Shown piece after piece: positions 1 to 64,000 of a DNA stretch of 64,000 nt. The translations under genes were made by a program, and so were the position numbers. Position 1 is the first letter of the stretch. Each line of letters begins with the position of its first letter. Under the pieces are notes generated by a model. That model saw only the letters and a program-made list of their open reading frames with translations. It searched no databases and was not told where the DNA came from. The stretch covers positions 2,812,501 through 2,876,500 of the forward strand of contig JACVTC010000003.1 of assembly GCA_016946835.1 (NCBI GenBank), in the 5' to 3' direction. The DNA comes from Neocallimastix lanati (nom. inval.). Lineage: Eukaryota; Neocallimastigomycota; Neocallimastigomycetes; Neocallimastigales; Neocallimastigaceae.

Positions 1-1499
1 TCTATTTCTAGTACAAATAATTTAATCTATTTATAAGAAATAGGTAATATATTAATTATATATTCTAATACTATTAAAAGAAAATCAGATATAATTGATA
101 TTATTGTTAATTTTTACAAATACTTAATTAATCCTTTTCCAAATTTTAAAATCAGTAATTTCAAATCGGACCAAGGAATAGAATACTGTAGTAGAAAAAT
201 TAATAAAATTTTCAAAAAGAATGGTATTAGGAAATCATATTACCCTCCAAGAAATCCTCAAAACAATAGTATTGCCGATACTTCAATCAAACTATTCTCT
301 ATTCATTAAAATGTTTACTAAGCTGGAATAAACTTAATATAAAAATTTTGGATTTTACAATCCACTATTCTAAATATCTTTATAATTTTACTTCTAATTC
401 TGGAATTAATAATCAAATTCCATATGAAACTTTTTGAAGTACACCAGTCCATGTCAATCATGTTAAAGCTTTCTACAGTATCCCATATTATAAGGATTTT
501 TCTCCAAAAAAAAAAAGGAAAATTAGAACCTAATGCTAAAAAAGGCACTTTCTCAGGATTTAGTAATGATTCAAACTCTTATTTAATCATGGACTATAAT
601 AACTTTTCTTTATATCAAGTAAGGGAAGTTATTTATCAAGAAGACACTCCAGCTTATATAACTAAGGATATTACAAAAAGAATCTCACCTTATATTAAAG
701 ATGATATTATAATAAATTAAATTTATGTTTAGATTTATCTTTTATCAATAAATTATTAAGCAATTATACTAATAATATATATATATATAATAATAATAAT
801 AATAATAATTAAAACAATAATTAAAAGGCAACAATTATTTTATTCCAGATGGTAATAATATTATTAATATCTCTGATAATCAACCTAATAATAATAATAT
901 TCTTGATGATAATAACTTTTCCGATAAAATAAATTCAGAAAAATTAATCCAAAAAAATAGAAAATCTTAATCAAAATCCAAATACTTTTATACTATTAAA
1001 TAATATTTATGACAATAATAATCATTATAATTATAATCATAACAATATTGATCCTAATAATATTAATAATAATCCTAATAATATTAATTATAACAATGGT
1101 GATATATCATTAATACTATTGAAGAAGTTCCAAAAATTTTTCAAAAAACCCTCAAATGCAGGATATAATAATAGTAAATGTAATGAACCAGTTGACAAAA
1201 TAAAATTCAAAAGTATTATCAGTTCTTTGATTTACCCTACAAGATGTATACGTCTAGACATTTCATTTGTTGTTAATTTTGGAGCTAGGAAATCAGAAAA
1301 TCCAACTAAAACCGATTGGAAAAAGGCTCATTCATATATTAAAGTACTTAAATGGAACAAAACGTTATATAATAAGATATGACGGTAGAGGCAAAATAAA
1401 TGTACATACAGATTTGGTTTTTGCTGGTGATCCAAACAATAGATAATCTACTTCAGGACACATTATTTTAATGGATACAAATCTTATTTCATGGTACAC

Positions 1500-1532
<33 letters not shown>

Positions 1533-1863
1533 GTTATGACATCTACCACTGAAGCATTATATTTAAGTACTACAAAATTTATTAAGAAAGTATTACAAAT
1601 TAAAAAATCTACTTATGAATTATTTGGAAAAACAGAAACTATAGACATATACACAGATAGTGAAGCAAGTAAAAGTAGTATTATAAGTAGGTCATTTAAA
1701 CCCAAAGCTTTGACATATTATTGTTAGCTAACATTTTAACAATGAAAATATATTAAATAAAAATGTTCAATTAAAATATATTAATTCAAATGATATGCTT
1801 GCGGATCCATTAACCAAAAACCTTTATATCAATAAAACAATTTTACAAATAAAATTTTTATAA
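1..1863 (+). pseudogene. Ty1/copia pol remnant (integrase, RT tail, RNase H)
   Basis: Decayed copia-type polyprotein whose 5' part lies outside the window. Bases 139-309 translate as an integrase core (SDQGIEYCS, then NPQNNSIAD in place of the usual NPQQNG-ER). Bases 424-720 give the integrase/RT linker (LEPNAKKGTFSGFS). Bases 1119-1382 give the end of RT (PVDKIKFKSIISSLIY, then KTDWKKAHSYIKVLKW). Bases 1383-1727 give RNase H (VHTDLVFAGDPN, STSGHI, STTEALYLS, YTDSEAS). Bases 1761-1863 give the usual copia C-terminus (LKYINSNDMLADPLTKNL). Most of RT is missing between about 720 and 1118, where the DNA is ATT/AAT repeat. Several stops and frame changes, plus a run of about 30 A within RNase H at 1501-1530, rule out a working gene. 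Assignment to copia is secure from domain order and motifs. Confidence 0.85.
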
Positions 1864-1888
1864 AGTAAAAAATTTAATTTGAGGAACT

Positions 1889-2092
1889 GTTAATTAATTT
1901 AAAGTTATGTTCTAGCCTAAGTTGAATAAAATATTAAATTAAATTATATCGTAATTATAAATTAAATATAAATTAATATGAATCCATAAGAAGCATCAAT
2001 TAAATATAAAAACATATAATTTTATCTGCACATTAAATCTTTGTTAATCATTTATTTATATTCTATAAATAATAATTTTATATTATTTAACA
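1889..2092 (+). repeat. Copia 3' LTR
   Basis: The segment starts TGTTAA and ends TTAACA, a perfect 6-bp terminal inverted repeat. It lies 25 bp after the copia stop, directly behind the purine-rich GAGGAAC at 1881-1887, which fits a polypurine tract. The 204-bp length is usual for copia LTRs. The matching 5' LTR is outside the window, so the ends are inferred from one copy. Confidence 0.65.
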
Positions 2093-2303
2093 GCAAATCT
2101 TTTATATTATATTTCTACTTTTATTATAATGATAAAAACAAATAGTAATTAAATAGTAATTAAGTTTTGATTTATAAAATTTATTTATTATTATAAAGTG
2201 AATAATTTATAATAAATAACACAAAGACAAATATAAATTATCAGGTTTATAATGATAATTAATAAATAGTAACTTAATATAGTATATGAATAAATAGTAT
2301 ATT

Positions 2304-2305
2304 AC

Positions 2306-2342
<37 letters not shown>

Positions 2343-2367
2343 ATTATTATTATTATTATTATTATTT
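2304..2367 (+). repeat. (ATT)n microsatellite
   Basis: About 60 bp of near-perfect ATT triplets, just downstream of the NST1-like stop codon and probably within or near its 3' untranslated region. Confidence 0.9.
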
Positions 2368-2421
2368 TATAAATTATTTTTTTAGATTTTTCCTTAAAAT
2401 AATATAATTTCAAAATTATTA

Positions 2422-3089
2422 TTATTCCTTATTTAATAAACATTGAAGAATTTCTAAAGAATTTTTATTCATTAAATGCTTTTTATTATTAGAATCATTT
2501 TTTCCATGATTAAATAAAGTAGACTGAGATCCTAAATTATTTTTAGACTTATTTTTATATTCTGATGAACTACTTATATTTCTATTATCATCAAAATTTA
2601 TGGGATATTGACTATTTGTAGTAATGGGTGATGATAATGATTCTAATGTATCCGTTAATATATTTGTAGTATTAATTAAATTATTTGTACCATTATAATG
2701 ATTTGAATTATGATTATTTTGAATATTATTAAAATTGTACGGTGGTGCATTAATATTCATCATAGGATTAAAATCTATCATATTATGTGAATATTCTGTA
2801 TTTAACATTAAATTATTATTTGTATTTATAATTTTATTAGTATATTTATCAATGGTTTGATTTAATGGTAAATTATTTACATTTGAAGTAAGATTCATAG
2901 ATAAAATATTTATTTCATTTTTTGATAAAAATGAATTAGGTAATGGATTTAAAATATTATTTGAATAATGATTATTCAATTCTTGATTTGGATCTATTTA
3001 TTTTATAAATAATTTATTATAATAAATATTAATGATGTTATAATATAATTATACTTATTATATACGCTAGTATATGTATATATTCAAAA

Positions 3090-3132
<43 letters not shown>

Positions 3133-6100
3133 ATTATTATTTATAATTAATTCACTTACTAATAACTGGTGATGAATTAGAAAAATCATTAATAAATTCA
3201 GGTACAAATAACTTATTATTATTAGTATTTTTTAATAACGGATTTATTATATTTTGTTGGTGATAAGGATTAAATTTCATTTTTTGAGCATCACTATAAA
3301 AGGTATTATCATTATTATTATAAAAGTCTGTATTCATATTTAATGAATTGATAAGTTGATCTTTATTAAATAATTCTTGATTATTACTTTTTCCATTTTT
3401 TCTTGAATTCAAAGAATTTAATGATTCAAAATGAGAATTTAACTTTGTTTCAGATAAACTTAATTTATTTGACATTATATTATCTTCACCACTATCAATA
3501 TTTGATTTAGAATTAGAGTTATCATTAATTATTTCATTATTATTTGTTGAAGTAGATGTTTTATTTTCATTTATTTCTTCATTTGATTTACTATTAGTAT
3601 TTATTAATGGTGAATTACTAATTAAGATATTAGAATCAATTACACCAACATTTGTTGTTTCATTACTTTTTTGTTTTTCATTACTTACAACATTATAACT
3701 ATAAGTATTATTCATATCTTGATTATTTTGAAGAATAGGACTTGATAATAAATTTGGTATTCTAATAATATTATTATTATTACTTGAAATAGATGACATT
3801 GAACTACTTTTTTGCATTAAAAATGGTGTATTATCTAATGGATTATTAACAGAAAATTGTGGAGAATAATTTCCTATCAAATTTGATTCTGTTAAGTTAT
3901 TAATTGAATTACTTCTATTATTTAGAGCCATTTGGTGATATGGTAATGGTGAATTAATATTTAATAATGGTAAATGTGGTTGTTGATAATTAAAATAAGA
4001 AATAGTATTTGGAGTATTGGGTATTTTATTATATAATGAAGACTGATGGGATTGTAATATAGGTCCTTCATTTTGTGAATTATTAAGTAATGATGATTCA
4101 TTATAATTTTTATTAAATAAAGTATTTTTATTGTTAGTTATACTTGATATCACTGATGATTGTTGTTTCATTAATAATGATTGTGATGTATTATTATTTA
4201 ATATATTTTGATTAAGAAGGACATCTGCTAAAGAATTATTTGAAATCATATTTATATATGTATTATCGGATTCAATTGGCAATATTGGATTCAATATAAT
4301 ATTACTATCATTATTATTATCATTATTATTATCATTATTATTAGAATTGTCATTAGTATTCTCATTAATATTAATATTATTATTATTAATATTTTGATTA
4401 GACTTTGGAGTTGACGAATTACTTGTATTCATTGTCATATGAATATTTTCATTAATCCATGAAAATGGTGATTCTATTTCTGAATTTGCTTCACTATTAT
4501 TGCGACTTTCACCAATAATTCCTACTTTCAAGTTATACTTGTTTTTATTATCTTTATTATATGATTTAATATCATTGTCAACATTAATAGTATCATTTTT
4601 ATTTTTATCATCATTTTTATCTTCAATACTATTGTTTATATAAAGCTTATTATTATTTTTTGCATTATTAATTTTTTCATCATTAGAACCATCTTTATCA
4701 TCAATAGTATTGTTTATTAATTCTTCTTTATGTTCTTTAATAATTTTCTTATCATTCTTTTTAGATATTTTATTTTCATTACTGCTTTGTTTATTTTTTA
4801 TTTGTTGCTGCTCTTTTATTTCTTTTTTTTTAATTTCATTTAATTCATTTAATATATTTCTCAACATAATATTATCATTTTTCTTTTTTTCAATTAATTT
4901 TTCCCATTTTATATTTCTATTTTCAATATCTTCTTTTTTTTGATTTAATTCAATTATTTTCTTTTCAAGCTATCATTATTTTAATTAATATTATAATATA
5001 TAATATATTAATATAATTAGTAATAATTTTAACACTTAGTAATATAAATTCTTTATTATTTTATTTTTTATCTATTAACTTTTTGAATACTATCAGCATC
5101 TGCATTTTGTGCTTTTTTCAATTTTAGTATTTGTCTTTTTATTCTCTTTTTTTCATTTTTCTTCGCTTTATTTTTTTCATTTTCATCTATTATTGATTTT
5201 TCTTGCTCTAATTCCTTAAATAACTTTTGTTGATTTAAATAAGCAATCTTTTATTTTATTATGTATTAAAAATTATTCAAATTTAGTAATGAATTATCAA
5301 ATGATTTTTAATTAATATAAAGTTTTGTATATTACATGTTGCTTATAAGCTTGTAGAATTCTATGTTCAAACATTCTTACTGATATAACATGAAATACTT
5401 TATTAAGTGAACCATTTTCCTTTTTATTATTATTAATTTAAAACCATTTAATAAACATAAATTATATAAATATAAATATATACTAATATTAATTATATAT
5501 GTTATATTAACGTATTAACATACCTCCCTATCGTCATTAATTTCATTTTCATTTTCAATTTCGATTTTGTTTATTTCTTCATTTTCTTCATCTTCATCAT
5601 AAATTTCTTTTAAATCACTTTCATTGTCATCTGAATTATTTTGATAAGATTCTTCTATATCTATATCAGAAAACTGTTTTTTAGCTATTACCTTAGCTAA
5701 TTCTTTAAATTTCTGTTCGTTCAATAAACCTTCTTCAATTAAAGGCATTACATCTTTTTCTGGTATTAAATATTGTATAAAGTCATTTTATTAAAGTAAA
5801 CAGCATAAATTTAAATTTCATTACTTATTATATCAAAAAAGTTTAATATTTACCATGAATACTTCCATTATTTTTAAATGATTTATCAGATTCGGATTTG
5901 GTTGAGAAAAATTCATCTTTATATCAAAATTTAAAAAGAATAAATTAACATCTATTTTTAAATATATTAATAAATATGAATCATATAAATAATTTTACTT
6001 CGTGAATTTTCATCATCTTTCGAAAATTTTTCTAATTCTGCATAGTACATTTCGTAAAATAAATCTATGTCAGTATTTATTGAATTCCTATTGAAAAATA

Positions 6101-6656
6101 ATATAAGTAAATTTAATTTAATAGAATTGAAAATTTATGTCTTTATACAAGAAATTTATGGAAATTTATTTTTTTTACTCTTTATACTTTCTTAACCTTT
6201 TAAGGACATTTTCTTTTTCTATATTTATTATGCTTAAACGTTTACTTGAAGGTAAATCATTCCAAAATTGCCTTATATTATTTTTCATCGCAATTACTAT
6301 TTTATTGCGTATTTTTATATATTTGATTTTATACATTATTATAGATTTTGTATTATTTTCAAATTTATCAAATTTTTATATATTTATATATATATTTATA
6401 CCTGCTTCATTTCTTTCAGGGTCTTTTGAAGCATTCTTTTTTTGTTTTAAAAAAAAATATTTTAAATAATAAATTATTTAAATTGTATTTAAATTTATTA
6501 TGACAGTCAATTAATTATTTTATATTTATAGTTCATACCTTCTTCTTTTTTCTTTTCTTTTTTTTTTTTAATACAGTTTGATTTGATATTATTTCTAATT
6601 ATTAGTAAATAAAAGTAGTGAATAATCATTTTAGCATGTATTAACTGAAATTTTTC

Positions 6657-6696
<40 letters not shown>

Positions 6697-6746
6697 TTTT
6701 ATAAATACTTACGATTGCTATAATCAATATTGTCTTTATCATCCAT
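2422..6746 (-). CDS. NST1: NST1-like stress response/salt tolerance protein, 11 exons
   Basis: Reconstructed from splice sites. Exons: 6746-6713, 6594-6539, 6435-6402, 6296-6197, 6087-5999, 5916-5854, 5759-5524, 5419-5336, 5247-5080, 4969-3160, 2993-2422. All ten introns are GT-AG and 82-166 nt long. Every phase joins, giving 3246 nt (1081 residues plus stop). The signature of fungal Nst1 is present in order. Residues 42-104 hold QFWNDLPSSKR, IEKENVLKR and DLFYEMYYAELEKF (family: FW-LS-EERR-L--IEKEAVLKK, then LYDAYYEELE). NNGSIHG follows near residue 125, then an acidic stretch (126-203), VRMFEHRILQAYK (204-231) and a Lys/Glu coiled coil (232-310). The remaining ~770 residues are Asn/Ser-rich low complexity. 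Nst1 proteins are large cytoplasmic coiled-coil proteins linked to stress and RNA handling; the biochemical role is unclear. The Cys-rich linker seen in other fungi is absent. The N-terminal exons, small and Lys-rich, are least certain. Confidence 0.85.
3087..3129 (+). repeat. Poly-A and (AT)n tract in NST1 intron 10
   Basis: A run of about 21 A followed by about 22 bp of AT dinucleotides, inside the last intron (3159-2994) of the NST1-like gene. Confidence 0.9.
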
Positions 6747-8145
6747 TTTTATATTAATATTAGTGTTAATATTATTATTACTTTTTTTTTTTTTTAATAC
6801 TTAATATCTATCTATTTATTTATATATTCTATTTCCTTATATATATAATGTAATTATTTATAATTACAAAAATGTTTTCAATTAGACATTGAATTAAATA
6901 CTATTAAAATAATTTAAATATATTAATTTTTTAATTGTCTTTTTTTTTTTTTTTTTTTTGTTAATTCTTATTTTATTATATGGAATAATTTTAATAATTT
7001 CTCAAACGTTGAATAAATAAATTTATAATTTTGTTAATTATTTTAAAAATACTTTAATATTAAAATTTCATTTTTAATGATGATTTTATAGTAATTTTAA
7101 ATAAAAAAAAAAAATTAATATATAACGTTTTGGATTATTTAAAAAATTAAAATAAAATATAAATATTAATATAAAAATTTATATTTGTATATAAATATAT
7201 ATTTTTTTTTCTTTTAAATAATAATATATTTACTATAAAAATATTTAAATACAGTTCTGGTTAATAGAATAATGAATTAATGAATTAATGAATGAATAAA
7301 TATATATATATAAATATTAATATTTTGTTCTATGATTATATTAATAAAATTGTAATATGTAAAAATAAATTAAAATCATAAAAAATAATAACGAAGTCAT
7401 TATTAACAAACTTTGTTAATATATTTTATCATGTATACAATAAAAATATAATAAATTATATTTTTTTATTTATTATTAATTATTTATTTTAATTAGTAAA
7501 ATATACTGTTTCCTTTTTTAAAAAAAAAAAAAAAATTATTGGTAATAGATAAAAAATCGTTGATTGGCTATTTTATAATATAATTAAGATGAAATGTTTT
7601 ATATAATTTATTAAGCAAATATTTACTTTTCCTATGCTAAAAATTAAATTGATGGAAATAATGATTTTTAAAAATATATTTATTAAAAAAAAGATGATAT
7701 AATAATGATAAATTTTATATAATTGAAAAAAATTATATTTCAAATTTGAAATTTAATATTTATATTTATTATTATTATTATTAAAACAATATATTAATAT
7801 TAATTCTAATTTTTAAATATAACATTAATTTGTATATTTAATAAAAAAATGAATAACTCAGTAATTTATATTTCAAAAAGGAAATAAAAAAAAAAGTATC
7901 TTTTAAAAAATAATTTTATTATTATTATTTTTTTTTTAAAATAATTTAAATAAAATGTATTAAAAATATTATTTATTTATTTTTAAAATATTCGAAATAT
8001 TATTTTTTGTGAATTATTTTTATGAACTAAATAAATATATATTTAGATGAATAATTATTTAGCAAATTAATGAAAATATATTGAAATGAAAAACTTAATT
8101 ATAATATATAACATAATATAATAAAATATATATATATTTTTATTT
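6747..8145. other. AT-rich region upstream of NST1-like gene
   Basis: No gene is visible on either strand. The sequence is almost pure A/T with short A and T runs (for example about 17 T near 6942-6959). It must include the NST1 promoter, since the start codon at 6746 faces away from it, but no distinct promoter element can be picked out in this composition. Confidence 0.6.
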
Positions 8146-8360
8146 CTAGTGTGTATCGCTCTCAGAAGCAGTGGGAATATTGAGGTAGTCATGCGCTTCC
8201 GTGTAGGCAGATATTGTCCCTTCTGGATAGACTTACTGAATGTTTAGCATTGGCGCTATGACATGTACATAAAAAATTGCTGAGAATTTTTCAAGTACTC
8301 TTTCTTGTAGTGCTTCTCCTGTTCGTAACTTCCTTTAGAAGTGAGACCAATATAACCTAA
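8146..8360 (-). other. Higher-GC island with a short open stretch, unidentified
   Basis: The base composition is clearly richer in G/C than the surroundings. Read on the minus strand, about 44 codons are open from 8389 to 8258 (KGVNNTNIYGLG, then SKGSYEQEKHYKKEYLKN) and end at TAG. Two other frames continue for 20-30 codons each after that. There is no ATG, splice site or family match that I recognise. It could be a frame-shifted gene fragment or a non-coding RNA gene. Confidence 0.35.
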
Positions 8361-8529
8361 CCCATAAATATTTGTATTATTAACACCTTTTGCATATCAG
8401 AAAAATTGCAATTTACTAAAATATATCTATATCTCAATTAAAATATATATCTATATGGACACATGAAATCATATACCTAAATGCAAGTAATTCCCTCTTA
8501 AATATTCAGTATTAGAACAACCCTCTCAA

Positions 8530-9190
8530 TGCAGTATCTTTTCTAATAATATATAGAAAGGAGAAGAATTGGGATGTGGTGCATATCGGAACGTGGCTTT
8601 ATATGAAATGCGGCGTACTTTAATAAACCGTTGATGTAAGGGTGGCTTAAATTATTTTTGATAATAATAATATTTAAATTAATAAATAATAAAATAATGA
8701 AATAATATTTAATAATATTTAGTTGTAAAGATATATTTTAATATTTTTTTGTTAAAACAATAATTATAATATTTAGTTTATTTATTATAAACATCGTGTT
8801 TATAAAAAAAAAAGAAAAAAAAATTAACCCATTTCTATTTATTTTTATTTTTATTTATTTATTTACAATTATTTATAAAGAAAAAAATGTGGTGCCTTAA
8901 ATTAAGAATTAAAATTCTATTTGTAAGCCACATTATGAAATGTTACACCCAGAGAGTTGCATTTCACCAAGTGGCGTATTGATATAAATAATTGAATAAA
9001 TAGATAAATAAAAATTCAAAATTGTTTTTTAAAACTTCTTTTAAAATATTTATTTATTTATTTATTCATTTAATAATTTTAAATTTGGCGAAATGCAACT
9101 TAGTAAAATGTTCCACTCCTTTTATGAGAGTGGGACATACTTGGGAATCGTAATTGTTCATTTCACAATGTGGCTTATAAATAATTTCAA
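8530..9190. repeat. Diverged inverted repeats sharing an ATGTGGCTTA.AAATA motif
   Basis: Read on the minus strand, 8990-8915 contains GGTGAAATGCAACT, then CATTTCATAATGTGGCTTAC. On the plus strand, 9087-9180 contains GGCGAAATGCAACT, then CATTTCACAATGTGGCTTAT. The arms face each other around an AT-rich spacer of about 90 bp. The right arm has an extra ~45 bp holding a CCACTC/GAGTGG hairpin. A third, looser relative (GTGGCTTTATATGAAATGC) lies at 8591-8610. This may be an inverted-repeat mobile element or palindromic LTR debris. Confidence 0.45.
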
Positions 9191-9370
9191 ATAAAGCCAT
9201 ACATTTTTAAAATATTCTATACAATCATTAATAAATATATAAATAATTATTATTTCAAAAGAAATAATAATATATTTTTCAATTAAATATTATTAAATAA
9301 CTATTTAAAAAGAAATAATAATATATTCTATTAAAAAAGAATTATAAAAAAATATTTTTACAATTGAATA

Positions 9371-10741
9371 TTAATTAAAAGACTCTAATAGATCATTTAT
9401 CCGGGGTATCGGATAACTATTTCTAACGGTTACAGCATTTAATCTTCGGTAGTCGATACATAGTCGTAAGGTCCCATCTTTCTTCACAACAAATAATATT
9501 GGCGCACCAGCAGGGGATTTAGATTTCCGAATAAATCCCTTAAGTAGATTTTCTTTTATATATTCCTTAAGTGCTATCATTTCTTTAACTGTTAAGGAAT
9601 AAATAGGCCCGAAATACAACTGGCTTCCTGGAACTAAGTCGATTGTCATATCATATGGTCGATGAGGAGGAAGTTTTTCAGCTTTTCTTTCATCAAATAT
9701 TTCTATAAGGTCTGAATAGTACTTCTTTAAAATTTCTATTGTTTTTTCTAAGGCCGGATTGTCTTCTACTGGAGTATCTAAGATAGACGCACAAATATCG
9801 CTTTCTGAGTCATAAATAATATCAGTTGAGACTGTTTCTGGTATTATGGTATCCAACCGTGATTCTTCGGATATAGCAGCTGAAATTACTTGTTTTTTAA
9901 ATTGGAATTTATTGCCTACACATGATGGACAATGTTTAGCGCAATAATTTTCAAGGAAGTATATTCTATTTCTTTTATAGTCAATGTAGGGATTGTGAGT
10001 TGAGAGCCAGTCCCTACCCAATATACCAGAGATTCCACTTAATTGTATATTTCCAATGCAAAATTCATAAACCTCTTGATGGTCCATGAATTTCAGTTTC
10101 AATGGCTTAGATGTCTGTTTTATCATCATTGTTTTGGTATTTGGTAATTGGACATTTATCGGGGAGGATAAACCTACAATTGGTATTCTGTGAGCATTAA
10201 CAAAAGATTTACACAAGAAACTTCTAGCTGATCCGGAGTCAATAAGCATATTGATTTTAATATTCTTGTTATTAAAGGAAATAATAAATGTTGTAGTCAT
10301 GGTAGTTGATTTATCTGGTGTATAGTTCGCAGATAGAACTTCATTGTTATTCTTGTTCTTTAGATTTTTATTAAACTTAAATTTGTTTTCTCTTTTATTA
10401 TGAAATTTAAATTTGTTTTCTGATTTATTTAATTCATGCTTCTTTTTGTTAAATGATTTATTATTTCGCTTTTGGAATGAACCACGTTTATTTCGGATAC
10501 AACTTTCCAAATAATATTTTTTATCTATAGCCATAATCATGTTAGTAGCCTCGAATAGAGTTCTAGGTTTTTCTTGCTTGTCGAACTCCTCTCGAACTTT
10601 ATCTATAAGTCCCTTTCCGATTATATCAACGCAAACTTCATCTGGCCAACCCAATCTTCCTGCGATCTTCCTGAATTCAATGGTGAATTCAGCCACTCCT
10701 CCAAGTTGTTGTTGTTTGAGAGCCCATAGTTTATCCATCAA
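9371..10741 (-). pseudogene. Element A: Ty3/gypsy capsid tail, protease and RT N-terminus, truncated
   Basis: A 456-codon frame. It starts within capsid ([20 protein letters not shown]), passes a Lys/Asn-rich basic region and reaches an aspartic protease ([12 protein letters not shown], then [13 protein letters not shown]). It enters RT ([48 protein letters not shown]) and stops at INDLLESFN, before the catalytic motif A. RNase H, integrase and the 3' LTR are gone. No CCHC zinc knuckle is present; the basic stretch KNKNNNEV and its neighbours occupy that place. The upstream capsid portion is in another frame (10738-11181), separated by a 1-nt frame change near 10740. Dead copy. Confidence 0.85.
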
Positions 10742-11181
10742 AACATATTTTTGCTTTCAAAGTTCTTAATTAGAAGTGTTTTAAATTCTTTATAACTAAG
10801 TGAATTTAAAGTACCGTCCACCAGTAAAGACAAAGCCCATTTTCTAGCGGTTCCACTAAGTTTATTCACTAAGAATGTGCTTTTTGATACTTCTTCTTCG
10901 AAAGATTTCGGATGGTGCAGAAAGAACTTCTCACATTGAATGATTATTGCAGGAATATTGTCTTTGTTCTCCTCTTCTTGTTCTTTAGTTAATAATCCAT
11001 TAGCAGAGAAGAATGTTGGGATAAGTTCAGTTATTGCCGTAATAAACTTTGACGTTCCTTCAGAATGGAATGGGGAGTTATTTTCTTCGAACAAAGATGG
11101 ATTCATTATATTGTCTTCACCATTGTCTGGCTCTACAAAACTCTTATGCTTGGAAGGGCTGATATCACTATTCATTTCCAT
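10738..11181 (-). pseudogene. Element A: Gag N-terminal half
   Basis: A 147-codon frame starting at ATG 11181 (MEMNSDISP) and ending at TGA. It holds the first half of a Ty3/gypsy capsid ([40 protein letters not shown]). The homologous second half continues in the -1 frame at 9371-10741 (DKLWALK directly follows NFESKNMF). The local bases AAAAATATG do not form a canonical slippery heptamer and the break is in mid-capsid, so this is a damaging 1-nt change rather than programmed frameshifting. Confidence 0.75.
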
Positions 11182-11307
11182 ATTACCTATTTATATTATG
11201 CAAAATATAATTAGTGTAGTATTAAAATATTAATATTTTATAATTTATATAAATTTTTCTTTTACGTTTTAGCAAATATTCTTGATAGCTTGAAGAAGAG
11301 TTATTAT

Positions 11308-12077
11308 TGTTAGAAATTGAAATAAAAATTCTTTTATATCAATTTCTATTCTACAATTTTATATTAATAATATTATTATTAACTAAAATTGAGAAATTTA
11401 AATTTGTTTTATTAAAATAAATCGAGTTTATTATAAGAAAATTTAAATAAATTTAATTTATTTTTTTTTTTTTTTTTTTTAAAAAAATAATAAATAAAAT
11501 TTATTTTAAGATTAAAAAAGAATAAATTTGTTGTTATTAATTTATAAAATTTTATTGTTATTATTATTTTTCTTATAATAATAACTCTTAATTTCTAAAG
11601 GAACTTAAGAGTCTCTATTTATACTTTTTCAAAATTTTAAATTAAATATTGTCTAATCTTAACAAATTTCTTATTTAGGAAAAGATTAGAAGAAAAACCT
11701 AAATAAGTTTCGATTAATATTCTAAACATATTAATCATCGGATCATTAAGTAAAACCGATACCAATCAGTATTCGGGAAAACCTTAAAGATCGATTTTCT
11801 AATTATTTTTATAATAAATAATTTTAATTAAATGTCCGAAATAATAAATAAAAAAAATTAAAAATTGAAAAAATTTGTCCAAATTTAGAAAAAATTTTTT
11901 GTTATGAAAAATTTTAAATAATTTTTGATTATGTCTAAACATTTAAATAATAATTATAACGAATGAATATTAACTAATATTAATAAAATTTTTAATTATT
12001 AAGTTTAACTAATAATTGGTTAACTACTCCTAATTTTTAAATAATTTTACATGTAATAGTTATAGTACATTGTTACA
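11308..12077 (-). repeat. Element A 5' LTR with self-primer site
   Basis: The inner end is well placed. On the minus strand the sequence ends CTAACA at 11308 and is followed directly by ATAATAACTCTT (11307-11296). That is the exact complement of AAGAGTTATTAT at 11589-11578, 34 nt after a TATAAATAG box (11623-11615), the Tf1-type self-primer arrangement. The outer end at 12077 (minus strand TGTAACAATG) is a guess based on the ~770-bp length of the related C and F LTRs. A T tract lies at 11461-11482. Confidence 0.5.
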
Positions 12078-14217
12078 AAATAAATAATGATAATGTAAAA
12101 ATAATGTATTTCTAATTATTAAGTATTTAATATATTAATACATAATAAGAAATAATAATTAAAATTTAAAAATTTATTATTATTTCTTACACTATGATAA
12201 ATAACAAAATTATTAAATTAAAATAAATAATAAAAAACAAATTCTGTCTAACTTAACCCAAAAATTAATCCATTCTAAAAAAAAAATTAAATCCATATTT
12301 AAGAAAATTTAATTAAATAAAATTAATTAAAATAAAATAATAATAAATTAATTAATCATTAATAATTTTAATTAAAAATTAAAATAAATTAATAAATAAT
12401 ATTTTTCTAAGACTACAAATAAACAAAATAGTAAACAAATTTAATAAATTATAAATAACAAATAAACAAACTTATAAACATCTCAAAATTAAAATTAAAT
12501 AGTTAAATAATTTTTAAGTTACTTTTATTTAAAATAATGATTATTTTATTTATTTTATAACTCAACTTTTATAAACAAATTGTAATTAAAATAACATTTT
12601 AAAACTCATTTTTATTAATATTTTAATTGTAAATATTGTTTAATTTAATAATAAATTATTCTTTATTTCTCTTTTATTAATTTTATTATTTTTAATGTAA
12701 ATAGTTTAAAATCAAAGAAAAATATAAAAAACATGTAAATATTTCTTATAAATTATTCTTTATTATTAATTAGTTAATAAATTATTATAAATATTTTATT
12801 AGTTTTAATAATCAAAAAGTATGATTATTAATTATTTAATAAATTATTATAGATATTTTATTAGTTTTTAATAATCAATTTTTTTATGATTATTAATTAT
12901 TTTGATAAATTATTATATGTTTTATTAGTTATTAATAATCAATTTTATTATTAAAATTTAAAATAAATTAGTATAAATAATAAATATTTCATTTTATTAT
13001 TTTATTAGTTTTAACAATTATTTTATTAATTTAAACAAAATTAATTATTAAATAAATAAAGATTAATATTAAAATAAAAATAAATTTTTTTTAATAAAAC
13101 ATTTTTGTGTTTAATAATAAAACATATTTATTTTTTTTTAAATTTCTTAATTCTATTTTATTCAGTATTTATCCTTTTATTCACTTCTACAAAATTTAAT
13201 TTTTGTAGATTAAGAATATTAGGTATAAATCAACTAAGATTTCGTTACATGGTGTAAAATAAACTAATAACTTAGGTCGGTGTGGACAGACTATTTTATT
13301 TTACACAATTTATTTTATATTAACACTATACTTAATTATTAACTAAAACACTAAAACTAAAAACTAATTTAATTTTTTGTTTTATAAAAAATCCTTTTAT
13401 TAATATTTCTTATTTATCAAATTTAACTATTCTAAAAATCAACAATCACTTAACTGGGTACCGTAGGGTCCTTTACCGGAAAGCCTACTAGCAGTTAAGA
13501 TTTTCAAAATAAAATTTAAAATAAAATTTGTTTTATAAAAAAAATAACTATTCTAATAATAGTTATAATACTAATTAATAGAATATAAAATTTATACTAT
13601 CTATATTATCTATACTAAACTATACTATACTAAACTATACTATTTTCCAACTATAGTTCAATAGTTGAAAATTAACTCTTTTTATACTTTTTGAAAATTA
13701 AAATTTAAATTGAATAAATTGTAATAAACTAACTAAAATATTATTATATATTTGTAATTACATTTAATAATAAATTACATGAAATTTTATGAATTATTTT
13801 AATATAAAAACTATTTAAAACTATCTAATATTTCTAAAAATAAATAAACAAAACGGCAAGTTTTTGTAAACAAGCGGAAAAGGAAATTTTTCTTTGATTA
13901 TTTTAATTTAACTAATTTATGACTAATTATTTTTAATTTAACTAATTTATGACTAATTATTTTTAATTTACAAAGTTTCATGACTAATTATTTTTAATTT
14001 ACAAAGTTTCATGATTCAAAGTGAGTAATAATGATGTAAATTCTCTAAATAATTTAGTCATACATTTTTGAGAAAATTATTTAAATTAATAATTTGGAAT
14101 ACATTTAAATTTATATTAAAAATTTGGAAAACATTTTTATCCACAATAATTTACATTACATTACATTTAAATACGTATTCAAATTATTAAATATTTTACA
14201 ATTAAATATTTTACACA
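12078..14217. other. LTR and 3'-end relics, no gene
   Basis: No coding potential is visible. Recognisable scraps: an LTR end TTCGTTACA at 13249 followed by TGG, as at the B element's 3' LTR. A GC-richer patch at 13451-13500 shares AACTGCTAGT with the 3' end of element E. A minus-strand TATAAAAAG box lies near 13690. Tandem copies of about 36 bp (TTATTTTTAATTTA, then ACTAATTTATGAC) lie at 13900-14015. 14217 is the likely outer edge of an LTR (minus strand TGTGTAAAATATTT) next to the purine tract described separately. Confidence 0.5.
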
Positions 14218-14220
14218 TGG

Positions 14221-14229
14221 TCCGCCTCC
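14221..14229 (-). promoter_or_regulatory. Polypurine tract of element E tail
   Basis: Minus strand GGAGGCGGA, followed by CCA and then the LTR start TGTGTAAAAT. The layout matches the B elements (AGAGGAGGA, CCA, TGTAACG). Confidence 0.55.
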
Positions 14230-14529
14230 AGAATTCTGATACCAGACGAAACTAGCAGTTAGGCATAACTTATACTAGATCTAAACTAAACTAAAGTAAA
14301 ATAAAATAAAAAAATAATAATAATTAACTATTTTACGGTACGAACTTTTTAAAATAAAATTACATGAAATTAATAAAGTTACGTGAATATAATATATAAT
14401 AAGAATACATGAATATTAATAATATTTAATAATATAAAATAATATTCAATAATATAAAATAATATTTAATAATATAGATATTAATAAAGTAAAGATTCAT
14501 TTTCAAGTTTTAATTTAAGTTATTTTTGT

Positions 14530-14807
14530 TAAATTCTTTTAAGAGTTTAGGGCAATTTAAATTTGCTTCAGGTTCCTAAGATGCTTCATATAAAGGATAG
14601 CCTTTCCATTTAATAAGATATTGAGTTTTGCCATAATGCTTTCTTTTATCAAGAATTTTTTCAACTTCGTATTCTTCTTCATTATCAACAATTACCGGTG
14701 GTGGTGATTCTTTCTTTCTTCCAAAGTGTTTTTCATAAAATGGTTCAAGTTCAGAAACATGTATTACAGGATGGATTATGATGTTTTTTGGTAAATCTAA
14801 CTTCCCT
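14530..14807 (-). pseudogene. Element E: integrase C-terminus and broken chromodomain
   Basis: The minus strand translates as a Ty3/gypsy integrase tail ([21 protein letters not shown]) and a chromodomain ([26 protein letters not shown]). It matches the B element tail closely. The conserved Trp after EAS is replaced by a TAG stop. The segment is out of frame with, and directly abuts, the Gag frame, so everything from protease to the integrase core has been deleted at a junction near 14806. Confidence 0.8.
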
Positions 14808-15731
14808 CATCATTAAAAGTTCTTCTTGTCCAGTAAGTCTTCTTATTCTACGCATATTTGAAAAGTTACACATAACACTATCATCGGTATCCTTTCCCTT
14901 CATAATTAACCTTAAGTTTTTTGGCTTTATCTTATTTGGACAATTGAATTTAAGATGTCCGGGTTGCTTACATAGGAAACAAACGCCCTTCTTTCTTTCT
15001 TCTGAATAATCTCTCTTTTCTTCTTTATACTTTATTGGACGGTAAGTATATTTTCTCTCATTGGGACCTCTTTTTATACGGTAAAGGTCAATGTCCATTG
15101 GGTCGTTATGCGCAACAGTATTACTAAAAAATTCTACCTTTTCGTTTCTTCTGATTAAGCTTTCTATATTTAATACTGTAGTAGTTAACCTATCAAGAGA
15201 TCTAGGATTTGGATTGATTAAAGCAAGCTTCTCTCTTAATGGTTGTTTTAATCCTCTAATGAACATATATATTTTTGCACTTTCATTAAAATCAGAGTAT
15301 TGAGCGATCCTTTGGAACTCTGAAATATAATCAAATACGTGCCCATTCTTCTTTTGATAAATACTACACAGCTTACTATTGGCAACAATGGATTCGCTGG
15401 TATAATCACCGAAGTTTGATTTTAACTCTTTCACGAAGTCATCGTATGAATTAAGTAATGGGCTATAATTCCTACGCAAGCAAGAGACCCATTCCAAAGG
15501 TTTCCCAAGCATGTAAGACATTAGGAATCTTACTCTTGCTGCATCGTTATTAAATTGATTTGGTCGGGATTCCATTGCTAGTTCTGCCATTGTAAGGAAT
15601 CCCTCAAGGTCGCATTTTCTTCCAGTAAATGATGGCGGCTTATTAATTACACCAAATGCATTGTTTTCTTCGTGATTCTCCATTATCTCTTCCAAGGATA
15701 ATGTTTCAAAGAGTTTTTCTAAGTCTTCCAA
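14751..15731 (-). pseudogene. Element E: Gag (capsid and zinc knuckle)
   Basis: A 326-codon frame. Capsid region: PPSFTGRKCDLEGFLTMAEL, YMLGKPLEWVSCL, DYISEFQRIAQYSDF, MFIRGLKQPLREKLAL. DPMDIDLYRIKRG leads into a nucleocapsid CCHC knuckle, CFLCKQPGHLKFNC. The Gag is most like elements C and F, whereas its fused tail resembles B. The last ~20 codons are an out-of-frame reading of integrase sequence past the deletion. The frame begins at TTG (TTGGAAGAC) and the first ATG is 16 codons further in, as in C and F. It could still encode a Gag-only protein. Confidence 0.75.
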
Positions 15732-16143
15732 TTTAAGAAAATTTATTATTTAATTATTTATTTATTTATTTTTTGCTTTGTTTTGTTTTGTTTTCTCAAA
15801 ATTAATAACTTTATAATTATATTAGTAAAGTCGACCAGGTCTCTATCCAATTATGTATGGTGACGGTCGAGTAAACTAATTTTTTATAAATGACTTATTA
15901 ATTTTGAAGAATTATATTTTTTCTGGTTATTAGAAGGAGTTTTTTCACTTGTTTTAGTCTGTATTACTAGATACAATGTTCATTTAAGCCCTGAATTGTG
16001 GCCCTCGATTACAGTCCAATTATTGATTTCAAAATGGTGGCTCTGAATAAAAACTCTTGACCGGCGGTAGTCCAAAAAAAAAATCTTCAGCTTGCGGATT
16101 CTGTTATTGTAACGTATTTTGTAAAATAAAAGGTAATTGTTAT
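15732..16143 (-). other. Element E 5' leader
   Basis: Untranslated leader between the LTR and gag. It starts with the self-primer binding site ATAACAATTAC (16143-16133). A strand at 16120-16101 pairs with the LTR at 16179-16160. Nearer gag (15876-15825) lies a hairpin bounded by GTTTACTCG and CGACTTTAC that is shared with C and F. Confidence 0.65.
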
Positions 16144-17064
16144 TGTAAAAGAAAACACTAAAATAGATTACAATAACAAAATATAATAAATTTTATTTTA
16201 TTAAAAAAATTTTTTATTAAAATATATTTTATTAATATTTAATAGTTATTTATTAAAAATAACAATTACATCGAGAAAAAATGTGAAAAGTATCTTCTAT
16301 TTATACTTTTCCTAAATACATTGATAATATATTATTTTATTTAAATTACATATATTTTAATATAAAACTATCCTAATGAATTTTATTAAATAATAAATTT
16401 ATAAACTATAACTAAATTTAGAAAAATATAATTATTAATTAAACTAAATACTAAATAATTAAAATTAAGTACATTTATTATCTATTTATTATTTCAATAT
16501 TATAAGTAAAGTCTTTATTTATTTTCGATTTAAAAACAATGTTAAAGGAGTCATGATTAAATTTTGAAACTTAATTTTCACAAAGTAAATTATTAATTTA
16601 TTTTGTTTTAAATTTTAATTAATTCATTTAAATTATTTTACAACAATAATTTTCTCAGAATTAAATTTATTATATATTTATTATATAAATATTATTAATA
16701 CTAATGTTTATATATTTACAATTTAAAACTATTTTTATAAACTATTTAAACTAATTTTAACTATTTAAAACTATTCCGAAATTAATTTTAAAGTATTTTA
16801 AACTAACTAAACTAAATTAACTAAATTAACTAAATTAAATAGAATAACCATTTTAAATAAACTAAAAAAAATTAACTAACTTAAATAAATTATTTAGATT
16901 TAAGTTATTATCCAAAATTATTTAAATAATAATTTTTCCTTTATGAAAAGTTTACATAAATTTATAATTAATTTTCATATACGTAAATCATAAATTTATG
17001 TAATTTTATTACATTAATTAATTATGTAATAATTAATTATTAAAGATTTTATTAAATCTTTACA
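16144..17064 (-). repeat. Hybrid LTR shared by elements C (3' side) and E (5' side)
   Basis: The minus strand starts TGTAAAGATTTAAT at 17064, directly after C's polypurine tract AAAGGGCGAGA, and ends TTTTACA at 16144. Bases 16670-17064 are nearly identical to C's 5' LTR (29460-29856). From about 16660 down, the sequence no longer matches C. It carries E's own R region instead: TATAAATAG at 16305-16297 and GTAATTGTTAT at 16269-16259, complementary to E's primer site. This looks like a recombinant LTR joining two elements in tandem. Confidence 0.55.
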
Positions 17065-17074
17065 TTCTCGCCCT

Positions 17075-17344
17075 TTAAGTTGAGCTCCTGCGAACTATAG
17101 AGTTCAATCTCCGGGAAGGAATGTCGATTATAAATGGTTGATATTTATGCCTAATGTATTCTTCATTAAAATCTTTATCACCATCATCGACCACATTATT
17201 CCGTCTATTCCTTTTATACTTACGATAGTACTCTTGAATTAGTTGTCTATGGTAAATTTGATCTTCATCAATCCAAGTATCTTCAACAGAATCTAGGCCT
17301 TTCCAAGATACGAGGAAACGATTTTTTCCTCTATATGTCCTCAT
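17075..17344 (-). pseudogene. Element C: C-terminal chromodomain
   Basis: In the same frame as the pol segment ending at 17390, but separated from it by one in-frame TAG and about 15 open codons. It contains MRTYRGKNRFLVSWKG, TWIDEDQ and LIQEYYRKY, a divergent chromodomain that matches the end of element F. It ends with Arg/Ser-rich residues just before the polypurine tract and LTR. In F the same region is read through without a stop, so here the chromodomain would be lost. Confidence 0.75.
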
Positions 17345-17389
17345 ATCAATAATTCTTTCAGGAATCTTATCTATGGTATGGGTAGTTAA

Positions 17390-19795
17390 CTAAATATTCT
17401 TTCTTTTCCTATTATTTCTATTAGCAAATTCATTTTCATAATATGGTTCCAGTAAAGATACATGAAAAACAGGGTGACAACGCATATTACTTGGTAACTT
17501 GAGTTCGTAGGCTAATGAACTAACTTTCTTCACAATTTCAAATGGACCAAGCATTTGGTCTGCTAATTTCCTTTTTACATTCTTAGTTGTATTTCCTTTG
17601 AGTAACCAAACTTTTTTACCAACTTCAAAATCTGGCGAGAATGATCTTTTGAAATCGGCATACTTTTTATAAGTTTCTTTAGCTGACTCTAAATTTTCCT
17701 TTAAAAATTTAATATTTTCATTTATATCTTTCACTCTAACATCAGCTCTATGAGGACTATCTGAAGAAGGAATTTCTAAACTAAATTTTGGATTAAATCC
17801 ATAGTTTGCAAAAAATGGTGATTGATTGATTGATTGTTGCAGAGTATTATTATAAGCAAACTCGGCAAAAGGCAACAAGTCAACCCAATTATTTTGTTTT
17901 TCATTTATGAAACAACGGAGATATTGTTCCAATATTCCGTTCACCCTCTCCGTTTGACCATCAGTCTGCGGATGGTTAGAGGTGGAAAGAGTCAATTTAA
18001 TGTTCAATAATTCACAAAGGCGGTTCCAAAATTCAGAAGTAAATTGCGTATCTCTGTCGGAAACAATGGAATCAGGGAAACCATGCAACCTAAAGATATT
18101 ACTAATAAAAGAATCAGCAGCAATGGATGAAGTAGGAAGACAACGTAAGGGAATAAAATGTGCCATTTTAGTCAATCTATCTACAACAGTCATGACAGTG
18201 GTCATATCTTTGGATTTCGGTAATTCAACAATAAAATCCATGGAGATGTCTGACCATGGTCTGTCGGGGGTAGACAAAGGAGATAAAAGAACGTAGGGTT
18301 TATGTCTTGGAACTTTAGCTTTGCAGCAAGTTTCACAGGACTTAACAAACTTTTTAACATCATTACGTAACTTAGGCCACCAAAAGTTACGATTAATCAA
18401 ATCAAATGTTTTGCGTACACCGAAATGACCAGCAGTAGCAGAGTCATGGTGTATTTCAAGAACTCTTGTGCGAAGATTCTGAGGGACATAAATTAAGTTA
18501 TCAAAAAGTAAGAAACCTTCCTTATCAATTTTACACTTATCAACAAATTTAATAGGTGGATTAACATTACTATTATTTAAAATAAAGGATTTAATTTTTA
18601 TAAAAAGATCATCATTATTTAAAGAATTCAAAATAGAATTAATCAAGGACTCATCACGTAAGTTACGATTAATAACACAACAAGAAACATCACGAGAACA
18701 ATCAAATAAATGATCACTTCTTCTTGACAGAATATCTGGTTTACCAGATTTTTTACCAGAACGATACACGAGATTAAAATCGAAACGAGAAAGAAATTCA
18801 TACCAACGAATTTGTCGTTGAGAAAGTAGCTCAGGCTTCCTAGGAAAAGTAAGGTTTTTATGATCAGTATAAATAGTAAATGGATGGCGAGCACCTTCAA
18901 GGTAATGACGCCATTCTTCCAAAGCAACTTTAATTGCAAGAAGCTCTTTATCATAAATGGGGTAATTCAGTTGAGATTTGGTTAAACTGGTAGAAATAAA
19001 AGCAATTGGGTGTAACTGACCATCAAATTCTTGGGAAAGTATAGCTCCAACAGCGAAATTGGAAGCATCAGTTTCCACAATGAAAGGTTTGTTACTATCA
19101 GGATTTCTTAAAATTGGAGCAGAATTAAAAAGTTCTTTTAATTTATCAAAGGATTTTTGTTGATCAGAACCCCAGAGAAATGGAACATTTTTCCTGGTAA
19201 GTTTATGTAATGGCCGCGCAATCTTAGCAAAATCCTTGATAAAAATTCTATAATAATTACATAATCCAATAAATGATTGTATTTCCTTTACATTAGAAGG
19301 AACAAGCCAATCTAGGATAGCTTTAACCTTTTCAGGATCAACTTTCAAACCATCTTTTGATAAAATGTAACCAAGGAAAGAGGTTTCAGTAACATCGAAT
19401 TCACATTTCTCTAATTTAATGTACAAGTTATTTTCTAATAATTTTTTAAGCACCTTTTTAACGTGTTCATGATGTTCCTCTAAACTACTCGAATAAATTA
19501 ATATATCATCAATGTAAGAAATAACAAAATCATTTAAGTAATCGCTAAGAACATCATTTATAAAATGCTGGAAGGTGGCTGGAGCATTTTTTAAGCCAAA
19601 AGGCATAACTAAATATTCAAAATGACCATATCTAGTACGAAATGGAGTCTTGTACTCATCACCTTCTTTAATTCTTACTAAATTATAGGCAGACTTTAAG
19701 TCCAACTTGGTAAAATATTTTGCACCTTTAACTCTATTTAATAATTCACTTATTAAAGGAAGAGGATAAGAATTACGGATGGTCATTTCATTCAA
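17390..19795 (-). pseudogene. Element C: RT, RNase H and integrase (3' part of pol)
   Basis: An 801-codon frame starting inside RT just after the point where B1 inserted (19811). [43 protein letters not shown]. RNase H: ETDASNFAVGAILSQ, TDHKNLTFPRKPE. Integrase: HHCC zinc finger (HHDSATAGHFGVRKTF, CETCC), then the catalytic D-D-E (SMDFIVELP, SDRDTQFTS, TERVNGILEQ), and the GPF module. The SDRG of relatives is SDRD here. It ends at a TAG before the chromodomain. The N-terminal part of RT lies at 26292-26647 on the far side of B1. C cannot make an intact Pol. Confidence 0.85.
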
Positions 19796-19810
19796 TTTTC
19801 TATAATCAAC

Positions 19811-20420
19811 TGTAACGAATATTGGAATATCCGTGTTTTAAAGAGTGTAACACAATAGGTAAGCACTTTTTAATTAATAAGTAATTTGGTTTTTTAGAAT
19901 ATAGTTTTATTAATTAAGAAATTTAAAAATATTAATTATAAAGATTAATTATTGTAATATTTCGAATTACTTATTAATTAATTCAATAATTAATAAAAAC
20001 ACAATTTTTAGAATCTTTTTTTTTTTTGGTTGCGAAATTCACTCCTATTTATAGTTTTTCAAAATTTAAATCCATAAAAATTTAAAACCATAAAATCATT
20101 AAAAAGTTTCATAAAAATTGATTATTTTCGGTTAAAAAGAATCTAAAAGAAATAATGATAAAAGATAAATTAAAATAGAATTTCTATCTGATTTGTTTCT
20201 ATTAATTTCTAAGAATTTCTTTTGTTAATTTTTTCAGAAATTTATACAGAAACAAATACAGAAACAAATACAGAAATGAAGTATAAAAATTCTTTAAAAT
20301 TTAAATGATATAAAATTTTAGTAAAGGTGTGAGTCGAACCCTAGTGGTTCAGGCTGAGGTCATAGTGACTAACCACTATGCCAGCATTCTAATTTCTAAT
20401 TTTTTTTAAGATTCGTTACA
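19811..20420 (-). repeat. B1 3' LTR
   Basis: Plus-strand ends are TGTAACGAAT and ATTCGTTACA, a perfect 10-bp terminal inverted repeat, 610 bp apart. It contains a minus-strand TATAAATAG box (20053-20045) and the tRNA-like module at 20321-20390. The purine tract AGAGGAGGA (20432-20424) sits just inside it. Confidence 0.92.
20321..20390 (-). promoter_or_regulatory. tRNA-derived module with Pol III A and B boxes (B1 3' LTR)
   Basis: On the minus strand, TGGCATAGTGG (20383-20373) fits the A-box consensus. GGTTCGACTCA (20340-20330) matches the B box at 10 of 11 positions. They are 32 nt apart, as in tRNA genes. CATAGTG/CACTATG and GAACC/GGTTC form hairpins, but I could not fold a full cloverleaf. 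T runs follow within about 25 nt on the minus strand, a possible terminator. Confidence 0.6.
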
Positions 20421-20735
20421 TGGTCCTCCTCTAGGATTCGGATGCCAGACGAATCTTTTGCTTTAAATCTAAACTATTTCTAATTCTAACTTTTATAATA
20501 ATAAACTATAACTAAATTACTTATAGGAGTGATAATTTAATTAATACATTGGATAATAAAAATTATATGAATTTTAAGTTTTAAAAATAAAGTATAAAAA
20601 TAAAACTATCTAGAATAAATGTTTTTGAATAATATAAAATAATTTTTTTTTTTTTTTTTTTAAAATAATTATAAGTTAGAATGATTAATAGTACTTTGAT
20701 GAAATAAAATTTATTTTTGATTAAATGATTTATAT

Positions 20736-24995
<4,260 letters not shown>

Positions 24996-25235
24996 TTAGT
25001 TATTATAATCATTAATTTTGATTGAATAATAAATATACAATATAATTAATTATTAGAAGAAGTAAATATTTAATTTCAATATAAATAATTTTAATTTCAA
25101 GGATGGCTATATGGATTATTGAAAATATTAATAATTTTAATATATAGTAAAATTCAAGGGTTCCGATTGAATTTATAAATTCATGCATGAATTTTGGTAG
25201 AAAAAATTTATAGTCTTGGTAAGTGGTTTCAAAAA

Positions 25236-25640
25236 TAGTAGAAAATGGGATTCCTTAACGGGGTTCCAAAAAAGAATAGTAGTAAATGGGATTCCTTAAC
25301 GGTGTTCCAAAAATAGTAGTAGAAAATGGGATTCCTTAACGGGGTTCCAAAAAAGAATAGTAGTAAATGGGATTCCTTAACGGTGTTCCAAAAATAGTAG
25401 TAGAAAATGGGATTCCTTAACGGGGTTCCAAAAAGAGTAGTAGAGAATGGGATTCCTTAACGGGGTTCCAAAAAAGAATAGTAGTAAATGGGATTCCTTA
25501 ACGGTGTTCCAAAAATAGTAGTAGAAAATGGGATTCCTTAACGGAGTTCCAAAAATAGTAGTAGAAAATGGGATTCCTTAACGGGGTTCCAAAAATAGTA
25601 GTAGAAAATGGGATTCCTTAACGGGGTTCCAAAAAGAGTA
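25236..25640 (-). repeat. B1 leader: ten copies of a ~40-bp tandem repeat
   Basis: Plus-strand unit: ATGGGATTCCTTAACGGGGT followed by TCCAAAAATAGTAGTAGAAA. Ten copies are present with small length and base differences. It lies in the untranslated leader between the primer site and gag. B2 has eight copies. Confidence 0.92.
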
Positions 25641-25671
25641 AAAGTGCAAAGGTATTGTGCTTAGTTTAGTG

Positions 25672-25681
25672 GTGTTTTTAT
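25672..25681 (-). promoter_or_regulatory. B1 self-primer binding site
   Basis: Minus strand ATAAAAACAC directly follows the LTR end TTACA. It is complementary over 10 nt to GTGTTTTTAT in the LTR R region (25873-25864), 51 nt after the TATA box at 25924-25916. No TGG-type tRNA site is present. Confidence 0.55.
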
Positions 25682-26291
25682 TGTAACGAATATTGGAATA
25701 TCCGTGTTTTAAAGAGTGTAACACAATAGGTAAGCACTTTTTAATTAATAAGTAATTTGGTTTTTTAGAATATAGTTTTATTAATTAAGAAATTTAAAAA
25801 TATTAATTATAAAGATTAATTATTGTAATATTTCGAATTACTTATTAATTAATTCAATAATTAATAAAAACACAATTTTTAGAATCTTTTTTTTTTTTGG
25901 TTGCGAAATTCACTCCTATTTATAGTTTTTCAAAATTTAAATCCATAAAAATTTAAAACCATAAAATCATTAAAAAGTTTCATAAAAATTGATTATTTTC
26001 GGTTAAAAAGAATCTAAAAGAAATAATGATAAAAGATAAATTAAAATAGAATTTCTATCTGATTTGTTTCTATTAATTTCTAAGAATTTCTTTTGTTAAT
26101 TTTTTCAGAAATTTATACAGAAACAAATACAGAAACAAATACAGAAATGAAGTATAAAAATTCTTTAAAATTTAAATGATATAAAATTTTAGTAAAGGTG
26201 TGAGTCGAACCCTAGTGGTTCAGGCTGAGGTCATAGTGACTAACCACTATGCCAGCATTCTAATTTCTAATTTTTTTTAAGATTCGTTACA
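25682..26291 (-). repeat. B1 5' LTR
   Basis: 610 bp, apparently the same sequence as the 3' LTR, with TGTAACGAAT and ATTCGTTACA termini. TATAAATAG box at 25924-25916. tRNA-like module at 26192-26261 (B box 26211-26201, A box 26254-26244). Confidence 0.92.
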
Positions 26292-26647
26292 TCAACACAT
26301 AATCTCAATGAACCATCTTTCTTTTTAACAAATAATACAGGTGCACCAGCGGGTGACTTGGATTTCCTAATGAATCCTTTTTCTAAATTTTCTTTTATAT
26401 ACTTTTTTAGTTCATCTCGTTCTGCCTCAGTTAAGGGATATATTGGACCATAAAATAAATTTGAATTATCCTTTAATCTTATTTCACAATCATATTCACG
26501 ATGTGGAGGGAGTACATTGCAATTTCTTTCATTGAATACTTCTGTATAATTTTTATAAATAGGAGGTATTCCTATAATTTTTTGATTTAATTTATTCTCA
26601 AAATTACTAATTTTTAAACAATTACAGATACAACACAAATTTTTCAC
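26292..26647 (-). pseudogene. Element C: RT N-terminus
   Basis: The minus strand reads [52 protein letters not shown] and SLRLCVD, then runs into the inserted B1 LTR. This is the RT segment that precedes 17390-19795 in the intact element. It is in a different frame from the Gag-protease ORF (26745-28439), with stops between, so C was already damaged independently of B1. Confidence 0.8.
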
Positions 26648-26744
26648 AGAACACTTTTTAGAAATATACTTTTTATTTTCATCTTTATTTAAATTATCAT
26701 TATGATTACAATTTTTTGTTACATTATTACATAAAATATCAATT

Positions 26745-28439
26745 TTACAAATTTAATTCATCTAAATTAATATTATTACTATCACTAAATTCATAAATTT
26801 CATCATCATTATCAAACATAAAACTATCATTTACATCACTATCATAATTAATTATACAAAAATTTTTTACATCATTAAGTTCTTCTTTTTCACTACAAGT
26901 TTTAATACGAGTACGACGACCTCTAATCGTAATTTCTTCATCAGAATCCATATCGGAATCAGATTCGAAGGAATACTTACGCTTAGGATTATTTTTTTCC
27001 TTTGTTACGGAAAGTTCTTCATATGGTTCCTTTCCTTTAGTAGAAATTTTATTTAACTTCTTTTTATTCTTATTTTTTCTATTTTTTTTCCCTACATTAC
27101 AGTGTCGAGCACAGTATCCTGAACTGAAAGAGATTTTCTTTGAATCATGGTAGTTAATAGAGCAATGTTTTTCAATCCAAGGGAGTCCTAAAATGATATC
27201 TACATCGGGGATACGAAGGGCGTATAATTGAATAACTTCCAAGTGATTCTTAAAACGGAGGATACATTTTTCTGTCATTTTCTTAACAGTAGATAAACCA
27301 TAACCAAGACCAGCAACTTTAAAGGAATTATCAGCATTGATCAAATTGATTTTATTAACCTTAGCAAATTCAGGATGCATGCAGTTAATGTCAGAACCTG
27401 AGTCAATAAGAACCTTCACTTTAGTTTCTTCGGAATTGTTGGTTTTAATGTAGAAATCAAGGATATTTGTTTTACCTTTAAAGAACATATTTTCTTTTTC
27501 AACAATATCAAGAATTCTGTAAACATTTTCATTTTCACAAATCTTTTTAATTCGTCTGACAGAAGAAGTCGGCGCAGAGGAAGAAGTTGAAGCTGCTTCT
27601 GTATCAAATGCTCTATTGATGAGTTTTATATTTTTTGGTCTTTTCTTATTAGGGCAATTAAACTGTAAATGCCCAGCCTTACCACAAACGAAGCATAAGC
27701 CCTTTCTTTTTCGTTCTTCCCTAAAAGGGTTATTTTGCTCATTGTAATTTTTTCTGTGAGAGGGAAAGTATCTAGTAGCAGTTTGACCCTTTTTAATTCG
27801 GTAAAGATCTACATCCATGGGGTCATTTTGGTTGTAGTTCCGTCTGTCCTGATGAGTAAGATAATATTCTCTAAGATCGTTTCTTTTTGTTAGATTTTCA
27901 ATCGTTACGGCCTCTCTAAATAAGTTTTCCAAATTGTCTGGGTTTGGATTAACAATAGCAAGTTTTTCTCTCATCTTATAATGGAGACCTTTTATGAACA
28001 TGTATATCTTGGCCGGTTCATTAAAGTCGGAGTATTGACTTATTTTTTGGAACTCGGAGATATATTCTACAACATGTCCATATTTAAATTGGCGTATGTT
28101 ACACAATTTTCCGTTAGCAATAACAGCTTCTACATCAGGGTCTCCGAAATTTCTACGAAGTTCAGCAATAAAATTTCCATAATTTCCTAAGACAGGATTG
28201 TTATTCCTTCTAAGGCATGAAACCCAATTTAAAGCTTTTCCTGTTAAATAGGAGATTACAAACATTACTCTTCTCCTATCATCGGGGAATCTATGAGGAT
28301 TCACCTCAATTGCCAATTCCACTCGAGTTAAAAAACCATCAAGATCCTTTGTAGATCCAGAAAATAACGGTGGATCGTTAATAATTTTCAGTTGAGTAGC
28401 AGGATGAATCGGTAGTTGGTTTGGTTGTTGACCCTCCAT
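26745..28439 (-). CDS. Element C: Gag and protease
   Basis: A 564-codon frame from ATG 28439 (MEGQQPNQLPIHP). Capsid: PPLFSGSTKDLDGFLTRVEL, GKALNWVSCLRR, YISEFQKISQYSDF, MFIKGLHYKMREKLAI. Then DPMDVDLYRIKKG and the CCHC knuckle CFVCGKAGHLQFNC. Protease: VLIDSGSDINCMHPEF, then VDIILGLPWIEKH. The C-terminus is Lys- and Asp/Glu-rich and ends at a stop just before RT. In element F the same region reads on into RT. Open coding resembling F also extends 17 codons upstream of this ATG to a CTG (CTGGAAGAA), suggesting a non-ATG start. The Gag-protease could still be made, but C as a whole is broken. Confidence 0.8.
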   Translation of the reverse strand: MEGQQPNQLPIHPATQLKIINDPPLFSGSTKDLDGFLTRVELAIEVNPHRFPDDRRRVMFVISYLTGKALNWVSCLRRNNNPVLGNYGNFIAELRRNFGDPDVEAVIANGKLCNIRQFKYGHVVEYISEFQKISQYSDFNEPAKIYMFIKGLHYKMREKLAIVNPNPDNLENLFREAVTIENLTKRNDLREYYLTHQDRRNYNQNDPMDVDLYRIKKGQTATRYFPSHRKNYNEQNNPFREERKRKGLCFVCGKAGHLQFNCPNKKRPKNIKLINRAFDTEAASTSSSAPTSSVRRIKKICENENVYRILDIVEKENMFFKGKTNILDFYIKTNNSEETKVKVLIDSGSDINCMHPEFAKVNKINLINADNSFKVAGLGYGLSTVKKMTEKCILRFKNHLEVIQLYALRIPDVDIILGLPWIEKHCSINYHDSKKISFSSGYCARHCNVGKKNRKNKNKKKLNKISTKGKEPYEELSVTKEKNNPKRKYSFESDSDMDSDEEITIRGRRTRIKTCSEKEELNDVKNFCIINYDSDVNDSFMFDNDDEIYEFSDSNNINLDELNL

Positions 28440-29079
28440 GTTATCATCAAGATTAAGGTTTTGAAATATGCGATTTAGTTCTTCCAGATTGTTAATGTTA
28501 AAGTGACGTTAATAATTAAATTTTTTTTTTTTTTTTTTGATCTCTTATTATTAATTATACAAGTTATTAATATGTCTATATTTAATATCGTAAAGTCGTT
28601 CAGACTCTATCCACTTGAAAAGGTGTCGAACGAGTAAACGAAGAAAATATAGAATAATATAACTATTATTAATATTTCAACCTGAATAGCAACAATAATA
28701 AGAGTCCAAAATCAGTAAGGGTTAACAATGCTTAAGAGCAATAAAAATCTATGTTAAAAGTCAAAACTATAGAGTCCTAAATCAGTAGAAAGTAGAGTCC
28801 TAAAGTAGAGTCCTAAATCAGTAGAAAGTAGAGTCCTAAAGTAGAGTCCTAAATCAGTAGAAAGTAGAGTCCTAAAGTAGAGTCCTAAATCAGTAGAAAG
28901 TAGAGTCCTAAAGTAGAGTCCTAAATCAGTAGAAAGTAGAGTCCTAAAGTAGAGTCCTAAATCAGTAGAAAGTAGAGTCCTAAATCAGTAGAATGTAGAG
29001 TCCTAAAGTAGAGTCCTAAATCAGTAGAAAGTTTTATTATTTGTAACGTGTTTCTTTTTATTTAAAAGGTATTAGTTAT
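28440..29079 (-). other. Element C 5' leader
   Basis: It starts (minus strand) with the self-primer site ATAACTAATAC at 29079-29069. Then comes a strand at 29054-29037 that pairs with the LTR at 29114-29097, and a tandem-repeat array (28790-29035). A hairpin bounded by GTTTACTCG and CGACTTTAC lies at 28638-28590. A T/A run at 28522-28538 lies close to the start of gag. Confidence 0.7.
28790..29035 (-). repeat. Element C leader: ~36-bp tandem repeat
   Basis: The unit is TAGAGTCCTAAATCAGTAG, AAAG, then TAGAGTCCTAAAG. About seven copies are present, nearly perfect, with one variant at 28992 (GAATG for GAAAG). Confidence 0.9.
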
Positions 29080-29856
29080 TGTAAAGAGTTCTATCAGAAA
29101 CAGATTACAAATAACAAATTTTAACACCAAAATAAAAAAACACGTAATAAAAATTCGTTTTTTTAAATAAAATAATCTTTATTAATTAAAAAAAAATTAA
29201 ATCTCTTTTTTGTTATTAACTATCATATAGTCAATAACTAATACATCGATTTAATTATAGAAATTTACATGTATTTATATTTTTTCATTATTACATTATA
29301 ATATATTATTTCTATCTAATTTACATATATTACTATTTATTTATAAACAAAATATTTATTAATAATTTTATTAAATAATAATTAACTAAACTAAACAATA
29401 ATTAATTCAATAAACTTTCAACTTATTTACAATAATAATTAAATTCAATAACAACTCATTTATTATATATTTATTATATAAATATTATTAATACTAATGT
29501 TTATATATTTACAATTTAAAACTATTTTTATAAACTATTTAAACTAATTTTAACTATTTAAAACTATTCCGAAATTAATTTTAAAGTATTTTAAACTAAC
29601 TAAACTAAATTAACTAAATTAACTAAATTAAATAGAATAACTATTTTAAATAAACTAAACTAAATTAACTAACTTAAATAAATTATTTAGATTTAAGTTA
29701 TTATCCAAAATTATTTAAATAATAATTTTTCCTTTATGAAAAGTTTACATAAATTTATAATTAATTTTCATATACGTAAATCATAAATTTATGTAATTTT
29801 ATTACATTAATTAATTATGTAACAATTAATTATTAAAGATTTTATTAAATCTTTAC
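29080..29856 (-). repeat. Element C 5' LTR
   Basis: The minus strand starts TGTAAAGATT at 29856 and ends TCTTTACA at 29080, so the termini are inverted repeats (TGTAAAGA/TCTTTACA); 777 bp. It contains TATAAATAC at 29279-29271. GTATTAGTTAT at 29244-29234 is complementary to the primer site just inside the element. A R-region hairpin (GTTATTGACTA with TAGTTAATAAC) follows. The inner end is placed by primer-site logic rather than by a matching 3' copy. Confidence 0.7.
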
Positions 29857-30503
29857 AGCACCTTTTTAACGTGTTCATGATGTTCCTCTAAACTATTCGA
29901 ATAAATTAATATATCATCAATGTAAGAAATAACAAAATCATTTAAGTAATCGCTAAGAACATCATTTATAAAATACTGGAAGGTGGCTGGAGCATTTTTT
30001 AAGCCAAAAGGCATAACTAAATATTCAAAATGACCATATCGAGTACGAAATGCAGTCTTGTACTCATCACCTTCTTTAATTCTTACTAAATTATAGGCAG
30101 ACTTTAAGTCCAACTTGGTAAAATATTTTGCACCTTTAACTCTATCTAATAATTCACTTATTAAAGGAAGAGGATAAGAATTACGGATGGTCATTTCATT
30201 CAATTTTCTATAATCAACACATAATCTCAATGAACCATCTTTCTTTTTAACAAATAATACAGGTGCACCAGCGGGTGACTTGGATTTCCTAATGAATCCT
30301 TTTTCTAAATTTTCTTTTATATACTTTTTTAGTTCATCTCGTTCTGCCTCAGTTAAGGGATATATTGGACCATAAAATAAATTTGAATTATCCTTTAACC
30401 TTATTTCACAATCATATTCACGATGTGGAGGGAGTACATTGCAATTTCTTTCATTGAATACTTCTGCGTAATTATTATAAATAGGAGGTATTCCTATAAT
30501 TTT
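29857..30503 (-). pseudogene. Fragment D: RT N-terminal half of a C-type element
   Basis: The minus strand reads [83 protein letters not shown] and [10 protein letters not shown], then is cut by the C LTR at 29856. It is nearly identical to element C across the B1 insertion site, which is uninterrupted here. On its other side it abuts D2 in opposite orientation at about 30503. No Gag, RNase H or integrase remains. Confidence 0.85.
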
Positions 30504-31586
30504 TGTGTATCTTTTCTAGACTTTCTTGGACATAGAATCTCTGCAGATGGTATTTACATGGACCCTAAGAAGGTTTCTTCTATCCTAGAATGGCCAGCCC
30601 CAACTAATACTAAAGAACTCCAATCATTTTTAGGACTTGCTAACTATTACAGACGCTTCATCACAGGATTCGCTAAGTTATCCCATCCACTTAACATTTT
30701 ACTCAGAAAAAATACAAAATTCATTTGGACAATCGAATCTCAAAAGGCTTTCGATGAAATTAAGTCAAAATTTTCTTCAGCCCCTGTACTTGCATATCCA
30801 AACCGTGAAATTACTTTTATGGTTGAAACCGATAGTAGTAATTTTGCTATTGGTGCTATTCTTTCGCAAACTTTGACTAAAGATAACAAAATTCACTCTG
30901 TCGCATTTTTCTCAAGAGCTCTCAACCATGTCGAAAAAAATTATCCCAAATATGATAAGGAACTTCTTGCCATTGTTTCGGCTTTAGAACACTGGAGACA
31001 CTTATTACAAGGCACAGATATTCCCTTCACCATTTTCTCCCATCATCGGAATCTACTTTACCAAAAGAAACCAGAAAAGATGTCACAAAGACTTGTCCGT
31101 TGGTTAATATTCCTCTCCGAATTCAATTTTAAAATTATCTATCGTTCTGGATCATCTAATGGAAAACCTGACTCACTTTCCAGAAGACCTGATTATATTC
31201 CTTCCTCTGACGACTTCTCTTCCGAAACTCCATTTTTCGTACTTCGCCCTGAAAATTTTGTTGTTACTGTCTTAACTATTTCTGATCTCTCTAATAAAAT
31301 TCTTAATGAATGTAAAGATGATATTTTTTATCATAATATCCGCGAATATTTAGAAAATAAAAACCTTCCAATTCCTCATCCAAACATTGATAAATTTTAT
31401 CAAAGTAATAGTTTCTTACTCTTCGATAACAAATTATACGTTCCATCTAAGTGTCGCCCTTTCGTTTTGAATATATGTCATGACTCTCCTTCCTCTGGAC
31501 ACTTTGGAATTAAGAAAACCCTCAATCTTCTGAACCGTGACTTCTTGTGGCCTTCTTCCAATCCTGATACCAAGGATTATGTGCTC
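30504..31586 (+). pseudogene. Fragment D2: RT end, RNase H and integrase finger of a B-like element
   Basis: Begins in mid-RT ([16 protein letters not shown]). It continues through the connection domain ([18 protein letters not shown]), RNase H ([29 protein letters not shown]) and the start of the integrase HHCC finger (CHDSPSSGHFGIKKTLNL). F's LTR breaks in at 31587. The RNase H DHRN/DHKN motif is HHRN here. Its open frame reaches back to 30423 only by chance, through antisense D sequence. D2 resumes at 38505. Confidence 0.85.
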
Positions 31587-32354
31587 TGTAAAGATATGAT
31601 CAATATCTTTAGTACATTAATTAATTTATTTTGTACATTAAATTATTTAATGTAATTCACGTTTACAAAATAATGCTAATGCATTAAATTATGTAAAATA
31701 TATTAATTTATGAAATTAATTGATTTATGAAAATTAATAATAAATTTATATTTCATATAATATATAATTTTAAAAATATAAAATTAATTTTTAAATAACC
31801 TAAAATTTAGTAATAAAATATTTTAATAATTTTAGTTTAGTTTAATTTTAGTTTAGTTTAATTTTAGTTTAGTTTAATTTTAGTTTAGTTTAATAATCAT
31901 AAAAATTAAATAGTAATATATAATTAATAGTATTAATAATAAAAGAATAATAAATAAATAATAAATAAGAACTTATTCAATTTGAGTCAAAACAAATTGA
32001 ATAAAAAGCTTATTGAATTAGTTTTAGTTTTTTATAACTTTATTTAATTTTAGATTAGTTTTTGTTTATTTTATATTGAATATATGTTTAAATAAATAGA
32101 AATAGTATATTATAATATAATTAAGAAAAAATATAAATACATGTAAAATTATTCTATTAAAAAAAATGTAGTTGTTATTAACTATTTTTGCAGTTAATAA
32201 CTAATAAAAAGAATTTTTATAATAAAGTGATTAATAAAAGAATTTTTTTTAAAAAAATCAATTTCATTAGAGTATTGTTATTGATAGTGTTGTTTTTGTT
32301 TTTTTTTTGTTTTTTTTCGTAATTGTAATGTGCTCCATAAGGAACATTTTTACA
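31587..32354 (+). repeat. F 5' LTR
   Basis: Starts TGTAAAGATATG, ends ATTTTTACA. TATA box TATAAATAC at 32132-32140. The predicted RNA 5' end carries GTAGTTGTTAT at 32168-32178, followed by a hairpin (GTTATTAACT with AGTTAATAAC). Four copies of a TTTAGTTTAGTTTAATTTTAG-like unit lie at 31834-31893. Confidence 0.9.
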
Positions 32355-32365
32355 ATAACAACTAC
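32355..32365 (+). promoter_or_regulatory. F self-primer binding site
   Basis: ATAACAACTAC, directly after the LTR, is the exact 11-nt complement of GTAGTTGTTAT at the predicted RNA 5' end (32168-32178). The yeast Tf1 element uses an 11-nt self-primer of this kind. The flanking strands 32325-32337 and 32380-32392 pair over 13 positions (one a G-U pair), enclosing the site. Confidence 0.75.
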
Positions 32366-32399
32366 CTTGTTATAAAAAGTGGAGCACGTTACGATCACG

Positions 32400-32525
32400 A
32401 GATTAGAGAACTACCAGTTAAAGAACTACCAGTTAGAGAACTACCAATTAGAGAACTACCAGTTAGAAAACTACCAGTTAGAGAATTACCAATTAGAGAA
32501 CTACCTATTAGAAAACTACCATTGA
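32400..32525 (+). repeat. F leader: 15-bp tandem repeat
   Basis: About nine copies of GAACTACCAGTTAGA with small changes (AATTA, TATTA, AAAACTACC). The period is a multiple of three, so a short open frame of Arg-Glu-Leu-Pro-Val/Ile repeats runs through it (32330-32533). There is no sign that this frame is used. Confidence 0.9.
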
Positions 32526-32682
32526 AGAATTAAGAGAAGAAACAAGAAGTAATAATAGAAGAAGTACTATTTGAAGAAGTACTAATTATAATTGCACCCA
32601 TTAAGTCGCCGCCGTGATTACTAATTATATTGGAATATTTGAGATTATTTTTATTTAAACTTATTATTATTATAATAATTTT

Positions 32683-32732
32683 GTTTACTCGACGGGCACC
32701 ATTTCAAGCGGTCAGAGCCAAGTCGACTTTAC
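32683..32732 (+). promoter_or_regulatory. F leader hairpin shared with C and E
   Basis: Begins GTTTACTCGAC and ends GTCGACTTTAC, so TCGAC pairs with GTCGA. The same bounded element occurs in the C and E leaders with different but matching stem bases. A packaging or dimerisation signal is one possibility; function unknown. Confidence 0.55.
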
Positions 32733-32789
32733 ATAATATTATAATAGTAAATTTAAATAAAAATAATAATCGTATATAAGAATTCTTTT

Positions 32790-32828
<39 letters not shown>

Positions 32829-32842
32829 TTTTTTTTTTCAAA

Positions 32843-35800
32843 GTGGAAGAACTTAATATTAGGCTAAGAAACCTCCACATTGAAGATATGGTGGAACGTG
32901 GACGAGAAGAAAAACGGAAGGTCAGTAAGCCACCGATTTTTAACGGTGAAAGAAAAGAACTTAAAGGGTTCCTCACAATTGTAAATATGAACTTTGAGGA
33001 TACCCCAGATGACTTTCCAGACGATAGATCAAAGGTTAGATTTATAACCTCATTCTTAAGAGGTGATCCTTTAAATTGGGCCTCAAATCTATGGGATAAT
33101 GAAGATCCCTTGATCGATAATTTAAATAATTTTAAGAGGGAACTTAAAATTAATTATGAAGATCCAGAAGTGGAGACAATTGTGGCTAATGGTAAATTAG
33201 ATACCATTCGTCAGAAAAAATATGGGCAAGTGTTAGAATATATTAACCAGTTCAAAACAACTTGTCAAAATTCGGACTTCAACGAATCAGCCAAAATTTA
33301 TATGTTTCTTAAAGGATTACATTACAAAATGAGGGAACAATTAGCCGTTGTTAACCCAAATCCAGATTCCCTTAACAAGTTGTATACTGATGTAATTCAA
33401 ATTGAAAATTTGTCAAAGCGAACTAATCTTGTTGAATTCTACTATAATCAGCAACGAGTTAGAAATTCGCAACAAAACAGTAACCACAACCAGAGAAAAA
33501 GTAGTCGTCGTGATGATCCTATGGATGTTGATTTATTTAGGATCAAAAATGATAGATATAGAAGATACAACCAGAACTATAATCAAAATTTATATGTTGA
33601 AAATAAAAGAGAATTTTCTGAAGAAAAGAAAAAAGGTCTTTGTTTTTTATGTAAACAACCAGGACACTTACAGTTTAATTGTCCTAACAGAAAAAGACCT
33701 TCTGGAGTTAAACACAAGAATAAAATTAGAGAAACTGATGAAAATCTTCCATCGGCAAAATTAAGAAGAATTAGAATGATCAAGGAATCCGATGATGCTC
33801 AAAAAATTAGAGCTATTACTGATGAAGAAAATGCTATGAATAAAAGAAAGAACAATATAATTACTTTCTATATAAAAACAAATGATATTGAAGAAGTTCC
33901 AGTTAGGGTTCTTATCGACTCTGGCTCGGATTTGAATTTTATTCATCCTTCGTTCGTTAATAAAAACAAAATTAAATTGAATGAAGTTAAAAAATCTTTC
34001 AATGTTACTGGACTAGGATATGGTATCTCTACCATCTACGAACAAACTGAAAAGTGTATCTTACGATTCAAGAACCATTTTGAAGTTATTCAACTCTATG
34101 CACTTTATATTCCTGATGTAGATATCATTCTAGGTATTCCTTGGATTGAAAAGCATTGTCCAATGAATTATCATGATTCAAGAAAAATATCCTTTCCTTC
34201 TGGTTATTGCGCTAGGAACTGTAATAATGGTAAAAGAAAAAGAAAAAACAAAAATAGAAGCAAGAAAGGTTCAAAGAAGTGTAAGATCGATATCGAACCT
34301 GAAGAAGAAATTTCCTATGAACCAAGTACTCCATATAAGTGTAAACCCCTCTGGGATTCCGAATCAGAAAGCGAAGCTGAATACGTCCGTGGAAGAAAAG
34401 TTAGAACCATTAATGATAGTGATAGTGATAGTGATAGTGATAGTATTAATATTAGTGTTAAAGATAATGATTGTAGTAAAGAAAAAATTAACTTTTGTAA
34501 TTTTAAAGAACTTAGTACAATAGATAAAATCAAAAAATCATGTAATTTTATTAAATCATGTAAAAATGAAATTTTAAATAAAAAAAGTAAATTGGTCGCC
34601 GAACCAACAAACTATTTTTTTTCTTATCAAAATTGTGTGTTAGACAATTTGTATAACTGTCTGATTATTCAGAATTTAGATAATAATAATATTGTTAACG
34701 ATAGTGATAATAAAATTTCTATTCCTCCTTGTTATCTCGATTATATTGAAGTTTTTGATGAAAAGAATTGTGATAAATTACCTCCCCATAGAGAATATGA
34801 TTGTGAAATAAATTTAAAGGATAATTCAATTCTATTCTATGGTCCTATTTATCCTTTAACAGAAGCAGAAAGGGATGAATTGAAAAAGTATATTAAAGAA
34901 AACTTAGCAAAAGGATTTATTAGAAAATCCAAATCACCAGCTGGTGCCCCTGTATTATTTGTTAAAAAGAAAGATGGCACTTTGAGATTATGTATTGATT
35001 ACAAAAAATTAAATGAAATGACTATTAGAAGTTCATATCCTTTACCATTAATAAGTGAATTAATTGACAGAGTTAAAGGTGCTAAATATTTTACTAAGTT
35101 AGATCTTAAATCTGCATATAACTTAGTAAGAATAAAAGAAGGTGATGAGTATAAGACTGCTTTTAGAACTCGTTATGGACATTATGAATATCTTGTTATG
35201 CCTTTTGGGTTAAAGAATGCACCTGCTACATTTCAACATTTTATAAATGATGTTCTTAGTGACTACTTAGATGATTTTGTTGTCTCATATATCGACGATA
35301 TTCTTATTTATTCAAATAACTTAGAAGAACATCATGAACATGTTAGAAAAGTGTTGAAAAAACTTTTAGATAATAATTTATATATTAAACTAGAAAAATG
35401 TGAATTCGATGTAACGGAAACCTCCTTCCTGGGTTACATCATATCTAAAGATGGTCTTAAACCTGATCCTGAAAAAATTAAAGCTATTTTAGATTGGCCT
35501 GTACCTACTAATGTCAAAGAAGTTCAGTCATTTATTGGACTTTGTAATTATTATAGAGTTTTCATTAAAGATTTTGCCAAAATAGCTGTACCAATACATA
35601 AACTCACTCGTAAAAATGTACCTTTTATTTGGGGACCTGAGCAACAGAATGTTTTTGTTAAATTGAAAGAACTTTTCACATCTGCTCCAATTTTAATTAA
35701 TCTTGATAGTAATAAACCGTTTATCGTTGAAACTGATGCTAGTAACTTTGCAGTTGGAGCTGTACTTTCTCAAGAAGTTGATGGCAATCTCCATCCAGTT

Positions 35801-37726
35801 GCCTTTATTTCTTCGAGTTTGACTAAGTCTCAAAGAAACTACCCCATTTATGATAAGGAACTTCTCGCTATTAAAGTTGCTTTAGAGCAATGGCGTTACT
35901 TTTTAGAGGGTGCTCGTCATCCCTTTACTATTTACACTGATCATAAAAATTTAACATTTCCTAGAAAACCGGAAATGCTTTCGCAACGTCAAATTAGATG
36001 GTATGAATTTTTATCTCGTTTTGATTTTAATATTGTCTATAGATCTGGGAAAAAATCGGGTAAACCTGATTTACTATCTAGGAGAAGTGATCATTTATTT
36101 AATTTTGAATTTAATTCTTCTTGTCGTGTTATTAACTGTCTTACTATTAATAATGATACCCTTGCTAATTCTATTTTGAATGCTCTTGAGAATGATGAAT
36201 TCTATAATTCTGTTAAATCATCCTTATCTATTAATAATGCTGTTAACCCTAAAATTCAAAATATTAATAAATTCATGATTGATAAAGAAGGATTTTTACT
36301 TTTTAATAATCTGATTTATGTTCCTAAATCGATTCGAACGAGAGTTCTTGAACTCCATCATGACTCTCCTACTGCTGGTCATTTTGGTGTTTCTAAGACT
36401 CAAGAATTACTTAGCCGCAATTTTTGGTGGCCTAATTTTTCTCTTGATGTTAAAAAATTTATTAAGTCTTGTGAAGTTTGCTGTAAATCAAAAATTCCTA
36501 GACACAAGCCATATGGACTTCTTTCACCCTTGTCCACTCCTAATAGAGCTTGGTCTGATATTTCTATGGATTTTATCGTTGAATTACCTAAGTCTAAAGA
36601 TATGACTACAATTATGGTTGTTGTTGATCGTTTGACTAAAATGGCTCATTTTATTCCTTTTCGTTGTCTTCCTACTGCTTCAATTGCTGCTGATGCTTTT
36701 ATCTCGAATATTTTTAAATTACATGGTTTCCCTGATTCTATTATTTCTGATAGAGGATCGCAATTTACATCTGAATTTTGGAATCGCTTATGTAAACTTC
36801 TTGATATTACTCATTCTCTTTCTACCTCCAACCATCCGGAGACTGATGGTCAAACGGAGAGGGTGAACGGAATATTGGAACAATATCTTCGTTGTTTCAT
36901 AAATGAAAGGCAAAATAATTGGGTCGATTTACTACCTTTCGCTGAATTCGCTTACAATAATACTTTACATCAATCTATAAATCAATCACCATTCTTCGCA
37001 AACTATGGTTTTAATCCTAAATTTAGTCCTGAGATTCCATCCTCAGAAAGACCAAGTAGAGCTGAAAAAAGAATATTAGATATTAATAAAAATATTGAAT
37101 TTTTAAAAAGAAACTTAGAAGAAGCTAAGAAAACTTATAAAAAATACGCCGATTTGAAAAGACTTCCTTCCCCTAATTTCGAAGTCGGTAAAAAAGTTTG
37201 GTTACTTAAAGGATCTACTACTAAGAATGTTAAAAGAAAACTAGCCGATCAATTGATAGGTCCTTTTGAAATAATTGGAAAAGTTAGTCCCTTAGTGTAC
37301 AAACTTAAACTACCTAATAATATGCATTGTCATCCAAATTTTCATGTTTCTTTACTTGAACCTTATTATGAGAATGAATTTGAAGATAGAAATGTTAATA
37401 AACGAAAGAGTATAAATTTAACTACAAATAATTCCGATATGATTCCAGATAAAATAATTAATATGAGAACTTATAAAGGAAAGAATCGTTTTCTTATCTC
37501 TTGGAAAGGATCAAATGAAAACTCTTGGATAGATGAAAATCAAATTTTAGATAAACAATTAATTCAGGAATACTTTAGAAAAAATAAGAAAAATAAAACA
37601 AGAACAAAGGATCAAGAATCTATTAAGAATGATGATCATGCCAATGATTTCATTGTAAGACATAAATATCAACCCTTTGTTATAGAACTTCCCTCAAGAA
37701 ATGATTCTCGCAGGAGCTCGACTTAA
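32843..37726 (+). CDS. Element F Gag-Pol polyprotein, intact
   Basis: A single frame of 1627 codons counted from GTG 32843 (VEELNIRLRNLHIEDM); the first ATG is at 32888. Capsid (about 30-190), CCHC CFLCKQPGHLQFNC (near 268), protease VLIDSGSDLNFIHPSF (Asp near 358). Long acidic/basic linker with a Ser-Asp run (34418-34443). RT from about 640: [36 protein letters not shown]. RNase H ETDASNFAVGAVLSQ and YTDHKNLTFPRK. Integrase HHCC (LHHDSPTAGHFG, CEVCC), D-D-E (SMDFIVELP, SDRGSQFTS, TERVNGILEQ), GPF module. The end is a divergent chromodomain (RTYKGKNRFLISWKG, NSWIDENQ). Gag and Pol are fused with no stop or frameshift. The upstream codons 1-15 are conserved in C and E, so a non-ATG start at the GTG is plausible. 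Confidence 0.92.
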   Translation: MEELNIRLRNLHIEDMVERGREEKRKVSKPPIFNGERKELKGFLTIVNMNFEDTPDDFPDDRSKVRFITSFLRGDPLNWASNLWDNEDPLIDNLNNFKRELKINYEDPEVETIVANGKLDTIRQKKYGQVLEYINQFKTTCQNSDFNESAKIYMFLKGLHYKMREQLAVVNPNPDSLNKLYTDVIQIENLSKRTNLVEFYYNQQRVRNSQQNSNHNQRKSSRRDDPMDVDLFRIKNDRYRRYNQNYNQNLYVENKREFSEEKKKGLCFLCKQPGHLQFNCPNRKRPSGVKHKNKIRETDENLPSAKLRRIRMIKESDDAQKIRAITDEENAMNKRKNNIITFYIKTNDIEEVPVRVLIDSGSDLNFIHPSFVNKNKIKLNEVKKSFNVTGLGYGISTIYEQTEKCILRFKNHFEVIQLYALYIPDVDIILGIPWIEKHCPMNYHDSRKISFPSGYCARNCNNGKRKRKNKNRSKKGSKKCKIDIEPEEEISYEPSTPYKCKPLWDSESESEAEYVRGRKVRTINDSDSDSDSDSINISVKDNDCSKEKINFCNFKELSTIDKIKKSCNFIKSCKNEILNKKSKLVAEPTNYFFSYQNCVLDNLYNCLIIQNLDNNNIVNDSDNKISIPPCYLDYIEVFDEKNCDKLPPHREYDCEINLKDNSILFYGPIYPLTEAERDELKKYIKENLAKGFIRKSKSPAGAPVLFVKKKDGTLRLCIDYKKLNEMTIRSSYPLPLISELIDRVKGAKYFTKLDLKSAYNLVRIKEGDEYKTAFRTRYGHYEYLVMPFGLKNAPATFQHFINDVLSDYLDDFVVSYIDDILIYSNNLEEHHEHVRKVLKKLLDNNLYIKLEKCEFDVTETSFLGYIISKDGLKPDPEKIKAILDWPVPTNVKEVQSFIGLCNYYRVFIKDFAKIAVPIHKLTRKNVPFIWGPEQQNVFVKLKELFTSAPILINLDSNKPFIVETDASNFAVGAVLSQEVDGNLHPVAFISSSLTKSQRNYPIYDKELLAIKVALEQWRYFLEGARHPFTIYTDHKNLTFPRKPEMLSQRQIRWYEFLSRFDFNIVYRSGKKSGKPDLLSRRSDHLFNFEFNSSCRVINCLTINNDTLANSILNALENDEFYNSVKSSLSINNAVNPKIQNINKFMIDKEGFLLFNNLIYVPKSIRTRVLELHHDSPTAGHFGVSKTQELLSRNFWWPNFSLDVKKFIKSCEVCCKSKIPRHKPYGLLSPLSTPNRAWSDISMDFIVELPKSKDMTTIMVVVDRLTKMAHFIPFRCLPTASIAADAFISNIFKLHGFPDSIISDRGSQFTSEFWNRLCKLLDITHSLSTSNHPETDGQTERVNGILEQYLRCFINERQNNWVDLLPFAEFAYNNTLHQSINQSPFFANYGFNPKFSPEIPSSERPSRAEKRILDINKNIEFLKRNLEEAKKTYKKYADLKRLPSPNFEVGKKVWLLKGSTTKNVKRKLADQLIGPFEIIGKVSPLVYKLKLPNNMHCHPNFHVSLLEPYYENEFEDRNVNKRKSINLTTNNSDMIPDKIINMRTYKGKNRFLISWKGSNENSWIDENQILDKQLIQEYFRKNKKNKTRTKDQESIKNDDHANDFIVRHKYQPFVIELPSRNDSRRSST

Positions 37727-37736
37727 AGGGCGAGAT
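37724..37736 (+). promoter_or_regulatory. F polypurine tract
   Basis: AAAGGGCGAGA just before the 3' LTR (TGTAAAG at 37737), overlapping the stop codon of the polyprotein. The same tract is present in element C next to 17064. It primes plus-strand DNA synthesis. Confidence 0.75.
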
Positions 37737-38504
37737 TGTAAAGATATGATCAATATCTTTAGTACATTAATTAATTTATTTTGTACATTAAATTATTTAA
37801 TGTAATTCACGTTTACAAAATAATGCTAATGCATTAAATTATGTAAAATATATTAATTTATGAAATTAATTGATTTATGAAAATTAATAATAAATTTATA
37901 TTTCATATAATATATAATTTTAAAAATATAAAATTAATTTTTAAATAACCTAAAATTTAGTAATAAAATATTTTAATAATTTTAGTTTAGTTTAATTTTA
38001 GTTTAGTTTAATTTTAGTTTAGTTTAATTTTAGTTTAGTTTAATAATCATAAAAATTAAATAGTAATATATAATTAATAGTATTAATAATAAAAGAATAA
38101 TAAATAAATAATAAATAAGAACTTATTCAATTTGAGTCAAAACAAATTGAATAAAAAGCTTATTGAATTAGTTTTAGTTTTTTATAACTTTATTTAATTT
38201 TAGATTAGTTTTTGTTTATTTTATATTGAATATATGTTTAAATAAATAGAAATAGTATATTATAATATAATTAAGAAAAAATATAAATACATGTAAAATT
38301 ATTCTATTAAAAAAAATGTAGTTGTTATTAACTATTTTTGCAGTTAATAACTAATAAAAAGAATTTTTATAATAAAGTGATTAATAAAAGAATTTTTTTT
38401 AAAAAAATCAATTTCATTAGAGTATTGTTATTGATAGTGTTGTTTTTGTTGTTTTTTTGTTTTTTTTCGTAATTGTAATCTGCTCCATAAGGAACATTTT
38501 TACA
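37737..38504 (+). repeat. F 3' LTR
   Basis: 768 bp, almost identical to the 5' LTR. Differences include a T-run change near 38451 and GTAATC for GTAATG near 38480. The high identity indicates recent insertion. Confidence 0.9.
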
Positions 38505-38633
38505 CGCTCTTGCGAAATATGTTGTTGGTCAAAAGTTTCTAAACACAAACCTTACGGCTTGTTAAACCCGCTTGACATTCCAAATCGCCCTTGGACTTCC
38601 ATCTCAATGGACTTCAGCCAAGTTATAACGATA
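38505..38633 (+). pseudogene. Fragment D2 continued: integrase finger
   Basis: Resumes the integrase interrupted by F: RSCEICCWSKVSKHKPYG, LLNPLDIPNRPW, SISMDF. The catalytic core then breaks off, followed by about 15 unrelated bases up to the GATA where element G is inserted. The bases after GATA reappear beyond element H at 60976. Confidence 0.8.
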
Positions 38634-39557
38634 TGTTAAGGAATGAACTAATAATGTTAATTTTATTATTTTTCATAAAAATAACTTAACCACTAAAATT
38701 AAATTATTTATTTCCTTACTTGGGGAACTTTCTTATGTTCTATTACTGCCAAATTATTACTAATATTAAATTTATTATTATTAATATAAATTCTTTATTA
38801 ATATCAATACTTTATTATTAAAATTAATACTATATTATTAATATCAATATTATTATCAATATCTAGTTTTATTAATATGATTTATTCTATCAATATTTTA
38901 TTATTAAAGAAAATTTTATTTTACAAATATTACTAATACAGATTATTTATTATTAATAAAAATTAATATAATTAATAATGATTTAAAAATATTTTACTTA
39001 AATCCATGATCCTTGTCATTAAAATTAGTAATACTTCCTTCCAAAATACACCCTATTTATAATAAGATTAATAATAGATAATAATCTAAAATACTTTTAT
39101 TTAAAAATAGTTTAAAATTAAATAATACTCTATTACTAATAGTTCTGTAAAAGTAATAAAATTATTTTTAAAATATATTATCACTACAATTAATAATAAA
39201 TAGTTTAGAATTTAATAATATATAATAATTATTTATTATAATAGAATAGATTATGAATTTATAATTTAAATACAATTCAAACATGTAACCCTAAGATATT
39301 CTAAAGAAATGGCTTGACCATTTCTAACGATAAAAAAAAATATAAATAGATGAGAAAATTGTATTTTAGAAAAATAATCTGAAGAAAAAAATATAATCTT
39401 ATTAAAGAAATTAATTTATTTTTAGTTTTTAATTGAATAATTTTTATTAAATAAATAAATAAAATATTTTAAAAAAAAAGATATATTTTAATTTTTAATT
39501 TTTTTTATTTTAGTGTTTATTTCTATATTTATTATTATTCTGTCCTGAACCTCAACA
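38634..39557 (+). repeat. G 5' LTR
   Basis: Starts TGTTAAGGAATG, ends ACCTCAACA. TATAAATAG at 39341-39349. It matches the 3' LTR apart from scattered single-base changes (for example GTCCTG versus GTCCCG near the end). Confidence 0.92.
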
Positions 39558-39564
39558 TAAAAAG

Positions 39565-39581
39565 TGGTGGAGATATCGGGG
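39565..39581 (+). promoter_or_regulatory. G tRNA primer binding site
   Basis: TGGTGGAGATATCGGGG, starting 7 nt after the LTR. It is the complement of a tRNA 3' end (…CTCCACCA) and so the expected primer site for minus-strand DNA synthesis. Which tRNA it is cannot be told from the window. Confidence 0.7.
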
Positions 39582-40294
39582 AAGTTAATAATTGTAAATA
39601 TAGAGTAAACAATAATAGGATAGTAATATTTCTAATAAAACAATATTTTTTTTTATGTTAATTTTTTTAATATTAAAGTGATAGGTAAGCAATTAACGGT
39701 GAAGCTTTAATAAAATAAAATTTATTGGAAACATATAAGAAGGGATTTAGTACGGTTTAGAAGAATACCTAGTACTAAAATTCCAACAGTAGGTAGTTTC
39801 CGGATTAATTTATCTCAAGAATTGAAAGGTCATTCTTGAGCTCTGGTCTTTCTGTTTATTTGAAAGCAGAAGCGTCTGGTTTGATTACTACATGACACCG
39901 TAATAGGCAAGCTGTGGTAATTCAAGCACTATATACCTACTTTTTAGTACTGGATATGGAAAATTCCAGGAAATGCTCTTTTTATATGTATATTATTCCA
40001 TAAAATTTTTTTTGTTCTAATAAATCATATTTTATTTTTTTTAATTGTTTACTAATAATATTTTTATTTTTAAATTTTATTTGAGTTATATCAAAGTCGT
40101 CTTACGGTCCACTCAGAAAAAGTTTCCTACCACAATGACAATTGATAATAACAAAAGCACACAACAACACCATTAATTCGAAGAGTCTATTACATTAAAA
40201 TTTTTTTTTTGAAAGTAAAGAACAATACAATTATCAAGATATATTTAGGGGCAAGACAAAGCACTAGTTTATATCTATATTATTTATTATTCCG
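39582..40294 (+). other. G 5' leader, left part
   Basis: Non-coding, less AT-biased than the surroundings in places (39730-39970). It ends in the first copy of the leader repeat (40238-40294), where B2 is inserted. No open frame of note. Confidence 0.6.
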
Positions 40295-40907
40295 TGTAAC
40301 GAATATTGGAATATCCGTGTTTTAAAGAGTGTAACACAATAGGTAAGCACTTTTTGATTAATAAGTAATTTGGTTTTTTAAAATATAGTTTTATTAATTA
40401 AGAAATTTAAAAATATTAATTATAAAGATTAATTATTGTAATATTTCGAATTACTTATTAATTAATTCAATAATTAATAAAAACACAATTTTTAAAAAAT
40501 ATTTTTTTTTTTTTTGGCTGCGAAATTCACTCCTATTTATAGTTTTTCAAAATTTAAATCCATAAAAATTTAAAACCATAAAATCATTAAAAAGTTTCAT
40601 AAAAATTGATTATTTTCGGTTAAAAAGAATCTAAAAGAAATAATGATAAAAGATAAATTAAAATAGAATTTCTATCTGATTTGTTTCTATTAATTTCTAA
40701 GAATTTCTTTTGTTAATTTTTTACAGAAATTTATACAGAAACAAATACAGAAACAAATACAGAAATGAAGTATAAAAATTCTTTAAAATTTAAATGATAT
40801 AAAATTTTAGTAAAGGTGTGAGTCGAACCCTAGTGGTTCAGGCTGAGGTCATAGTGACTAACCACTATGCCAGCATTCTAATTTCTAGTTTTTTAAGATT
40901 CGTTACA
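40295..40907 (-). repeat. B2 3' LTR
   Basis: 613 bp with TGTAACGAAT and ATTCGTTACA ends. The tRNA-like module is at 40810-40879 (B box 40829-40819, A box 40872-40862). The polypurine tract AGAGGAGGA is at 40919-40911. It shares B2-specific differences from B1 with the other B2 LTR (for example GGCTGCGAAA for GGTTGCGAAA). Confidence 0.9.
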
Positions 40908-41227
40908 TGGTCCTCCTCTAGGATTCGGATGCCAGACGAATCTTTTGCTTTAAATCTAAACTATTTCTAATTCTAACTTTTATAATAATAAACTATAACT
41001 AAAATACTTATAGGAGTGATAATTTAATTAATACATTGAATAATAAAAATTACATGAATTTTAAGTTTTAAAAATAAAGTATAAAAATAAAACTATCTAG
41101 AATAAATGTTTTTGAATAATATAAAATAATTTTTTTTTTTTTTTTTTTTTTTTAAAATAATCATAAGTTAGAATGATTAATAGTACTTTGATGAAATAAA
41201 ATTTATTTTTGATTAAATGATTTATAT

Positions 41228-45310
<4,083 letters not shown>

Positions 45311-45544
45311 TTATTATAATTATTAATTTTGATTGAATAATAAATATACAATATAATTAATTATTAGAAGAAGTAAATATTTAATTTCAATATAAATAAT
45401 TTTAATTTCAAGGATGGCTATATGGATTATTGAAAATATTAATAATTTTAATATATAGTAAAATTCAAGGGTTCCGATTGAATTTATAAATTCATGAATG
45501 AATTTTGGTAGAAAAGTTTATAGTCTTGGTAAGTGGTTTCAAAA

Positions 45545-45870
45545 ATAGTAGAAAATGGGATTCCTTAACGGGGTTCCAAAAAGAGTAATAGAGAATGGGA
45601 TTACTTAACGGGGTTCCAAAAAGAGTAGTAGAGAATGGGATTCCTTAACGGGGTTCCAAAAAAGAATAGTAGTAAATGGGATTCCTTAACGGGGTTCCAA
45701 AAATAGTAGTAGAAAATGGGATTCCTTAACGGGGTTCCAAAAATAGTAGTAGAAAATGGGATTCCTTAACGGGGTTCCAAAAATAGTAGTAGAAAATGGG
45801 ATTCCTTAACGGGGTTCCAAAAATAGTAGTAGAAAATGGGATTCCTTAACGGGGTTCCAGAAAGAGTAAA
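45545..45870 (-). repeat. B2 leader: eight copies of the ~40-bp tandem repeat
   Basis: Same unit as in B1 (GGGATTCCTTAACGGGGTTC followed by the A-rich spacer). Eight copies against ten in B1, with one TTACTTAACG variant at 45601. The self-primer site ATAAAAACAC (minus) follows at the LTR edge (45909-45900). Confidence 0.9.
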
Positions 45871-45909
45871 AGTGCAAAGGTATTGTGCTTAGTTTAGTGG
45901 TGTTTTTAT

Positions 45910-46510
45910 TGTAACGAATATTGGAATATCCGTGTTTTAAAGAGTGTAACACAATAGGTAAGCACTTTTTGATTAATAAGTAATTTGGTTTTTTAAAATA
46001 TAGTTTTATTAATTAAGAAATTTAAAAATATTAATTATAAAGATTAATTATTGTAATATTTCGAATTACTTATTAATTAATTCAATAATTAATAAAAACA
46101 CAATTTTTAAAAAATATTTTTTTTTTTTTTGGCTGCGAAATTCACTCCTATTTATAGTTTTTCAAAATTTAAATCCATAAAAATTTAAAACCATAAAATC
46201 ATTAAAAAGTTTCATAAAAATTGATTATTTTCGGTTAAAAAGAATCTAAAAGAAATAATGATAAAAGATAAATTAAAATAGAATTTCTATCTGATTTGTT
46301 TCTATTAATTTCTAAGAATTTCTTTTGTTAATTTTTTACAGAAATTTATACAGAAACAAATACAGAAACGAATACAGAAATGAAGTATAAAAATTCTTTA
46401 AAATTTAAATGATATAAAATTTTAGTAAAGGTGTGAGTCGAACCCTAGTGGTTCAGGCTGAGGTCATAGTGACTAACCACTATGCCAGCATTCTAATTTC
46501 TAGTTTTTTA
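45910..46510 (-). repeat. B2 5' LTR, outer end displaced by a solo LTR
   Basis: Matches the B LTR from TGTAACGAAT to TAGTTTTTTA. The final bases TTTAAGATTCGTTACA are found at 47380-47395, beyond the inserted solo LTR. tRNA-like module at 46425-46494 (B box 46444-46434, A box 46487-46477). Confidence 0.88.
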
Positions 46511-46992
46511 TGATAAGAATGTACTAAATAATGCATTCTTAATTAAATCTACGATTTATTTCTAATACATTATGTGTACATTATTATTTTTGTACTTTAA
46601 TAAATTTTTAAATCCAAAGATCAAAAATTAAATCAAAAATTATATTAAACTTTATATTTTTATATTAAATCTTATATTAATAGTAATATTTTTATATATT
46701 TAAAACTTATATTAGCAATATTAATAATAAATCTTATTTTTTTTATATTAATAATGAAAATTTATATTAATAATATTTTTATATATTGATAATTAAAAAT
46801 TTATATATTATATTTTAACTTTTTATTATAAAATTTTATATCGAAATGTTTTATTTTATATTGAAAAATATTTTATTTTATTAAAAACCTTTATATTAGA
46901 ATAGTATTTTTATTTTTATTTGAATATTTTAACAGATTGTAATAAAAATTTTAGCCAATTAAATAAATTCTTATTAGTAATATTTTAGATAG

Positions 46993-47044
<52 letters not shown>

Positions 47045-47379
47045 TATTAATATTATAAATGTATTTTATTTATATTGTTATAATTAAATTTTATATAATT
47101 GATTATAAAAATCAATTTAAATTTAATAGTTTTTATATATAAAAAGAAAAATAATAATAAAATGTAATTTAGTGGCAAGAACAACTTTTATGCCTTGAAA
47201 AAAAAAGTATAAATAGTTGTAAATTTTGCTACTAATTTTTAAATATCATCAAATAAAATAAAATAAAATAAAATAAAATCAAATAAAATCAAATAAATTT
47301 ATAAATAAAAATAATAAATAAATAAATAAAATTTGTGTTTCCTTACTTTATTTTTATTTAATTCTCTAAAACCTTAACA
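46511..47379 (+). repeat. Solo LTR of a G-like family inside the B2 LTR
   Basis: Starts TGATAAGAATGTACTAAATA (compare G: TGTTAAGGAATGAACTAATA) and ends ACCTTAACA. TTTA repeats on each side (46507-46510, 47380-47383), a 4-bp target duplication. Plus-strand TATAAATAG at 47208-47216. An A run of about 43 lies at 46998-47040. Tandem AAATA repeats near 47250-47330. Solo LTRs arise when the two LTRs of an element recombine. Confidence 0.75.
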
Positions 47380-47400
47380 TTTAAGATTCGTTACATTCCG

Positions 47401-47535
47401 ATATATTTAGGGGTTATCACTACACTAGTTTATATCTATATATTATTCTTTTCAGATATATTTGGGGGTCAGTGTAACACTAGTTTATATCTTCAATAGT
47501 ATATTTGGTTGTCATTGGACTTTAGTTTATACTAG
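47401..47535 (+). repeat. G leader: ~55-bp tandem repeat
   Basis: Units built on ATATATTTAGGGG, then ACACTAGTTTATATCT, at 47401-47456 and 47457-47501, with a degenerate third. One more copy (40238-40294) is left of B2, so B2 inserted within the array. Confidence 0.75.
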
Positions 47536-47647
47536 AATTATTAACTTCAAGAAAAATCTGATATTACTTCAGTCAATATTATTTATTAATTATTTTCAAA
47601 CATTCATTTTGCTCAATTCTATTCTGTTACTTTCAATATTAGTTAAA

Positions 47648-48178
47648 ATGAGTTCAGGATCTTCTCCATCAATTTCAAATCCTTCAGTTCCAATTCCAAC
47701 TGTTATAAACAAAAATCACGCTATTAGCTTTAGAGAACTCAAGAAAGAATTAAAAGACATAGAAAAAATAAGCAAAGAACATCTCGATATTAGATCTTGG
47801 GCTTCAGATTTAAAATTTTGGATCAGATATCAACATGTAGATGATCCAGAAACTATTTTTACGGCATGTATCTTAACTTCGACTGGTGAACCAAGAGAAG
47901 TAATTCAAAATATGGAATATGGCAAAAACTTTAGTGATGACGATGACGATGATTATGATGACGATGATGACGATGATAGCGATGATGAAGAAGATAATCA
48001 TTATCCAAGTCTTGATGAAATTATTAATGAGTTAGAAACATTTTATGGAAAAAAAGAAGATCAAAACGTCTTGCTTAAGGAACTTCGCTCCTTAAAAATT
48101 AAAAAGTATGAAAAAGTTAAAGATTTTAACATTCGCTATCGATCACTCTATTTAAAACTCGATAAAAAGAAGAATTAG
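47648..48178 (+). pseudogene. Element G Gag, N-terminal part
   Basis: ATG 47648 (MSSGSSPSISNPSVPIP) is preferred. The open frame extends upstream to 47462 but only through leader repeat. Capsid: FRELKKELKDIEKISKEHLD, IRSWASDLKFWIRYQ. An unusual run of about 20 mostly Asp residues (47932-47993) follows, then LETFYGKKEDQNVLLKELRS and FNIRYRSLYLKLDKK. The frame ends at TAG 48176 after one extra base in an A/G-rich run (48164-48174). Capsid continues in the +1 frame at 48183. With that base ignored, the join reads DKKRISVLDYADS, so a 1-nt insertion is the simplest explanation. Confidence 0.75.
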
Positions 48179-48590
48179 TGTATTGGATTATGCTGATTCT
48201 TTGAAAAATAATAAAGAAGCCTGGAAAAAGGTTTCACTCAAGGATGACATTTCTTTAAAGAAAGCATTTGCAATAGCTGAAAAAGTAGATAGATTGATAC
48301 CTACCTTTAACCAAGAAATAAACGAAAATTTTAGAACAAATTTCAACAATTCTTATAAATCATCAAATTTTAATAACAACCAATCTAAAGGAAAAGTATT
48401 TAATGATTCAAAAATAAAGGAAAAAGATTCAACTGTTGATAACTTAACTAAAAGAATAAAAGGTTTAACTGTTAGTACCTGTTTCTTTTGTAGTGAAGAA
48501 GGTCATTTTCAAACCGAATGTCCAAAACTTAATGCTATTATCAAAAAGAATCGTCAGGAATACTTCGAAAACAAACGTTTAAATCACTAA
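48179..48590 (+). pseudogene. Element G Gag, C-terminal part with zinc knuckle
   Basis: Capsid end (LDYADSLKNNKEAWKKV, LKKAFAIAEKVDRLI), an Asn-rich linker, and a CCHC nucleocapsid knuckle CFFCSEEGHFQTEC. The stop TAA at 48588-48590 comes just after the slippery site 48578-48584, where -1 slippage would lead into pol. Confidence 0.8.
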
Positions 48591-48610
48591 AAGGGAGAAG
48601 AAGCACTCCC
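48578..48610 (+). promoter_or_regulatory. G programmed -1 frameshift signal
   Basis: Heptamer TTTAAAT (48578-48584) lies in the Gag frame as T TTA AAT, two codons before the stop. An 8-nt spacer follows, then a hairpin GGGAG (48593-48597) with CTCCC (48606-48610) and an 8-nt loop. Slipping back one base reads TTT AAA TCA CTA AAA GGG, the pol frame. Element H has the same layout. Confidence 0.75.
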
Positions 48611-49059
48611 ATTGTCAATAAAATAGCTTCCGTTAACTATCAACAATCTTCAGCTAATGACTACTTCCATGAAGAAATAGAAGATCAAAAAAAAAGTTAT
48701 GAATTATCTGAGGATGAAATCGAAGAAGAAGACATCAATGATTTAGAAGATATTGACTTAATTCAAGATGAAAACGACTACTTGGTTGCTGCTTTTAAAA
48801 GAAAGCGTGATAACATTAGTAAAGATCATAAAGGTAATCAAGAAAAGAAAATTCACAAAAGTCTTAGAGATAATCCTCGACCAATTGTTACTCCAGCTTT
48901 GCGAAAGAAGAAAGAAAATGAATTGAAAGTTAATCCAACTCCAAAACAAACATCAAGTCAGATACATCCTTCGATAATGTCACAGCCCTTAATCAATCTC
49001 GAAAAACAAAAGAAAAAGAAATTCGTGATAAAGAACGTGCTAGTACTTCTCAATCACCT
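48591..49059 (+). pseudogene. Element G Pol N-terminal extension
   Basis: In the -1 frame after the slip: KGRRSTPIVNKIASVNY, an acidic stretch (DEIEEEDINDLEDID), then VAAFKRKRDNISKDHKG and SLRDNPRPIVTPALRKKKEN. The corresponding H sequence has SLKDNPVRINVPNNN, so this is the Pol linker before protease. The frame shifts again between about 48950 and 48990; after it, LNQSRKTKEKEIRDKE leads into the main Pol frame. One small indel is implied. Confidence 0.6.
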
Positions 49060-52000
49060 ATGGAAATTACTGATATAGATTTATCTAATCGCAGAAAAGA
49101 AAAAGAAAAAGGAAAAGAGGTTAGTGATACAGAACTTGCATCTACTTCCACCTCGCCCATTGAAATTGTTGATATTGATGAAACTGATCATATTATTTCT
49201 AATAATGATGAAAATAGTATTCCAAATAATACATTAAATAAACTCATTAATGAGAAACTAAAAGTAAATAAACTTCCTGGAAACAAAATTCCTAGAGTTC
49301 CAAGAAAGATCCAAATGATAGCTGATCATCTACCTTACAATGTTATTAAAGACTTAAATACTACTAAATGTAATATTACCTTTGGAGAATTATTTGAAGT
49401 ATCACCAAAAATCAGATCTCAAGTTGCAAAAGGTTTAAAGTTAGAAAAAGATTCTATTAAGATAGCCGGTGCCGTTGACAACATTTGTGCTACTACTACT
49501 ATAGTTAATAATCTTGATCACACTTATAAAAGTAAAAACAAAGAACCCAAAGAAGATGATATAGCCATGGTCGACGTTACTGTTGAAGGAGTCAAAGGAA
49601 AAGCATTGATTGATTCTTGTAGTAATTTAAATATTATTACTAATCAATTCCTTAGAAAGTTACCTTCTGTATATGAGCCTATTGGAATCAGTCGTGGAAG
49701 AATCCGACTAGCAACTATTAATGATGATTATTCGGAAGACTATTTAATCAATATTCCTGTACAAATTAATAATTTTCATATGGTTGCTACATGTAGAGTT
49801 ATAGATAAAGAAGATCCTTTCTTTGATATTCTTATTAACTTGAAAACTCAAATAGATCATAAATTGTTTATTCATCCTATTCTTTATAGTCTTTGCCAAT
49901 TTAATGATAATGGATCGGTTGAAGAAATTGCTCCTATAAACAATCAATATGAAAATGAAGAAAAATTAGTTTGTTTTGTAAAAGCTATTTCTAATGAATC
50001 TATTAAGAAAGAACTTAAGAAAATGGAAGGTCTTCCTCCTCGAGAATATATTCATAACGAAAAATTTATCAATACTCTTAATAAAAAGTATCGAGATCAA
50101 ATAATTAAACTTTTAGAAGATAATATAGTTATAATTGCGACCTCTTCTGAAGAATTAACACCTTCGAACTTATCTCCACATAAAATTCACCTTAAACCTG
50201 GTGCTAGGCCAATTAAACAAAAATTTTATAGAATCTCAAAACTAAAAACAGATATTCTTAAAGAAGAACTTACTAAATTAATAAATAAAAGACTTATTGA
50301 ACCATCATATTCAGAATGGTCTTCGCCTGTTGTTCTTGTTCCTAAACCAAATGGTAAATGGAGAATGTGTGTTGACTATAGAAAAGTCAATGATGCTACT
50401 ATAAAAGATTCATATTCTCTTCCAAATATTGATGAAATATTCGATAGTTTAGATGGTGCTATAATATTTACTACAATGGACCTTTACTCCGGATATCATC
50501 AAATACTTATGGATGAAGAAAGCGTTGAAGTTACCAGTTTTACCACAAAATTCGGAAATTATCAATTCAAAGTCATGCCTTTCGGACTTACTAACGCTCC
50601 AGCAACTTTCCAACGTGAGATGAACAAAATTCTTTTTCCTTTCATTGGTGATTTTGTTTTCAACTTCATTGACGATATCCTTATATACTCAAAATCTTTA
50701 GAAGAACACCTCGAACATATTGCTAAAGTACTCGCTGTTTTCAAAGAACACAAACTTAAAATCAATATTGAAAAATGTTCGTTTATGCAAACAGAAGTTG
50801 AAGTCCTCGGTCACAAAGTATCTGCACAAGGTCTGAGCCCTCTTGATAGCAAGATTGAATCAATTAAAAATTGGAAACCTCCTTCAAACCTCCATGAATT
50901 ACGGTCTTTCCTAGGGGCGATAGGATATTATCGAGACTTCATCGATAAATATGCTCGAATAACAGCTCCTCTTTGCAAATTGTTAAGAAAAGATGTTGAA
51001 TTCCGATGGAATAAAGAGCAAAATGATAGCTTTAATATACTTAAAGAAAAATTAATGAATGCACCAATATTAAAATTTCCATGCTTCGAGAAAGAATTTA
51101 TTATTCGAACGGATGCATCGTATGATGGCATTGGTGGTGTCCTATTACAAAAAGATGATGAAACGAAAAAAGAGCATCCTGTACACTATATAAGTAGAAC
51201 ATTAACTAAACATGAAAGAAATTACGGAATTACAGATCTAGAAGGAACTGCTCTATTTTATTGCTTAACAAAATTTAAACCTTATATTATGGGAAATCCC
51301 ATTAAAACAATAATCTATACTGACCATAAACCCTTAGTAGGATTATTCAACAAGAAAGAACCAACAAGTGCTCGACAAACCAGATGGTGTTTAGCTGTAA
51401 ATCTTTTAGGTGTAGAAATTCGATATGAACCTGGCAAAAAGAATGTTGTAGCTGATGCTCTTTCTCGAATGAAAAGTATAAATGATAAGAAAATATTGGC
51501 AACAAAACTCTCTTCAAAAGTTGATGAATCTTTATTATCTAAAGTTGTAAAAGAATTTATGGAAGAAAAATTTACAACAATTGATGGAATTGAATACTTT
51601 ATAGATGGAAATACTTATAGGAAATTAATCACTGATACTAATGAAAAGGTCAAACTCATTCTTGAAGCTCATGGCATAGGACATGAAGGATATAATAAAA
51701 CTTACCAACGATTACGAAAAAGTTACTATTGGAACAACATGGTAAATGATATTAAAAGAATTATTTCAAAATGCGAACAATGTCAATCAAATAGACCCAA
51801 AGCATACCCAGAACCAACAGAAGATATTCCTACAGAAGTTGAAGGACCTTTCACACATTTAGGTTTAGATATAATTGGACCTCTAGAGAAAACATCAAAC
51901 AATAATAAATATATTTTAGTAATCGTGGACTATTTTACTAAATGGGTAGAGGCCGAGCCAACTGAAAATGTAACTTCAAAAGATGTAATAAAATTTTTAA

Positions 52001-52689
52001 TTAATGTATTCTCTCGTCATGGTGTGCCTCAAACAATTACAACTGATAATGGTGTTCAATTCAATTCGGATATGACAAAAATGTTCCTAGATCTTTATGA
52101 TGTGTATGTGAGGTTCAGTACAACTTATCATCCAGAAACGAACGGTCTTACAGAAAACCGAAATAAAGAAATTGGAAAACTACTTAGACTTTTAGGAAAT
52201 AAACAAAAAGAATGGGACGAAGTCTTACCTTCCGCTTTATGGGCTCTTCGTACAACCAAAAATTCGGTTACTAATCACTCTAGCTTTGAATTTGTTTATG
52301 GACGAGAAGACCAACAACCCTTTGACATAGCTGCTAGACCAACTAAAAGTGTAAACAAATCTTCGGATGAAATCCTATTGGAAAAATTTGTCAATCACTA
52401 TTTATGGACTATGGAAGCTGCGGCCAATATCAAAAATGCAAATAAATACTGGGCTACTCGTAGAGAACAAAAGAATAGTATGAATCAGGCCAAAAGAATA
52501 AAACCTGGTGATTTAGTCTTAGTAAGGAATTTTACTCGAACCAAGTTAGAACCATATTTTGTTGGACCACTCCAAGTAATTAAGAAACAATTCAACACAG
52601 TAACATTGGCCGATCCTAAGTCGGGTATACAAATGAACCGCAATGTTCACTTAAAGAACATAATCAAGTTTAACTCAGCTTCTGTATAG
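49060..52689 (+). CDS. Element G Pol: protease, RT, RNase H, integrase
   Basis: 1209 codons. Retropepsin-like domain GKALIDSCSNLNIITNQFL (active-site triplet DSC instead of the usual D-T/S-G) near residue 184, then [71 protein letters not shown] (FIDD for YIDD). RNase H: IRTDASYDGIGGVLLQ, YTDHKPLVGLF, VVADALSRM. Integrase: HHCC (HGIGHEGYNKTY, CEQCQ), catalytic D-D-E (LGLDIIGPLE, TTDNGVQFNS, LTENRNKEIGKLL) and the GPL module. No chromodomain; it ends shortly after NRNVHLKNI, just before the LTR. The frame from protease on is intact. Confidence 0.9.
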   Translation: MEITDIDLSNRRKEKEKGKEVSDTELASTSTSPIEIVDIDETDHIISNNDENSIPNNTLNKLINEKLKVNKLPGNKIPRVPRKIQMIADHLPYNVIKDLNTTKCNITFGELFEVSPKIRSQVAKGLKLEKDSIKIAGAVDNICATTTIVNNLDHTYKSKNKEPKEDDIAMVDVTVEGVKGKALIDSCSNLNIITNQFLRKLPSVYEPIGISRGRIRLATINDDYSEDYLINIPVQINNFHMVATCRVIDKEDPFFDILINLKTQIDHKLFIHPILYSLCQFNDNGSVEEIAPINNQYENEEKLVCFVKAISNESIKKELKKMEGLPPREYIHNEKFINTLNKKYRDQIIKLLEDNIVIIATSSEELTPSNLSPHKIHLKPGARPIKQKFYRISKLKTDILKEELTKLINKRLIEPSYSEWSSPVVLVPKPNGKWRMCVDYRKVNDATIKDSYSLPNIDEIFDSLDGAIIFTTMDLYSGYHQILMDEESVEVTSFTTKFGNYQFKVMPFGLTNAPATFQREMNKILFPFIGDFVFNFIDDILIYSKSLEEHLEHIAKVLAVFKEHKLKINIEKCSFMQTEVEVLGHKVSAQGLSPLDSKIESIKNWKPPSNLHELRSFLGAIGYYRDFIDKYARITAPLCKLLRKDVEFRWNKEQNDSFNILKEKLMNAPILKFPCFEKEFIIRTDASYDGIGGVLLQKDDETKKEHPVHYISRTLTKHERNYGITDLEGTALFYCLTKFKPYIMGNPIKTIIYTDHKPLVGLFNKKEPTSARQTRWCLAVNLLGVEIRYEPGKKNVVADALSRMKSINDKKILATKLSSKVDESLLSKVVKEFMEEKFTTIDGIEYFIDGNTYRKLITDTNEKVKLILEAHGIGHEGYNKTYQRLRKSYYWNNMVNDIKRIISKCEQCQSNRPKAYPEPTEDIPTEVEGPFTHLGLDIIGPLEKTSNNNKYILVIVDYFTKWVEAEPTENVTSKDVIKFLINVFSRHGVPQTITTDNGVQFNSDMTKMFLDLYDVYVRFSTTYHPETNGLTENRNKEIGKLLRLLGNKQKEWDEVLPSALWALRTTKNSVTNHSSFEFVYGREDQQPFDIAARPTKSVNKSSDEILLEKFVNHYLWTMEAAANIKNANKYWATRREQKNSMNQAKRIKPGDLVLVRNFTRTKLEPYFVGPLQVIKKQFNTVTLADPKSGIQMNRNVHLKNIIKFNSASV

Positions 52690-52712
52690 CTTGAGTCTTA
52701 GCGAGGGCATCT

Positions 52713-53637
52713 TGTTAAGGAATGAACAAATAATGTTAATTTTATTATTTTTCATAAAAATAACTTAACCACTAAAATTAAATTATTTATTTCCTTACTT
52801 GGGGAACTTTCTTATGTTCTATTACTGCCAAATTATTACTAATATTAAATTTATTATTATTAATATAAATTCTTTATTAATATCAATACTTTATTATTAA
52901 AATTAATACTATATTATTAATATCAATATTATTATCAATATCTAGTTTTATTAATATGATTTATTCTATCAATATTTTATTATTAAAGAAAATTTTATTT
53001 TACAAATATTACTAATACAGATTATTTATTATTAATAAAAATTAATATAATTAATAATGATTTAAAAATATTTTACTTAAATCCATGATCCTTGTCATTA
53101 AAATTAGTAATACTTCCTTCCAAAATACACCCTATTTATAATAAGATTAATAATAGATAATAATCTAAAATACTTTTATTTAAAAATAGTTTAAAATTAA
53201 ATAATACTCTATTACTAATAGTTCTGTAAAAGTAATAAAATTATTTTTAAAATATATTATCACTACAATTAATAATAAATAGTTTAGAATTTAATAATAT
53301 ATAATAATTATTTATTATAATAGAATAGATTATGAATTTATAATTTAAATACAATTCAAACATGTAACCCTAAGATATTCTAAAGAAATGGCTTGACCAT
53401 TTCTAACGATAAAAAAAAATATAAATAGATGAGAAAATTGTATTTTAGAAAAATAATCTGAAGAAAAAAATATAATCTTATTAAAGAAATTAATTTATTT
53501 TTAGTTTTTAATTGAATAATTTTTATTAAATAAATAAATAAAATATTTTAAAAAAAAAGATATATTTTAATTTTTAATTTTTTTTTATTTTAGTGTTTAT
53601 TTCTATATTTATTATTATTCTGTCCCGAACCTCAACA
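52713..53637 (+). repeat. G 3' LTR
   Basis: 925 bp. Starts TGTTAAGGAATG behind the purine-rich AGCGAGGGCA, ends CTCAACA at 53637. TATAAATAG at 53420-53428. GATA (53638-53641) follows, then the H LTR. Confidence 0.92.
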
Positions 53638-53641
53638 GATA

Positions 53642-54253
53642 TGTTACGAAACAATATTATATATTAATAATTTTTAAAGTCAGAAAAATATTATCTTATA
53701 TTTTATATTTTTATTATTAAATTTATTATTTTATATTTTATATTTTTATTATTAAATTTATTATTTTATATTTTATATTTTTATTATTAAATTTATTATT
53801 TTATATTTTATATTTTTATTATTAAATTTATTATTTTATATTTTATATTTTTATTATTAAATTTATTATTTTATATTTTATATTTTTATTATTAAATTTA
53901 TTATTTTATATTTTATATTTTTATTATTAAATTTATTATATATTTATATATATATAATTATGTTATATTAAGAATAATATTAAAAATGATTAATTAGAAA
54001 AATATTTTTAACCAATTAAATTTATATATTGAACTATAAAAAGACAAATGTAAAAGAAATAATTTTAAAAACTCTCTCTTAAAAATTTTAAAAGAAATAA
54101 AACAATAAAAATAACAGTAAGTCTTAAGAAGTGTCGGTTTTGATTTTGTTTGTGTTATTTGTTGTTCTTGGTTTATTTTTAGGAGTTATAAATATTAATT
54201 GTTATGAATATACAGTTCAGAATTATTAAATAATATTTTAAAATCCTGTACCA
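53642..54253 (+). repeat. H 5' LTR with seven 35-bp repeats
   Basis: 612 bp. Starts TGTTACGAAACAAT, ends CCTGTACCA. Bases 53697-53941 hold seven copies of a 35-bp A/T unit (TTATTTTATATTTTATA, then TTTTTATTATTAAATTTA). TATAAAAAG at 54035-54043. Confidence 0.88.
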
Positions 54254-54261
54254 TAAAATTT

Positions 54262-54277
54262 TGGCGAGCTATGCAGG
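54262..54277 (+). promoter_or_regulatory. H tRNA primer binding site
   Basis: TGGCGAGCTATGCAGG, 8 nt after the LTR (spacer TAAAATTT). It is the complement of a tRNA 3' end. The spacing resembles G (7 nt) and J (7 nt); J has nearly the same spacer, AATTTTA. Confidence 0.7.
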
Positions 54278-54351
54278 ACCAATATTTGAATTGTATGAAA
54301 AGTAATAATTAATAATTTATAATAGGTAATTAGATAGTAACATTAATTAAA

Positions 54352-54354
<3 letters not shown>

Positions 54355-54390
<36 letters not shown>

Positions 54391-54736
54391 TTTTGTGAAA
54401 CCATAATTAGAATTTGATTGATAGAGAAAGATATAATAGATATTATATATAGTAATAATAAATAGTAATAGTAATAATAAAAAAAAAAAAAATAAAATAA
54501 AATAAATAGTGATAATAAATAGTGATAATAAATAGTGATAAAAAAATAGTGATAATAAATAGTGATAATAAATAGTGATAATAAATAGTGATAATAATAA
54601 GTATCAATATAGTAATAGTAATAATAAAAATAATATAATAAAAAGAATAATAAAAAGTAATAGGAATAATATAGGTTTAATAAACAAATAATATTATTAT
54701 AAATAAATCAATAAAATAAGTAAATAATAATTAGAA
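54355..54736 (+). repeat. H leader: A run and AATAAATAGTGAT tandem repeats
   Basis: An A run of about 32 at 54355-54386, a second at 54480-54492, then about eight 12-13-bp units (AATAAATAGTGAT) at 54505-54597 and AT-rich sequence up to the gag start codon. Confidence 0.85.
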
Positions 54737-55660
54737 ATGAAAATATTAGAATTAGAAAAATTATTACCAAGAATTAACGAAGACACTAATGAAGTTGATA
54801 CCTGGTACGATGAATTTACTAGACTGATGGCCCTTGCAGATATAACAAGCCAAAAGAGTGTCTATACTTGGGCTCTCGAATCCGTTGATGGAAAACTGAG
54901 AGGAGCAATCCAAGAACTACACGAAGAAGACTCTCAGGAATATCCATCCATCAAAGAAATCAAAAAGGTTTTAGAAGAAAAGTTGAGAATAACCCCACAG
55001 GAAAAGTGTAAAAGGCTCCAACAATTAAGAATTCAAAAAGGAGAATCAATCTCAAACTTCAACTGGCGATACAAGAAGCTGTATGATAGTTTATCTAAAT
55101 TTTACCAGACATTCATCACTGTGGATGACTATGTAGAGTCTATAAAATTCAGGCCCTATGCAAGATCCCAAGTCATCACACAAAGATGCGAAGACCTAGA
55201 AGAAGCTTTTGAGGAAGCCGAACTAGCTGAACGAGCTGAAATCAACAAGACTTCCTCAAGAAGTACAGCTACCGTAATGACTACTTTATTTAATAATAAT
55301 TCCTTTTATCGAGAAAATGTCCACCCATTCAGGAAATTTGGAAGTACCAATCTAAATTCATATTATTATTCACAGAATCACAACCGAAATCCAAGAAATG
55401 ATTCTGCTAAGGATTCTGACTATAGGAGAAAAATTCATAATATACAGTCAAACCCATTAATTAACGATTTACCCAATTCTTCTAGTTATGAGAAGAATAT
55501 GAAATTCCATAACCTCCCTAACACATCCATCAAAAGATCAACGGTTTGCTATAGGTGTGGATTACAAGGACATTATTATCGTCATTGCCCCTATTCCTTC
55601 AAAGAACTTGCTGAAATGGAGGAACGTAAACAAAATAATCAAGCTCCTTTAAACCTATAG
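54737..55660 (+). CDS. Element H Gag
   Basis: 307 residues from ATG 54737 (MKILELEKLLPRINEDT). Capsid-like all-helical region: VDTWYDEFTRLMALADI, ESVDGKLRGAIQELHEED, KCKRLQQLRIQKGESISNF, NWRYKKLYDSLSKFYQ. A Ser/Asn-rich linker and a CCHC knuckle CYRCGLQGHYYRHC near residue 272. It ends NNQAPLNL at TAG. The slippery heptamer lies three codons before the stop. J (61463-62128) encodes a related Gag. Confidence 0.88.
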   Translation: MKILELEKLLPRINEDTNEVDTWYDEFTRLMALADITSQKSVYTWALESVDGKLRGAIQELHEEDSQEYPSIKEIKKVLEEKLRITPQEKCKRLQQLRIQKGESISNFNWRYKKLYDSLSKFYQTFITVDDYVESIKFRPYARSQVITQRCEDLEEAFEEAELAERAEINKTSSRSTATVMTTLFNNNSFYRENVHPFRKFGSTNLNSYYYSQNHNRNPRNDSAKDSDYRRKIHNIQSNPLINDLPNSSSYEKNMKFHNLPNTSIKRSTVCYRCGLQGHYYRHCPYSFKELAEMEERKQNNQAPLNL

Positions 55661-55682
55661 ATGGGAGAAGGGAAACTCCCAT
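55648..55682 (+). promoter_or_regulatory. H programmed -1 frameshift signal
   Basis: TTTAAAC (55648-55654) in the Gag frame as T TTA AAC, a classic retroviral slippery site. A 6-nt spacer includes the TAG stop. Then a 7-bp hairpin: ATGGGAG (55661-55667) with CTCCCAT (55676-55682), 8-nt loop. After a -1 slip the reading is TTT AAA CCT ATA GAT GGG, which is the open pol frame. Confidence 0.85.
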
Positions 55683-58600
55683 AAATCAAACCCGAAGTCA
55701 GAACTCTAGTCCTGAAGTCAATACGAAAGTCATCGCTGTAGCCACTCGAAAGAACAACCTCTCATCCATAAGATTGGAAAAACCGTATAACAAAAAGGAC
55801 AATATAAAGTCTCTCAAAGATAACCCTGTTCGAATAAATGTACCAAATAACAACCGAAATAATAGAAGTGTGACACAAGAAGATACTGAAATGAAAGAAG
55901 TTGAAGAAATTACAATCAATAATCACAAGGAAGTCGAAGAAACTGATCCCTCTGTTATAGTCCAACCATCCATCACGAATAATACTGAGAAGCTAGAAGA
56001 AATCGATGTTTCAGTAATAGCCAATCCATCCATCAACAAATCTAAACGACTAGCTACCAAGGAAAGAGAAGAAGAAATTATACAGGATGCAGAAACAAAC
56101 AATAAAAAAGGTATACAGCGACATAAAGAAACAAAAACAGATGATGAAGTTCAAGAACTACCCAGCACCCGATTACGCAAGAAGAAAGAAGATACTCCCA
56201 CTATGCTAGCTTCTCCTAAGAAGATTACATTACTCCATGGAAAGAAGAGCTATGACATATCAGACGATCTAACTAAATTAACTGCAAATATCTCTATTGC
56301 ACAACTCTTAGATATAAGCCCAAGGCTGAGATCCGAGCTCACTAAAGCTTTAAAATTAAAAAGCCCTGAACTAGTTGAAGAAAACCCAGAAAAAGTTATG
56401 ATGTCCGCGTTGACGAGGGATGATGTAGCTACTGCAGAATGTATTGTTGATAATGTTAAAGGAGTCGCCTTTTTGGATACTTGCGCTAGTATAAACATCA
56501 TCACTAGATCTTTCCTCAACAAATTAAAGAATGTTACTCCATCAGGCTTCTTTGATGATAATATTATACAAATATTCTCTAGCAAAAATATAATAACGGA
56601 AACGTGTAATCTGAGAGTCCAATTTGGTAACGTTCTCATTCAAGACAACTTCCGTATTATCGATCATGACATTCAAATCTTCGATATCTTAATAGGTTAT
56701 CGTACCTTCAAAGATAACAATCTATTTATTAATCCTATTGACAATTTTTTGTGTCGAATGAATGAAGACGAAGAATGGTATAGAATCACACCACTACACA
56801 AATACAATTCTAACGACCCTAATAAAAATAATACTTCTAAAGAAAACTCATCTAACAGTGATTCTCTCTTGTTCTGTTTAATTACGAAATGTGATGATAA
56901 CAATAATAAAGAGAAAACAAATCAAATGAATTCTGGAACTGATCCCACTATCGATGACAAAAAATCAAATATTATTCAAAAAATTATTAAAGAATCTCCA
57001 AAGGATAGCCGCCTTAAAGTTATCAAGTTATTTCGGAACTTTAAAGCTATTCTCGCTACTAGAATTGAAGAACTTGGTCCAACTAAGCTCCTTCCTCATA
57101 ATATCACACTGGTGGAGAATGCCAAACCAATTAAACAGAAGTGTTATCGCCTATCGAAGGTCCAAGCGAAGGCTCTTAAAGAAGAAATTACTAAACTCTT
57201 GAAGAATAAACTAATTGTTCCTTCCAACTCGCCCTGGTCCTTTCCCGTGATACTTGTTTTAAAGAAGAACAAAAAGTGGAGACTCTGTATCGATTATAGG
57301 AAGCTCAATAATGTTACCATCAAAGATGCATATGCTCTACCTGTAATCGATGAAATATTATTTTCTATTGGAAACTCAGTTAAATACTTTACAACAATCG
57401 ATTTATTCTCTGGCTTTCACCAAATCCCAATGAATGAAACCGACATCCCCAAAACCAGTTTCACTACCATGTACGGGAACTACCAATTTTTGGTCATGCC
57501 CTTTGGACTATGTAATGCTCCAGCTACGTTCCAAAGGGAGATGAATAGAATCTTTTTTCCATTAATAGGTGTTTGTATGTTTGTGTACATTGACGATCTT
57601 GTTATTTTCTCTAAGTCTTTTGATGAACACATAAATGATATTATTAAGGTCTTCACAATTATTCGTGACAATGGCTTAAAGATTAATTTCAATAAATGTC
57701 ACTTCTTCAAACAAAAGGTCGAATTATTAGGGCATACTATCTCTACTCAAGGCATCTCTCCAATTGACGCGAAGGTTGAAGTCATCTCTAACTGGTTAGC
57801 CCCCAAGAATGTAAAACAATTACAATCCTTTCTTGGAGCCATTGGCTATTATCGTAAATTTATCCACAACTACTCATCCATCGCCAAACCACTATACAAA
57901 CTGCTTAAAAAAGGTATCTCTTTCGAATGGACGTCTGCACAAGAAGAAAGCTTCCAATCTCTTAAGGATAAACTCCTCTCTGCGCCAATTCTCCAAATGC
58001 CCGACTTCGATAAACCATTTTTAATTCGAACTGATGCTTCTTATGCTGGTATTGGAGGGGTACTTCTTCAAAAAGATGACAACAATGTCGAAAAGCCAAT
58101 ACATTACGTAAGTCGTTCTCTTAAGCCGGAGGAGGTTAATTATGGTATCACTGACCTCGAAGGCACCGCAGCTACATATTGCGTGAATAAATTCAAATCC
58201 TATATTTCTGGTAGTAAATTCAATACAGTATTATACACAGACCACAAACCTTTGGTTGGTCTTTTTAAAAACAAAGAACCCAACAACGCACGACAAACAC
58301 GTTGGATTATACTTCTCTCAATGCTGAACGTCAAAGTAATGTATGAACCAGGAAAGAAAAACGTAGTAGCAGATGCTCTTTCTCGTATGGAAACCGTAAA
58401 CTACAAACCAATCACCGCTTTAGTTACAAATCCTTCAACAATTAACATCACCGAAGACAATAGTTTACTCGGTAAATTTAAAGAAAACTTTATTACAATA
58501 GAAAATGAGAAATACTATATGGATAAAGAATCTCAAAACTTAAGGAAGATAATTGAAAATAATAATGACAAAATAGATCTAGTATTAAAGGCTCACGGAG

Positions 58601-59634
58601 TAGGTCATGAGGGCGTATTCAAGACGTACAATAGACTAAAACGTGACTATTACTGGATTAACATGATTTTGGATGTTAAATATATAGTATCAACTTGCCA
58701 TAGATGCCAGATCTTTATACCACAGAGGACTAACAACCAAACCGAAGACATCCCAACAAAACCCGGACTCCCTTTCACGAAGGTTGGATTAGATATAGTC
58801 GGACCATTACCAAGGTCAACAAAAGGAAATTTATATATCATAGTCTTAGTTGATTACCTCACGAAGTGGGTTGAAGCTGAGGTTACTGATAAAATTGAAT
58901 CTGACAATGTTATATCCTTTCTTTCTAAGGTCTTTGCTCGTCATGGAATCCCAGAAATACTTGTGACAGACAACGGTCCGCAGTTCCGTTCAGATAAAAC
59001 AAAGTCTTTTCTTGATTTATACGGAGTATATGTTCACTTTACCAGTACATATCACCCGGAATCCAATGGAGAAGTCGAAAATAGAAATAAAGAAATAGGT
59101 AAATATTTAAGATTACTATGTAATAACAATCAAGAAATATGGGATGATATGTTACCAAGTGCACTTTGGGCTTTACGCACTTGCAAAAACGAAACAACAA
59201 AGTTTTCCAGCTTCGAATTGCTTTACGGTAGACGCGACTTACAACCATTCGAGCTAATGGTTAACCTAGATAAGAAAGAAGATTACGAAAGCAAAGATGA
59301 ATTCCTCATTAGACGATTTACAAAACATTATAAATGGATCAACGAAGCCGTTAAGAATATCGAAACCGCGAATAAACTTTGGGAAGACCGCCGTAAACAA
59401 ATGAAGAGACTTAGGGCAAATTACAATCCAGGTGACTTAGTAATGGTAAAACTCATCAATAGAAGAAAATTAGACCCATTTTTTGTTGGACCCATGAAGA
59501 TCATTAAAAAACAATTCAATACTGTTACTCTTTGCGACCCAATCACAAACCAAATTGCTGATCGCAACGTTCATTTAAAAAACATAGTTCCATACCGACT
59601 TTGCGAGATAGAGACTTCAAGGGACGAAGTCTGA
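55655..59634 (+). CDS. Element H Pol: protease, RT, RNase H, integrase
   Basis: Expressed by -1 frameshift from Gag. The frame is open across the Gag stop (PIDGRRETPINQ) with no ATG near its start. Charged linker, then a retropepsin-like domain (GVAFLDTCASINIITRSFL, active-site DTC; FDILIGYRTFKD). RT: SPWSFPVILVLKKNKKWRLC, FTTIDLFSGFHQI, VMPFGLCNAPATFQ, VYIDDLVIFS. RNase H: IRTDASYAGIGGVLLQ, YTDHKPLVGLF, VVADALSRM. Integrase: HHCC (HGVGHEGVFKTY, CHRCQ), D-D-E (VGLDIVGPLP, VTDNGPQFRS, EVENRNKEIGKYL), GPM module. It ends soon after NRNVHLKNIV with no chromodomain. No internal stops, so H may be competent apart from its damaged 3' LTR. The nearest relative here is G. Confidence 0.9.
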
Positions 59635-59652
59635 ACTTAGGAGACGGCATCA

Positions 59653-60971
59653 TGTTACGAAACAATATTATATATTATTAATTTTTAAAGTCAGAAAAAT
59701 ATTATCTTATTGTAAAAATGTTCCTTATGGAGCAGATTACAATTACGAAAAAAACAAAAAAAACAACAAAAACAACACTATCAATAACAATACTCTAATG
59801 AAATTTATTTTTTAAAAAAAATTCTTTTATTAATCACTTTATTACTTTATTATAAATATTCTTTTTATTAGTTATTAACTGCAAAATAGTTAATAACAAC
59901 TACATTTTTTTTAGAATAATTTTACATGTATTTATATTTTTTCTTAATTATATTATAATATACTATTTCTATTTATTTAAACATATATTCAATATAAAAT
60001 AAACAAAAACTAATCTAAAATTAAATAAAGTTATAAAAAAACTAAAACTAATTCAATAAGCTTTTTATTCAATTTGTTTTGACTCAAATTGAATAAGTTC
60101 TTATTTATTATTTATTTATTATTCTTTTATTATTAATACTATTAATTATATATTACTATTTAATTTTTATGATTATTAAACTAAACTAAAATTAAACTAA
60201 ACTAAAATTAAACTAAACTAAAATTAAACTAAACTAAAATTATTAAAATATTTTATTACTAAATTTTAGGTTATTTAAAAATTAATTTTATATTTTTAAA
60301 TTTATATATTATATGAAATATAAATTTATTATTAATTTTCATAAATCAATTAATTTCATAAATTAATATATTTTACATAATTTAATGCATTAGCATTATT
60401 TTGTAAACGTGAATTACATTAAATAATTTAATGTACAAAATAAATTAATTAATGTACTAAAGATATTGATCATATCTTTACACTTATATTTTATATTTTT
60501 ATTATTAAATTTATTATTTTATATTTTATATTTTTATTATTAAATTTATTATTTTATATTTTATATTTTTATTATTAAATTTATTATTTTATATTTTATA
60601 TTTTTATTATTAAATTTATTATTTTATATTTTATATTTTTATTATTAAATTTATTATATATTTATATATATATAATTATGTTATATTAAGAATAATATTA
60701 AAAATGATTAATTAGAAAAATATTTTTAACCAATTAAATTTATATATTGAACTATAAAAAGACAAATGTAAAAGAAATAATTTTAAAAACTCTCTCTTAA
60801 AAATTTTAGAAGAAATAAAACAATAAAAATAACAGTAAGTCTTAAGAAGTGTCGGTTTTGATTTTGTTTGTGTTATTTGTTGTTCTTGGTTTATTTTTAG
60901 GAGTTATAAATATTAATTGTTATGAATATACAGTTCAGAATTATTAAATAATATTTTAAAATCCTGTACCA
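59653..60971 (+). repeat. H 3' LTR, interrupted, five 35-bp repeats
   Basis: Starts TGTTACGAAACAAT at 59653 and ends CCTGTACCA at 60971. The F-type solo LTR plus its 5-bp duplication take up 777 bp, leaving 542 bp. That is 70 bp (two repeat units) shorter than the 5' LTR. Confidence 0.88.
59711..60482 (-). repeat. Solo LTR of element F family
   Basis: 772 bp, the reverse complement of the F LTR (plus strand starts TGTAAAAATGTTCC, ends CATATCTTTACA). Flanked by CTTAT at 59706-59710 and 60483-60487, a perfect 5-bp target duplication. Its identity to F is very high, so an F-type element moved and was excised to a solo LTR recently. Confidence 0.92.
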
Positions 60972-60975
60972 GATA

Positions 60976-61364
60976 CTGATATCGTTACATTTACAAATAA
61001 TTAAAATAACTTAAACTAGAAAATGAATCTCTAATAAACTTTAATTTTTATAGTATATTATATAATTAAATGATTAAATTATATTCTTAAATTATTAATA
61101 TTAAACTTATTATTATTGTTAAAACCTAATTTATCCTTTATATTATATTATAACATATATTTAAAATCTATATTAACTGTAAACTTTATTAATATCATGT
61201 AACAAAAAAGAAAAAATTATTAAATATATTATTTCATGTAATTATTAATATCATAAATTATTATTATTATTATTATTATTTCAAACTATTAAGCACAAAA
61301 GAAATTCACACTTAAATATTTTATTTATTCATTGTAGTCTAGTTTAACTTTAAGATTCGTCTGG
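60976..61364. other. AT-rich stretch between H and J
   Basis: No gene seen. The first bases (CTGATATCGTTACA) continue the pre-insertion sequence from 38633. An ATT repeat lies at 61258-61281. Confidence 0.6.
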
Positions 61365-61462
61365 TGGGACGAGTTGCTCTATTAAATGTAAAATTTTATA
61401 TTTTTTTTATAAATAATAATTTTATTTTAATTTTATTTATATTATTATTTTTCCCTCAAATT
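61365..61462 (-). repeat. J truncated 3' LTR (R-U5-like part)
   Basis: Plus strand TGGGACGAGTTGCTCTATTA through CCCTCAAATTTTATTT matches 62245-62345 with few changes. On the minus strand this ~100-bp LTR end directly follows the J gag stop, so pol and most of the 3' LTR are missing. Confidence 0.65.
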
Positions 61463-62128
61463 TTATTTTTTGTAGTGCTCTCTACTTTCATTCCTGAAAT
61501 TCCTATAGACTGAATGACTGACAAGAAAGTTCCTATCTTGTGTCACCAATGCAGCATTCCTAAGGCTTCTTCTACTTTTTGGTTGGGGAGCCACATTTCT
61601 CACTTGGATTTCCTTTTCAGTTGTTTCAGCCAGCTCGACTATTTCATTAGCTTCTTGTAAGGAACTTACTTTGGCAATGGATACCTGTGAACATGGAAAT
61701 ATCCGGCTACTAATGGATTCCTTATATTCTTTTACTGTTGTTAATTTTTGGTATTCACGGCTCAAATTATGATATAACTTCTTGTAGCGATGGTTGAATA
61801 GTTTTAACGATTCACCTTCAGCTACTACAAGGTTCCTTAAGATTGCCCATTTATCACCTTCGGTTATCTCCAAGTAAGTTTCAACAGCCTTTTGTATTTC
61901 ATTAAACTTTGGGTACCGTTCTTCGCCATTCCTTTTAGTAGCCAGCCCACGGATAACGTCTTTTACATTATCTTCCACAGCAACCAATACCCACGTAAAC
62001 ATTTTCCTTGGTTCCGTAATGTCATATAAGAGTAGATATTCCTTTAAGTCATCTATCCACTCTAAAACATTCTTCTTACAATCTTCCAGGCGTGGAAGAT
62101 TCCTTTTAATTTTTTCTGCATCCAACAT
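61463..62128 (-). CDS. Element J: orphan Gag related to H
   Basis: 221 codons from ATG 62128 (MLDAEKIKRNLPRLEDC). It aligns along most of H Gag: VLEWIDDLKEYLLLYDITE, VEDNVKDVIRGLA, IQKAVETYLEITEGDKWAIL, ESLKLFNHRYKKLYHNLS, LQEANEIVELAETTEKE. It stops (SREHYKK) before any zinc knuckle, at the junction with LTR sequence. No pol follows. It could be a pseudogene or a Gag-only derivative, but the frame is intact. Confidence 0.7.
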   Translation of the reverse strand: MLDAEKIKRNLPRLEDCKKNVLEWIDDLKEYLLLYDITEPRKMFTWVLVAVEDNVKDVIRGLATKRNGEERYPKFNEIQKAVETYLEITEGDKWAILRNLVVAEGESLKLFNHRYKKLYHNLSREYQKLTTVKEYKESISSRIFPCSQVSIAKVSSLQEANEIVELAETTEKEIQVRNVAPQPKSRRSLRNAALVTQDRNFLVSHSVYRNFRNESREHYKK

Positions 62129-62217
62129 AGAAAAGTTATTGATTAATTCCTTAAGTAGTTAAAGTATTTGTATTTGTTTTTATTATTTATTTAATTTTCA
62201 TAAAAATTTACAGAGCA

Positions 62218-62237
62218 CTCGCCCGGATTCTCCACCA
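62218..62237 (-). promoter_or_regulatory. J tRNA primer binding site
   Basis: Minus strand TGGTGGAGAATCCGGGCGAG, 7 nt (AATTTTA) after the LTR end TCCCA. It is the complement of a tRNA 3' end. Confidence 0.65.
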
Positions 62238-62244
62238 TAAAATT

Positions 62245-62713
62245 TGGGACTAGTTGCTCTATTAAATGTAAAATTTTATATATTTTTTTATAGATAATAA
62301 TTTTATTTTATTTTTATTAATGTTATTATTTTTCCCTCAAAATTTATTTTTTGTATATTTTCCTATTTATATATGTTTTTAAAATTTTATATTTTTATAC
62401 TATTTGATTATTTTCCTAATTTTTATTTTATAATTTATATACTATTTAATTGTTAATATAAATTGAATATTTAATAAATTTTAACTAAATATACCTTAAA
62501 AATAATAAACAATATTTATTTTAAATACATATGATTTAGAAATATTAGTAATTTAAAATTATTTAACTATTTAATTTATTATTTACATAAAATACTAATT
62601 TTTAATTAAAAATATACTTTAATTTAATAATTTAATTGTTTGTTAAATAACTATCATTATTTAATTACTTATTCATATAAACTAATTTAATATAAATTTA
62701 AATAATTTATTTA

Positions 62714-62777
<64 letters not shown>

Positions 62778-62780
62778 AAA
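62245..62780 (-). repeat. J 5' LTR, outer end unclear
   Basis: The inner end (minus strand …CTAGTCCCA) is at 62245. The first ~100 bp match the J 3' remnant. The sequence then runs through plain AT-rich DNA into T runs at 62718-62770 and an A run at 62771-62780, where the K fragment starts. The true outer edge is not defined. Confidence 0.5.
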
Positions 62781-62783
62781 CCG

Positions 62784-63207
62784 AATCTATGTTAGATTCA
62801 GACTCCTTCTGTAATTTTATTATAGAAGAATTAGTAATAACATTAAACTTGAAAAAATATAATTTAAAATCAAAAATTTTTGTCAAAGGAATTTCTGGTG
62901 ATACAACTCAGATAAAGAATTTTATTTGGCTATAATTTCAAATCAAAATTAATGAAAATAAAAAAGTTATTATAAAAATTTTAAAATAAAATTTTTAATT
63001 TCGAATTGTATCTCAACAAAGTTACTTTTTGGAAACCAATTTATGAGGAAGTTTAATATTCATTATGATTATGATAAAAACTTCCTATTCTCTTATTCGA
63101 ATTATCACTTTTCTAACAAAATTGATAAAAATATTAATAAAAATGCACAATATTATTCTCGGTTTAATTCATTGATAATATTATTTTTAAAATTATTTTT
63201 TAAAACA
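62784..63207 (+). pseudogene. Element K: aspartic protease remnant
   Basis: Bases 62784-62932 translate as a retropepsin start (ESMLDSDSFCNFIIEELV, then FVKGISGDTTQI). Bases 63008-63207, in another frame, give its end (LLFGNQFMRKFNIHYDYDK). The active site is DSDS rather than DSGS. Stops and frame changes make it a pseudogene. No neighbouring domain is recognisable. Confidence 0.55.
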
Positions 63208-63435
63208 TAAATTCAAAAAAAAATTTTAATAAAATTTTAAAACTTAATAAATATAAAAAATTTCTTCATAATAATTTTAATTTATTAACCAATAAAAATT
63301 TTTTCAAATTAAAAAACAATCACTAAAATAAAAAATATAAAATTAATAATTAATTTAATTATTTAATTTATTCATTTTTAACAAATAAAGAAAATTATGA
63401 AAAAGATATTGAGGATATAAAAATCGAAAATATTC

Positions 63436-64000
63436 CTTTTCAATTGGATAATAATTTTGAATAATAAATTTAATTTAAATAATTTATTTAAGTTAGTTAA
63501 TTTAGTCTAGTTTATTTAATTCAGTTATTTAACTTAGTTAATTTGTTTATTTAGGTTAAAATACTTTAAAATTAATTTCGAAATAGTTTTAAATAGTTAA
63601 AATTAATTTAAATAGTTTATAAAAATAGTTTTGAATTGTAAATAAATATTAGTACTAATAATATTTATATAATAAATAGATAATAAATGTGTTCTTATTG
63701 GATTTGATTATTATTGTAAATAAGTTGAAAGTTTATTGAATTGGTTGTTGTTTAGTTTTAGTTAATTATTATTTAAAAAATTATTAATATATATTTTGTT
63801 TATAAATAAATTGTAATATATGTAAATTAGATAGGAATGATATATTTATATTGTAATCATGAAAAAATGTAAAAACATGTAAATTTCATTATTTAAATCA
63901 ATATATTAGTGATTGACTATTATATAGTTAATAACATAATAACTTAATAAGTGTTTATAATAAAGATGTTTTTTAAAGAAGTGAATCTTTTATTTAATAT
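63436..64000 (+). repeat. C-type LTR, runs off the window
   Basis: The plus strand matches the reverse complement of C's 5' LTR (29856-29080) with scattered differences: GGATAATAATTTTG, TTATTTAAGTTAGTTAATTT, AATTTCGAAATAGTTTTAAA, TATTAGTGATTGACTATTAT. It probably belongs to a plus-strand C-family copy that continues beyond base 64000. Confidence 0.7.

Follow-up and report, generated by a model that had tools for sequence, protein, structure and literature searches.

The chromodomain Ty3/gypsy elements found in the stretch of DNA analysed here (64,000 nucleotides, hereafter the window) very probably belong to the Tf1/sushi kind and prime reverse transcription with the 5'-terminal stretch of their own transcript. 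The primer and its PBS are exactly complementary, the match is anchored at the edge of the LTR and it covaries between families; it is accompanied by a predicted stem in which U5 pairs with the leader. Most of what is known about self-priming comes from fission yeast, and the present elements are a rich new set of members of a mechanism that is itself already known. With at least 12 families or subfamilies and six types of primer and PBS, natural covariation makes it possible to derive the pairing rules of the primer duplex and of the stem around it, and the signature is extended, probably, to an anaerobic gut fungus. Searches of an open-access library that lacks most subscription papers yielded no description of self-priming in anaerobic gut fungi.

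Nested elements and their primer/PBS pairs

Nested Ty3/gypsy elements are densely packed in the window. Element F, on the plus strand, has a 5' LTR (TGTAAA...TTTACA) at 31587..32354, a 3' LTR at 37737-38504 and a gag-pol ORF (32843..37726) comprising capsid, protease, RT, RNase H, integrase and chromodomain. Pfam identified capsid, protease, RT, RNase H and integrase in both F and B. The chromodomain was scanned for in the same two elements and lies at the C-terminus of the integrase (9e-18 in B; 2.6e-8 in F, where it was seen on the C-terminal piece only and is absent from the whole-protein listing). A Tf2-type SH3 also occurs in both. In a tree of RT and integrase that covered F, C and B, with A, E and any named Tf1 or sushi sequence outside it, these three elements fall into a clade of 21 rows (support 98/100), apart from plant and algal rows. 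Rows from fungi, fish and amphibians make up this clade, with a single one from an amoeba; the sister placement relative to the vertebrate rows reaches a support of 87/89 only. F, C and B are hence placed in a mainly fungal/vertebrate chromovirus clade, in a tree flagged for long branches and for unlike letter make-up in several rows, including win_F, win_B and win_C.

Nested insertions are common. For instance, B1, whose LTRs occupy 25682-26291 and 19811-20420 and which shows a target duplication of 5 bp (TCAAC), is inserted in C, and F is inserted in a B-like pol (30501-31583, 38499-38615). A lone F-family LTR (59711-60482, minus strand, 97% identical) adjoins the 3' LTR of G. Both B copies (20736-24599 and 41228-45091), whose proteins are 99.3% identical, are without about 110 amino acids of RT (F residues 668-777). 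Since the open frames of other genome copies are about 115 amino acids longer, B may be an amplified deletion derivative, perhaps served in trans, which retains its own primer/PBS pair.

The sequence-only reading had proposed that A, B, C, E and F carry, just inside the LTR and in place of a tRNA site, a stretch complementary to their own predicted RNA 5' end, and our measurements bear this out. The five pairs are exact reverse complements of 10-12 nt, the PBS begins at base +1 after the LTR in 5/5 families, and no TGG occurs within the first 20 nt past the LTR of any of them. In F the self-primer GTAGTTGTTAT, which is the predicted RNA 5' end, is located at 32168..32178, 36 nt after the TATA TATAAATA (32132..32139), and the PBS ATAACAACTAC adjoins the LTR at 32355..32365 (all on the plus strand). 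The remaining pairs are on the minus strand: primer GTATTAGTTAT (29234..29244) and PBS ATAACTAATAC (29069..29079) in C, GTAATTGTTAT (16259..16269) and ATAACAATTAC (16133..16143) in E, AAGAGTTATTAT (11578..11589) and ATAATAACTCTT (11296..11307) in A, and GTGTTTTTAT (25864..25873) and ATAAAAACAC (25672..25681) in B1. The second B copy (B2, LTR edge 45910) has its primer at 46092..46101 and its PBS at 45900..45909, also on the minus strand. The predicted RNA 5' ends are derived from the spacing to TATA, for which we measured the same distances as had been reported, namely 36 (F), 35 (C), 36 (E), 34 (A) and 51 nt (B1). As the LTRs of A, B, C, E and F all end in ...ACA and a T follows the primer, the pairing extends one more base, onto the last LTR base. 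The signature is thus present in each of the five families, but these do not represent five independent origins, because F, C and E are related (the C pol is 77% identical to that of F).

Pairing within and between families

The genome in which the window lies comprises 199 Mb in 762 contigs, and the matches listed in it number at least 98 for the F RT, at least 123 for the E gag, at least 131 for the B gag and at least 93 for the A protease-RT. Upstream regions were examined for 40 of the at least 123 E-gag matches and for 11 smaller stretches, and L081-L089 were treated singly. Seven more families or subfamilies (H, I, J, K, M, N and O) possess the signature, which is therefore found in 12/12 families examined in detail, and the 12 families share six primer/PBS types. 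The primer GTAATTGTTAT is carried by H (L055), I (L066) and J (L074), GTATTAGTTAT by K (L080), GTGCTTTTAT by M (L083+L081) and N (L086), and AAGAGTTATTAT by O (L089), a relative of A. Three A-like families were sampled; the region of O covered both primer and PBS, and those of L087 and L088 missed the LTR. Locus L082, which is disrupted and by eye has an A-like primer region in the opposite orientation, was left out.

The PBS of M (ATAAAAGCAC) was seen before the LTR was retrieved, and the primer that it implied later turned up at TATA+41, the expectation being unrecorded beforehand; the primer and PBS of M differ from those of B by one compensated pair. The distance between TATA and primer is 34-38 nt in nine families. 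In the B lineage it amounts to 41 (M), 43 (N), 51 (B1) and 55 nt (B2), so the RNA start of this lineage is uncertain and its primers may not be the very 5' end. We also observed in M (L081, minus strand, first 100 nt) a near-duplicate of the LTR end and PBS (TTTACAATAGAAGCACC) about 20 nt upstream of the one that is used; it is perhaps the relic of an older PBS.

When more members of the families were aligned, primer and PBS were found to pair at every position in 39 of 50 loci, a count from which L009-L038, being RT flanks, were left out. Two of the others (L040 and L043) show alignment gaps over exact 11-nt matches, four (L004, L042, L053 and L054) have a primer region that is absent or not alignable, and four (L050, L051, L062 and L069) have changes on the primer side with the PBS intact. 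The last, L071, is without PBS and looks like a 3' LTR. The F primer is present in 7/8 of the loci L001-L008; these were chosen by their exact F PBS, and hence their primers alone are informative.

Between families, the bases differ and the pairing is kept, in agreement with the sequence-only reading, and both sides change together. In a 12 x 12 comparison every primer pairs best with its own PBS type, in every row and column (own mean -11.6 vs cross mean -4.4; 0/20,000 permutations as good; families of the same type tie). Within the F clade (F, C, E, H, I, J and K) the 12 primer pairs are 100% paired in 7/7 rows and 2 of the 12 are changed on both sides. Because the rows are related, the independent events are few (F vs the others, C/K vs the others and B vs M/N). 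In the covariation analysis of this clade, slid registers leave 33.6-58.1% of cells paired, compared with 95.9% as observed.

Relatives outside the source genome were represented by 11 loci from other contigs (L090-L100). Two of these, L095 and L096, have an RT 56-57% identical to that of F and reside in contigs that are evidently eukaryotic and are binned as an 'uncultured Trichormus' MAG, a cyanobacterial name. They carry AAGGCGAACAA/TTGTTCGCCTT and AAGGTGAACAA/TTGTTCACCTT at TATA+32, and provide another compensated pair (GGCGAACAA/TTGTTCGCC in L095 and GGTGAACAA/TTGTTCACC in L096). Their PBSs, beside putative LTR ends, start one or two bases past GTGACA. Their relative L097 shows partial pairing only. 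No clear primer/PBS pair was seen in L093, and none convincing in one scan of L094, L098 and L100. The loci L090-L092 (RT identity 85-90%) are in contigs of bacterial MAGs, whose isolate labels presumably denote rumen surveys, and appear to start after the PBS. On the strength of these labels, the host of the present elements would be a gut eukaryote, probably an anaerobic fungus. A search for relatives in viral contigs found none.

An inverted copy of the primer is located between TATA and primer in L095 (63-93) and L096 (near 680-711), for instance GTTCGCCTTGGT/ACCAAGGCGAAC in L095. By eye only, a seemingly shorter copy occurs in A (upstream of 11589) and in O. Such a copy would fall upstream of the predicted RNA start.

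Probable self-priming and its alternatives

Self-priming is described as established for Tf1 in passages of two studies, with a PBS complementary to the first ~11 nt of its own RNA (PMC7175516, PMC10085805). A 'pretzel' made of the primer:PBS duplex and two duplexes between PBS-adjacent and LTR sequences is outlined in one of them (PMC10085805), and passages of these and further papers propose self-priming for Tf1/sushi, Tj1, Tcn1 and TAR elements (PMC7175516, PMC10085805, PMC4600332, PMC6317226). The covarying pairing across the present families supports the same mode of priming, as had been suggested from the window, with RNA 5' ends that are predicted ones. The RNA would start about 35 nt past TATA, and its first 10-13 nt would pair with the site touching the 5' LTR, a complementarity that the sequences and their covariation show. 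The U5-leader stem beyond the PBS, a predicted pairing in 10/12 families with covariation in the F clade, would hold the primer in place. By analogy with Tf1, RNase H would cut after the primer and reverse transcriptase would extend it from the exact LTR edge; a second transfer is probably also part of the cycle. Plus-strand copying of the attached primer would convert the PBS into a match for it, and this would explain why the pairing survives change. The covariation may therefore be partly templated repair rather than selection on pairs, which also requires self-priming.

It seems improbable that the RNA 5' end pairs with the PBS for packaging, dimerisation or translation control and that priming is done otherwise. 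Pairing alone is no proof of cleavage or extension, and alternative hairpins exist; however, the duplex ends in 12/12 families at the LTR edge, the position that has to serve as template for the first cDNA base, and in the passages on Tf1 the experimentally known use of the primer:PBS arrangement is priming (PMC7175516).

Priming by a tRNA or another host RNA, with an incidental complementarity to the element's own LTR, is very improbable. Two other Ty3-type elements of the window, D and G, have a tRNA-like TGG 7-9 nt past the LTR (38634-39557, 52713-53637 and 53766-54253), and the genome thus seems to contain tRNA-type sites as well. A search for the tRNA of D by a strict gene pattern derived from its PBS gave 0 matches, and the 15-nt complement of this PBS alone has 966 occurrences in the genome. 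Neither D nor G has a convincing LTR complement at offset 0 (6 nt in D; 9 nt in G, where the match is of low complexity with a chance of 0.31). In A, B, C, E and F, however, no TGG occurs in the 20 nt past the LTR, and PBS and LTR of the same element covary, an outcome that a fixed host RNA would not produce.

An exact complement just as long would arise by chance in the LTR with a probability of 0.004 for F, 0.0053 for C, 0.002 for E, 0.0007 for A and 0.005 for B1 (Markov-1 LTR model, 3000 simulations per family). At other leader offsets (330 per family), matches at least as long were counted once in F, twice in C, five times in E, twice in A and not at all in B1. Offset 0 is not always unique and the window is AT-rich (A+T = 75%); the constant feature is a match of 10-12 nt at offset 0 in each family. 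Chance matches in such DNA, or ancestry shared by the related F, C and E without constraint, are hardly credible, as they are refuted by the chance figures (0.0007-0.005 per family at one expected offset) and by the covariation in the F clade, both sides changing together and slid registers losing the pairing.

Predicted U5-leader stem, candidate primer hairpin and known systems

In an unconstrained RNAalifold prediction for the F clade, U5 forms a stem with leader sequence beyond the PBS; it has 19 pairs, of which 10 are changed on both sides, and 93.2% of cells paired. One position of this stem is non-standard in 6/7 rows (C.C; G-C in F). The U5 and leader strands of the stem, which is U5-IR-like, are at 32318..32336 and 32381..32399 in F (plus strand), and on the minus strand at 29097..29115 and 29036..29054 in C, at 16160..16178 and 16102..16120 in E, and at 25719..25742 and 25639..25662 in B1. 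For the primer and U5-leader helices together, 0/500 shuffles reach the percentage paired, the both-side changes (in pairs or cells) or the covariation score, and 58/500 reach the observed count of further pair types, in a test where relatedness alone can beat such shuffles. Across the 12 families, the U5-leader duplexes have an own mean of -23.8 vs a cross mean of -14.2 (0/20,000 permutations as good), with the own duplex second-best in one direction in J and H. The stem is predicted in 10/12 families (F, C, E, H, I, J, K, B, M and N; a longer U5 window was needed for M), and no convincing one was found in A and O (own ranks 3/10 and 12/11 of 12).

The third duplex of the pretzel is suggestive in B, I, J and M, where it appears strong, and less so in N, but lacks support across the 12 families overall (987/20,000 permutations as good). 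A third duplex placed next to the PBS (the LTR's last 20 nt) was rejected, its own pairs being no better than cross pairs (3064/20,000 permutations). Between PBS and gag, the leaders of B (24606-25720 and 45078-45949) and C (28734-29079) carry tandem repeats whose unit length is about 36-41 nt.

In 8/12 families (F, C, A, B, I, J, K and O) the primer can alternatively form a local hairpin, in which its 3' half pairs with an arm close by and pairing with the PBS is excluded (z -2.3 to -6.5; 0-3% of 500 shuffles as strong). For instance, the 5' arm of this hairpin in F, which holds the primer 3' half, is at 32174..32183 and the 3' arm at 32192..32201 (plus strand). In K, folding the first 60 nt by themselves gives a different structure as the best one. 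The hairpins of E, H, M and N are not beyond shuffles at that level, and with 4/12 families lacking a significant one the hairpin was rejected as a universal feature. Only 1/10 of its pairs is changed on both sides, and owing to this slight covariation we regard the hairpin as a lead and not as a result. A more speculative reading, which we consider rather unlikely, is that the RNA 5' end forms a two-state switch between the local hairpin (GUUAUUAAC/GUUAAUAAC type) and the primer:PBS duplex with the U5-leader stem. In the locked state, the hairpin would hold the primer 3' half and the predicted cleavage site; in the open state, the freed hairpin arm of I and J would pair further downstream in U5. 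If true, the switch would delay reverse transcription to the time of packaging or maturation. Both the primer-hiding hairpin and the rewriting of the PBS by primer copying are ideas that can be tested.

The elements resemble Tf1 of Schizosaccharomyces pombe and its group (Tf2, Tosmo1-3, Tcry1 and Tj1), as portrayed in passages of three papers, in having a PBS that adjoins the LTR and matches the predicted RNA start, an LTR duplex with PBS-adjacent sequence and a chromodomain gag-pol (PMC10085805, PMC7175516, PMC4600332). Unlike in that group, the third duplex is not established here, and a primer-sequestering hairpin is found in 8/12 families, of which the passages in those papers make no mention (PMC10085805, PMC7175516, PMC4600332). 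F, C and B share with the Tf1/sushi chromoviruses of vertebrates and other fungi the RT-integrase clade with 98/100 support, in a tree without a named reference, but their host is probably an anaerobic gut fungus. Predicted self-priming is also a likeness to the Tcn1 clade (fungi and mosses) and to TAR (plants), according to passages of one study (PMC6317226); TAR, however, is Ty1/copia, unlike the Ty3/gypsy elements here. Passages of another study report Tcn1 from the chytrid Batrachochytrium too, and for SM-Tcn1 of Selaginella evidence for neither tRNA- nor self-priming (PMC2864245).

The LTRs of H, I and J start with TG and end with TA (CTTTATA; CTTAATA in L074) and not with CA, whereas fission-yeast 5' LTRs always end with CA in the relevant passages of PMC10085805. 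The TA ending was found in 5' LTRs, in an apparent 3' LTR (L071 2100-2880) and in an apparent solo LTR (L043 858-930). An origin of the 'TATA' ends from primer copying was rejected, because the apparent 3' LTR of L071 and the apparent solo LTR of L043 also end with TATA and, furthermore, the H primer is followed by T at that position.
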